Part shown: positions 1 to 43,657 of the stretch, piece by piece | Position numbering within the stretch: the stretch's first letter is position 1 | Layout of the letters: each line of letters opens with the position of its first letter | From: Bdellovibrionales bacterium | GTDB lineage: Bacteria > Bdellovibrionota > Bdellovibrionia > Bdellovibrionales > UBA1609 | Reading direction: 5' to 3' | NCBI GenBank assembly: GCA_020850475.1 | Contig: JADZEO010000124.1 | Coordinates: forward strand, 1-43,657 | DNA length: 43,657 nucleotides | Translations under genes and position numbers: made by a program | Notes under the pieces: generated by a model | What the model saw: only the letters and a program-made list of their open reading frames with translations | Told to the model about the DNA's origin: nothing | Database searches by the model: none

Positions 1-2
1 GG

Positions 3-512
3 GGGGCCACTCTTGAGGAGACCCTAGAAGCGATGGTCGATGTCTACTTGTCAAAGCACGACCCCACTGAGCGGGCGAAGCGCCAACTGCTGCGTGGCAA
101 ATTAAACCTTGAACAAGTCTTAAGACCTGCTGCCGAAATGGGTGCGTCAAACGCAATTGGCGAAAAAACCGCACGTAAACAATCAGACGGCGGTGAACAG
201 GCCAGCGTACCCGTACAGACAAGCGTACCCGTACAGGCAAGCGTACCTGTACGGACAAGCGCACGTGAACAGGCCAACAAGCGACGCCCACTCGCTGCGG
301 CGACCAAGCACCGGGTGTTTTTAAAATTCGGTGCGAGGTGTAGCCACATTAATAATCAAGGGGAGCGCTGTTCTGAGAACAAATTCCTGGAGGTTCACCA
401 CCTCAAGCCACTTCACTTGGGTGGAGATGATCGACTGGAGAATCTCACTTTGCTTTGTTCGGGGCACCATCGGGGGGTTCATTTGAATCATTTGAATCAT
501 TTGGGTCATTAG
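3..512 (+). CDS. HNH endonuclease, C-terminal part (5' end outside window)
   Basis: The frame is open to the left edge, and the first ATG (33) lies inside what reads as continuing protein, so the true start is probably upstream. The C-terminal ~60 residues form an HNH nuclease core: a zinc-type Cys pair (ARCSH...GERCSE), then LEVHHLKP, an Asn in DRLENLTLLC and a final GHHRGVH. HNH proteins of this layout cut DNA with a metal-bound His pair; many copies of this general type occur in Bdellovibrio-like genomes, with no established role. Between the N-terminal part and the nuclease is a low-complexity linker built from 18-bp DNA repeats (VPVQ-type units). The last ten residues (HLNHLNHLGH) are encoded by a 9-bp microsatellite that continues beyond the stop, so the present C terminus may be set by repeat expansion. 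The nuclease assignment is solid; target and function are unknown. Confidence 0.8.
   Translation, partial: GATLEETLEAMVDVYLSKHDPTERAKRQLLRGKLNLEQVLRPAAEMGASNAIGEKTARKQSDGGEQASVPVQTSVPVQASVPVRTSAREQANKRRPLAAATKHRVFLKFGARCSHINNQGERCSENKFLEVHHLKPLHLGGDDRLENLTLLCSGHHRGVHLNHLNHLGH
203..274 (+). repeat. 18-bp tandem repeat within HNH gene
   Basis: Four adjacent 18-base units of the form AAGCGTACCCGTACAGRC (203-220, 221-238, 239-256, 257-274), the last more diverged. They stay in frame and encode repeated S-V-P-V-Q/R-x units forming a probable flexible linker between the N-terminal segment and the nuclease domain. Confidence 0.8.
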
Positions 513-563
513 AACCATTAGAACGATTAGAATCATTTAGTATCATTAAGTATCATTAGAACG
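483..563 (+). repeat. 9-10-bp tandem repeat spanning HNH stop codon
   Basis: Consecutive nonamers of the type TTGAATCAT / TAGAACCAT run from 483 to 536, followed by two 10-base variants and a partial unit. The stop codon TAG of the HNH gene (510-512) is itself the start of one repeat unit, so the array is half coding and half non-coding. Confidence 0.8.
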
Positions 564-585
564 GATGCGTTGGTCCCTTCAGGCC

Positions 586-724
586 GTCGCCGCTGCCTTC
601 GTCACCGTCACTGCCTCGGTCACCGACCCCGACTCTGACTCCGCCACTGCCTCTGAGGCCGACACTGACGCTGACACTGACGCTGACGCTGACACTGACG
701 CCGACACTGACGCCGATTCCGATG
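586..724 (+). repeat. GAC-NCN hexamer tract (locus 1 of 3)
   Basis: A purine/pyrimidine-regular tract of GACACT, GACGCT and GACGCC hexamers, cleanest at 661-723. An open frame from 565 reads through it as Asp-Thr/Asp-Ala repeats (to 939), but it overlaps the minus-strand gene at 794-1336, has no clear ribosome binding site and no domain, so I do not call it a gene. Similar tracts occur at 13908-13949 and 22974-23056. Confidence 0.75.
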
Positions 725-793
725 TGGCCATGGGTGGTCGGCATCAGCCTTCACTACGATTTGGGTTCCGGGGATACGAGCTACGCCGTGACT

Positions 794-1336
794 TTAAGCG
801 GTACCGGATACTAGCCACTCTTGAGGACGCATCCAAAGCTGAACTTCAAGGTTCAACGGATTATCGGCTGGCAGATCGGGATGACGAAATAAATCTTCGA
901 GCTCGGTCAAACAGTAGACTTGGCGGCACAAGGGGTTGAGATAACGACCCCCAATTTGTCGCCGGTACTCATCATCAAACGCCAAAAGACTGTCGCCGTA
1001 GGTGAAGCTGAGATGGCGAGGGTCCATGTCACTGAGCCGTACACAGTAGGCTTTATTTGAGGGACGCTCTTCAAACTGGTGGTTGCGTCCGAGAAAACAA
1101 TAAAAGGGATGATCGAGGAGCGGTTGCCCCCCTTTAGTCAGAAACATTTCGCGAAGTTTTACTTCCACCGCTCTTCGCCGCGGCAGGTAGTTTTTGTCAG
1201 CAAAGCGCGCCAAGCCCCACGTGGTGCTTTCGGTCATTTGCGAGATGATCGTCGACCAATTCTCTTCGGGTTCACTCGTCACCGACCGAAAGGGTTCGCT
1301 GCGATTGTAATGGACAATCCACTCAGAACGACTCAC
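794..1336 (-). CDS. Conserved-looking protein of unknown function
   Basis: I do not recognise the family. The product is 180 residues, soluble, rich in aromatic and charged residues, without signal peptide or membrane segment. It contains patches that look well folded (for example FYCFLGRNHQFEERPSNKAY and GGRYLNPLCRQVYCLTELED). The start is GTG at 1336: an AGGAGG sits seven bases upstream, and the in-frame codon just before the GTG is a stop. An ATG four bases earlier in another frame would give only a five-codon peptide. It faces the HNH gene across the microsatellite region and is divergent from the subtilase gene at 1532. The ribosome binding site and protein-like composition support a real gene. 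Confidence 0.65.
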   Translation of the reverse strand: MSRSEWIVHYNRSEPFRSVTSEPEENWSTIISQMTESTTWGLARFADKNYLPRRRAVEVKLREMFLTKGGQPLLDHPFYCFLGRNHQFEERPSNKAYCVRLSDMDPRHLSFTYGDSLLAFDDEYRRQIGGRYLNPLCRQVYCLTELEDLFRHPDLPADNPLNLEVQLWMRPQEWLVSGTA

Positions 1337-1531
1337 TCATCTACCTCCTGATCCAAACTCAGGTGAAGCCCTTCACCTGCGAGACTCCCCAAACGAAGTA
1401 TTCTAAAAGCTTATAACGACTATCAAGATGATTCGCCGTGTTTATTTTGAGAATCTTCTTTGAGCCGGCCTAGGCTCGTGATTCAATTTTTTCCTGGCAG
1501 ACCAAGGCAAACCAGAACCAATGGAGGGAAT

Positions 1532-3646
1532 ATGGTTTCACGGATGATGGTCGCCGTTATGCTCTTGGCTTTGGGTCAAGCAGCGCTAGCGGGCGAAGTA
1601 TTGCGGTTGCAAGCGGGCGATGTAAAGCCCAACGATGTATCAAGTCTTTCGCGCTTTATGGCCACAGCCGATCGCGCCCAGTTGGCGAGCACGCGCCTCT
1701 ATGTCGTGCAGTTTAAGGACGCGATCAAAAATCAAGATCGAGAGCTCTTAAACTCGAAAGGACTTCGGCTCCATCAGTACCTGCCGGACGATGCCTTCCT
1801 CGTCGAGGGCGAGCCCTCAGCAATTCGGGCAGCAACCGAATTAAGCCAGGTGCAAGCAGTGATCCCCTTTCTCCCGCAATGGAAAAAGAGTCAGGATTTA
1901 CCCAAGGCCAGTGTCTTCAATCAAGAGCAAGTCGCGATGGTCCATGTCCAGCTCACCTCCGAAGCCAAGGCCAAGGCCTTTGCCTCTGAGTTGGGGGCGC
2001 GTGGGCAGATTCTCGAGGGCAAAGGCGATTCCTATTTTGTGCGAGTGGCACTCAATCAGATCGACGAAGTCACTAAGTTAGACTCAGTGTTGTGGGTTCA
2101 GGCTTACCAACCGATGAAATTGCAACATATTGATATGCGGGAAGCCACTGTCGCCTACGGTGCAATTTCTCCTCTCGACGGTGATTACACCGACCTCACC
2201 GGATTTGAGTCCGGCACTCGCATTATGGGCTTTGATGAAACTTGGGGCCGCGGGCTCACCGGAAAGAATCAAACCGTGAGTATGGCCGACACGGGCCTTG
2301 ATAGCGGTAACAAGTCGACCCTCTTTGGCGATTTTGCCAATGTTTCGAAAGGCTACTCGTTTGGTATTGGCGCCAATGACTGGGCGGACTCCATGGGCCA
2401 TGGTACTCACGTGGCGGGCTCAGTGATGGGCGGGGGAGTCGCCTCGGGGGGAAAAATTCGTGGGGGAGCTTTTGAAGCGCAAATGATTCCACAGGGAATG
2501 TGGTCACCCGTTATCGATAACCTCACCGTGCCTGCAAAATTGAAGCAGCTTTTTGAACCCGCCTTTGCCGATGGGGCTCGCATTCACACCAATTCATGGG
2601 GTGGTGGCCAGGTTCCCGGGGCTTACGACAACTATGCAGCACAAGTGGATACTTTTGTGTGGGAAAACCCCGACATGCTGATCTTGTTTGCGGCCGGTAA
2701 CAATGGGGTCGATAAAAATAAAGACGGCAAGATCGATATGAATTCCATGGCTTCACCTGGTTCAGCCAAGAACGTACTCACCGTTGGTGCCTCTGAGAAC
2801 TTGGTTCTTAAGGGCGGCATTCAACGTAAGTTAGGTGAACTGCTCAATGGCGAGCCTTGGGGCACGGAGCCGCTGAAGAGTGACACTCTGTCGAACAGCG
2901 CTGACGGTATGGCCGCCTTTTCGTCTCGCGGTCCTTGCCGCGATGGCCGGATCAAGCCCGATATTGTGGCACCAGGAACAAATGTGCTGAGCAACTGTTC
3001 TCATGTGCAAGGGGCGAGTCCCTTGTGGGGTAACTACAACCCTGATTACTGCTGGTCAGGTGGAACTTCCATGTCGACTCCGCTCGCCGCCGGCGCGGCC
3101 GCCGTTCTACGTCAGTATCTAGCGAGTGAGTGGAACAACACCGCTCCTAGCGCAGCTTTGATGAAAGCTCTGCTGATGAACTCGGCCGACGATATGTACC
3201 CAGGACAATATGGAACAGGGGCCACGCAAGAGTTGCCGACTCGCGCACCCAACTCGATTGAAGGTTTTGGTCGCCTCAACATCGACAAAGCCACTCCGCC
3301 TAAGAGCACCGATTATTATTATGAAATGATCGATCAAAAGGTGGGCGTAGGAACAGGTGAAACCTTCACGCAAAATATTTCGGTCCCGGCGGGATCGGTG
3401 CGTGTGACTCTGGTTTACACCGATGCCCCTGGTGCGCCGAATGCCGCCAAGGCCTTGGTGAATAACCTGGATTTGGAAGTCAGTTCCTCGGCTGGCACCA
3501 AGACCAGTGCCAGCACCGTCGACAATTCAGAACAGATTTTGCTGAGCAACGTGGCAGCCGGTACCCTCACTCTAAAGGTGGTGGGTAAATCCGTGCCCCA
3601 AGGCCGCAACGGCAAGCAGCACTTTGCTGTGGTCGTGACTCGCTAA
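1532..3646 (+). CDS. Exported subtilisin-like (S8) serine protease, KP-43 type
   Basis: An S8 subtilase with all catalytic elements: Asp in MADTGLDSG (codon at 2288), His in GHGTHVAGS (2399), oxyanion Asn in FAAGNNG and Ser in SGGTSMSTP (3068). From the ATG at 1532 these are about D253, H290 and S513 of 704 residues. That start is chosen because GGAGGG lies just before it and a signal peptide follows directly (hydrophobic core, then QAALA before GEV); an in-frame GTG-type start at 1460 would add 24 unlikely residues. About 200 residues of propeptide precede the catalytic domain. The C-terminal ~120 residues, with VTLVYTDAPGAP and NNLDLEV, resemble the beta-barrel domain following the catalytic domain in KP-43-like subtilases. 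It stands alone, closed by a terminator, and probably degrades external or periplasmic protein. Confidence 0.93.
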   Translation: MVSRMMVAVMLLALGQAALAGEVLRLQAGDVKPNDVSSLSRFMATADRAQLASTRLYVVQFKDAIKNQDRELLNSKGLRLHQYLPDDAFLVEGEPSAIRAATELSQVQAVIPFLPQWKKSQDLPKASVFNQEQVAMVHVQLTSEAKAKAFASELGARGQILEGKGDSYFVRVALNQIDEVTKLDSVLWVQAYQPMKLQHIDMREATVAYGAISPLDGDYTDLTGFESGTRIMGFDETWGRGLTGKNQTVSMADTGLDSGNKSTLFGDFANVSKGYSFGIGANDWADSMGHGTHVAGSVMGGGVASGGKIRGGAFEAQMIPQGMWSPVIDNLTVPAKLKQLFEPAFADGARIHTNSWGGGQVPGAYDNYAAQVDTFVWENPDMLILFAAGNNGVDKNKDGKIDMNSMASPGSAKNVLTVGASENLVLKGGIQRKLGELLNGEPWGTEPLKSDTLSNSADGMAAFSSRGPCRDGRIKPDIVAPGTNVLSNCSHVQGASPLWGNYNPDYCWSGGTSMSTPLAAGAAAVLRQYLASEWNNTAPSAALMKALLMNSADDMYPGQYGTGATQELPTRAPNSIEGFGRLNIDKATPPKSTDYYYEMIDQKVGVGTGETFTQNISVPAGSVRVTLVYTDAPGAPNAAKALVNNLDLEVSSSAGTKTSASTVDNSEQILLSNVAAGTLTLKVVGKSVPQGRNGKQHFAVVVTR

Positions 3647-3684
3647 AAGGTGCCTGCTACTTTTTGGTAGGAACCAGACCGAAT

Positions 3685-3715
3685 AAGGACGCTCCTCACA
3701 GGGCGTCCTTTTTTA
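3685..3715 (+). terminator. Rho-independent terminator after S8 protease
   Basis: Perfect 8-bp stem AAGGACGC (3685-3692) / GCGTCCTT (3703-3710) with a ten-base loop and a T run. Just upstream (about 3650-3680) is a second, imperfect hairpin. Confidence 0.85.
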
Positions 3716-3752
3716 TTACTGATCGATTTGGTTAGGCCCGGTCTCCGGCGAA

Positions 3753-5423
3753 CTAAGCGCGATCACCGGCAAGAGTGACGGAGCGATTAAAAATTAGAGC
3801 CCCGGGCTTGGAGTCGACGCTGTCGAGGCAAAAGTAGCCCAATCGCTCAAACTGAAAAGACTCGCCGACTTTGGCTTCCGCCAAACCCGGCTCGATCGGG
3901 CAGGACTTGAGCGTCTTCAGAGACGCGGGATTCAAGAATTCGGTGAAGTGCTTTTCTTTGTCGCCCAGTGGATTGGCGACGGTGTACAACCGATCATAGA
4001 GCCGCACTTCCGCGTGTTGGGCGTGACGCGCCGATACCCAGTGAATGATGCCGTTAACTTTACGGCCCTCAGGCTTTTTGCCCAGCGTATTGGGATCATG
4101 AGTACAATGGAGCTCCACGATTTGTCCGGAATTGTCTTTAATGACCTTCTCGCACTTCACAATGTACGAGTAGCGCAGGCGCACTTCCCCGCCTGGTTTG
4201 AGGCGCAAATAATCTTTCGGTGGATTCTCCGAAAAATCTTCGCGTTCAATAAGGATCTCGCGACCAAAGGGCATGGCGCGTTTGCCGAGCTCCGGCTTAC
4301 CGGGATGGTTGGAAACTTGAAGCTGCTCGACCTGATCTTCCGGATAACTCGTAATAATCACCTTGAGCGGATTGAGGACCGCCATTCGGCGTTGGGCATT
4401 CTCATTGAGATCCGCCCGCAAACTTTCTTCCAACAGGCTAATATCTTGAATCGACTCGCTCTTACTTACGCCTGAGGCAAAGGCCACGTTACGGATTGAG
4501 GCTGGAGTGTAGCCTCGTCGTCTGAGTCCTCGCAGAGTCGGCATGCGGGGGTCGTCCCAACCGCTCACGTGCTGATCGGTCACGAGTTCCTTCAACTGCC
4601 GCTTTCCCAAAGCCAGGTAATTGAGCTTAAACTTTGCAAATTCAATTTGCTGGGGATGAACGGGAGTCTTCAACTCGTCGAGCACCCAATCATAAAGGGG
4701 GCGATGGTCTTCAAATTCCAGTGTGCAAATGGAGTGGGTGATCCCCTCAATCTCGTCGGAAAGACAGTGAGTAAAATCATACAAGGGGTAGATGCACCAC
4801 TTGTCGCCCGTCACTGGATGGCGGGCGTGGCGAATGCGGTAAATGAGAGGGTCGCGCATGTTCATATTGCCCGAGCTCATGTCGATCTTAGCCCGCAAGG
4901 TGTGCGCTCCGTCGGGAAACTCTCCCTGGCGCATGCGCTCGAACAAATCGAGGTTTTCTTGGACCGACCGATTGCGGAATTTGCTCGGTCGCCCTGGAGT
5001 GGTCAAATCTCCCCGGTACTCACGCACTTCGTCTTCCGTCATGCTGCAAACGTAGGCTTTATCCTTTCGAATTAGGCCAACGGCATAATCATAGAGTTGG
5101 TCAAAATAATCAGAGGCATGGCGGAGCTCATGCCAAGAAAAGCCAAGCCAGCGAATATCGTCCTTAATGGCTTCGATAAACTCAATGTCTTCCGCCAAGG
5201 GATTGGTATCGTCAAAGCGCAGATTGCACTTGCCGCCATATTTTTGCGCAATCCCAAAATTGAGGCAAATGGATTTGGCGTGACCGATGTGCAGGTACCC
5301 ATTGGGCTCGGGAGGGAATCGCGTATGAACTCGTCCGCCAAAACGGCCCGACTGATTGTGTTCGGCAATAATGGCGTCAATAAAGTTGTCCACTAACGGG
5401 ACTGTCGGTTTGTCCGTTCCCAT
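3753..5423 (-). CDS. glnS: Glutamine--tRNA ligase
   Basis: Class I aminoacyl-tRNA synthetase charging tRNA-Gln with glutamine in the cytoplasm. The 556-residue length is normal for bacterial GlnRS. The ATP-binding HIGH motif is at residues 45-48 in FPPEPNGYLHIGHAKS, the FDDTNP segment characteristic of the GlnRS/GluRS family follows, and the KMSKS equivalent is ASGVSKSES near residue 275, followed by the anticodon-binding beta-barrels (VSARHAQHAEVRLYDRL, SFQFERLGYFC). The Gln-type rather than Glu-type catalytic loop, plus a separate gltX at 6879, makes the assignment firm and implies direct Gln-tRNA synthesis. It is convergent with the S8 protease and divergent from the asparaginase-like gene, with 79 bp between their start codons. 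Confidence 0.96.
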   Translation of the reverse strand: MGTDKPTVPLVDNFIDAIIAEHNQSGRFGGRVHTRFPPEPNGYLHIGHAKSICLNFGIAQKYGGKCNLRFDDTNPLAEDIEFIEAIKDDIRWLGFSWHELRHASDYFDQLYDYAVGLIRKDKAYVCSMTEDEVREYRGDLTTPGRPSKFRNRSVQENLDLFERMRQGEFPDGAHTLRAKIDMSSGNMNMRDPLIYRIRHARHPVTGDKWCIYPLYDFTHCLSDEIEGITHSICTLEFEDHRPLYDWVLDELKTPVHPQQIEFAKFKLNYLALGKRQLKELVTDQHVSGWDDPRMPTLRGLRRRGYTPASIRNVAFASGVSKSESIQDISLLEESLRADLNENAQRRMAVLNPLKVIITSYPEDQVEQLQVSNHPGKPELGKRAMPFGREILIEREDFSENPPKDYLRLKPGGEVRLRYSYIVKCEKVIKDNSGQIVELHCTHDPNTLGKKPEGRKVNGIIHWVSARHAQHAEVRLYDRLYTVANPLGDKEKHFTEFLNPASLKTLKSCPIEPGLAEAKVGESFQFERLGYFCLDSVDSKPGALIFNRSVTLAGDRA

Positions 5424-5468
5424 GGTTCACATCCTCAGGTTTCTCTCTATGGCATACCATGAAAGCCA

Positions 5469-5496
5469 TTGCGACTAAAATAAAATGTGATATTTC
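5469..5496 (+). promoter_or_regulatory. Possible promoter of the asparaginase-like gene
   Basis: TTGCGA (5469-5474), 16 bases, then TATTTC (5491-5496). Transcription would start at about 5503, which is the A of the start codon, and there is no Shine-Dalgarno sequence before that codon. The -10 match is only three of six, so this is tentative. Confidence 0.3.
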
Positions 5497-5502
5497 AATG
5501 AC

Positions 5503-6018
5503 ATGGATAAAAAGCAAATACACATTCTCACCACCGGCGGAACCATCGAGAAATCCTACAGCGAAGTCGATGGCGATCTAAAAAATCGTGAATCCTTACT
5601 GGAAAAAAAGCTGCTCCAGCGCCTTCGTTTGCCTTACACCGACGTCAAGCTTTCTTCGCTGATGGCGAAGGACTCTTTGCACATGACCGCGGAAGATCGC
5701 GAGATCGTGTGGCAGGCCCTGCAATCGAGGTTCGCTGACAAAATACCTGTACTCATTTTGCACGGGACCGACACCATGGAAGAGACCCTGAGGTACTGTC
5801 ACCACAAGCGCCCGCAACCCCCGGTGGCGGTGGTGTTTACGGGGGCCATGAAGCCCGTTGGTTTTGACGATTCAGACGCAACTCAGAACTTTATCGAGGC
5901 CCTCGTGCTCGCCCAGTACGTCCCGCCGGGCTATTACATTTCGTTTCACAACCACCTTTTCCTGGGGCCAAAGGTGACAAAAAACCGCCAAACCGGCACT
6001 TTTGAATCAATGCCATAG
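5503..6018 (+). CDS. Asparaginase N-terminal-domain protein (single domain)
   Basis: The product matches only the N-terminal domain of type I/II L-asparaginases: TTGGTIEKS at residues 10-18 (nucleophile Thr region) and ILHGTDTMEET near residue 88 (second catalytic Thr-Asp pair), then VVFTGAMKP. Full asparaginases have ~330 residues with a C-terminal domain; this one ends at 171 with a normal stop, and nothing resembling the second domain follows. Short asparaginase-domain proteins are known, so this may be a natural family rather than a truncation; hydrolysis of asparagine or another amide is plausible but unproven. No ribosome binding site precedes the ATG. The neighbour glnS also concerns amide amino acids, but the two are divergently transcribed. 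Confidence 0.85.
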   Translation: MDKKQIHILTTGGTIEKSYSEVDGDLKNRESLLEKKLLQRLRLPYTDVKLSSLMAKDSLHMTAEDREIVWQALQSRFADKIPVLILHGTDTMEETLRYCHHKRPQPPVAVVFTGAMKPVGFDDSDATQNFIEALVLAQYVPPGYYISFHNHLFLGPKVTKNRQTGTFESMP

Positions 6019-6164
6019 GGTGTTTCTCGCAAAAAAATTCTGCCCCTTTTGGGCACCTAATGCAGAGTATCTTTACAGTTCAGTGAGGTAGGTGGCCGAT
6101 CTAGGAGGGCTTTTCCCCTCTGGAATGTGAAGTTTTTTCACGGACCATGTTGTTTTCATATTAT

Positions 6165-6193
6165 TTGATAAGTCGTGTCAAAAGTGATATAAC
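6165..6193 (+). promoter_or_regulatory. Sigma-70-type promoter of carD
   Basis: TTGATA (6165-6170), exactly 17 bases, then TATAAC (6188-6193): each differs from consensus at one position. The predicted leader of ~57 nt contains a small hairpin (about 6208-6216 with 6221-6230) before the GGAGG of carD. The rest of the 239-base gap (6019-6164) shows only a weak TGCCC/GGGCA hairpin. Confidence 0.7.
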
Positions 6194-6257
6194 CGGAGGT
6201 CTCTCAGAGGTTTGCCTTGGGGCAGAACCTATTAAGCCACTTGCTGGAGGTTGACGG

Positions 6258-6749
6258 ATGGCTTCATCTTTCAAGGTTGGGGACAACGCGGTCTATCCTG
6301 GACATGGCGTTGGCCAAGTCACCGCGATTGAAACCAAAGAAATTTTGGGTTCGAAGCAGACATTCTACACCATCCAGATTCTTGAATCTGGAATGAAGAT
6401 CATGGTTCCAAAGAACAATGCTGAAACCGTGGGGCTTCGACCCATTATCAGCAAGTTGGAAGCAGCTAAGGTTTTGGGAATCTTGCGCGAAACTAATGTC
6501 AAAGTTGATAACCAGACCTGGAACCGCCGCTATCGTGAGTACATGGAGAAGATTAAGACCGGATCGGTCTATGAAATTGCCGAAGTGCTACGCGATCTGG
6601 TCGTTCTTAAAGTCGACAAAGAACTTTCATTTGGTGAGAGAAAGATGCTCGACACAGCCCGCAATCTCTTGCTGAAAGAACTGACACTGGCGACGAGCAC
6701 GGACGAGCTCAAGCAAGAAGAAGGTATTGCGGCCATCTTCGATATCTAA
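6258..6749 (+). CDS. carD: CarD/CdnL-family RNA polymerase-binding regulator
   Basis: CarD-family proteins bind the RNA polymerase beta subunit through an N-terminal Tudor-like domain and stabilise open promoter complexes, especially at rRNA promoters. Here the N-terminal ~60 residues carry the hallmark FKVGDNAVYPGHGVGQVTAI and the IMVPKNNAETVGLRPI segment. The remaining ~100 residues form the helical DNA-contacting domain, including NRRYREYMEKIKTGSVYEIAE, a conserved stretch (given here one residue under its full length limit as NRRYREYMEK then IKTGS). The 163-residue length is typical. GGAGG is spaced six bases before the ATG; a strong promoter lies upstream and a terminator downstream, so it is monocistronic and probably highly expressed. 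CarD is widespread in Bdellovibrionota, Myxococcota and related phyla. Confidence 0.93.
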   Translation: MASSFKVGDNAVYPGHGVGQVTAIETKEILGSKQTFYTIQILESGMKIMVPKNNAETVGLRPIISKLEAAKVLGILRETNVKVDNQTWNRRYREYMEKIKTGSVYEIAEVLRDLVVLKVDKELSFGERKMLDTARNLLLKELTLATSTDELKQEEGIAAIFDI

Positions 6750-6777
6750 AAGCTTCTTTGACCATTGAATTGGAAGA

Positions 6778-6811
6778 AATCCAGGCCTCCCCGAGTCCTG
6801 GATTTTTTTTT
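6778..6811 (+). terminator. Rho-independent terminator after carD
   Basis: Perfect 8-bp stem AATCCAGG (6778-6785) / CCTGGATT (6797-6804), 11-base loop, followed by nine T. It separates carD from the gltX operon. Confidence 0.9.
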
Positions 6812-6878
6812 GTTCTCTCAGGTAAAGGCCTGGGAGTAGACTCATCGATGAGTGACTTTTTGAGATGAGGAAAAACGA

Positions 6879-8363
6879 ATGGCATCTTCCACCAACTCCG
6901 CTTTTCGGGTTCGCTTCGCGCCCAGTCCGACTGGCTACTTGCACGTGGGCGGGGCGAGGACAGCGCTTTATTGTTATTTATTAGCCCGCCACATGGGCGG
7001 AGCCTTCGTCTTGCGAATTGAGGACACCGACGAGGAGCGCTCAACTGAAGAGTCCATGCGGATGCAGATTGCTGATTTGGAATGGTTGGGGCTTAGGTGG
7101 GACGAAGGGCCTCACCCGCAGACGCTGAAGGATTTAGGGCCTCACGGGCCCTATCGCCAGAGCCAGCGTAAACACCTCTATCAGGACTACGCCCAACGCC
7201 TCATTAAGTCGGGCCACGCATTTTATTGTTTTATGACCGACGAAGAACTCGAGCAGCAGCGAAAGCAGGCTGAAGCTTCAGGCCAGGCCCAGCAAATCTT
7301 AAGTCCTTATCGCGATCGGGCTTTGAGTGAAGCCCAAGCGCGGCTCGCGCGTGGGGAGAAGGCAGCGATCCGTTTCAAGGTGAACCCGGTTAAGCGCGAT
7401 TATGTGTTGAATGATTTGGTTCGTGGCGAAGTGGTTTTTCCTTCGGATATGGTCGGTGATTTTGTGTTGATTCGGTCGAGCGGAATGCCGGTGTACAACT
7501 TTTGCTGTGTCATTGACGACGTGTTGATGCAGATCAGTCACGTTTATCGCGCAGAAGAACACTTAAGCAACACGCTTCGCCAGATGATGATTTACGAGGC
7601 TTTGGGAGCGAAACTTCCGCAGTTTGGTCACTTGTCGATCATCTTAGGACCCGACAAACAAAAACTCAGCAAGCGCCACGGGGCCACGAGTTGCAACGAG
7701 TATCGACTCAACGGCTATTTGCCTCAAGCCATCAATAACTTTATTGCCATGTTGGGGTGGAGTTCGCCCAAAGGGCAAGAGATCATGTCGATGGCAGAAA
7801 TGACCGAGCAAATTTCCTTGGACCGCTTTAATTCTTCGCCCGCGGTTTTTGATGACCAAAAACTCAAGTGGGTGAATGCGAGCCACTTGCGGGCCTTACC
7901 CGATGACGAGTTATGGACCTTGATTCAACCATTTTTGGAGTCGGCGGGCATCAAAGTGCCGAGTGATACGGGCTGGCGCCATCGAGCCTTGGAATTGATG
8001 AAGCCTTACATGAGTACCCTGGCGGACAGCGTGGAGTTGTTTAAACCGCTTGCTCGGGGATCCTTTCAAGTATTACCCGAGGCTCAAGAGACTCTGGCTT
8101 GGGAATCCAGTCGAGCGGTGGTGGGCAAGTGGATGGAGATCATTCAAGGCCACCCCAAGGCTCACCTCAGTGAAGAGGAGTTTAATGCGGCTCAGGAGCA
8201 GGTCAAATCGTCCTGCCAGGTCAAGGGCAAGTTTTTGTTTATGCCCATTCGCGTGGCAGTGCTGGGTAAACCCCATGGTGCTGAGCTCAAGATCTTGGTT
8301 CCTCTGCTCGACAAATCAGAACTTGTGGCTCGCGCCCAAACCGTTCTTAACGGCATGGCCTAA
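6879..8363 (+). CDS. gltX: Glutamate--tRNA ligase
   Basis: Class I synthetase attaching glutamate to tRNA-Glu. 494 residues, the usual size. HIGH-type motif HVGG at residues 22-25 in APSPTGYLHVGGARTAL; KLSKRHG at 262-268 is the KMSKS loop; IEDTDEERS and the MPVYNFCCVIDD segment are characteristic GluRS sequences. The C-terminal third is the helical anticodon-binding cage. The ATG is preceded by GATGAGGAA at suitable spacing. First gene of a compact operon: 14 bases separate it from cysS, then uvrB and uvrC. With glnS present, this enzyme is probably a discriminating GluRS rather than one that also mischarges tRNA-Gln (inference). Confidence 0.96.
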   Translation: MASSTNSAFRVRFAPSPTGYLHVGGARTALYCYLLARHMGGAFVLRIEDTDEERSTEESMRMQIADLEWLGLRWDEGPHPQTLKDLGPHGPYRQSQRKHLYQDYAQRLIKSGHAFYCFMTDEELEQQRKQAEASGQAQQILSPYRDRALSEAQARLARGEKAAIRFKVNPVKRDYVLNDLVRGEVVFPSDMVGDFVLIRSSGMPVYNFCCVIDDVLMQISHVYRAEEHLSNTLRQMMIYEALGAKLPQFGHLSIILGPDKQKLSKRHGATSCNEYRLNGYLPQAINNFIAMLGWSSPKGQEIMSMAEMTEQISLDRFNSSPAVFDDQKLKWVNASHLRALPDDELWTLIQPFLESAGIKVPSDTGWRHRALELMKPYMSTLADSVELFKPLARGSFQVLPEAQETLAWESSRAVVGKWMEIIQGHPKAHLSEEEFNAAQEQVKSSCQVKGKFLFMPIRVAVLGKPHGAELKILVPLLDKSELVARAQTVLNGMA

Positions 8364-8377
8364 CCAGGAGAAGTAAC

Positions 8378-9835
8378 GTGCCCATTCGCATTTTCAATAC
8401 CCAAACTCACCAAAAGGAAGATTTTGTTCCGCTCCACGCGGGCGAAGTGCGGATGTATGTCTGCGGTCCTACCGTTTATGATTATTTGCACGTCGGTAAC
8501 TTTCGCGGCGCGATCTTTTTTAATTTGGTTCGCAACTGGTTGGAACACAAAGGTCTAAAAGTGACCTATGTCTACAACTACACTGACGTCGACGATAAAA
8601 TCATCAATCGGGCGAAACAAGAAGGGGTCGACTCGGCGGAAATCGCCGAGCGTTACATTCGGGAATTTCAAAAGGACTACAATGCCCTTAAGTTGCGCGC
8701 CCATTCCCGCAATCCGCGAGTCACTGAGTTTATGAGTGAGATCATTGAGTTTGTTCAGGAGCTGATCAAGAATGGCAAAGGCTACGTGGTGGACCAAGAG
8801 GTTTACTACAATGTTCATGCTTTTTCGAGCTACGGCAAACTCAGTAACAAGAATCTAGAGGACCTTGAAGCGGGCTATCGAGTGGACGTCGATGAGCGCA
8901 AGAAACACCCGGCGGATTTTGCCCTGTGGAAAGCGGCCAAACCAGGGGAACCGTCTTGGCCGTCGCCTTGGGGGCCGGGTCGGCCGGGCTGGCACATTGA
9001 GTGTTCAACCATGGCGCGAACCATTCTCGGTGACACCATCGATATTCACGGCGGAGGCCTCGATTTGGTGTTTCCTCACCATGAAAATGAAGTCGCCCAA
9101 AGCGAAGGTTGCACCGGAAAGCCCTTTGTTCGTTATTGGATGCACAATAACATGATCAACTTCGGCGATCAGAAGATGAGTAAATCGCTCGGCAACATCC
9201 GTACGGCGCGCTCTTTTTTGGAGCAGTACAATGCTGAGATTCTCAAGTTTATGATGCTCTCCTCGCACTACCGCAGTACAACCGATTTTAGTGAGGAACA
9301 AATTCAGCGCACGATTGCGGGGCTGGCGCGAATTTATTCGACCATGGCCCACGCCGAAACTCTCGCGCAGGCGCGCACGGAGCTCGCACCACCACCGGAA
9401 AAATTCGCTCAGGCCATCAATGAAGCCGATGCCGGGATTGAACGGGCCTTGGATGATGATTTTAATACTCCCGAGGTGATCGCGCGGATCTACGAAGTGG
9501 TCCGCTTGTACAACAATCTGGCGAGAACTCCGGGCAAGGTCACGCCCGACAAACGGGCTGCGGCCGAGGTATTTCGGCATTGGCTCAAAAACCAAGGTTC
9601 ATTGATGGCCTTGTTTCAGGAAAACCCAGCCGAGTATTTGCGAATATTGGACGACATGTTGCTCAAGGGCAAAGGCCTTGAGCGCGGGGCCATCGATCAG
9701 TTGGTCTCGGCAAGGAGTCGGGCGCGGGCGGAGAAAAATTGGGCCGAATCTGATCGACTTCGCGACGAGTTGGCGGCCAAAGGCATTGCCGTTCAAGATA
9801 GTCCCGACGGAACCACTTGGGAAGTGGCGAAATAG
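8378..9835 (+). CDS. cysS: Cysteine--tRNA ligase
   Basis: Class I synthetase for tRNA-Cys, 485 residues. Features seen: first zinc ligand Cys29 in YVCGPTVYDYLHVGN, with HVGN (38-41) as the HIGH motif; the second part of the zinc site in WHIECSTM and HHENEVAQSE; KMSKSLGN near residue 265; and the C-terminal anticodon-binding segment with SARSRARAEKNWAESDRLRD, the usual helical region. The start is GTG at 8378 with AGGAG ten bases upstream. It ends nine bases before the uvrB start and in the same reading frame, so coupling of the two is likely. Confidence 0.96.
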   Translation: MPIRIFNTQTHQKEDFVPLHAGEVRMYVCGPTVYDYLHVGNFRGAIFFNLVRNWLEHKGLKVTYVYNYTDVDDKIINRAKQEGVDSAEIAERYIREFQKDYNALKLRAHSRNPRVTEFMSEIIEFVQELIKNGKGYVVDQEVYYNVHAFSSYGKLSNKNLEDLEAGYRVDVDERKKHPADFALWKAAKPGEPSWPSPWGPGRPGWHIECSTMARTILGDTIDIHGGGLDLVFPHHENEVAQSEGCTGKPFVRYWMHNNMINFGDQKMSKSLGNIRTARSFLEQYNAEILKFMMLSSHYRSTTDFSEEQIQRTIAGLARIYSTMAHAETLAQARTELAPPPEKFAQAINEADAGIERALDDDFNTPEVIARIYEVVRLYNNLARTPGKVTPDKRAAAEVFRHWLKNQGSLMALFQENPAEYLRILDDMLLKGKGLERGAIDQLVSARSRARAEKNWAESDRLRDELAAKGIAVQDSPDGTTWEVAK

Positions 9836-9844
9836 CCGACGAGG

Positions 9845-11962
9845 TTGTCACTGGCACCAAAAAACACCCGGCCACCAGCCGGAAAATTTCAACTGGTCAC
9901 ACCCTTGACGCCATCGGGGGATCAACCCCGGGCTATTCGTGATTTGGTCGATAATATACGACAAGGGCAAAAGCATCAGGTTTTGTTAGGCGTCACTGGC
10001 TCCGGTAAAACCTTTACCATGGCCAATGTGATCGCCGAACTGAATCGGCCCGCCTTGGTCCTTGCTCCCAATAAAACGCTGGCGGCCCAACTCTTCACCG
10101 AGTTTAAAGAGTTGTTTCCCCATAATGCGGTTGAGTACTTTGTCAGTTATTACGATTACTATCAGCCGGAGGCCTACATTCCCGCCACGGATACCTTTAT
10201 CGAAAAGGACTCCGCCATTAATGAGCAGATTGATCGCATGCGCCACTCGGCGACTCATGCGCTCTTTGAACGGCGGGATGTGATCATCGTGGCATCGGTG
10301 AGTTGTATTTACGGTTTGGGGTCGCCTGAGGCCTATGAAGGCATGATGATTCTGATCGAGAGCAACAAGGAAATTCGCCGCGATCATTTTTTGCGGGAGC
10401 TGGTGCGCATCCAGTATCGGCGTAACGACATTGACTTTCACCGCGGCACTTTTAGGGTCCGGGGGGATGTCGTCGAGGTTTTGCCGCCTTACGAAGAGAC
10501 GCGAGCCATTCGCATCGAGTTCTTTGGTGATTTTATTGATCGGATCTGTTGGGTCGATCCTTTGCGGGGTCAAATTTTAGGTGAGATTGATCGCATCGCG
10601 ATTTATCCCGGGAGCCATTACGTCAGTACCGAAGAAAAAGCCAAAATTGCGGTGGAAACCATTCGTGAGGAGCTGCGAGAAAGAATCAAATTTTACCGCG
10701 AACAAATTCGGTTTCTTGAGGCCGAGCGCATCGAGCAGCGCACCTCCTACGATTTGGAAATGATCACCGAAATGGGCTTTTGTCCGGGGATTGAAAACTA
10801 CTCTCGCCATTTCACCGGTCGTGCGTCAGGGGAAGCCCCGCCGACTTTGCTCGAGTATTTTCCGTCTGAATATTTGACCTTTATTGACGAGTCACATGTG
10901 ACGGTTCCTCAAGTCGGTGGCATGTACCGCGGTGATCGGGCTCGCAAATTGACGCTGGTGGAACACGGCTTTCGTTTGCCTTCGGCGCTCGATAATCGCC
11001 CTTTGAACTTTCAAGAGTTTGAACACTACCTAGACAAGGTGGTTTACGTTTCGGCCACACCCGGTGAATATGAAATTAAAAAAAGTGAAGGCCTGGTGGT
11101 GGAGCAAATCATTCGGCCGACCGGTTTGATTGATCCGCGGGTGGAAGTCCGGCCAGTGACCAATCAGGTCGATGATTTGCTGGGCGAAATTCGACTGCGG
11201 GCCCAGCAAAAGGAACGAGTGCTGGTGACCACGCTCACTAAACGCTCGGCGGAAGATCTGACCGAGTACTACGAGAGTAACGGAGTCAAAGTTAAATATC
11301 TGCATAGTGACATCAAGACCGTCGAGCGCACCGAGATTATCCGTGATCTGCGGCTGGGTATTTTCGATGTGCTGATTGGCATCAACTTGCTGCGCGAGGG
11401 CTTGGATATTCCCGAGGTGAGCTTGGTGGCCATAACGGACGCCGACAAAGAGGGATTTTTGCGTTCCGAGCGCTCGCTCATTCAAACCATCGGCCGCGCC
11501 GCTCGTAACGTCAAGGGAACGGTTATTCTCTACGGCGACAGCGTGACTCAATCGATGCAAAAGGCGATCGACGAAACTAATCGGCGCCGCGAATTGCAAA
11601 CAGCTTATAACGTGGAGCATGGGATCACCCCTAAATCCATCGACAAAAATGTGCGCAAAGGTCTGGCCGAGATTTATGGGTTTGATCTGCTCGAAGACCT
11701 AGAGTCAATGAAGAAAAAGAGCAAGGTCAAATCGCCAGTGGTCAAATACGACTTGGATGCCAAGGGCCTGCAAAAGGAAATTGAGAATTTGCGCAAAAAT
11801 ATGAAGAAGGCCGCCGGCAAGTTGGAATTTGAGGAAGCCGCTCGCATTCGCGATGAAATCAAGCGCCTCGAGATGAGGGAGCTGGTCATGCGCGAAGGTC
11901 AAGTCGACGAGCAAAGCCATCAAGTGATGGATAGTGGCAAAGAGCCGACAGGAAACGAGTAA
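9845..11962 (+). CDS. uvrB: UvrABC excision nuclease subunit B
   Basis: Damage-verifying helicase-like subunit of nucleotide excision repair; loads onto DNA with UvrA and recruits UvrC. Seen: Walker A GVTGSGKT (49-56), the Tyr-rich beta-hairpin [20 protein letters not shown] that clamps DNA, the DESH Walker B box in [41 protein letters not shown], and the C-terminal UVR helix pair [19 protein letters not shown] (UvrC-binding). 705 residues. The start is probably TTG at 9845; the only other early candidate is CTG at 9851, and a stop (cysS TAG) lies just upstream in the same frame. GAGG touches the TTG, too close for a good ribosome binding site, so translation probably relies on ribosomes finishing cysS. 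It overlaps uvrC by one base. Confidence 0.96.
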
Positions 11963-13839
11963 TGGCAGCCGGCAAGATCGAAGAGCTCAAGTCACTCGTT
12001 CGGGAGTTTCCGGAACTCCCGGGCGTTTACTTGATGAAGAATCTCCGGGACAAGGTCATTTACGTCGGCAAGGCCAAGAGCTTGCGAGCCCGCGTGCGCT
12101 CGTATTTTAATAAGAGTTCTGACCAACCGGTGAAGACTCAGTATTTGGTCAATCAAATCGAGCAAATCCACTATATCTTGACCAATACCGAGGTGGAGGC
12201 CTTTTTACTTGAAGCCTCTCTCATCAAAAAATACCGCCCCCGCTACAACATTCGGCTTAAGGATGACAAAGCCTATCCGTATATCAAGGTGAGTGTTCAG
12301 GACACTTTTCCACGCTTTTATCTGAGCCGACGAGTTGAGAGTGACGGGGCTCTTTACTTTGGTCCTTATACGAGTGGAACCGCCGTTCGGGAGACCATTC
12401 GGTTTTTGAATCGGACGTTTCGGGTACGAGATTGTGCCGATGCCTTTATGAAAACGCGTAAGCGCCCGTGCCTGACGTATCAGATTGGGCGGTGTACTGC
12501 TCCCTGTGTCGGTTTGATTGAGACCGCGGCCTACAAGGCCGACATTGACAGTGCTCTGGAGTATTTGCGCGGAGAGGACAAGAAAGTTGTCAAAGACCTC
12601 ACTCGCCGGATGAAGTCGGCATCTGAGGACGAGCGCTTTGAGGCGGCTGCCAAGTTTCGCGATAGTATTCAGGCCATCGAAGCCATTTGGCAGCGGCAGA
12701 GTGTGGTCTCAACCAAACAGGATCGGGATGTCGATGTGATCGCCTTTTTTGGCGATCAGAGGGGTACTCTGATCGAGACGCTACACATTCGGCGTGGCCG
12801 AGTGATCGGCAATCGTTCGCACTTTTTGCCTAAGCTTGATGTGAGTCGCGACGGTGAGGATCCTCGCGAGTGGCTGACTTCATTTCTTAACCAATATTAC
12901 GCGGAAAACGTCATTCCCGATGAAATCATTTTGCCTTTGGATTTGGGGGGCGATTTACATAAGCTTTTGGGCGATGTTTTTTGGGAGCGCCAGCGCAAGC
13001 GACCGGCCTTGGTCCATGCACTGGATCAAGGGGCTCGGGAGCTGATGACGATGGCGGAGAAGAACGCCGAAAATCACTTTAACTCCCAAATCACCCAGCG
13101 AGAGAATGTTCTTAATGGGCTGGCTGAGATTCAAAAGAAACTTCATCTTCCGGCCTTACCAAGACGAATGGAGTGCTTTGATATTTCCAACTTTCAAGGC
13201 TCTCAAACCGTCGCCTCCCAAGTGGTCTTTGAAGAGGGGACGTCGCGCAAAGAAGACTATCGCAAATATAAAATTAAATCCGTCGAGGGCCCCAATGATT
13301 TTGAGTCGATGAAAGAGGTGCTGCGCCGGCGGTTGGCTCATACCGAATATGAAGACCCGCAGTTGATTGTAGTGGATGGAGGCAAAGGGCAACTGAAGAT
13401 GGCAGTTGAGGTTCTTAAGGAACTGGGTCGGCCCGAAATCCCTGTGGTCGGGATGGCGAAGGCACGGACCGAAGGTGAGTTTTCGGACCAGGAGATCCAT
13501 GAATCACAAGAGCGGTTCTTTTTGCCGGGCCGACAAAATGCCGTCACTTTTCGGCAAGGCTCAGAAGCTTTAAATATATTAGTCCAGATTCGCGATGAAG
13601 CACATCGGGTGGCGATTACGTTTCATCGCAAGCTGCGAGATCAGGCGTTATTGTCCAGTTCCTTGGATCAAGTGAAGGGGCTGGGGCCAGCCAAGAAGAA
13701 GTATCTTCTCGCGCAATTTGGCTCACTGGAAGCGATTCGCAAGGCTGAGATCGAAGAAATCGCGGAGCTTAAGGGTTTTAACCGCAGTTTGGCCGAGGGA
13801 GTCCTCGCGGCACTCAATGCCGATCTCGAGCGGGGTTGA
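11962..13839 (+). CDS. uvrC: UvrABC excision nuclease subunit C
   Basis: Makes both incisions flanking a lesion after UvrB binding. 625 residues in the standard order: N-terminal GIY-YIG nuclease (PGVYLMK...KVIYVGKAKSLRARV, residues ~20-50) for the 3' cut; a Cys-rich segment (RDCADAFMKTRKRPCLTYQIGRC split here for length, about 155-180); UVR motif ~200-235 (DERFEAAAKFRDSI) that binds UvrB; the RNase H-like 5' nuclease with MECFDISNFQGS and VVDGGKGQL; and a C-terminal double helix-hairpin-helix (QVKGLGPAKKKYLLAQFGS). Start ATG overlaps the uvrB stop as TAATG, showing translational coupling. The uvrB-uvrC adjacency is less common than separate loci in proteobacteria. No uvrA in the window. Confidence 0.96.
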   Translation: MAAGKIEELKSLVREFPELPGVYLMKNLRDKVIYVGKAKSLRARVRSYFNKSSDQPVKTQYLVNQIEQIHYILTNTEVEAFLLEASLIKKYRPRYNIRLKDDKAYPYIKVSVQDTFPRFYLSRRVESDGALYFGPYTSGTAVRETIRFLNRTFRVRDCADAFMKTRKRPCLTYQIGRCTAPCVGLIETAAYKADIDSALEYLRGEDKKVVKDLTRRMKSASEDERFEAAAKFRDSIQAIEAIWQRQSVVSTKQDRDVDVIAFFGDQRGTLIETLHIRRGRVIGNRSHFLPKLDVSRDGEDPREWLTSFLNQYYAENVIPDEIILPLDLGGDLHKLLGDVFWERQRKRPALVHALDQGARELMTMAEKNAENHFNSQITQRENVLNGLAEIQKKLHLPALPRRMECFDISNFQGSQTVASQVVFEEGTSRKEDYRKYKIKSVEGPNDFESMKEVLRRRLAHTEYEDPQLIVVDGGKGQLKMAVEVLKELGRPEIPVVGMAKARTEGEFSDQEIHESQERFFLPGRQNAVTFRQGSEALNILVQIRDEAHRVAITFHRKLRDQALLSSSLDQVKGLGPAKKKYLLAQFGSLEAIRKAEIEEIAELKGFNRSLAEGVLAALNADLERG

Positions 13840-13844
13840 TTTCG

Positions 13845-13985
13845 GGCATCGGCCCTTCTGGCAAACGGGCCGAGGGCCAAGGGTTGCAGTCGGGACTTCA
13901 GCGCTCCGACACCGACACTGACTCTGACACGGACACGGACTCCGACACTGAACGGGGGCTCAGCCCCTCGGGCAGGAGGGCCAAG
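13845..13985 (+). repeat. GAC-NCN hexamer tract (locus 2) flanked by imperfect ~35-bp direct repeats
   Basis: The tract 13908-13949 alternates GAC with ACC, ACT, TCT, ACG or TCC. On each side lies a G/C-rich segment of the type GGCCCTTCTGGCAAACGGGC (about 13850-13886) and AGCCCCTCGGGCAGGAGGGC (about 13960-13992), which are imperfect direct copies. A possible 70-codon frame (13836-14048) reads SDTDTDS through the tract, but has no ribosome binding site or homology I can see. Confidence 0.6.
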
Positions 13986-13988
13986 GGC

Positions 13989-14012
13989 CGCGGCCGAAAT
14001 TGTTCGGCCGCG
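13989..14012. terminator. Strong hairpin between convergent genes
   Basis: Perfect 10-bp stem CGCGGCCGAA / TTCGGCCGCG with a 4-base loop, lying between uvrC and the convergent pseudoprotease gene. There is no T run on either strand, so termination is an inference from position and stability. Confidence 0.5.
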
Positions 14013-14044
14013 CGGGGGGGCAGGAATAAAAAGCCGAGAGGATT

Positions 14045-15181
14045 TTAGTTCTGACTCAAATATTGCAAATACTTGGCGATATTGAGTCGGTTGCCGCCGA
14101 TGGTTTCAAATTTCATCGGATCGACAGGGTCGGAAGCTTCGGGTTTAAGGAAAGCCTCAAGCATCTTACGGGTGGTGATGCGACCGTAATTTTTGTTGAT
14201 CGCCAAAGCCAGGGCACCGGCGACGTGAGAGGCAGCCAAAGAAGTACTTGAGAGCTCTTGGTAGCTATTGCCGGGGGAGGTGCTGAGAACCGCTTCTCCG
14301 GGGGCGGAGGTTTCAACCGCATCGCGACCGAAGTTGGCAATCGCCGGACGAGTTTCATTCTTATCAATCGCGGTCACCGCAATCACGTTGGAGCTCAAAC
14401 GAAGCGCCGAAAGAAGATCTTCGCCCTTGGTCAAGTTAAGACCGGAGCTGCCGGCCGAAACCACGATCGGCAGGGCGGAGGCATCGACCTTTTTAAGAAC
14501 CTCGGCCACCATCGCCTTTTCGACTTTGGCGCTGTTGGGTTTAAATACATAACTTGGCAAATGCAGAACGATGAGATCGGCCTTCATTTTGACCGCGTAT
14601 TCGATGGAGCTCACTAAGTTCGGAAACTTGAATTGGCCCGAGCCATCGATAAAGCGGACGGGGAGTAAGCTGATTTCGGGCGCGATGCCGCGAATCCCAA
14701 CACCGTTGTCGGCAACGGCTCCGATAATTCCGGCCATTGCCGTGCCTGATCCGTGCCGATCATAAGGAAGGCCATCGTGATCGACAAAGTCGTAGCCGAC
14801 AAAGTCATCGACATAACCATTTTGGTCATCATCGACTTGATCGAGAGAGTTGGGCTTGCCCGGAGTCTTTTCTTTCCACTCGGACTTGTTGACGAACACG
14901 TTGTTGACCAAGTCTTCGTGGGTGTAATCGATCCCAGAGCCTAAGATGGCCACGGTGATCCGGCGCGACTGGCCATTGCCTTGTTGCCAAACTTGATCCA
15001 TGCCGACCTGTTTCATGTTCCATTGTTGGGTCGTCATGGGATCAACTACCTTAGGAACACTCTGGCGGTTGGCCGGAGAGGGGTCGAGATTGGGGTTGGC
15101 TTCGAGCACAACTTCGCGACCGCAACTCAGCAGGAGAGAAAAACCAAGTACAGGAAGTAATTTTCGCAATGTCATTTTCAT
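14045..15181 (-). CDS. Lipoprotein S8 pseudoprotease (catalytic Asp and His lost)
   Basis: Subtilase-fold paralogue of its neighbour at 15188-16933. A lipoprotein signal ends in LLLSC (Cys20). Aligned by eye with the neighbour: catalytic Asp of AIIDTGADYTHPDL is Gly81 here (AILGSGIDYTHEDL); catalytic His of GHGTHVSG is Ser145 (GSGTAMAG); oxyanion Asn of AAGND is Ser245 (SAGSS); only the Ser is kept (S314, SSTSLAASHVAG). The calcium-loop-like DDDQNGYVDD and the rest of the fold are conserved and the frame is intact, which argues for selected non-catalytic function (scaffold, inhibitor or substrate binder) rather than decay. 378 residues; it lacks the long propeptide and the C-terminal domain of the neighbour. 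Last gene of a three-gene operon, six bases after the active protease. Confidence 0.88.
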   Translation of the reverse strand: MKMTLRKLLPVLGFSLLLSCGREVVLEANPNLDPSPANRQSVPKVVDPMTTQQWNMKQVGMDQVWQQGNGQSRRITVAILGSGIDYTHEDLVNNVFVNKSEWKEKTPGKPNSLDQVDDDQNGYVDDFVGYDFVDHDGLPYDRHGSGTAMAGIIGAVADNGVGIRGIAPEISLLPVRFIDGSGQFKFPNLVSSIEYAVKMKADLIVLHLPSYVFKPNSAKVEKAMVAEVLKKVDASALPIVVSAGSSGLNLTKGEDLLSALRLSSNVIAVTAIDKNETRPAIANFGRDAVETSAPGEAVLSTSPGNSYQELSSTSLAASHVAGALALAINKNYGRITTRKMLEAFLKPEASDPVDPMKFETIGGNRLNIAKYLQYLSQN

Positions 15182-15187
15182 ACCCTC

Positions 15188-16933
15188 TTATTTCAAAATG
15201 CGCACTTTATCGATGTGCACACCTTCGGAGTTGAAGTTCGCAAAAGGTTTTCCGTCATCGAGATTAACGATGGCATTGGAAAACTTGAGATGAACCGTAT
15301 CGCCTTTAATGATCGGCGACCAATGATCCACAAACTCGCCTTTAAGATTCATGACCGGCCGATAGCGGAAGTCATAAAGAAGGGCGGCATCAAAATCCGC
15401 TTCAACTTGCGCCACGCGAATGTGAACCTGAATGGCCTTTGCTTTGGGATAGTTGAGCGTCCACGCGTTGTCGATACGCTCTTGAGGATACGAGGGGGTT
15501 TTGACGTCGACATCAAGTTCTTCCCAAGTGCCGCTCAAGTCGTCGTTGATTTGAGTCTGATTGGCAATGGCTCGGGGAAGCGAAATGCGACCACGGGCGA
15601 CCACCATATTCGCCAAAGCGGCAACAGGCTCCGCGGTTTCGATCAAGCGCTTCTTCACTTCCGCCGGCTGGCCTCGCAGAGAATTGTCAGCGGCAATCAA
15701 CAGCGCGGCGGCCCCCGCAACATGGGGCGAAGCCATTGAGGTTCCCGAGTAAGAATCATAGGGAACCACGACCGGGATCTTTTTACCAGAATCGTCCTCA
15801 GTTGTGGTTGGAACCGTGCTGTAGATATCCACACCGGGTGCCGCAACGTGGACGGTTTTCTGTCCAAAGTTACTGAAGTCAGCCAAGGCATCTCGACTGT
15901 CGGTCGCGGCCACTGAAATAATGTTGGGGAGCTCATAGTTCGCGGGATAGTGGGGATCGTTATCGCTATTGGCGCTATCGTTACCCGCGGCAAAGACAAA
16001 GAGAATTCCTTGCTGGCCGCCTTGCTTAAGTAGGCTCTCAATCAGGCGAGATTTTCCGCCGCCGCCGTAGCTGCCGTTCACGACGTCCACCTTGTTGGCG
16101 AGGATATATTTATAGGCGCGGTACTCATCGATGGTCGAACCACTGCCATTTTCGTCGAGAAATTTGACTGGCATAATGCTGACCTGCCAGTTCACTCCGA
16201 CGACACCAATGCCATTGCCCCCAACGGCACCAATGGTACCAGAAACGTGAGTGCCGTGACCTTGATCGTCCATTGGATCGGGATCACCGACCTGACCGTA
16301 GTGCAGGTGTTCGCGCGTTCCGCTCACCGCATCCCACCCATGGAGGTCGTCAACATAGCCGTTGCCGTCGTCATCTTTTCCTGGCACGCCGGCTTTTTCT
16401 TTTTCGTTAATCCAAATATTGTCGATCAAATCCGGGTGAGTATAATCAGCACCCGTATCAATAATGGCGACCACCACGTTGCGATTGCCCTTCGTGGTCT
16501 TCCAAGCTTCAAAGGCCCCGATGTCGGCACCTCGTTGGCCTTCAATTCCGGCGGGGCTATCCTGGCCGTAGTTTTTGAGTCCCCAGAGCTTAAGCCAATA
16601 AGGGTCTTGAGGAAGGTTGTTGAGTTTCACTCTAAAGTTGGGTTCAGCAAGTTCAACAAACTTGAGCTCCTCAAGGTCGGCCGCGAAGTCTTTTGGGTCC
16701 TGGATCTTGGCGTCGCGGAGAACGAACACCTGATCCTCTTGATCGACCGTTTCAACTTGCGCAAAGTCGGCAAAAAACTTTTGCTTTTCAGCCGCTGTGA
16801 CCTGGCGATCGAGTTTTACCAGTACTTCGCCGGCCATGATTTTTGAATCGATGGCAGGTGATTGACTGATGTAGTTGTGAGCACAAGCGCCAAAGAATCC
16901 TAAAACGAAAATCGCAATAATGAGTTTTTTCAT
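15188..16933 (-). CDS. Lipoprotein subtilisin-like (S8) serine protease
   Basis: Predicted active subtilase tethered to a membrane by lipidation at Cys17 (FFGAC). Residues ~33-105 form a propeptide of the I9/fervidolysin type (AGEVLVKLDRQVTAAEK...VELAEPNFRV). Catalytic domain: D159 in IIDTGADYTHPDL, H226 in GHGTHVSGTIGA, oxyanion N318 in FAAGND, S399 in YSGTSMASPHVAG. The C-terminal ~130 residues (after RISLPRAIANQ) are beta-rich, of unknown type. Its ATG overlaps the end of the upstream gene by four bases and the pseudoprotease follows after six, so the three are co-expressed; the active and inactive subtilases probably act at the same cell surface or in the periplasm. Substrates are unknown. 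Confidence 0.94.
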   Translation of the reverse strand: MKKLIIAIFVLGFFGACAHNYISQSPAIDSKIMAGEVLVKLDRQVTAAEKQKFFADFAQVETVDQEDQVFVLRDAKIQDPKDFAADLEELKFVELAEPNFRVKLNNLPQDPYWLKLWGLKNYGQDSPAGIEGQRGADIGAFEAWKTTKGNRNVVVAIIDTGADYTHPDLIDNIWINEKEKAGVPGKDDDGNGYVDDLHGWDAVSGTREHLHYGQVGDPDPMDDQGHGTHVSGTIGAVGGNGIGVVGVNWQVSIMPVKFLDENGSGSTIDEYRAYKYILANKVDVVNGSYGGGGKSRLIESLLKQGGQQGILFVFAAGNDSANSDNDPHYPANYELPNIISVAATDSRDALADFSNFGQKTVHVAAPGVDIYSTVPTTTEDDSGKKIPVVVPYDSYSGTSMASPHVAGAAALLIAADNSLRGQPAEVKKRLIETAEPVAALANMVVARGRISLPRAIANQTQINDDLSGTWEELDVDVKTPSYPQERIDNAWTLNYPKAKAIQVHIRVAQVEADFDAALLYDFRYRPVMNLKGEFVDHWSPIIKGDTVHLKFSNAIVNLDDGKPFANFNSEGVHIDKVRILK

Positions 16934-17604
16934 GGCTGATCCTCTAACTGAGAAAAGGTGGACTTACTCCACTGCGCAAAGCGAGTGATGACGCCCTTTT
17001 CAAGCGTGTTCAAATCGCGGCTTCCGATCAATTGGCGTTTCTGCCAAAGGTAGTTGCGGTTTTTGATATTAAGAACAGACGATAGCGAGCACTTGGTCTT
17101 TTCAGTGTCGGTCAGGGTCAGGGTGTAAACAAACGAATCGAGATAGTTCTGGTTGATCGCCATCCCCACGACTTTTTCGTAAACAATCGCCTTGTTGCCC
17201 TCGACTGTATAGGTGAAGGACGAAGCGCAAGGCGTGCCATCGGCATTTTGAGCCTTGGTGCACTCGGTTTTGCTTTCAGCTACGTTGAATACCGTCAGCG
17301 GGAAATCGTGACTGCGAGTTACGTTGATAACAAAAAAGGACTCCCGCTCAGAGGTCTTGGTGGTGTCGGCTTTGGCGGTTTCTCTCCAGCCGTTAGGAGT
17401 TTTGGCTTCGGCTGATCGAACGTAAGGCGCCTTGGCCAATAATTGAGCCCATTTTTTGTCGAGCTCCTGAGTCAGATCCTTGCAGCGCCGATCGGCAGTT
17501 GCAGTGACTGAGGCCGGTAATTCCAACGATTCAGTGACGTTGGTGAGCGCCCAGCTGGACGTTCCCCAAAGACACAAAACCACACTAAGTAGCTTTGCTA
17601 ACAT
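16930..17604 (-). CDS. Exported protein of unknown function, first gene of protease operon
   Basis: I do not recognise the family. From the ATG at 17604, 224 residues; this start follows a GGGGTGGGA ribosome binding site and begins a clean signal peptide (MLAKLLSVVLCLWGTSSWA, cleavage before LTN). An in-frame start 36 bases further up would put twelve residues before the signal. The mature part has four Cys in two pairs (RRCKDL, ECTKAQ, PCASSF, KCSLSS), suggesting disulfides in the periplasm or outside. The stop overlaps the start of the lipoprotein subtilase (ATGA type), so it may be a partner, substrate or chaperone of that protease. Inference from position only. Confidence 0.75.
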   Translation of the reverse strand: MLAKLLSVVLCLWGTSSWALTNVTESLELPASVTATADRRCKDLTQELDKKWAQLLAKAPYVRSAEAKTPNGWRETAKADTTKTSERESFFVINVTRSHDFPLTVFNVAESKTECTKAQNADGTPCASSFTYTVEGNKAIVYEKVVGMAINQNYLDSFVYTLTLTDTEKTKCSLSSVLNIKNRNYLWQKRQLIGSRDLNTLEKGVITRFAQWSKSTFSQLEDQP

Positions 17605-17730
17605 GATCCCACCCCTTTTTATTTTGGGAAAGACTCCCATGGATGGGCAGTGTTGTATATTTGGGGGGTCGGGGTTGTAAACAGTTCAGTGATTCAGCTC
17701 ATTGCGGCGAATGAGGAATACTTCCCTCGG

Positions 17731-18300
17731 TTATAACTTAATATTTTGTTTAAGCTCTTCGATCAGTTTTTGATTGGTGGCTTGAGCCCGGCGTAGATCT
17801 TCAATTTCACGTCCGATGCGATCTTTCTGGGGCTTTGGGGTCGCCGAACCTTGGACCTGGGCTAACAACGAATTCAGCTGGCTGCCAATTTCCTGATTGG
17901 TTTTTTCGAGTTGGTAGATCTTGCGGCCCAGCCGAAAGCGGCCGACAAACTCGCCCTCTAAGTCAGCCGGGCAAACGTAATAATAAATCTGCCCCGTGCG
18001 ACCCATTTCGTAACCATTAGTGGGAGTGCAAAAATCAACTAAACCTGCATTGCGGCCATTCAGATAGAGGTTTTCTCGGGCGAGGTCCGATTCAAGTCGG
18101 CACTCATTGCGGCGGCTCTCATATAAGTTAATTGGGAGCCCCTGGGACCCATCCCGCCTGCCGAGCTCGTACCAATCGACATTTTCGCAGCCTTGGCGGT
18201 CCAAGGGTGGGTTGGTGATGCACCCGACCGTGAGACCCAGCGCGAGCAGGGCCAGAGCAAAGTTAAGTCCGTGAATACGGATAAAAGACAGCCATCTCAT
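17731..18300 (-). CDS. DUF2799-like lipoprotein
   Basis: 189 residues with a lipoprotein signal ending LTVGC. The mature region has the repeated W/Y-x-x-G-x-x-x-G pattern of DUF2799 proteins: VDWYELGRRDGSQG, YLNGRNAGLVDFC and GYEMGRTGQIYYY, with three or four conserved-type Cys. The last ~60 residues form a short coiled coil (LEKTNQEIGSQLNSLL, EDLRRAQATNQKLIEELK). The function of this family is unknown; similar small lipoproteins are found in proteobacterial envelopes. It is divergent from queF, with 166 bases between the starts. In its downstream gap (17605-17730) I see nothing clear. Confidence 0.75.
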   Translation of the reverse strand: MRWLSFIRIHGLNFALALLALGLTVGCITNPPLDRQGCENVDWYELGRRDGSQGLPINLYESRRNECRLESDLARENLYLNGRNAGLVDFCTPTNGYEMGRTGQIYYYVCPADLEGEFVGRFRLGRKIYQLEKTNQEIGSQLNSLLAQVQGSATPKPQKDRIGREIEDLRRAQATNQKLIEELKQNIKL

Positions 18301-18466
18301 AACCGCTCTAAGTTATTGCCGAGGGGCCGAAAAGGCAACCCCCGAGACTCACCAAAGAAGAAAGTACTTGCCTCGGTACCGCTTTTTGTCTCCGCCAATT
18401 GCGTTTTACGCGATGAACTGCTAGCAAAGCCCTTAAGGTCAAATTTATTGAGGTTTGGAGGCCGGA

Positions 18467-18847
18467 GTGGAATCAGCAAAGCTCTATGGGGAACTGGCGA
18501 TAGAAAACAACCGCTTGGAGCGATTTGAAAACCGCACCCAAGTGCGCCGTTATACGGTTGAGTTTACCTGCCCGGAGTTTACTTGTATTTGCCCGCGCAG
18601 TGGGTTTCCGGACTTTGCGACCATTTATATCCGCTATGTCCCCGATCAATGGTGCGTGGAGCTCAAATCCCTCAAACTTTACATTAATGGCTTCCGCGAT
18701 CAAAAGGTCTTCCACGAAGATGTGACCAACTTCATCCTGAATGATTTAGTCAACCTTCTTGATCCCTGGGAGATCGAAATCAAAGGCGATTTCAACGTGC
18801 GAGGTAACATCCGCACGGTCGTGAGTGCCACTCATCGTAAGGATTAG
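18467..18847 (+). CDS. queF: 7-cyano-7-deazaguanine (preQ0) reductase, short QueF type
   Basis: NADPH-dependent reduction of the nitrile preQ0 to preQ1, late in queuosine (tRNA wobble base) synthesis. Single tunnel-fold domain as in Bacillus-type QueF. Seen: catalytic Cys in FTCICPRSGFPDFATI, and the substrate-binding segment CVELKSLKLYINGFRDQKVF with the following HED. Start taken as GTG at 18467 (126 residues) because GGAGG is five bases upstream; a TTG at 18455 overlaps that site. No other queuosine genes are nearby, and I could not fold a preQ1 riboswitch from the 166-base upstream region. Confidence 0.93.
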   Translation: MESAKLYGELAIENNRLERFENRTQVRRYTVEFTCPEFTCICPRSGFPDFATIYIRYVPDQWCVELKSLKLYINGFRDQKVFHEDVTNFILNDLVNLLDPWEIEIKGDFNVRGNIRTVVSATHRKD

Positions 18848-18901
18848 TGCCGCAAGCTAACTGTTCCTTGGGGTGTCTGCGCCTGGCAAAAATGCTTTGG
18901 G

Positions 18902-18937
18902 CAAAAAAAAAGAGTCAGAACATATTGTTCTGACTCT
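18902..18937 (-). terminator. Perfect 12-bp hairpin with T run on the minus strand
   Basis: AGAGTCAGAACA (18911-18922) / TGTTCTGACTCT (18926-18937), 3-base loop. Read on the minus strand it is followed by nine T (the A run 18903-18911), the form of an intrinsic terminator, 240 bases beyond the nagE stop. Confidence 0.7.
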
Positions 18938-19121
18938 AAGAGCATTGCAAGGCCCAGGGTTGTCATCTGACCGGGTAATCTTTCTTATTTCACTAAATGT
19001 GCCACGGGTGGATGAGCTGAGATGGCAGTCATTCACGTTTTGCGGAAATTTAGAAACCAAGATCTATACAGTGTCGAGCAGGTCGACAAATTCTGAGAAA
19101 TCACGCCTTATCGTGAGACAC

Positions 19122-19152
19122 AAAGGGCCTTATGTTCAACATAAGGCCCTTT
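19122..19152. terminator. Perfect 15-bp inverted repeat downstream of nagE
   Basis: AAAGGGCCTTATGTT (19122-19136), one base, then AACATAAGGCCCTTT (19138-19152). Lies 26 bases beyond the nagE stop, with a second small hairpin TCACG/CGTGA at 19101-19116. A termination or 3'-end stabilising role is likely. The remainder of 18848-19177 shows nothing else. Confidence 0.6.
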
Positions 19153-19177
19153 GAAGACGGTGTTTCAAGATGAGATT

Positions 19178-20917
19178 TTAGCCAAAGACGATGGCTTTTA
19201 AGCGAGCCGTAAGACTCGGAGCATCCTGACCCACGACCAAATGGACCAAACCACCTTGGAGATTCATCAGAGCTCGAAGGCCTGAGGTCTCGAGGGCTTT
19301 TTCATCGAGGTTTTCTTTGCGTTTCAGCTCAAGGCGCACGCGATTGCCGGCAACGCAGTCGATCGCTGCAATGTTGTGCTCGCCACCGAGGGCTTCGACC
19401 CACGCCCGCAGCTGCTGCTCAAGGTCGACTTTTTGAGTCGCCGAAGCCGCGGACCTGGGCATCCGACCTTTTAAGAATAGTTCCATTTCGGTTTTGAGGT
19501 TTTCTGAGCGAGTTCCAAAAATAGCTTGAACCCCTTTGCCCACGACCACCACCCCGGCGGCGCCCATGGATTTAAGCATCGCTTGATCCACTTTTTTAAT
19601 GTCGCCAACGGACACCCGCAGGCGGGTGATGCAAGCATCCAGAGCGGTAATGTTGGCAGCTCCGCCAAAGGCGACGACCAATTGCTCAGACATGCCGGGC
19701 GAACCTTCGGCCCCGACCGTAGCGACCTCAAGGCCATTGTCCTCTTCGCGACCCGGAGTGCGCAGGCCGAAGTACTTAATCGAAAAGTGAAACACGCCAT
19801 AGTAAAGCGCCGCCCACATAGGACCGATCACCCACAACCACAGGCCGTTGGACGATTTGGAAAACAACACCACGTAGTCGATGAAGCCGTGAGAAAAAGT
19901 CATGCCGTGTTTGATGCCCAAAAGAATGCAAAGCAAGTAAGCGGCGGAGCACAACAGCGCATGAAAGAAGTAAAGAATCGGCGCCACAAACAAGAAAGTA
20001 AACTCGATGGGTTCGGTGATGCCCGTGAGAAATGAAGTCAGGGCCGCACTCAACATGATACCGCCCACTTTGGCGCGGTTTTCAGGTTTGGCCGTACGCC
20101 AAATTGCAATGGCGGCCGCCGGCAGACCGAACATCTTGAACAAATAGCCACCGGCCATGTTTCCAGCCGTTGGATCACCAGCCAGAAAGCGATGAATTTC
20201 GCCTTTGATAACTTCGCCGGTTGCTGGATCGGTGTATTGTCCGACCTCAAAGAAAAAGGGCACGTTCCAGATGTGATGAAGCCCAAATGGGATGAGTGAG
20301 CGTTCGACAAAGCCATAGAGACTAAAGGCAAATTCGGGACTGCCTTGGGCGGCAAAATCAGACGCCGCATCGATCGCTTGGCCGATGGGGGGCCACACGA
20401 AGCTCAGCACCACTCCGACCCCGACCGCCGCAAAAGCCGTGGCAATCGGTACGAAGCGTTTACCGGCGAAAAAGCCCAAGTAGGTGGGGAGTTGAATTCG
20501 ATAATAGCGCTGGAACAAAATTCCGGCGATCATACCGATCAAGATTCCGCCAAACACCCCGGTGTCAATGGACTGCATGCCCATGATGGCTTTGGTTTCG
20601 ACCCCCAAGGCCTTGGCAGTAACGCCCATGGTGGCGACGAGGACGGCAAAGCCCACGACCGCCGCGAGGGCGGAAACCCCGTCGTTGTCGGTGTAACCCA
20701 AGGCCACGCCGACGGCAAAAATCAGCGGCAGGTTGCCAAAGATGGCCCCACCGGCTTGTTCCATTACCTGTGAGACGACGAGAGGAATAATGTCAAAGTG
20801 CGCGGCGCCCACGCCCAGCAGAATTCCTGCTGCGGGCAAGACCGCCACGGGTAACATCAGTGCCTTTCCTAGCTTTTGCAGTTGTGCGAAGCCGTGTTCT
20901 CTTAGAAGTTTCATCAT
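19178..20917 (-). CDS. nagE: PTS sugar permease EIIC-EIIB, probably N-acetylglucosamine specific
   Basis: Membrane component importing and phosphorylating a sugar of the glucose/GlcNAc family. Residues ~10-370 are EIIC with about ten membrane segments ([50 protein letters not shown], the substrate-binding GITEP box). EIIB follows with phospho-Cys about residue 429 ([12 protein letters not shown]). Then comes a second EIIB-like domain, [14 protein letters not shown] (Cys about 521) ending in [12 protein letters not shown], instead of the EIIA found in E. coli NagE; its Cys-loop is altered. Start ATG 20917 follows GGGGAGGAAC; a longer frame to 21025 would overlap the upstream gene. Seventeen bases after nagF, whose product supplies EIIA. 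GlcNAc is inferred from the NagF/NagE pairing; glucose is possible. Confidence 0.88.
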
Positions 20918-20934
20918 AACCTTTGTTCCTCCCC

Positions 20935-23565
20935 TTAGTTCCTTTTTGGAAATTCCCTTTTGATCAAATCTCTGACTTGTTGGGCTGAGGTCATGCCCAA
21001 CGCTTGTTCGGCGACTCGCTCGCAATGGGCGAGATGAAGGTCGCGCACCCGCGCTTTAATGCCCGGGACGGACGGCAAGCTGACACTGAGCTCGCGGAGT
21101 CCGAGTCCTATTAGGATCGGCACGCCACTGGCGTCTCCGGCGATTCCCCCACAAATTCCCACCTCGATCTCGGCCCGATGAGCTGCGGTCACGGTCTGTT
21201 GGATGAGTTTAAGCACCGCCGGATGAAGGCCGTCGACATGACGGGCGAGAGAGGGATGGTTGCGATCCATGGCCAGCGCATATTGGGTGAGGTCGTTGGT
21301 GCCGATCGAAAAGAAGTCCACTTCGCGGGCCAGTTGGTCGGCCATGAGAGCCGCGGCTGGTACTTCGATCATAATCCCGAGCGGAAGCGCGGGAACTCCC
21401 AGAGACTCTTGCTCTTCGCGTACCATCGCGCGCGCGGCTTGAACCTCGTCAAGATTGGTCACCATTGGTAACATCAGACGAATCGGGCCATGCTGGTGGG
21501 CACGTAGCAGAGCGCGGACCTGGGTGCGAAACAGTTGCTGTTCTCTGAGGAGCAGTCGCAGACCTCGCTCCCCCAAAAACGGATTGTCTTCAGCGGGCAG
21601 TGGGCAATAGGCGAGGGGTTTGTCTCCCCCCACATCGAGTGCCCTGATAATTACCGGACGATCAGGTCCCAGGCATTGGGTGATATGACTATAAATCTGG
21701 TACTGCTCTTCTTCGGAGGGCGCGGTCTGGCGATTCAGAAATAAAAATTCACTGCGCATGAGTCCCACGCCCTCGGCACCCAAGGTTCGACCGCGCTCCG
21801 CTTCTTGATGGGACGCAAAATTGGCGAAGATCAAAATTTGAGTTCCGTCTTGAGTCATGGCAGTTTGCTGAGCCGCTCGCTCCTCCGCCTGGCGTTGGAC
21901 TTCAAGATTTTGGTTCAGTTGCGCGAGGGCCTCGAGTTCTTGGCTCGAAGGCTTGAGTTGAAGATATCCCTCATTCGCATTGAGAATGACCGTTTCACCG
22001 TCAGAGAGGTTAAAGGCTCTGGCATCGATCGCCGCCAAGGCCGGAAGGCCCAGCGACCTTGCTAGGATGGCCACGTGACTTGAGCTGCCCCCTTTGAGCG
22101 TGCAAAATCCGACGACTTGGTTGCGATCAAGAGCGGCGGTGTCAGAGGGCGTGAGGTCTTCAGCCACCAAGATGGTTTGCGGCGGCAGTTGGGGAATTTC
22201 TGGAGTGCTCTCCATGAGCTGGGCGACCAAGCGGCGACCCACGTCTTTGAGATCGTTGGCGCGGGCGGCGATCAACTCATTGGCGACCTTCTCAAGTCGA
22301 GCGACCTCGTGGCTAAAGACGGCATTCACGGCCCAGGCGGCCGATTTACCTTGATGGATCAGGTCCTCAATTGCTGAGAGCAGGGCTGGGTCCTCGAGAA
22401 TATCCAAATGAGCGGCAAAAATCGCGGCCTGCCCGGCGCCGGCCGAGGCTTTGACTTGCTGCTGGAGAGTTTGCAAATCCTGCGCAACGCTTTGGAGGCC
22501 AACAAAAAGGCGTTGGTGTTCCTTGGCGCTGGCCTCACCGTACTCTGGCGGAGTCAGTGACTGTGGCTGGTAAACATAAATGCGGCCAGCGACGATTCCG
22601 GGGGCGGCCACCACACCACCCAGGCGATTTTCGTGAGTCATGACCGCCGTTGCGGCGGTTGAATTCCGCAAGGGTGAGGTCGGAGCATCCTCTTGCAATT
22701 CGCTGAGTAAGCGCTGCAGTTCTTTGACGGCCAACCGATGGTCCGCGCCTTGCGCGGTGATTGCCACTTCGCCTTGGTGCGGGACCGCCAGCTCGAGCAA
22801 CTGCACGAGCGAGCGGCACTGCGCGGTTTTGCCGGCGTAGGTGAGGGTCAGTTGCGAGGAAAAGCGCTTCGCTGCTTGAACTACCAGCGAAGCCGGCCGC
22901 GCATGGAGTCCAGTCTCAAGCGGGATTTTCACTCGCGCACTACTGTTGGCCTCCGCCGCCTCGATCTCGGTCTCTGACTCCGACACCGACACCGTCTCCG
23001 ACTCCGACTCCGACTCCGACTCCGACTCCGACTCCGACTCCGACCCCGACACCGACCCCTGCGTGTCCCCCGCTCCTCGCAAGCCCCGCAAAACCAAAAA
23101 CCCGGGCTTATTTTGCTGAGCGAGGCCGTAGGTCACTTCGAAATCCACACTTTGGCCGTCGGCCAAAATAATAATGGGCGAGATCAAGCTCGGCACTCGT
23201 TGGGCGAGGTAGTCGGCATCAAACTGAATCAGGGGTTGCCCGGCCGTGACCTGGTCTCCGACCTTGACCAAACAGTGAAAGCCCTGACCTTTAAGTTGAA
23301 CGGTCTCGAGTCCGATGTGCATCAGCACTTGGACTCCCGAAGGGTGCCGAAGTGTCAGTGCGTGGCAAGCCGGGTGGATCTGCACCACCTCTCCCGCAAA
23401 GGGAGAAGAGAGAGTTTCGCTGAGGGGATCAATCGCCAAACCGTCGCCGACGAGTTTTTGTGCAAACACCGGATCCGGGACTTCCTCGAGGGGAATTACC
23501 AGTCCCGACAAAGGCGCAAGTAGGACCAGAGACCCTGCTTGGCCAGACACGAGATTCATTTCCAT
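20935..23565 (-). CDS. nagF: Multiphosphoryl transfer protein EIIA-HPr-EI (NagF type)
   Basis: One 876-residue polypeptide carrying the whole soluble phosphorelay from PEP. Residues 1-~140: EIIA of the glucose class, with H83 as phospho-His ([13 protein letters not shown]) and H68 as its partner. Residues ~165-208: a Ser-Glu-rich linker including eight consecutive SE pairs (175-190). Residues ~210-290: HPr with phospho-His221 ([10 protein letters not shown]). Residues ~313-876: enzyme I with H497 ([17 protein letters not shown]), [40 protein letters not shown] and the active Cys in GICGGIAGD. The same architecture is found in Pseudomonas and Xanthomonas NagF for GlcNAc uptake. ATG at 23565 with AAAGGG-type purines upstream. 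The linker DNA is a microsatellite (see the repeat entry). Confidence 0.92.
22974..23056 (+). repeat. GAC-NCN hexamer tract (locus 3) encoding the NagF Ser-Glu linker
   Basis: Eight perfect consecutive CTCCGA hexamers at 22996-23043, flanked by GACACC and GACCCC variants. Read on the coding (minus) strand, it gives SESESE, in frame between EIIA and HPr. The plus-strand repeat phase (GAC-TCC) is the same as at 661-723 and 13908-13949. Confidence 0.9.
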
Positions 23566-23789
23566 TTGTTACCCTTTTGACTTACCTTTTGGATGCAGAG
23601 CAGGTCTTTAGCGGAAGTGGTCCAACAAATAAAGTGAGAATTGTGTGAACGCGCTGAGATTTTTCTGAGATTTCACCGTGTCCACGATTCCTTGACCTGC
23701 ACCGTTGCGGTAGACTTAAACGTAAAATCGAAAAGACATCGATTTAACAACGAACTATCGAAGTTGATTTTTTGGGAAAGGGAAGACCT

Positions 23790-24338
23790 GTGGAGAAAAC
23801 TCAAGCAGCAAAAAAGCTCTGCTTTCAAAAGGTCGGCATCTTTGTCGACGCGGAAAATATTGAACTGTCGGGCCTCAAACATTTTGAAGGCTACACGAAT
23901 TATAAGAAGATTCTCGATCAAGTGGGCGATCGAGAAGTGATTCGCATCCTATATTATAAACCCGAGTACAAAGAAATTTCGGCGGAATTTATGGCCTTCT
24001 GGAAAGGACTCGGTGGTGAGATTCGCCGTCCGGCCAAGAATGCCGATACCTTTTTGGTGATTGACGCGGTCACCATGGCCGACAAGTTGGACGTGGCCAT
24101 TATTCTGGGTGGTGACAAAGATTTCTTGCCCCTCATTTGGTACCTAAAAAGCCGTGGCTGTCGCACCGAAATCTGGTCCTGGCCGCAAGCGACGTCACAG
24201 GTCGTGAAGGAAGCTGTGGATCAGTATTTTCCTCTCGATGAGTCTTTTGTCTTAGGAAGTGATGACAAGAAAACCGCACCAAAGAAACCGCATCAGAGTC
24301 GCAATCCACGCGGGAATAAAGATAGTCAACGCGGCTAG
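23790..24338 (+). CDS. NYN-domain (LabA/DUF88-type) putative ribonuclease
   Basis: NYN proteins are PIN-like nucleases thought to act on RNA with clustered Asp residues. Seen: VGIFVDAENIEL (first Asp), RPAKNADTFLVIDAVTMA (second group), AIILGGDKDFLPLIWYLKSRG (third Asp pair) and TEIWSW near the end of the domain. The C-terminal ~30 residues are basic and disordered (KKTAPKKPHQSRNPRGNK), suited to nucleic acid binding. Start GTG at 23790, five bases after a GGGAAG site; a TTG at 23772 would place that site inside the gene. 182 residues. Divergent from nagF, 15 bases upstream of crcB, so probably co-transcribed with it. The target RNA is unknown. Confidence 0.85.
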   Translation: MEKTQAAKKLCFQKVGIFVDAENIELSGLKHFEGYTNYKKILDQVGDREVIRILYYKPEYKEISAEFMAFWKGLGGEIRRPAKNADTFLVIDAVTMADKLDVAIILGGDKDFLPLIWYLKSRGCRTEIWSWPQATSQVVKEAVDQYFPLDESFVLGSDDKKTAPKKPHQSRNPRGNKDSQRG

Positions 24339-24353
24339 GGAGAGGCAGGCACG

Positions 24354-24725
24354 ATGGTTTACCTGGGCATTGCAGTTATGGGGGCCGGTGGGGCCTTACT
24401 GCGTTTTTTTATTGGGCGTTTGACTGGGGAGACGCAATTTCCTTGGGCAACCCTTTCGGTCAATGCCGTGGGTGGGTTGGTCATTGGCTATGTTTGGTAT
24501 GCCTTCGATCAGGGGGGGGCTTTGGGGAGTTGGCCTTCCTGGCTTAAGACTTCGTTTATTGTGGGTTTTTTGGGGGGGCTGACCACGTTTTCGAGCTATA
24601 GCCTCGACACCCTAAGACTCGCGACGAATGGATCTCCCGGCTGGGCTCTGGCCAACGTGGCCGCAAACAATCTGATCGCCATTGGGCTTTGTTATCTCGG
24701 GTGGCGCATTGCCCCCCTTTTCTAA
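24354..24725 (+). CDS. crcB: Fluoride ion channel CrcB/Fluc
   Basis: Small dual-topology membrane protein that dimerises into a fluoride exporter. 123 residues with four hydrophobic helices. Family marks: GAGGALLRFFIGR in helix 1, FPWATLSVNAVGGLVIGY in helix 2, and the signature VGFLGGLTTFSSYSLDT (pore Phe/Ser/Thr track) in helix 3. AGGCACG and GAGAGG precede the ATG. No fluoride riboswitch is visible upstream, where the gene sits only 15 bases behind the NYN gene; expression is therefore probably constitutive with that gene. Confidence 0.93.
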   Translation: MVYLGIAVMGAGGALLRFFIGRLTGETQFPWATLSVNAVGGLVIGYVWYAFDQGGALGSWPSWLKTSFIVGFLGGLTTFSSYSLDTLRLATNGSPGWALANVAANNLIAIGLCYLGWRIAPLF

Positions 24726-24809
24726 TTCCTAATTTTGTGTTAAACACCCTTCCCAGCAAATAGATTATCGCATGGTGTTAGGTGGGCCGGGCGTTTCTAG
24801 AAACTCCTG

Positions 24810-24852
24810 TAATTATCTTATGGGTGTGCCGCTTTCTGCAGCACGATAATTA
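24810..24852 (+). promoter_or_regulatory. Candidate structured RNA / hairpin in the gap before the 24985 gene
   Basis: TAATTATC (24810-24817) pairs perfectly with GATAATTA (24845-24852); inside it GTGC (24826-24829) pairs with GCAC (24841-24844), giving a two-tier stem with an asymmetric internal loop. There is no T run. It could be a leader element of the downstream gene, a crcB 3' hairpin or a small RNA. The rest of 24726-24984 shows no gene. Confidence 0.4.
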
Positions 24853-24984
24853 GGGATTTCCAGTAAGTTTTGCCTTACACCCTCGGGTGGTGAAGCTAAG
24901 TGCCTTGAAAGATTTGAATTTTTGCGGTACGAGTAATTACCTGTCCGGGGTGATTTTGGGTAATGTTTTTAGTGGAGGTTGTCA

Positions 24985-25434
24985 GTGTTCAACACGACTG
25001 AGCTCAAGCAGGAAGAAGTCAAAAACTACGCAGTTAAAGAGCTGGCCGAGAATGAGAGTGGTCGTGATGATCTCTTTGCGCTCGACGAAATCGACAACAT
25101 CCTAGACCTTCAGGAAGATCAATTCCCCTCGTTTACCCTGGCCAAGAACAAAGCCCGTTTTTTGCGGATGCTGAGCTGGTACAAGGGAAAAGAGGAGTGG
25201 TTGGAAGTCGCTCCGCTGAGTGGCGTATCGAAGCTCTTTAAGCAACAGACCAAAGAGCTCGAGGGCATTCGCTCCAATAAACTGGATTATGAAATGGAGC
25301 TTGAGACGGGCACTCTAACCCCCAGCCAACGCTCGTACCGTCGGGATGAGCTTAAGATGTGCAAGGTTCAAGAAAAGATGGCGGTGCACCTCATTGCCAA
25401 GATGCAGTTGAAAATCAAATCAGGGCGGCGCTAA
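24985..25434 (+). CDS. Small protein of unknown function
   Basis: Not recognised. About 149 residues, strongly charged and largely helical, with an acidic N-terminal third (ELAENESGRDDLFALDEIDN) and a basic C terminus (LIAKMQLKIKSGRR); no signal peptide or membrane segment, so cytoplasmic. A central patch (KARFLRMLSWYKGKEEWLEV) looks folded. Start taken as GTG 24985, six bases after GGAGG; a TTG at 24979 is adjacent to that site and less likely. A clean terminator follows. A monocistronic transcript with a 5' structured element suggests regulated expression. Confidence 0.7.
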   Translation: MFNTTELKQEEVKNYAVKELAENESGRDDLFALDEIDNILDLQEDQFPSFTLAKNKARFLRMLSWYKGKEEWLEVAPLSGVSKLFKQQTKELEGIRSNKLDYEMELETGTLTPSQRSYRRDELKMCKVQEKMAVHLIAKMQLKIKSGRR

Positions 25435-25471
25435 GGCGCTCTAGTGGCCTATTACAAGGTGGCAGTAAACA

Positions 25472-25500
25472 GGGAGCGGTAATCGCTCCCGTTTTATTTT
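25472..25500 (+). terminator. Rho-independent terminator
   Basis: Stem GGGAGCG (25472-25478) / CGCTCCC (25484-25490), loop GTAAT, then GTTTTATTTT. Confidence 0.9.
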
Positions 25501-25684
25501 CAGAAAAACTGTCGAACTTTTAGACAATTGCTGCCTCATTTTATTTCACGAGTCGATACAGTCGGTTATGCCAATTTGAGCCACACTCGGCATTTTTTTC
25601 CTAATATTCTCAGTATGGGCCGCCGATAGGTTAACTGTGAGTCGGTGGGTGACTTACTTTGAAGCAAATATCTGGAGGTAAACC

Positions 25685-26116
25685 ATGGTACGTACAATGT
25701 GCATCCTCGTGAGTGATGATCGTGAGACTGGTGAGAAGCTGAAGGCCTATGGCCAGCACAACGGCTTGACCGTTCACGTTTACACAACGGCGGATTGGCA
25801 AAAAGGAATGCGCGATGCCGCGTTTGTTCACCAGCTGACTGGTGAAGTTCCGTCTCTCGTCACCGGCTCGAAGCCGCTCGATGAAGGGGCGAAGATTCTG
25901 CCCTTCCCGACTGGTGGGCAGCGGGTTGACAGCAATGGTCGCGTGCAGACCATTAATGAGTTGGAAGCTCAAGCCATTGAGAGCGCAATTCATGAGTTCA
26001 ACGGTAACTTGACTGAGGCCGCTAAGGCGCTCGGCATTGGTCGTGCGACTCTTTATCGCAAGGTCAAGCAGTACAATATCGATCCGTCGAATGCCCGCAA
26101 GAAGCGCGTGGCATAA
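25685..26116 (+). CDS. Small Fis-type helix-turn-helix regulator
   Basis: 143 residues. The C-terminal ~50 residues are a Fis/NtrC-type DNA-binding domain: ELEAQAIESAIHEFNGNLTE followed by AAKALGIGRATLYRKVKQY, as at the end of sigma-54 activators. The N-terminal half (CILVSDDRETGEKLKAYGQH) resembles the first beta-alpha unit of a receiver domain, but it is too short for a complete one and no AAA+ module is present. GGAGG is spaced seven bases before the ATG; promoter elements are not obvious, though a hairpin ATGCC/GGCAT followed by seven T (about 25568-25599) in the leader could attenuate transcription. A good terminator follows. Likely a DNA-binding regulator with unknown targets. Confidence 0.8.
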   Translation: MVRTMCILVSDDRETGEKLKAYGQHNGLTVHVYTTADWQKGMRDAAFVHQLTGEVPSLVTGSKPLDEGAKILPFPTGGQRVDSNGRVQTINELEAQAIESAIHEFNGNLTEAAKALGIGRATLYRKVKQYNIDPSNARKKRVA

Positions 26117-26142
26117 GTTCGCTAACAATATTGAATATGGCG

Positions 26143-26174
26143 AGGGCCGGACTCAAGTTCCGGCCCTTTTTATT
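26143..26174 (+). terminator. Rho-independent terminator after HTH gene
   Basis: Perfect 9-bp stem AGGGCCGGA (26143-26151) / TCCGGCCCT (26159-26167) followed by TTTTTATTT. Confidence 0.92.
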
Positions 26175-26206
26175 TGGCGTTGACTCTCGCGGTCTCTGGT
26201 CGTCGA

Positions 26207-27442
26207 ATGGAGAACATGCATTCTCCCGGTTGGCGAAAGATTTTGAGTGCAGTGGTCGTGATGGGACTGGTGGCCGTCCCGAATTATTATTGGGTTCGGG
26301 CGAGTGTGCATGTCTCAGTGATCCGTTACATCTGCGACTTGGTTGAGATGAAGTACTTTGAGTACAGCGCCGATCTGGAAAAGTGGGCCAACCGCTGCCG
26401 GGCGGAACGGCTGCAAGTCAGTCCTTGGGACTCGACCCGCGAAGTCTTGGAACGCATTCAGGGGCATTTTCGTTATCTGGGGATTTCGCATCTTGAAGTC
26501 TACACGCCCGTCGAGGACAAGCGCCTATGGGAAGGGCAAGGCCAAGAGAACGGCATCCAAGCCCGCCTTATCGAAGACCGCTATGTGATCACCAAAGTTT
26601 TACCGGGAGGCATGGCCGCGCGCGTGGCGCTCAAGCCTGGCGACATCGTCGAGACTCTCGATGGCCAACCCATTCATTCGCTTTGGCAAATCCAAACGGG
26701 ACGGGGATTTTTTACTATCATTCGGGGGGAACAGACTTTTCGAGTTTATCTTGAGCCCCGCGAAATGATTCTGGACTCGCGCCCCAAAGTGACCAAGGTT
26801 AACGCCCAAACCGCACTGCTGGAAATCTCCAGTTTTCGCAGCGGCTATTTTGAGGGCGACAACTGGAAGTCGACTGTTCAACAAATGGGAGGGTATCAAC
26901 AAGTTATCATCGATATCCGCGACAATTCCGGCGGGAGCTTTGTGGGAATGCTGCGAGCCTTGTCGCCATTTTTTTGCGAGCCAACCTTTATCGGCTCGCT
27001 CGTTCAGCCGCGGAAAAATCAAGAGAGTCGCGGTCCCCTTTTAGATGACCTCAGTGAGGATTCGCAACTGACCGAACTCGACGAAAAGGGCGTCGTCGAG
27101 TTGTGGACGTATCCGAATTATGGTTGTTTTAAAGGTCAAGTCACGGTGCTGACCAATTACCAAACGGCGTCGGTGTCGGAGATTTTTGCCCATGGAATAA
27201 AAAAACGGCCCAACTCGCGAGTGTGGGGCGAACCCACTTCGGGGGATGTGGTTCTGGCGGTGTGGTATGGCATTCCGCACTTGCCAAAGGGCTACAGCCT
27301 GTCGATCCCGGAAGCGACCGTGATAACTCACGACGACGTCAACCTCGAGGCGCAAGGGGTGTGGCCAGATCGAGAGCTGAGTTACAAGCTCGCGGACGCG
27401 GTTAAAGGAATTGATACCTGGATTGACCTCGCGACTCGCTAG
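26207..27442 (+). CDS. Membrane-anchored PDZ / S41-family (C-terminal processing) protease homologue
   Basis: An N-terminal membrane anchor (ILSAVVVMGLVAVPNYYWV) is followed by a helical region, a PDZ domain (VITKVLPGGMAARVALKPGD, ~130-190) and the S41 core. Motifs: VIIDIRDNSGGSF, and the nucleophile region TASVSEIFAHGIKKR, with Ser about residue 322. In CtpA-type enzymes the general base Lys lies in a GExTFGKG box; here that box reads GEPTSGDVV, so the Lys position holds Asp. Some S41 subfamilies (tricorn, IRBP-like) use other residues, so activity cannot be excluded. The start is uncertain: ATG 26207 or 26216 (the latter has a nearby GGAG); an earlier TTG is part of the preceding terminator. 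Convergent with the TPR gene. Confidence 0.85.
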   Translation: MENMHSPGWRKILSAVVVMGLVAVPNYYWVRASVHVSVIRYICDLVEMKYFEYSADLEKWANRCRAERLQVSPWDSTREVLERIQGHFRYLGISHLEVYTPVEDKRLWEGQGQENGIQARLIEDRYVITKVLPGGMAARVALKPGDIVETLDGQPIHSLWQIQTGRGFFTIIRGEQTFRVYLEPREMILDSRPKVTKVNAQTALLEISSFRSGYFEGDNWKSTVQQMGGYQQVIIDIRDNSGGSFVGMLRALSPFFCEPTFIGSLVQPRKNQESRGPLLDDLSEDSQLTELDEKGVVELWTYPNYGCFKGQVTVLTNYQTASVSEIFAHGIKKRPNSRVWGEPTSGDVVLAVWYGIPHLPKGYSLSIPEATVITHDDVNLEAQGVWPDRELSYKLADAVKGIDTWIDLATR

Positions 27443-27478
27443 AATAGGGCCTCAGGCAACAAGCCCTGGGTCGCGGTG

Positions 27479-28585
27479 CTAGGGCGCGGCCTCGTCGCTA
27501 CCCGCGCTACCGTCTTTGGCGCGGGCTTTGTCCACTCGACGTTTTTTGCAGTCGTAAACTTCTTGAGAGTATTTTTGTGACCAGTCGTTTTCTTTGAGGG
27601 CGCGCAGTCGGCCTTGTGATTCGCGCAGCTTTTCATGTGCCGCTTCGTCAGCCTCACAGGCTATAGAAAAGGCTTTGAGCGCTTCGCCATATTTTTTTTG
27701 TTCAAAATTTGCAACCGCAAATCCAAGCTGACCTCGCGACGAGGCGGAGTCGGCGGCCAACGCCCGGCCGAAAAACTCGGCGGCAATCGGGTAGTTGTTT
27801 TGCCGCAAGTAAAATTGACCGACCGACCATTGGACCAATTCCGATTTGGGAAATTTTTTGGCGGCCTGATTTAAGACCTTGGCGGCCTTAGTTTCGTTTT
27901 TTTGGTCGGTGAGTGTTTGGGCAAAGTAAACGTGGTTGTCGGCCTTTTTGGGGTCCAACTTGATGGCGAGTTGGCAGTTTTCGACCGCGGCATCGAGGTA
28001 GCCGTCCAAAGAATCCAAGCGGCAAAGGTGAGAGTAAATGGCTGGTCGCTTGCCAAATTGCTTGAGCATGTCTTTGAGGACGTTGCGGCTTTCGTAGTTT
28101 TCACCCGATTTGGCAAAAATCGAGAGGAGCGCTTCATAGGAGTCGCGATGGTCTCTTTTGAGCGTGATGGCCTTGCGAAAGCTGGCGACCGCTTCGACGG
28201 GTGTGTCGGCGTTGAGCTGGGCCCGGCCGAGTTTAAAATGCAGCTCGTGCTGCTTGGGTGCCACGTCGACGGCCTTTTGCAGAATTCGCACCTCGTCCCG
28301 GTAATTCTGTTGCGATCGATAGGCCGTCGCTAACACCAGCAGACTCGGGAGGGTGAGATCATCGGCCACCGGGTTGAGAGTTTCAATGAGTTTTGTTTCC
28401 TGCCCCTTTTGTCGCTTGAGTTCTTCAGCCAGTTGGATGCGAGGCTTGGGATTGGTCGGGTCGTCGGCAATCTTTTTTTCCAGAGTTGCGAGGTCGGCGG
28501 CGGTGCCCAAAGCCACTCCGCCAAAGGTGAGCGAAATTGCGATGACTCGCACGAGGAGTCGATGAGGAGCCAGGGTGTGCTGCAT
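27479..28585 (-). CDS. Exported tetratricopeptide-repeat protein
   Basis: 369 residues from the ATG at 28585, chosen because a signal peptide follows at once (LLVRVIAISLTFGGVALGTA, then ADLATLEKK); the open frame upstream has no protein-like features. The mature protein is a solenoid of about seven TPR units (for example RDEVRILQKAVDVAPKQHEL, PVEAVASFRKAITLKRDHRD, DAAVENCQLAIKLDPKKADN, PIAAEFFGRALAADSASSRG). The C terminus is charged. TPR proteins scaffold protein complexes; this one probably acts in the periplasm. Divergent from the gene at 28906. The nearest ribosome-binding-like sequence (AGGA) is rather far upstream, so the start is moderately certain. Confidence 0.8.
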   Translation of the reverse strand: MQHTLAPHRLLVRVIAISLTFGGVALGTAADLATLEKKIADDPTNPKPRIQLAEELKRQKGQETKLIETLNPVADDLTLPSLLVLATAYRSQQNYRDEVRILQKAVDVAPKQHELHFKLGRAQLNADTPVEAVASFRKAITLKRDHRDSYEALLSIFAKSGENYESRNVLKDMLKQFGKRPAIYSHLCRLDSLDGYLDAAVENCQLAIKLDPKKADNHVYFAQTLTDQKNETKAAKVLNQAAKKFPKSELVQWSVGQFYLRQNNYPIAAEFFGRALAADSASSRGQLGFAVANFEQKKYGEALKAFSIACEADEAAHEKLRESQGRLRALKENDWSQKYSQEVYDCKKRRVDKARAKDGSAGSDEAAP

Positions 28586-28905
28586 AGGGTGTATCAATCC
28601 TAGCCTCATCATAGCGCGGGAGAGGCACAGACAGAAGGGCAAAGCAGTTCGTTGGTCGAGAATCGCCGCGCCCCGATGATTGTTGCTCAACTGTTGCTGG
28701 CACCTGCCGAAGAGAGCATGTGGGAACCGGAGAGATTTCAAGACCTTCGACAAGGGTGTTTCAGACTGAGTCGATTTGGTGCGCGAAAAATGTTGATCAC
28801 CTGTCCATAGAGTGGTCGGCCAGACGCAATCCTGCTTGAGGTGGGAGCGGCATGAGCTTCGCAATAACTTGAGTCGAAGACGGTTAACTTGAACAGGGAC
28901 AGAAT
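28586..28905. other. 320-bp divergent intergenic region
   Basis: Separates the TPR gene and the membrane-protein gene at 28906. It should contain both promoters, but I see no hexamer pair good enough to name. GGGACAG precedes the 28906 start. No repeats or RNA gene found. Confidence 0.5.
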
Positions 28906-29634
28906 ATGGCGAAGAAAGAAGAAGCAAAAGTCATTCAGCTGCCGGTTAAGCGCAAGACGGATGTTGCGACCGATGCGACACTTCCAGATTCGGCAGTCGT
29001 TCCCACGCCATCGGTTCCGCCCGCCCCAGCTCCCACTACGGCCAAACGCAAATTCCGCTTTGATCGCGAACGGAGCAAGGTGGTTTTGTCGGCTTCACTC
29101 GTGACAATTCTAATTGGCGTGACCATGGTCAACAAAGCGTTGTTAGACGATGAGCCGTTTTCGAGTACCGAAGCCTTACAGGCCAATCCCTCTCGAGCAA
29201 TTGCGAGTTTGAGTGATAACACCAGCGATTTTCGCAATGAACGATATGAGCGGCAACTTGCCCGCGAGCTCGTTCGTGGCGGTGATCGCGGTCCGGCGAG
29301 CATTGGTAAAACGCCTTCTGCCGAAGAGCGCTTACAGTTTGAATTTTTGGAAGGCCGTTACGCTCTCAAAATGAACGATGGGCGTTTGTCCAATCTCAGA
29401 TTTGTCGCGCTTTCTGAGCAACCTAAATTAGTCGAGAATCGCACCCAGTTTTTAGTCCAGTACAAAGAGTTGTTGCCCGGTCAATTTGACGAAGTTCGCC
29501 TGCTCTCTCGCGAAGAGAAGGGTAAGGTCGTGACCGAGACTTATTCTCTGGACGCTGGTCCAGAAAGTATCGGCAAAGTGACGATCGAAGTCGATCTTCA
29601 GGGTCGTTTGCTGACTCTCGCAGTCGCCAACTAA
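28906..29634 (+). CDS. Single-pass membrane protein of unknown function
   Basis: 242 residues. Basic and Pro/Ala-rich cytoplasmic N terminus (~1-58, VVPTPSVPPAPAPTTAKRKF), one membrane helix (~60-77, VVLSASLVTILIGVTMV), then a ~165-residue external domain with a charged stretch (NERYERQLARELVRGGDRG) and a beta-rich C-terminal part (RLSNLRFVALSEQP, VTIEVDLQGRLLTLAVAN). Type II topology is expected. No family recognised. GGGACAG lies before the ATG. It is followed after 75 bases by the RDD-TPR and rhomboid genes in the same orientation, so a shared envelope role is possible. Confidence 0.75.
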   Translation: MAKKEEAKVIQLPVKRKTDVATDATLPDSAVVPTPSVPPAPAPTTAKRKFRFDRERSKVVLSASLVTILIGVTMVNKALLDDEPFSSTEALQANPSRAIASLSDNTSDFRNERYERQLARELVRGGDRGPASIGKTPSAEERLQFEFLEGRYALKMNDGRLSNLRFVALSEQPKLVENRTQFLVQYKELLPGQFDEVRLLSREEKGKVVTETYSLDAGPESIGKVTIEVDLQGRLLTLAVAN

Positions 29635-29709
29635 CACCTACAATTATTTTTTGGCAGCCATAACAAAATCCCAATCATTTTACCGTCAAGAACGGCCGAT
29701 AAATGATTG

Positions 29710-31677
29710 ATGGTAATTGAAGATCAATACGCCCAAAAAACGACCAAAGAGGATCAATCTGAGACGGGGGAAGTCCGCCACCGCTCATCGCGCTTGCGAC
29801 TCGCTTCGCCGCTGGATCGTTTGGCGGCGGTGATTGTTGACCTGTTCTTAGTGATCTTTCCGGTTTCCGCCTTGGTCGGAGCGCCATTTAAGCGCGAGAT
29901 CATGAAAGCGCTTATCCTTCAGGATGAAACTGAGTTCGCCTTTTATCTGGTGATGATCACTTTGAGTTCCGGACTGGTGGTTATTGTTTACCAAACGTTG
30001 ATGGTGTGGCTCTTTGGTGGAACGTTGGGGAAAATGTTTTGGGGACTGCGAGTGGAGCGTCTTTGGAAACATCGTCGTCCGACTTTTACGGCGGCCTTGT
30101 TGCGATCCGTATTTTGGTTGTTTGATTCGCTGCTCGCGATGGTTCCCCACTTGGCGGTCTTTTCTAACGAAAAGCGCCGTCCCTTTCACGATCGAGTTTC
30201 TGACACCGTCGTGGTGACAATAAAAAATCGCGAGGCGCGTTCGCCCGGAATTATCGAGGCCTCGTTTGTTCACGGAGTGGTTGCGGCTTTCGCGGTTTTT
30301 ATGGTGATTTTTCTCACCTTCAGTTCCTTTGATTACTATCTGGACGCCAAATCGAAAGACCCCTTAGTTAGTTCCCTGGAAGAAGATGGCAGCCTTTGTA
30401 GCTCGGTCGGTGAGGCCGCTGAAGATTGGCCCACCGTCGATGGTGAAACTCCGGATCGGCTGCAGGTGGCGATGGCCTTATTTGCGGCCGGTGAAGTTGC
30501 CAAGTCCTGTTTGAGTGCCGAGGTGGATTTGAAGCTGGTGCGAGAGGGTGAAGAATCGCCCTTGGCTTATCTTGCGCAATCCTTTGTTCATGCCGACAAT
30601 GCCGAGCTGTCGGATCGCTATCTGGCTCGCGTCTGCGAACTGGCACCGGACTCAGACAGTTGTAAGATGAGTGAAGTGGTTTCTCTTTGGACCGAAGAAA
30701 AATGGAACGAAGTTGAGTCGATCTTTGGGGCACTGGACAAGACCCAGGAACACTACATCTTTGTGTGGGCCGTTCGGCACTATGTTCGTCGCGGAGATTT
30801 TCACCTCGCTTCGAAGTACCTTGAAAAAATTGAACCTCGCCGCGGCTTGGGCTCCTTCTTGGGAATGCAGCGGGCGAAGGCCTATTGGGGTTTGCGGCGT
30901 CTGGAAGAGTCTCGAGCGGCGGCGGCAGTAGCCTTTGAGACTCTGGGCCCGGCGGAGCGAATCGATTTGGCAAGTTGGATGTGCTACGAGGAAGTCGAAG
31001 CGAGCTGCCAGGGCGTGCTGCAAAAGAGCTGTCAACTCCTCGAAAAGGCCGTTGCAGACTCCGGCGAGTTTCTTCTCGATGCGAAGGTGGCGCTGAGTTA
31101 CATCAAACAAAATGAGTGCCGGAAGGGCTATGGCAAAAGCTACGACGAGTTGGCGCGCAATATTCCCTTGGTTCCCGCTCGCCGCCTGCTCTTTGCCTAT
31201 AATCTGCGGAGCAAGGATCAGGTGGCTGAAGGCCGCCAGGTTTTGTGGGAGCTGGTGAATGACTCAGCCACTGAAGAAGAGTTTCGCGAAGAGGCCCGTC
31301 ACCTGCTCGTGCAATGGTCGACGCGGGCCGAAGATCTAGAAGCCCTACGCAATGATTGGGCCAAAGAAAAACAGAATCAGAATTGGCGAAAATTTGGTTT
31401 GCACCTGGTGCGCGGCTACTTTGAATTGGGTGACTACCAGCGGGCGTTTTCCGTGGTGGAGATTTTAGGCGATCGCATTTACACCGATCAAAAAGTTGGC
31501 CAACAGGCGATACTTGCTGCCTATCATTTGGGTAAGCGCCAGGAGGCCTGGGGGCTTTTGCAAAAATTGAATCCGGCGGCGCCTGCCGAGGATCAGTCGC
31601 GACGTCCTGCCAGTGCCGACAGCGGTGAATTTGAGATGATTGCTCAGGGGCTCAAGAAGGAGTTTGCGGGCAAATGA
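29710..31677 (+). CDS. RDD-domain membrane protein with large TPR-like C-terminal region
   Basis: 655 residues from ATG 29710. Residues ~25-165 are an RDD domain: Arg-Asp-type start (SPLDRLAAVIVDLFLVIFPV), two hydrophobic helices, GGTLGKMFWGLRVERL, and the closing RPFHDRVSDTVVV box. A further helix (GVVAAFAVFMVIFLTFSSF, ~190-210) precedes ~440 residues of soluble, helical, TPR-like repeats with many Cys (EAEVDLK..., LARVCELAPDSDSCKMSEV, HYVRRGDFHLASKYLEKIEP). RDD proteins are integral membrane proteins, sometimes linked to ion transport, but the solenoid extension is unusual. No Shine-Dalgarno is visible; GATAAA lies six bases before the ATG. The stop overlaps the rhomboid start by four bases. 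Confidence 0.8.
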   Translation: MVIEDQYAQKTTKEDQSETGEVRHRSSRLRLASPLDRLAAVIVDLFLVIFPVSALVGAPFKREIMKALILQDETEFAFYLVMITLSSGLVVIVYQTLMVWLFGGTLGKMFWGLRVERLWKHRRPTFTAALLRSVFWLFDSLLAMVPHLAVFSNEKRRPFHDRVSDTVVVTIKNREARSPGIIEASFVHGVVAAFAVFMVIFLTFSSFDYYLDAKSKDPLVSSLEEDGSLCSSVGEAAEDWPTVDGETPDRLQVAMALFAAGEVAKSCLSAEVDLKLVREGEESPLAYLAQSFVHADNAELSDRYLARVCELAPDSDSCKMSEVVSLWTEEKWNEVESIFGALDKTQEHYIFVWAVRHYVRRGDFHLASKYLEKIEPRRGLGSFLGMQRAKAYWGLRRLEESRAAAAVAFETLGPAERIDLASWMCYEEVEASCQGVLQKSCQLLEKAVADSGEFLLDAKVALSYIKQNECRKGYGKSYDELARNIPLVPARRLLFAYNLRSKDQVAEGRQVLWELVNDSATEEEFREEARHLLVQWSTRAEDLEALRNDWAKEKQNQNWRKFGLHLVRGYFELGDYQRAFSVVEILGDRIYTDQKVGQQAILAAYHLGKRQEAWGLLQKLNPAAPAEDQSRRPASADSGEFEMIAQGLKKEFAGK

Positions 31678-32645
31678 TCCTGCCTTATCTCAACGGCATT
31701 TTGCGTTTTAAAGACTGTCCAATCACTTGGCTGCTGTTTATTGTCAACGCCTTCATGATGATCGCCACCTACGGCGAGTTGATGGTCGCCCAAGATTCCA
31801 TCGACAAGGCCATGCGGGACGACTACTTCGTTGAGTCTCAGGGCAGTTTTTACGCCCAGTTTATCAGTGATCACAAAAATCAGTACACGCCCTTTATGAA
31901 TGAGCTTTCTCTGAGGGCGCTGAGTGGTGACGCGGACAAAGTGAAGTTGCTAGGGAACTTGGCTCTTCGCAACGATCTCTTCATCAAAGAAGCTCCGGCG
32001 TATCCCTTTAAGGGCGATCAAGTCGCAAAGGGCTGGTGGTTGGAAAAACTCGACGAATTGGGGCAAGCCCAACAGCGTCACCCCAGTTTTCTTTTGGGCG
32101 TTAGCGTTGATCACATGGGATTGCGCCACTGGCTTTCCTATCAGTTTGTGCATAGTGGCTGGCTGCACTTTGCTTTCAACATGATCTTTTTGTTTGTGTT
32201 CGGCTGTTACCTCGAATCCCTCATCGGTGGTCTCGCTTTGCTGGTGGTGTATTTAGGTTCGGGGATGATTGCGGCGGGAACTTTCTTGCTGGTGAATGGT
32301 CCGACCAGTGCCCCGTTGGTGGGAGCGAGTGGCGCGGTCAGCGGACTCATGGCCTTGTTTTGTTTTTTGCACTGGCGGGTGCCGGTGCGGTGTTTTTACT
32401 GGTTGTTTATTCCGGTTAAAGGTTACTCGGGATTTGTCTATGTTCCGGCCTGGATTATCTTTTTCCTGTGGGTGGCATCCGACCTGGGCGGACACCTGGG
32501 ATCATTGCCAGAGTTTGGTGGTATTGCCTATACCGCTCATTTGGGCGGAGAGGCCACCGGAATCATCGTGGGGAGTTTGATGTTTCTGCTCACGCGGATG
32601 CGGCGGGGAAAGTCGCTAGACAAAGACCTTCCGGCCGCTTCCTAA
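31674..32645 (+). CDS. Rhomboid-family intramembrane serine protease
   Basis: Six-helix core with the Ser-His dyad: S219 in VGASGAVSGLMAL and H289 in AYTAHLGGEATG; the upper-loop signature RHWLSYQFVHSGWLHFAFNM is present, including the His-Asn oxyanion residues. 323 residues. A first membrane helix near residue 20 is followed by a ~110-residue insertion (about 40-150) before the core, larger than in GlpG and of unknown role. Starts as ATGA over the stop of the RDD-TPR gene, so the two are translationally coupled, and the RDD-TPR product could be a substrate adaptor or substrate (inference). Convergent with putA; a weak AAATCG/CGATTT hairpin lies at 32645-32670. Confidence 0.92.
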   Translation: MILPYLNGILRFKDCPITWLLFIVNAFMMIATYGELMVAQDSIDKAMRDDYFVESQGSFYAQFISDHKNQYTPFMNELSLRALSGDADKVKLLGNLALRNDLFIKEAPAYPFKGDQVAKGWWLEKLDELGQAQQRHPSFLLGVSVDHMGLRHWLSYQFVHSGWLHFAFNMIFLFVFGCYLESLIGGLALLVVYLGSGMIAAGTFLLVNGPTSAPLVGASGAVSGLMALFCFLHWRVPVRCFYWLFIPVKGYSGFVYVPAWIIFFLWVASDLGGHLGSLPEFGGIAYTAHLGGEATGIIVGSLMFLLTRMRRGKSLDKDLPAAS

Positions 32646-32683
32646 ATCGTAAAACTCCTGAGTCGATTTACTTCGCAGTCTCA

Positions 32684-35600
32684 TCACTCTTCGACCGGAG
32701 CAAATCCGCGTCGCATGGTGTTTTCAGTGACCACGCGAGGCTCAACGTACTGGAGTAAGTAATCCGGTCCGCCGGTTTTACTGCCCACGCCTGACATCTT
32801 GAAGCCACCAAAAGGATGACGGTCGACCATGGCGCCGGTAATCCCGCGATTGACGTACAGATTACCAACCATCAGCTCGCGTTTGATTCGTTCAATATGC
32901 ATGGGACTGCGCGAATAAACTCCGCCGGTGAGTCCATAGACCGTATCATTGGCAATCGCAATGGCTTGATCAATGTCTCGGGCTTTGATGACCGCCAAGA
33001 CCGGTCCAAAAATTTCATCTTGGGCCAAGCGGGATTTGGGATCCACTTCCACAAAAATGGTTGGAGGTACAAAGTAACCTTCGGTGGGAGCTTGACCTTG
33101 AAAGGCCAACCGAGCTTCGCCCTTGGAGCGTTCGATGGTGGCTAAGATGCGACGGTGCGACTCTTGATCAACCACCGGTCCCATGAAGTGGAAGGGGTTG
33201 TCGGTCGGTCCGACTGAAAAACTCTTGGTGGCTTCAATCAGGCGATCCAAAAATCTTTCGTAAAGACTTTCCAAAACAATGACTCGGCTGCAGGCCGAGC
33301 ATTTTTGCCCTTGAAAGCCAAAGGCCGAATAAAGCACTCCACCGACGGCTTCATCCAGATCGGCATCGGAGTCGACGATGATGGCGTTCTTACCGCCCAT
33401 TTCGATAATGCACCGTTTGACGCCTTTTTGTCCGGGTTGGGTATCGGCCGCTTTCTTCACGATATGCAAGCCCACCTGCTGCGACCCCGTGAAGGCAATA
33501 AGATCCACGTCGGGATGGCCCGTCAATACTTCGCCGACTTCTTCGCCGAGACCAGAGAGGTTTTGCACGACGCCAGCGGGAATGCCGGCTTCGACGATCA
33601 ATTTCATTAGTTGAGCGGCAATCACTGAACTTTGTTCGGCGGGTTTCATCACCACGGTGTTGCCGGTGACCATGGCCGCGCCCACCATTCCCGTCAGGAT
33701 GGCTAAAGGAAAATTCCACGGCGCAATCACCGCCGCAACTCCGCGCGGGAGATAGTGATAGTGACTCACCTCGCCCGGGGCATGACCTACGCGCTGGGGC
33801 TTATCGAGACGACGCATGTCCCGCGCATAGTAACGACAGAAGTCGATGGCTTCGGTGATGTCCCCGTCGGCCTCACTCCAAGTTTTGCCGACTTCGAGAA
33901 CTTCAAGGGCGGCGAGTGAAAAACGGTCGCGACTGATGAGATCTGCGAGCTTATCCAGGTAGCCGGCTCGAACCGGTGCGGGCGTTGCGGCCCACTCGGG
34001 AAAGGCGCGTTTGGCTCCGGCAATCGCAGCTTCGGCATCGCTCTGAGTGGCAAGATGAACGAGGCCGATCACTTCACCGGGGTGTGAGGGATTAACGCTC
34101 GGGATGGTGCGACTGGTGACAACGGGTTTGTTGTTGATCGTCAAGGGATAGGTGGCGCCCATATTGGCTCGCCAGAACCCCAGTGCTGAAATCATCTTCT
34201 GGCGATTTTCGGCAATTCCCCAATCGTAGAGGGGTTCATTGAAAAATCCTTTACCAGTTTTGACACTGCCATCGGTGGTGACGAGGTGCTCGGCCGGGTC
34301 ACGCAGGAGTTTTTCGGTGGCCACGTTGTCAGCGAATTTGGAACGCAAGAAAGATTCATTCGATGTGTTTTCCAATAAACGTCTGACCAAGTAGGCCATT
34401 CCCGGAATCAAGTCGCCAATGGTTGTGTACTCCCGCACTCGATAACCCAGTTTGATGCACGCCTTTTTAATTGGGTCGGCCATGCCGTAGAGCAGTTGCA
34501 GTTCGAGAGCTTTTTTGTCGAGTCCCAACTCTTCGGCCATTACCATTGCGGCGGCCAGCGAGCGGACGTTGTGCGAGGCGACTGCCGTGCGGATATGCGG
34601 GTAGTTCTCCAGCAGCACTTGCAGGCAGTTTTCGTAGTTCCAGTCGGATTCTTGCTTGTTTAAATAAACCGGCGTGTCCCAGTTGCGCTGTTGGGCAAAA
34701 ATAGTTTCAAAATCCCAGTAGGCACCTTTCACCAAGCGAATAGTAAAGGGGGTGCCTCGTTGTTTGGCGAACTCAATGAGCCTTTTGGTATCTTCGAGGG
34801 AGTCGCGCAAATAAGCCTGAATCACAATTCCCCAGTGCGGATAATCCCTGAAATCCGGCTCGTTGATGAGCTCACGGAAGACCTGAAGCGTGAGCTCCTT
34901 GTGGTCGTACTGTTCCATGTCGATGTTAACAAAAACCTGATGCTGACGGGCCAACTGAAAAATGGGGCGCAGGCGCTCTTTGAGCATGGTCACCGTGTGG
35001 TCCCAGGCTTTGGCGTTGACCTGAGAGTAAAGGGCCGTCATTTTAACCGAAACATTCACCTTTGGCAGATCACCTTGTGCATCCTCATCAATCTGGATGT
35101 TCTTGGTCCACGACTCGGCATCCTTGGCCAGCCAACTGATGAGTTCCATGTACCGTCGTTGATAGTCGAGAGCCTCGCGTTCGGACAGAGTGGCCTCACC
35201 CAATAAATCCACCGTAAAGGCCATGTTGTTCTTGCGCCCCTTCTTAAGGGCCGGGAGAGCATCTTTGGGCGTTTCACCGGTGATGAACATCCGGGCCATT
35301 TGGGTCACGTTTTTGCGAACCGCTCCAGCTAGAAGTGCTGGAGCCAGGGAGCCGACGCCGAGACCGAAGTTAAAAATCGAAGGCAGGTTGCCGTCGGTTT
35401 CCGCGAAATACTCTTTGAGGTGGCGAGCGACTTCCGAACCCGAGTTGAGGTACGGAAGCACATCAACGAAGCGAAACATTTGAGTCTTGAATTGCTCATT
35501 CTTCATGCTCCATTCCATGATGCGGCCATACCACCAATCCCGATTAAAGATTGATCCAGATTCATCTTCGAGGGAGCGAAAAATCGTTTCGCCCTTGGCT

Positions 35601-35689
35601 TGAATTCGAGGTTGTAGCTCCTGACGAGAAGAAATCTGTTTCATTTGATTCATGGCTCCACCTGTAGTCGGTTCCGACATAATCTCCAT
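32684..35689 (-). CDS. putA: Bifunctional proline dehydrogenase / delta-1-pyrroline-5-carboxylate dehydrogenase
   Basis: Oxidises proline to glutamate in two channelled steps (FAD, then NAD). 1001 residues from ATG 35689, which has GGAGGG five bases upstream; the open frame continues 70 codons further but reads as Pro-rich noise. N-terminal half: PRODH barrel (VSVKMTALYSQVNAKAWDHT, VNIDMEQYDHKELT, FTIRLVKGAYWDFET, LQLLYGMADPIKKA). C-terminal half: aldehyde dehydrogenase with EMGGKNAIIVDSDADLDEAV (general base Glu) and catalytic Cys in GQKCSACSRV, then EIFGPVLAVIKA. It lacks the N-terminal ribbon-helix-helix domain of enterobacterial PutA, so it is not its own repressor, as usual for B-type PutA. 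Supports amino-acid-based growth. Confidence 0.95.
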   Translation of the reverse strand: MEIMSEPTTGGAMNQMKQISSRQELQPRIQAKGETIFRSLEDESGSIFNRDWWYGRIMEWSMKNEQFKTQMFRFVDVLPYLNSGSEVARHLKEYFAETDGNLPSIFNFGLGVGSLAPALLAGAVRKNVTQMARMFITGETPKDALPALKKGRKNNMAFTVDLLGEATLSEREALDYQRRYMELISWLAKDAESWTKNIQIDEDAQGDLPKVNVSVKMTALYSQVNAKAWDHTVTMLKERLRPIFQLARQHQVFVNIDMEQYDHKELTLQVFRELINEPDFRDYPHWGIVIQAYLRDSLEDTKRLIEFAKQRGTPFTIRLVKGAYWDFETIFAQQRNWDTPVYLNKQESDWNYENCLQVLLENYPHIRTAVASHNVRSLAAAMVMAEELGLDKKALELQLLYGMADPIKKACIKLGYRVREYTTIGDLIPGMAYLVRRLLENTSNESFLRSKFADNVATEKLLRDPAEHLVTTDGSVKTGKGFFNEPLYDWGIAENRQKMISALGFWRANMGATYPLTINNKPVVTSRTIPSVNPSHPGEVIGLVHLATQSDAEAAIAGAKRAFPEWAATPAPVRAGYLDKLADLISRDRFSLAALEVLEVGKTWSEADGDITEAIDFCRYYARDMRRLDKPQRVGHAPGEVSHYHYLPRGVAAVIAPWNFPLAILTGMVGAAMVTGNTVVMKPAEQSSVIAAQLMKLIVEAGIPAGVVQNLSGLGEEVGEVLTGHPDVDLIAFTGSQQVGLHIVKKAADTQPGQKGVKRCIIEMGGKNAIIVDSDADLDEAVGGVLYSAFGFQGQKCSACSRVIVLESLYERFLDRLIEATKSFSVGPTDNPFHFMGPVVDQESHRRILATIERSKGEARLAFQGQAPTEGYFVPPTIFVEVDPKSRLAQDEIFGPVLAVIKARDIDQAIAIANDTVYGLTGGVYSRSPMHIERIKRELMVGNLYVNRGITGAMVDRHPFGGFKMSGVGSKTGGPDYLLQYVEPRVVTENTMRRGFAPVEE

Positions 35690-36096
35690 GAGGTCCCTCC
35701 GCGAGCGGGGGATTATGGTCGCGGCCCTCGGCAAATTCAAGCTTTTTGGCAGAGGATTTGTTACCCAATAGGGGAGTAGTTTCAGGAGATTAAGGGGCGC
35801 TGACGAGACTTGTGGGGGTGGGCGGGTAGGGGAAAAGTCGATTGGCAAAATGAACTTGGGGTGCGACGCCTCTCCTCGGGGGTTCGGGGGATGAGTCAAC
35901 GAATTGAAAGTGTTAAGTTTTTCCTTATCCCCTTGTAACTCAGAGGGGAGTCCGCTAAAAAAGTGCGGTTATTCAATCATAATATGGTCAACCCCCTCGA
36001 ACGAATCTCGATTGCCATAGTGAATTCGAGTGGGTATCGTGTGCGGCTTAGTACTAAAAGTGTTTATTGAGCGCGCACCGTTTGAGGCAGGTAATA
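35690..36096. other. 407-bp divergent intergenic region
   Basis: Between putA and the response regulator gene. The putA-proximal half is G-rich on the plus strand. Nearer the regulator are a small hairpin CCGC/GCGG around 35952-35967 and an A/T-rich CATAATAT (about 35978-35985) that could be a -10. No gene or clear promoter pair found. Confidence 0.4.
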
Positions 36097-36777
36097 ATGA
36101 GTCATGCCAAAGTGTTGGTGGTGGATGATGAAAAAGATGTCCGGGACTATTTGATCTCAGTCCTTTCCGACGAACACTTCGAAGTTCGTGGAGTTGAGGG
36201 TGGTGATGATATCCTTTCCGTCCTGAGTTCGTTTTCTCCCAATATTCTCTTGTTGGATTACAGTCTGCCCGGGAAAAACGGTGTGGAAATTATTCGCGTG
36301 GTTCGGGGCAATCGGACCTTTGCGCAAATCCCCATCATCATGGTGACCGGCCTCGACAGTGAAGACGAAAAGGTCGCAGCTCTGGAATTGGGTGCTGACG
36401 ATTATGTCTTAAAGCCCTTTTCTCCTAAGGAGCTTTCCGCCCGAGTTCGGGCCGTTTTGCGACGAGCCCCGCGGGATGAAAAAGAGCGATTGGAGAACGG
36501 TGAATTGGTGGTTGACCTCAGGTCTCACAAGGTTCTCCTCAGTGGCAGCGAAGTGTATTTGACCCTGACGGAATTTCGCATACTGACGGAGCTCCTTCGC
36601 CAGAAGGGAAAAGTGCTCACGCGGGATCGTTTGCGGGAGACCGCGCTTGGCAATCTCAACGTCACCGACCGCACGATCGACGTGCACATGGCTTCGTTAC
36701 GCAAAAAACTTGCGCAGTACGCTCCGGCAATTGAAACCGTCCGTGGCGTCGGCTACCGCTACTCCATCGTCGATTAG
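36097..36777 (+). CDS. OmpR/PhoB-family response regulator (orphan)
   Basis: Two-component transcription factor of 226 residues. Receiver: acidic pair D10-D11 (VLVVDDEKDV), phospho-acceptor D54 (ILLLDYSLPG), Thr in IIMVTGLDS and Lys in YVLKPFSPKEL. DNA-binding winged helix in the C-terminal ~95 residues (LTLTEFRILTELLRQKGKVL, RTIDVHMASLRKKL, ETVRGVGYRYSI). Start chosen as ATG 36097, with GGCAGG five bases upstream; an in-frame TTG at 36067 adds an unlikely tail. No histidine kinase gene is adjacent, so its partner is unknown. The gap behind it is unusually long and repeat-rich. Confidence 0.92.
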   Translation: MSHAKVLVVDDEKDVRDYLISVLSDEHFEVRGVEGGDDILSVLSSFSPNILLLDYSLPGKNGVEIIRVVRGNRTFAQIPIIMVTGLDSEDEKVAALELGADDYVLKPFSPKELSARVRAVLRRAPRDEKERLENGELVVDLRSHKVLLSGSEVYLTLTEFRILTELLRQKGKVLTRDRLRETALGNLNVTDRTIDVHMASLRKKLAQYAPAIETVRGVGYRYSIVD

Positions 36778-36812
36778 CCCCCGCCAGAGCGGGTTCAAAA
36801 AAGGCGGGAGGC

Positions 36813-36830
36813 GGGGAGCTTTTGCTCCCC
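36813..36830 (+). terminator. Hairpin after response regulator gene
   Basis: GGGGAGC (36813-36819), loop TTTT, GCTCCCC (36824-36830), 35 bases after the stop. No T run follows, so efficiency is uncertain. A looser CCCGCC/GGCGGG pairing (about 36779-36808) precedes it. Confidence 0.5.
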
Positions 36831-37041
36831 CCTTGCAGGTAGGTCGGTTGTGAAAGGTCGAGTGGCTCTTAGAATCCCACGATTGTGGTGGAGCCGGAAG
36901 GTCACACACCCAGACCTAAGGGCAAGAACGGGGCCAGGGGTTTTGGGGACCTTTTGGCCCCAAATAAGAGCCTGAGCGGCGTTTAAACGCCATTTGGAGG
37001 GGTGGTGGCGGCTAATTCCCGAAACATCGGGGGGAGCAAAA
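36820..37041. repeat. 13-bp inverted repeat and palindromes in intergenic region
   Basis: TTTTGCTCCCCCC (36820-36832) is matched exactly in inverted orientation by GGGGGGAGCAAAA (37029-37041). Between them are a perfect 14-base palindrome GGCGTTTAAACGCC (36978-36991) and a GGGGCCA/TGGCCCC hairpin (about 36933-36964). Related AACGCC-ATTT / AACGCC-ACTT copies lie at 36986 and 37040. The ends could bound a small non-autonomous element, but I see no target duplication. Confidence 0.45.
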
Positions 37042-37290
37042 CGCCACTTAGACAATCTTATTGAATCAACAAACGAGAATTATGCCCTTGCGCGTTTCAA
37101 CACCTGTTTGAAAATGAGACAGCAAAAAAAGTATTTAATTTCAAATACTTAGTCTGTATCAATTCGAGAACGAGGGCTTTGCCAAAAATGGGAAGACGAA
37201 ATCGACTTTGCAAAAAACCTCGACGATTCAATAAAAGACAATAAGTTCAAATACTTACCAAATGGTCGGAGGGCGCTTCTGAGGCCTTAG
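36976..37290 (+). pseudogene. Possible decayed reading frame with one internal TAG
   Basis: One frame is open from 36976 to 37290 apart from a TAG at 37150-37152. Both halves read as protein-like: KRHLDNLIESTNENYALARF before the stop and QKWEDEIDFAKNLDDSIKDN after it. There is no good start codon with ribosome binding site and no family I recognise. A direct repeat TTCAAATACTTA occurs at 37140-37151 and 37246-37257, the first within an 8-bp hairpin (37129-37136 with 37143-37150). Coding origin is a guess from composition. Confidence 0.3.
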
Positions 37291-37324
37291 TTTTGCGATG
37301 TAAAGCCGTAGGAGGATGAGGTTC

Positions 37325-37945
37325 ATGCGCAAACGGCTCCTAGCGGGCGGCTTTTTACTTTTGGCTCTCCTGTTCATCCAGGCTTGCGGTCGCAAACTTG
37401 ACCCGGAGGAGTCGTGTAACTTCGTTCAGAACAGCCAGCTCCAGCGAGTGTCTTGGCAAGATCACACTCCGGTTAAACTTTATATTCACTCGTCCGTTCC
37501 CACTCAGTACTACGCTCCCATTGAGGCCGCTGTTGACCAATGGAATCGATCTCTTGGCCGCGAGGTCATTCGCGTGGAGTTGACCGGCGTGGGTGGCGAG
37601 GCGGTTCCCAAGCGTGATGGGGCGTCGATGGTCTACTGGCTCAGTCAATGGGAAGATGACCGCCGCAGTGAACAGGCTCGCACGACAGTATATTGGACAG
37701 GAGACCGTATCTACGAAGCGGACGTTCGCATTAACGCTGAGTTTTTCAGCTTTTACGGCGGTAGTGGAGCGCAAGCCTTTTCGGGAGTCGATATGGAAAG
37801 TTTGATGCTTCATGAATTTGGTCACGTCTTAGGACTTTCTCACAATGATGCCAAAGCCAGCGTGATGGCTGTGACTCTCGCGAATGGAACGCTTCGACGC
37901 ACACCTGGAAAGGAAGATTTAGATTCCCTTCGGTGTGAGTATTGA
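37325..37945 (+). CDS. Lipoprotein zinc metalloprotease of the metzincin (matrixin-like) type
   Basis: 206 residues from the ATG at 37325, nine bases after GGAGG (an ATG at 37316 touches that site). Lipoprotein signal ending FIQAC (Cys21). The catalytic domain carries the long zinc motif HEFGHVLGLSH (H163, E164, H167, H173) followed by the Met-turn in KASVMAV, the pattern of metzincins such as matrixins. Two Cys outside the signal (ESCNF and LRCEY) could form a disulfide tying the mature N and C termini. No propeptide Cys-switch is visible. Probably a surface or periplasmic protease. Monocistronic; the next gene starts 166 bases later. Confidence 0.88.
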   Translation: MRKRLLAGGFLLLALLFIQACGRKLDPEESCNFVQNSQLQRVSWQDHTPVKLYIHSSVPTQYYAPIEAAVDQWNRSLGREVIRVELTGVGGEAVPKRDGASMVYWLSQWEDDRRSEQARTTVYWTGDRIYEADVRINAEFFSFYGGSGAQAFSGVDMESLMLHEFGHVLGLSHNDAKASVMAVTLANGTLRRTPGKEDLDSLRCEY

Positions 37946-38068
37946 TGGCAGGCAAATGAAGCGGAGCTGAGTTGAAAAAGTTCCAAAGTGGAACTGGACC
38001 TCTCGTGCCCGTGTAATTTGTAAGGTAATTTAAGTTTTGGTTTTAAATCTCGCTCGCTAAGATCTTTC

Positions 38069-38095
38069 TTACTGGCGCGGGAAAAGCGCCGGTAA
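38069..38095 (+). promoter_or_regulatory. Leader hairpin before the 38112 gene
   Basis: TTACTGGCGC (38069-38078) pairs with GCGCCGGTAA (38086-38095) with one G-T pair, loop of seven. It ends only a few bases before the GGAG of the small gene, so it could modulate translation or be the end of an upstream RNA. Confidence 0.45.
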
Positions 38096-38111
38096 ATAAA
38101 AGGAGCCCGTC

Positions 38112-38351
38112 ATGGGAGTGAAAGAGACAGTCGAAATTAAAAAGACCAAGGCCAGCGGATCAGAGCTGGAATTGGATGTGGCTGTCACTTCAGCTTTTAC
38201 TCGCCCGGCTTATCATGAAATTCCTGAGACCCAGGCTGCGCAGATCGATGTGCTGGCGCAGATGCAAGCCAATCTTAATCAGCTTGAAGACCTGCAAGGT
38301 CGCCTTCGCTTTGTGATGGGCGAAGTGCGTTCGGCCATTCGTAAGTCTTAA
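38112..38351 (+). CDS. Small cytoplasmic protein of unknown function
   Basis: 79 residues, no signal peptide. The N-terminal half is charged and beta-prone (MGVKETVEIKKTKASGSELE); the C-terminal half is an amphipathic helix (QMQANLNQLEDLQGRLRFVM) that could dimerise. AAGGAG is spaced six bases before the ATG, good support for translation despite the small size. A stable hairpin lies immediately upstream, and an A-tract/T-tract pairing (AAAAAAT/ATTTTTT, about 38363-38382) follows and could terminate in either direction. Family not recognised. Confidence 0.65.
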   Translation: MGVKETVEIKKTKASGSELELDVAVTSAFTRPAYHEIPETQAAQIDVLAQMQANLNQLEDLQGRLRFVMGEVRSAIRKS

Positions 38352-38421
38352 GAATTCTCACAAAAAAATAATCATTTTTTTATTTTGTTAGCGCTGACTT
38401 CGCTGGCACTCAAATTCGTGG

Positions 38422-39312
38422 TCAGTGGCTGGACTCTTGAACCACTTCTTCGGCCTGAAGATTTTCGCCGTGGCGGTAGCGATCCACCAAAGTGGTGTCG
38501 GTGGTGGGAAACGAGAAAAGCAAGGCGTGGCTGGAGGTGGCCTGATCCTCGAGAGTGACGACGGCGTACCACATATCGCCCACCTCACTGTCGTCGGAAA
38601 ATTCTTTGATAAAAGTCACGAGCATATTGCCCATGGAATCAGGAGCACGCCAGATTTCATCGGCTTCTTCAACCGACTGTTCGCGCAGGTGGGCAAATTT
38701 AGGAAAATCTTTTTCCTGGATGTCTTTGTCGGCGCGGACCTTGAGCATGGACTCATAAAGACCTGTGGCGAGCTCGTCCCCTTCCGCCAAAGCGTCTCCA
38801 TCGATCGCGCCAGGAGGTGCATTGCGCAGGGTTCGGTCGTAAACCAATTGGCCGCGGCAATACTTTTCCACCAAATCAATGTCCCGTGAGGGAAAGTGCA
38901 AGTAAACAAAGCTCGGCACGTTCGCCGTCATGTAACAGATCGCCACGTGAAACAAAAATTCATCATGGTGCGGTTCGCGGCCTTCCTCGGCCGCCGCTTG
39001 TTCAGGAAATTCTTTAAGATAAATGGTGAGTGTTGTTCCTGGCACGGTCTCTTGATCTTCCCAGACTTCGTCGGGATCCTCGAGAGTGGGGCTCAAATTT
39101 TTTTCGAAATTAGCAAATTCATTTTCGTCGATATCGACATTGCGACGGCGCAGGCGGAAAAACTCTTCCTCGAGAAAATTAATCTCTTTAAAGAAGTGTT
39201 GGTACAAATCGTCTTCAGTGGAAAACACCAAGCCCTTCGATTCGTCGATGACGATCTTGGCGTTAACGGATTCGAGATCATCTGACTTTTGTCGGTTGGC
39301 CTTTTCAGACAC
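38422..39312 (-). CDS. Protein with two tandem copies of a ~130-residue domain
   Basis: 296 residues, acidic, cytoplasmic. Two halves repeat the same order of motifs: PDEVWEDQETVPGTTLTIYL then HVAICYM and YLHFPSRDIDLVEKYCRGQL in the first; ADEIWRAPDSMGNMLVTFIK, WYAVVTLE and LFSFPTTDTTLVDRYRHGEN in the second. The pattern xDEhW...(h)hhIKEF followed by a beta strand recalls the PBECR-type nuclease-fold domains associated with phage and polymorphic toxins, but I cannot confirm this and no catalytic set is obvious. No toxin or immunity context around it. Divergent from the 39475 gene, convergent with the 79-residue gene. Confidence 0.75.
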   Translation of the reverse strand: MSEKANRQKSDDLESVNAKIVIDESKGLVFSTEDDLYQHFFKEINFLEEEFFRLRRRNVDIDENEFANFEKNLSPTLEDPDEVWEDQETVPGTTLTIYLKEFPEQAAAEEGREPHHDEFLFHVAICYMTANVPSFVYLHFPSRDIDLVEKYCRGQLVYDRTLRNAPPGAIDGDALAEGDELATGLYESMLKVRADKDIQEKDFPKFAHLREQSVEEADEIWRAPDSMGNMLVTFIKEFSDDSEVGDMWYAVVTLEDQATSSHALLFSFPTTDTTLVDRYRHGENLQAEEVVQESSH

Positions 39313-39474
39313 TCGAAACGATCCTCCATTACTAATGAGGGTCGAAAATAAACGCCTTCACCCGTCTCACTTTGAAACGTGGAGGAGGCATCCCTTCTAC
39401 TATTCTAATTTTAGAAAGGCCGACAGGTCATGTCAATTTTGCCGATTTTCGCTTGCAAGGCCTCTTAAAAGCTT

Positions 39475-39834
39475 ATGAAATTCAATAAAAGCCTAAGTTC
39501 GGAAGGGTTGGTTTTCTTGCAGCAATTTGATGAAGCTTCTTTGGCAGAAATTGAGACTCTATTAAACCAATCTATGCGTGGTATCCACGCTCTTTTTGAC
39601 AACCAGACCATTGCTCATATCCTCAAAAACCCGACGGAAGAGCTGGATTTTTTCAATTTTGCCAATCTCGAACGCATTCAGAAATTGTTCTCGCAGTTGA
39701 TGGAATGTGCGACGCTTTTAGATCGCAAAAAGTTCCTGATGAACCTCGATCGCGAGGACTATGAAACGGTCGTAAGAACCTACTTTCACATCGTTGAAAA
39801 CTCAGTTCTGGCGAACGCTCCCTTTCGCCATTAG
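39475..39834 (+). CDS. Small helical protein of unknown function
   Basis: 119 residues, all-helical in appearance, no signal peptide (LSSEGLVFLQQFDEASLAEI, NLERIQKLFSQLMECATLLD, EDYETVVRTYFHIVENSVLA). Family not recognised. No Shine-Dalgarno precedes the ATG; a weak -10-like TCTTAA lies six bases before it. Shares a 162-base divergent region (39313-39474) with the duplicated-domain protein, in which I see no repeats. Protein-like composition and the absence of a better frame support it. Confidence 0.6.
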   Translation: MKFNKSLSSEGLVFLQQFDEASLAEIETLLNQSMRGIHALFDNQTIAHILKNPTEELDFFNFANLERIQKLFSQLMECATLLDRKKFLMNLDREDYETVVRTYFHIVENSVLANAPFRH

Positions 39835-39920
39835 CCCGCAAAATTTTCTGAAAATCTAGTCCATTGTCGAGGCGAGGTCCAGGTCCTGGTCCCTGACTTC
39901 AGTCGGGCGAAAGGCTTGCC

Positions 39921-39926
39921 GATAAT
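39921..39926 (+). promoter_or_regulatory. -10-like GATAAT six bases before a start codon
   Basis: Five of six bases match TATAAT; transcription would start at about 39933, the A of the ATG. No Shine-Dalgarno is present between. The -35 region (TTCAGT, about 39898) is poor. Confidence 0.4.
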
Positions 39927-39932
39927 CCCTTT

Positions 39933-40247
39933 ATGACCAGGCTTAAGCTCACTTTTGTTTTGCTGCTGTCTCTGATTGGCACGTTGGCGCGTGCTGAGTA
40001 CCGAGCCTTCGAATTACGCATTGCTGATCCTGAAAAGGGCACGGAGCGAACCGTGCGCTCGACTTTGGATCACCTGCAGTACCCAGAGTACTTTCCTCTG
40101 ACGAAGGGTGAGCAAATTCAGCTCTTACGGAGTTGGCGTTGTTGGGGGAACACCGGTGGCTTTCAACCCATCTGCCCCGCACCCGACGAGCGAACTGGGC
40201 AAGAGGTGAGTCCCGCGGCCGAGCCAAGGACTAGTTCCGCGTCCTGA
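39933..40247 (+). CDS. Small exported protein of unknown function
   Basis: 104 residues with a clear signal peptide (LTFVLLLSLIGTLARA, cleavage before EYRAFELR). Mature part ~82 residues with an aromatic/basic core (DHLQYPEYFPLTKGEQIQLL) and two Cys (RCWGNTG, PICPAP) likely joined by a disulfide; the last ~20 residues are disordered and may be lineage-specific. Family not recognised. A stem CGGGCTG/CAGCCCG follows the stop immediately. It lacks a Shine-Dalgarno and has a good -10-like sequence placed for a leaderless message. Confidence 0.65.
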   Translation: MTRLKLTFVLLLSLIGTLARAEYRAFELRIADPEKGTERTVRSTLDHLQYPEYFPLTKGEQIQLLRSWRCWGNTGGFQPICPAPDERTGQEVSPAAEPRTSSAS

Positions 40248-40249
40248 AA

Positions 40250-40266
40250 CGGGCTGTGGCAGCCCG
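40250..40266 (+). terminator. Short perfect hairpin after small exported gene
   Basis: CGGGCTG (40250-40256), loop TGG, CAGCCCG (40260-40266), three bases after the stop. No T run. Confidence 0.45.
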
Positions 40267-40341
40267 GTCGGCTGGGTTGGGTGGTATAATTATCAAGTTA
40301 ACAGAGAGCAATTCTCGGGATTCCTAGGAAGGGGATCGGCA

Positions 40342-41907
40342 ATGGCTGCGGACGTCGGCAAAACGCAAAATCGCCAAAATCAAGAGCTGGCCCAACTGCA
40401 AGAGCAGTATCGGCAACGTCGAAAGCAAATGATGGAGCAAAACGAAGCGGAGCTGGTGCGGCTGCGCGAATCCTATCGCCACAAAGAGCAAGACCTGCGG
40501 GAATCAGGCGACGCCGCCGTCAACCACATTCGGCAGGGAGCCGACGCCAAGGTTGCCAATACGCGAGAGCACAGTGAGTCCACCATTCGCTCGGAGCGCG
40601 AACGGCAGACCCGCGCCTATGACGAGCTCAAACGACAAGGACAGGAACGCCTCGAGAGTTTAAAAACCGATCGAGAATCGCGTGAGGACGCCCACCATCG
40701 CGACATCACCAATGCCCGTCAGCGCCGCGATGAAGTGATTAAACACGAGCGTGAGCAAACTAAGCAGATGCTGGATCAAGAAAATGAACGGCGGCACAAA
40801 ATCGAAAGTCAAACCAGCGAGAGTATCGACGAGGCCCGCACTCGCGCCCAAAAGGATCGTACGGCAATTCAGCAAGAGTTTTCTGAGGATGTTCGGGAAA
40901 TGAACCAGCGGCACCAAGCCCAGGTCAAGGACGCTCAGCGCAAGCACGAGGAGCAATATACTCATCTGTCGCGGCAGGAGCAGCATCGGATTAAGACTTT
41001 GCGTGAACAAAACTCGGGAGTTTACGAACGCGAGCGGCAAACCGCGAATAAGTCCTTAACAGACTTGCGGCAAAAGTCGAACGACGAGATTCACCGTCAG
41101 CAACGAGATTACGAAGAACGGTTGCGCAAGTCGAAGGAAGAAGGGCAGTCGGCTCTTAAGACGGAGCGAGACAAGGAGTTCGCCAAGCGAGAAAAGCTTC
41201 GCGGTGAGTACGACACAGAAATCAAGACAATTCATCAGCGAGGCGAGGGCGAAGTCACCAAGGAAAAGGATAAGTCGCGATTGGAGCTCCAAGCGGTTAA
41301 ACAAAACTATGACCAACAATTGAGTGAGGAGCAGACTCAATTCGAAAAGGACCGGGTAGAAAATCTCAATCGCCATCAAGAGCAGAAAGAGCGAGCTGAG
41401 AACCTCTACCGCGGCGAACTGCACAATCAAAAGACGGAGTTTCAAAAAACCTTCGTGACCAATGAGAAGGTCCATCGTGAGGCCCTCGATGGCCAAAAGC
41501 AGCGCCTGGCTGCGGCCCTCGATCAGCAGAAGAAAGCCGCCATGGAAAGCCACGGCAAGTATTTGCACAAACAAGATGATCCCTTTTATCGGCTCAAGAC
41601 CGCACCCTCGGTACTAAAAGAAAATCCTTGGTCGTATATTCTGGAGGTTGAGGTTCCCGCTGATCGCCAGGACGAAGTCGATGTGGTGGTGAAGGAAAAT
41701 CAAATTGTGATTTCAGGCTCCCGGCGCTTTCAAGATCAGGTGCAAGAGAGTGGCCGACGCCTGACCACCAGTAACTTTCAAACCTTTCGTGAAGCCGTTC
41801 CGGTTGAACATCCGGCTGTGGAAAAAGGCGTCACCCGCGAGTACAAAGACGGGCTCCTCACGGTGCGCATTCCCAAAGTTGGAATGAAGCCGCCTTCGGG
41901 AGTTTGA
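40342..41907 (+). CDS. Long coiled-coil protein with C-terminal Hsp20 (alpha-crystallin) domain
   Basis: 521 residues. Residues ~5-400 are almost uninterrupted charged heptads rich in Glu, Lys, Arg and Gln (for example AQLQEQYRQRRKQMMEQNEA), a predicted long coiled coil with no membrane segment. Residues ~428-520 are an alpha-crystallin domain: PWSYILEVEVPADRQDEVDV, VVKENQIVISGSRRF, FREAVPVEHP and the closing YKDGLLTVRIPKVG, which matches the G-x-L-x-I/V motif of small heat-shock proteins. Ordinary Hsp20 proteins are 140-200 residues with a short N-terminal arm, so replacement of that arm by a ~60-nm rod is striking. AGGAAGGGGA precedes the ATG. Possibly a cytoskeletal or spacer chaperone; function unknown. 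Confidence 0.9.
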   Translation: MAADVGKTQNRQNQELAQLQEQYRQRRKQMMEQNEAELVRLRESYRHKEQDLRESGDAAVNHIRQGADAKVANTREHSESTIRSERERQTRAYDELKRQGQERLESLKTDRESREDAHHRDITNARQRRDEVIKHEREQTKQMLDQENERRHKIESQTSESIDEARTRAQKDRTAIQQEFSEDVREMNQRHQAQVKDAQRKHEEQYTHLSRQEQHRIKTLREQNSGVYERERQTANKSLTDLRQKSNDEIHRQQRDYEERLRKSKEEGQSALKTERDKEFAKREKLRGEYDTEIKTIHQRGEGEVTKEKDKSRLELQAVKQNYDQQLSEEQTQFEKDRVENLNRHQEQKERAENLYRGELHNQKTEFQKTFVTNEKVHREALDGQKQRLAAALDQQKKAAMESHGKYLHKQDDPFYRLKTAPSVLKENPWSYILEVEVPADRQDEVDVVVKENQIVISGSRRFQDQVQESGRRLTTSNFQTFREAVPVEHPAVEKGVTREYKDGLLTVRIPKVGMKPPSGV

Positions 41908-41990
41908 AAAGCCGACCGACCTCCAAAGGTCCCAATAGAATTCATGATACTGTTTTGAAGGCGACCCCTCGCCCTAAGGGTGATTCTTGA

Positions 41991-42557
41991 TTAGGGTGCC
42001 TGGCGAATGGCCTCAATGAGCTCAGGAAATGTTCGAGTATAGCGAAAGTCAATTTCAACGACCGCGCGTGAGATTTGACGGGAATTGGGCATCGTCACCT
42101 CACCCTGTTTATTGATTTCAAAGGTCAGGTATTTGACCTGGAAGTACCGAGGGTTCGGACGTCCATTTTCAAGTAGGTCGGAGGACATGTAGACATATTG
42201 GCCATGGCAGGTATAATTCCCATAATCCCAGGCCTCAAACGAAGTCGCTTTGCCGAGCGCGTGGTCAATGTCGAATTCCTTTACCACGAGCCCACCAGTT
42301 TGGGAGGGAGCACTGACGGTGGATTTCTCCAGTACCGAGATTTGACATTGGCACTTGTAGGCGCAGTCCTTTCCATCGAGTACGCGTCCCTGCTGATCAG
42401 TGTGATTGAGGAAAGTGACTCCGGGGCCCTTTGCCCTACAATTGCATTTAGACAAGCCATCGACATCCTGCTGGGTAGCATGTCCAGGGGAAGGGGAAAA
42501 GCTCAGGGTCAAGTTTATGAGGATGGTCATCAAAATGAATGTTTTTGATCGTGCCAT
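41991..42557 (-). CDS. Cys-rich exported protein of unknown function
   Basis: 188 residues with a signal peptide (FILMTILINLTLSFSPSPGHA, shown as 21 minus its last residue: cleavage after GHA, before TQQDV). Mature part has six Cys (CNC, CAYKCQC and TCHGQ), so it is likely disulfide-bonded and extracytoplasmic. The C-terminal half is beta-rich (YFQVKYLTFEINKQGEVT, AVVEIDFRYTRTFPELIEAI). Family not recognised. No strong ribosome binding site precedes the ATG at 42557; an internal Met at residue 10 would still leave a signal. Convergent with the coiled-coil Hsp20 gene. Confidence 0.65.
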   Translation of the reverse strand: MARSKTFILMTILINLTLSFSPSPGHATQQDVDGLSKCNCRAKGPGVTFLNHTDQQGRVLDGKDCAYKCQCQISVLEKSTVSAPSQTGGLVVKEFDIDHALGKATSFEAWDYGNYTCHGQYVYMSSDLLENGRPNPRYFQVKYLTFEINKQGEVTMPNSRQISRAVVEIDFRYTRTFPELIEAIRQAP

Positions 42558-42624
42558 AAGCAGATTCGGATTTGCAGGATTTGTACCATGCAGGCTGTTA
42601 CGTAACTTATTGGAAGGAGCTTTT

Positions 42625-42702
42625 GTGTTGGCAAAATTAAGCGACGAAGACTTAAGTTTGTCACCGCGATTTACTACTTTGGATGAAACAATTTACTTTT
42701 AA
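42625..42702 (+). CDS. 25-codon small reading frame with good ribosome binding site
   Basis: GTG start preceded by GGAAGGAG at six-base spacing; product begins MLAKLSDEDLSLSPRF and ends DETIYF. The TAA lies nine bases before the 62-bp palindrome. It could be a genuine small protein, a leader peptide, or the surviving 5' end of a gene cut by the repeat region that follows. The strong ribosome binding site is the main support. Confidence 0.4.
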   Translation: MLAKLSDEDLSLSPRFTTLDETIYF

Positions 42703-42710
42703 TTTGGCGG

Positions 42711-42772
42711 GGCCATTTCGGCAGCAATTATTGAGAACAATATTGTTCTCAAGAGTTGCTGCCGAATTGGCC
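42711..42772. repeat. 62-bp near-perfect palindrome
   Basis: Two 31-base arms centred at 42741/42742, with 28 Watson-Crick pairs, one G-T pair and two mismatches. The centre is the perfect GAGAACAATATTGTTCTC (42733-42750); outer arms begin GGCC-TTCGGCAGCAA. No T run. It could be a REP-type element, a terminator-like hairpin, or an operator. Confidence 0.9.
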
Positions 42773-42835
42773 GCACCCTTTTGAGGCGCCGACTTTCGGG
42801 TACGTTCAATTCTACCTCTTGCAGCCTCGCACCGT

Positions 42836-43044
42836 TTGAGAGTTGGGCGACTCCGACTCCGCATTGTTGGGGCATTGGGCTGCTCCAGCTCTGTGCTACT
42901 TGAGCATGGGCTGACTCCAGCTCTGTGCCGTTTGAGCATGGTCTGAGTTTGAGCATGGTCTGACTCCAGCTCTGTGCTACTTGAGCATTGGGCTACTCCA
43001 ACTCTACACCGATTGAGGGTTGCCTGCCCCAGGTCTGCACCGCC
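42836..43044 (+). repeat. Array of 32-bp tandem repeats
   Basis: Six units of 32 bases (42836, 42868, 42900, 42949, 42981, 43013) plus one 17-base partial copy (42932-42948). Most units begin TTGAGCATKG and contain CTGACTCCAGCTCTGTGC; each complete copy can form a small GCTG/CAGC hairpin. The middle units are nearly identical and the outer ones diverged, typical of expansion from the centre. No spacers, so not a CRISPR array. The rest of 42558-43118 has no other gene. Confidence 0.88.
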
Positions 43045-43083
43045 CCAAATTATGTAAAATCACCGATTTATAAGTAAAATAAT

Positions 43084-43112
43084 TTGACGTTTTTTACGTC
43101 TATTACTATAGT
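43084..43112 (+). promoter_or_regulatory. Promoter of the HUH transposase gene, with internal inverted repeat
   Basis: TTGACG (43084-43089), 17 bases, TATAGT (43107-43112): each hexamer matches consensus at five positions. The predicted start of transcription is about 43119, the A of the ATG. GACGT (43086-43090) and ACGTC (43096-43100) form an inverted repeat overlapping the -35 and could bind a regulator. Confidence 0.65.
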
Positions 43113-43118
43113 GCCCAC

Positions 43119-43657
43119 ATGAAAGCCAAACAAGACAACCTTTTTGATTACTTTGATACTCGTCAGACCCGTAAGCGTTATGGACGCACCCAACACGGCG
43201 GCGTTGAAACCAAAGGACACCGAAAATTGGAGAGACCACTTTCAACTACTCGTCCGATTCATTTGGTGTTGAAGTCTCATCGGGCGAAGGGAGTTTTAAG
43301 TTTTCTCACTCATAAGAATAAACCCGTAGTCGAGGCGATCATTCGGGAGAAGGCGAGAAAATTTGGGGTGCGCATTTGTCAGTTTGCTAACGTTGGCAAT
43401 CACCTTCATCTGAAAATTCGCATTGCCTCGCGGCCGCTGTTTCAAGCCTTTTTGGTGTCGGTCACCACTTTAATCGCTCGAACCCTCACGGGCGCCCGGC
43501 GGGGTAAGAAGTTTGGCAAGTTTTGGCAGGGCCAGGCTTTTACTCGCGTATTGGTGTCGCGACGAGAGGAACTCAATTTGTTTGGCTACATCAAAGCCAA
43601 TCAAATCGAAGGGCAGGAGTCGAAGGCGGCGAGAGAAATATACTTAGAAAAATTCCA
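43119..43657 (+). CDS. REP-associated tyrosine transposase homologue (Y1, HUH), 3' end outside window
   Basis: Reads without a stop to the window edge (179 complete codons). Family marks of Y1/IS200-like single-strand nucleases of the REP-associated (RAYT) branch: RPIHLVLKSHRAKG near residue 48, HUH metal-binding pair H95 and H97 in VGNHLHLKIRI, KFWQGQAFTRVLVS, and candidate catalytic Tyr157 in NLFGYIKANQIEG. RAYTs are usually single-copy domesticated enzymes that act on nearby palindromic REP sequences; here a 62-bp palindrome and a repeat array lie directly upstream. No Shine-Dalgarno is present; the promoter suggests a leaderless message. No insertion-sequence ends are seen. Confidence 0.85.
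   Translation, partial: MKAKQDNLFDYFDTRQTRKRYGRTQHGGVETKGHRKLERPLSTTRPIHLVLKSHRAKGVLSFLTHKNKPVVEAIIREKARKFGVRICQFANVGNHLHLKIRIASRPLFQAFLVSVTTLIARTLTGARRGKKFGKFWQGQAFTRVLVSRREELNLFGYIKANQIEGQESKAAREIYLEKF

Follow-up and report, generated by a model that had tools for sequence, protein, structure and literature searches.

In C. difficile, the cspBA-cspC genes encode the active S8 subtilase CspB and the pseudoproteases CspA and CspC, which relay the activating signal (PMC12880746, PMC6636752). In Treponema denticola, the acylated propeptide of the dentilisin protease PrtP is shed, and its partner lipoproteins have been proposed as the anchor of the complex (PMC8167434). The bacterial S8 pseudoproteases described in the literature that we searched are the clostridial spore Csp proteins, and a full-text search, mostly without subscription papers, retrieved no paper on Bdellovibrio and a pseudoprotease, nor on Uabimicrobium and subtilisin. 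Here, we describe an operon that resembles the Csp system in encoding an active S8 subtilase together with an S8 pseudoprotease missing catalytic residues, and dentilisin (prcB-prcA-prtP) in being a three-gene operon that associates a subtilase predicted to be lipidated with envelope partners.

Operon layout and catalytic residues of the two S8 proteins

The window, that is, the whole stretch of 43,657 nucleotides that we analyzed, belongs to a Bdellovibrionales bacterium (JADZEO010000124.1). Its operon consists of three genes:

16930..17604, minus strand: p1, exported protein of 224 aa with four Cys in its mature part
15188..16933, minus strand: p2, active S8 subtilase of 581 aa
14045..15181, minus strand: p3, S8-fold pseudoprotease of 378 aa, predicted lipoprotein

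The ATG of p1 is preceded by the SD-like sequence AAAAGGGGTGGG, p1 and p2 overlap by 4 bp (ATGA), and 6 bp separate the stop of p2 from the start of p3. A promoter and terminator scan of the window operon gave no signal clearly above chance.

Several other features of the window were recorded. A gene for a DUF2799 lipoprotein (17731-18300, minus strand; Pfam E value of 1.9e-16) with a coiled-coil-like stretch at its C terminus lies directly upstream, in the orientation of the operon, and was not seen beside the operon at the other loci read. Three related hexamer/18-mer arrays of the CTCCGA / GACACT type were found at 605-716, at 13904-13948, between uvrC and p3, and at 22972-23056, where the array codes for an (SE)n linker at the EIIA-HPr junction of a fused PTS protein. 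The latter is a single protein of 876 aa (20935-23565, minus strand) that fuses EIIA, HPr, and enzyme I, and its gene adjoins an EIIC-EIIB gene (19178-20932). A protein of 521 aa (40342-41907, plus strand) carries an Hsp20 domain solely at its C terminus (426-514), and at 29707-32645 (plus strand), the gene of an RDD-family protein overlaps that of a rhomboid-family membrane protease by 4 bp.

p2 matched Pfam Peptidase_S8 (PF00082) with an E value of 2.6e-56 and is composed of a lipobox (FFGAC), a prodomain (∼32-99), a catalytic domain (151-435), and a C-terminal domain of beta type (∼460-581). The residues of an active S8 peptidase are all in place (D159, H226, N318, and S399), and this DHNS set is present in 9/9 orthologues. 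The C-terminal domain looked CUB-like by eye, but we did not retain this identity as there was no Pfam match; a domain of the same type is also present in relatives without p3.

The S8 fold was likewise recognized in p3, with an E value of 2.7e-30 and 106.1 bits for PF00082 against a curated cut-off of 21.8. In the window protein, the triad Asp, the triad His, and the oxyanion Asn are replaced by G81, S145, and S245, respectively, and the HGTH motif is without its second His. Of the Asp-His-Ser triad and oxyanion Asn of an active S8 peptidase, p3 thus retains the nucleophile Ser314 (SSTSLAAS). Its lipobox, LLLSC(20), is followed by a short linker to the S8 domain, without a prodomain, and an EF-hand-like DDDQNGYVDD loop (117-126) is retained.

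We then compared the nine complete p3 proteins described in the next section. In all nine, the triad Asp is changed to G/S and the triad His to S/A/Y/V; the triad Ser survives in the window p3 alone, the other eight having A/N/H. The oxyanion Asn is retained by the five planctomycete p3s and replaced in all four from Bdellovibrionota. Positions D117-D119 and D125 of the Asp-rich loop are invariant, and each of the nine is a predicted lipoprotein with a lipobox and no prodomain. Chance can be excluded because, among 132 distinct S8 domains in the loci examined, triad loss was confined to the nine p3 orthologues, D/H/N/S being intact in the nine p2s and in every other row. Positions that never vary in p2 but have been lost from p3 include those of the triad Asp and His, of a Ser in the SWGG strand that binds substrate, and of the Met and Pro that follow the nucleophile, and other residues are conserved specifically in p3 (D134, Y140, I178, Q183, and P238, among others). 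Together, these replacements demonstrate that the predicted S8 fold of p3 cannot use the subtilisin mechanism, and p3 is, as read from the alignments, remodelled under constraint rather than decayed.

The lipoboxes of p2 and p3 are predictions read by eye. By this reading, a clear p2 lipobox is present in the four Bdellovibrionota, and the planctomycete p2s are without a clear one. Where present, the lipid site of p2 precedes the prodomain, so that normal subtilase maturation would release the enzyme from its lipid. Since a lipobox is found in 9/9 p3s but, for p2, a clear one only in Bdellovibrionota, p3 would be the sole constant, predicted anchor. The initial annotation had described three overlapping or nearly touching genes at 14045-17604, and we confirmed the coordinates and overlaps. 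Direct reading gave the same residues that it had named (D159/H226/N318/S399 in p2 and G81/S145/S245 in p3); it had also considered a calcium-loop-like region to be kept in p3. The retained Ser314, the loss from HGTH, and the missing prodomain of p3 are additions to that annotation. Its proposal of a membrane-tethered pair holds for p3 but not generally for p2, given the planctomycete copies.

Distribution of the module and the third exported protein

When p3 was queried against 59 relatives, two full-length relatives, with 42% and 36% identity, exceeded the S8 background by a wide margin. Profile searches detected p3 in 4 of 369 Bdellovibrionota genomes (the window, G005, G135, and G039) and in 5 of 392 sampled Planctomycetota (G369, G420, G440, G395, and the deeper G375). 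Most p3-bearing genomes are draft assemblies; G369, Candidatus Uabimicrobium amorphum (NZ_AP019860.1), is a complete chromosome with p1-p2-p3, and p3 was present in four of the six genomes examined of the Uabimicrobium class. The three-gene order, which the initial annotation had suggested looking for in other Bdellovibrionota, was found there and beyond: the order p1-p2-p3 is identical in nine genomes of two phyla, the four Bdellovibrionota (including the window) and the five Planctomycetota. In each, an exported protein of ∼225-285 aa is followed by an active S8 protein with a C-terminal domain and by a pseudo-S8 lipoprotein, the genes overlapping or lying ≤∼12 bp apart except in G375 (88 and 57 bp). 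A tenth copy, in G027, covers p1, p2, and only the beginning of p3, with its lipobox and LDPLP motif, followed by unrelated sequence at the contig end.

Further profile matches at 1e-50 to 1e-75 (G563, G761, G763, G766, and G767) were counted as not p3. The match in G563 is an active S8 protein of 1147 aa, and the loci leading to four of these genomes had intact triads only. At an E value of ≤1e-90, p3 was found in 0/237 Acidobacteriota and in 0/237 genomes of the phylum of a Desulfobacteraceae genome, both being weak absences obtained with no positive control. Most Bdellovibrionota searched, close relatives included, are without the module, which is thus not a general predation gene. The scatter of the module over two phyla points to horizontal transfer or to numerous losses, and the trees fit either.

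In Bdellovibrionota, the five best loci for the p2 profile (E values of 1e-236 to 1e-277) all adjoin p3, that of G027 being partial, whereas the next-best loci reached ∼1e-161 or weaker. The 25 next-best loci that we checked (L149-L173) encode a stand-alone S8 subtilase with the same catalytic and C-terminal domains as p2; they have no adjoining p3, and no second S8 gene was found in their flanks, examined up to ∼1.5 kb on each side. The full-length p2 type occurs in Bdellovibrionota only with p3. As the five top loci are paired and the 25 next-best are unpaired, pairing with p3 marks a distinct p2 subclade. At an E value of ≤1e-120, the p2 profile matched 241 of the 369 Bdellovibrionota genomes.

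The window p1 carries the signal peptide MLAKLLSVVLCLWGTSSWA and had no match in Pfam, in NCBIfam, or in 58 relatives. The p1 proteins of the three subgroups showed no significant likeness to each other by hhalign (E values of 0.12-0.38), so their equivalence is based on position, size, and export, and we rejected p1 as one sequence-supported family. One of nine p1s gave a weak Polyketide_cyc match (E value of 0.048). A model of the Uabimicrobium p1 (pLDDT 70) matched PRELID1 by Foldseek with an E value of 3.4e-4 and a low TM-score; the other matches, also with low TM-scores, were Ups1, CERT START, PR-10, and AHSA1-like proteins, and every one of these matches belongs to the helix-grip type. 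In the helix-grip fold, a curved beta sheet grips a long C-terminal helix around a cavity. The AF2 model of the window p1, built from an alignment that included other p1s, was poor (pLDDT 45), with strands and helices in the same order as in the Uabimicrobium p1. A START/PRELI-like helix-grip fold, of a possible lipid-binding type, is thus a lead for p1, held with low confidence.

Selection and ancestry of p3

Pairwise identity ranged over 30-67% for p3, 34-61% for p2, and 12-50% for p1. As dS was saturated, we used pN/pS, whose values are upper bounds for omega: 0.23-0.57 for p3, 0.32-0.57 for p2, and 0.43-0.88 for p1. By these estimates, p3 is as conserved as p2, and the purifying selection on it is at least as strong.

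In a maximum-likelihood tree of 55 rows, the p2 proteins formed one clade (98/98) and the p3 proteins all lay on one side of a branch (100/96), not nested in p2; a quick tree of 129 rows agreed with this separation. The nearest relatives of p2 are the stand-alone Bdellovibrionota subtilases, whose C-terminal domain is of the same kind. We found no support for an origin of p3 by recent tandem duplication of p2, p2 and p3 being separate clades and the sisters of p2 being stand-alone S8 proteins. The initial annotation had called p3 a dead paralogue of p2, which is correct at the level of the S8 family but not more closely, as p3 falls outside the p2 clade. It had also named two outcomes that would count against its reading. 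Orthologues regaining the Asp and His did not occur among the nine complete p3s, and an inactive copy unique to this genome and evolving neutrally is contradicted by its presence in nine genomes under the pN/pS given above.

These data bear on whether p3 could be a sequencing error or a duplicate of p2 that persists by chance while decaying. Ser314 is still present in the window p3, as could be expected early in the course of loss, and the majority of the genomes are drafts. However, the triad is lost in nine genomes of two phyla, one of them a complete chromosome, and the identity and pN/pS values of p3, as well as its clade apart from p2, also argue against decay or error, which we consider highly improbable. 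The recurrence of the same trio in Bdellovibrionota and Uabimicrobium indicates that the inactive copy is a component maintained by selection. Together, p3 is a conserved and selected protein, a pseudoprotease as judged by its residues, that is fixed in a three-gene exported module, which makes the case stronger than in the initial annotation.

Proposed working of the module and comparison with known systems

We propose that p3 is a scaffold and allosteric control subunit on which mature p2 docks, with p1 as the third part of one exported module, and give this proposal about an even chance of being right. p2 would be exported with its prodomain, autoprocess, and lose any lipid attached ahead of the prodomain, for which the shed acylated propeptide of PrtP and the proposed anchoring by its partners offer a precedent (PMC8167434). 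Once mature, the catalytic domain of p2 would then dock on lipid-anchored p3, which would hold p2 at the envelope, the dead, remodelled S8 domain of p3 setting the activity of p2; p3 would be a scaffold and allosteric subunit and not an enzyme. p1, the third exported part, would perhaps bind a hydrophobic ligand or lipid and help assembly or sensing. We infer that the three products form a physical complex; the conserved operon also fits a shared pathway with no complex. The job of p3 is probably to hold or control live p2.

Instead of a scaffold, p3 could be a dedicated inhibitor or safety lock that binds the active site or a docking face of p2 until the target is reached. The overlapping genes suggest joint expression, the lack of a prodomain leaves the surface of p3 free, and pseudoenzymes often regulate their cognate enzymes via heterodimers (PMC12880746). 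Yet p2 carries its own prodomain, the usual inhibitor of subtilases, and p3 has no inhibitor-like feature, so we view a lock as unlikely. We assign a similarly small probability to p3, with p1, serving as a receptor or binding protein, either presenting a substrate or sensing a ligand, and signaling to p2 in the manner of Csp proteins or acting apart from p2. In the Csp system, active CspB is encoded alongside the S8 pseudoproteases CspA and CspC, which transduce germinant signals, and the Uabimicrobium p1 model is START/PRELI-like; on the other hand, p3 has neither the Csp jelly-roll insertion nor a prodomain, the fold of p1 is of low confidence, and no ligand is known.

Beyond the scaffold and control role that we favor for p3, a broader and doubtful scenario is an independently evolved lipid-anchored complex, in which a pseudosubtilase receptor or anchor and a START-like exported lipid sensor together hold and trigger an active subtilase at the envelope. 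It would be patchy in Bdellovibrionota and in phagotrophic, Uabimicrobium-type planctomycetes and possibly serve prey handling. Uabimicrobium species take in prey cells by engulfment (PMC11481906, PMC11032199), and a possible link of the module to feeding or prey handling is attractive. The occurrence of the module in a cell-engulfing planctomycete and in Bdellovibrio relatives makes such a role testable.

p3 looks like a second, separately inactivated S8 lineage, found in one operon in two phyla with a predicted membrane anchor, and p2/p3 offer a natural setting for comparing how an inactive subtilase controls an active one. p3 scored weakly on the NCBIfam models CspBA (6e-10) and CspC (1e-6), far under the cut-offs. 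The Csps are soluble, belong to the spore, and have a prodomain as well as a jelly-roll insertion of ∼130 aa, whereas p3 is a predicted lipoprotein with neither: a short linker joins its lipobox to the S8 domain, which contains no long insertion. This places p3 outside the Csp family. Csp pseudoproteases are reported only from Peptostreptococcaceae, p3 from two other phyla, and CspC keeps its Asp, whereas p3 has lost Asp and His. The inactivation of p3 looks independent of that of the Csp proteins. As for dentilisin, p2 scored 8e-32 on the PrtP model, with 110.6 bits, below the cut-off of 300, and p1 and p3 matched neither the PrcB nor the PrcA family in Pfam and NCBIfam, so the module is not a dentilisin complex. 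PrcA and PrcB are, moreover, not described as S8 pseudoproteases, and the protease gene comes last in prcB-prcA-prtP. Altogether, the Csp system is the closest in principle and dentilisin the closest in layout, and the p1-p2-p3 module belongs to neither.
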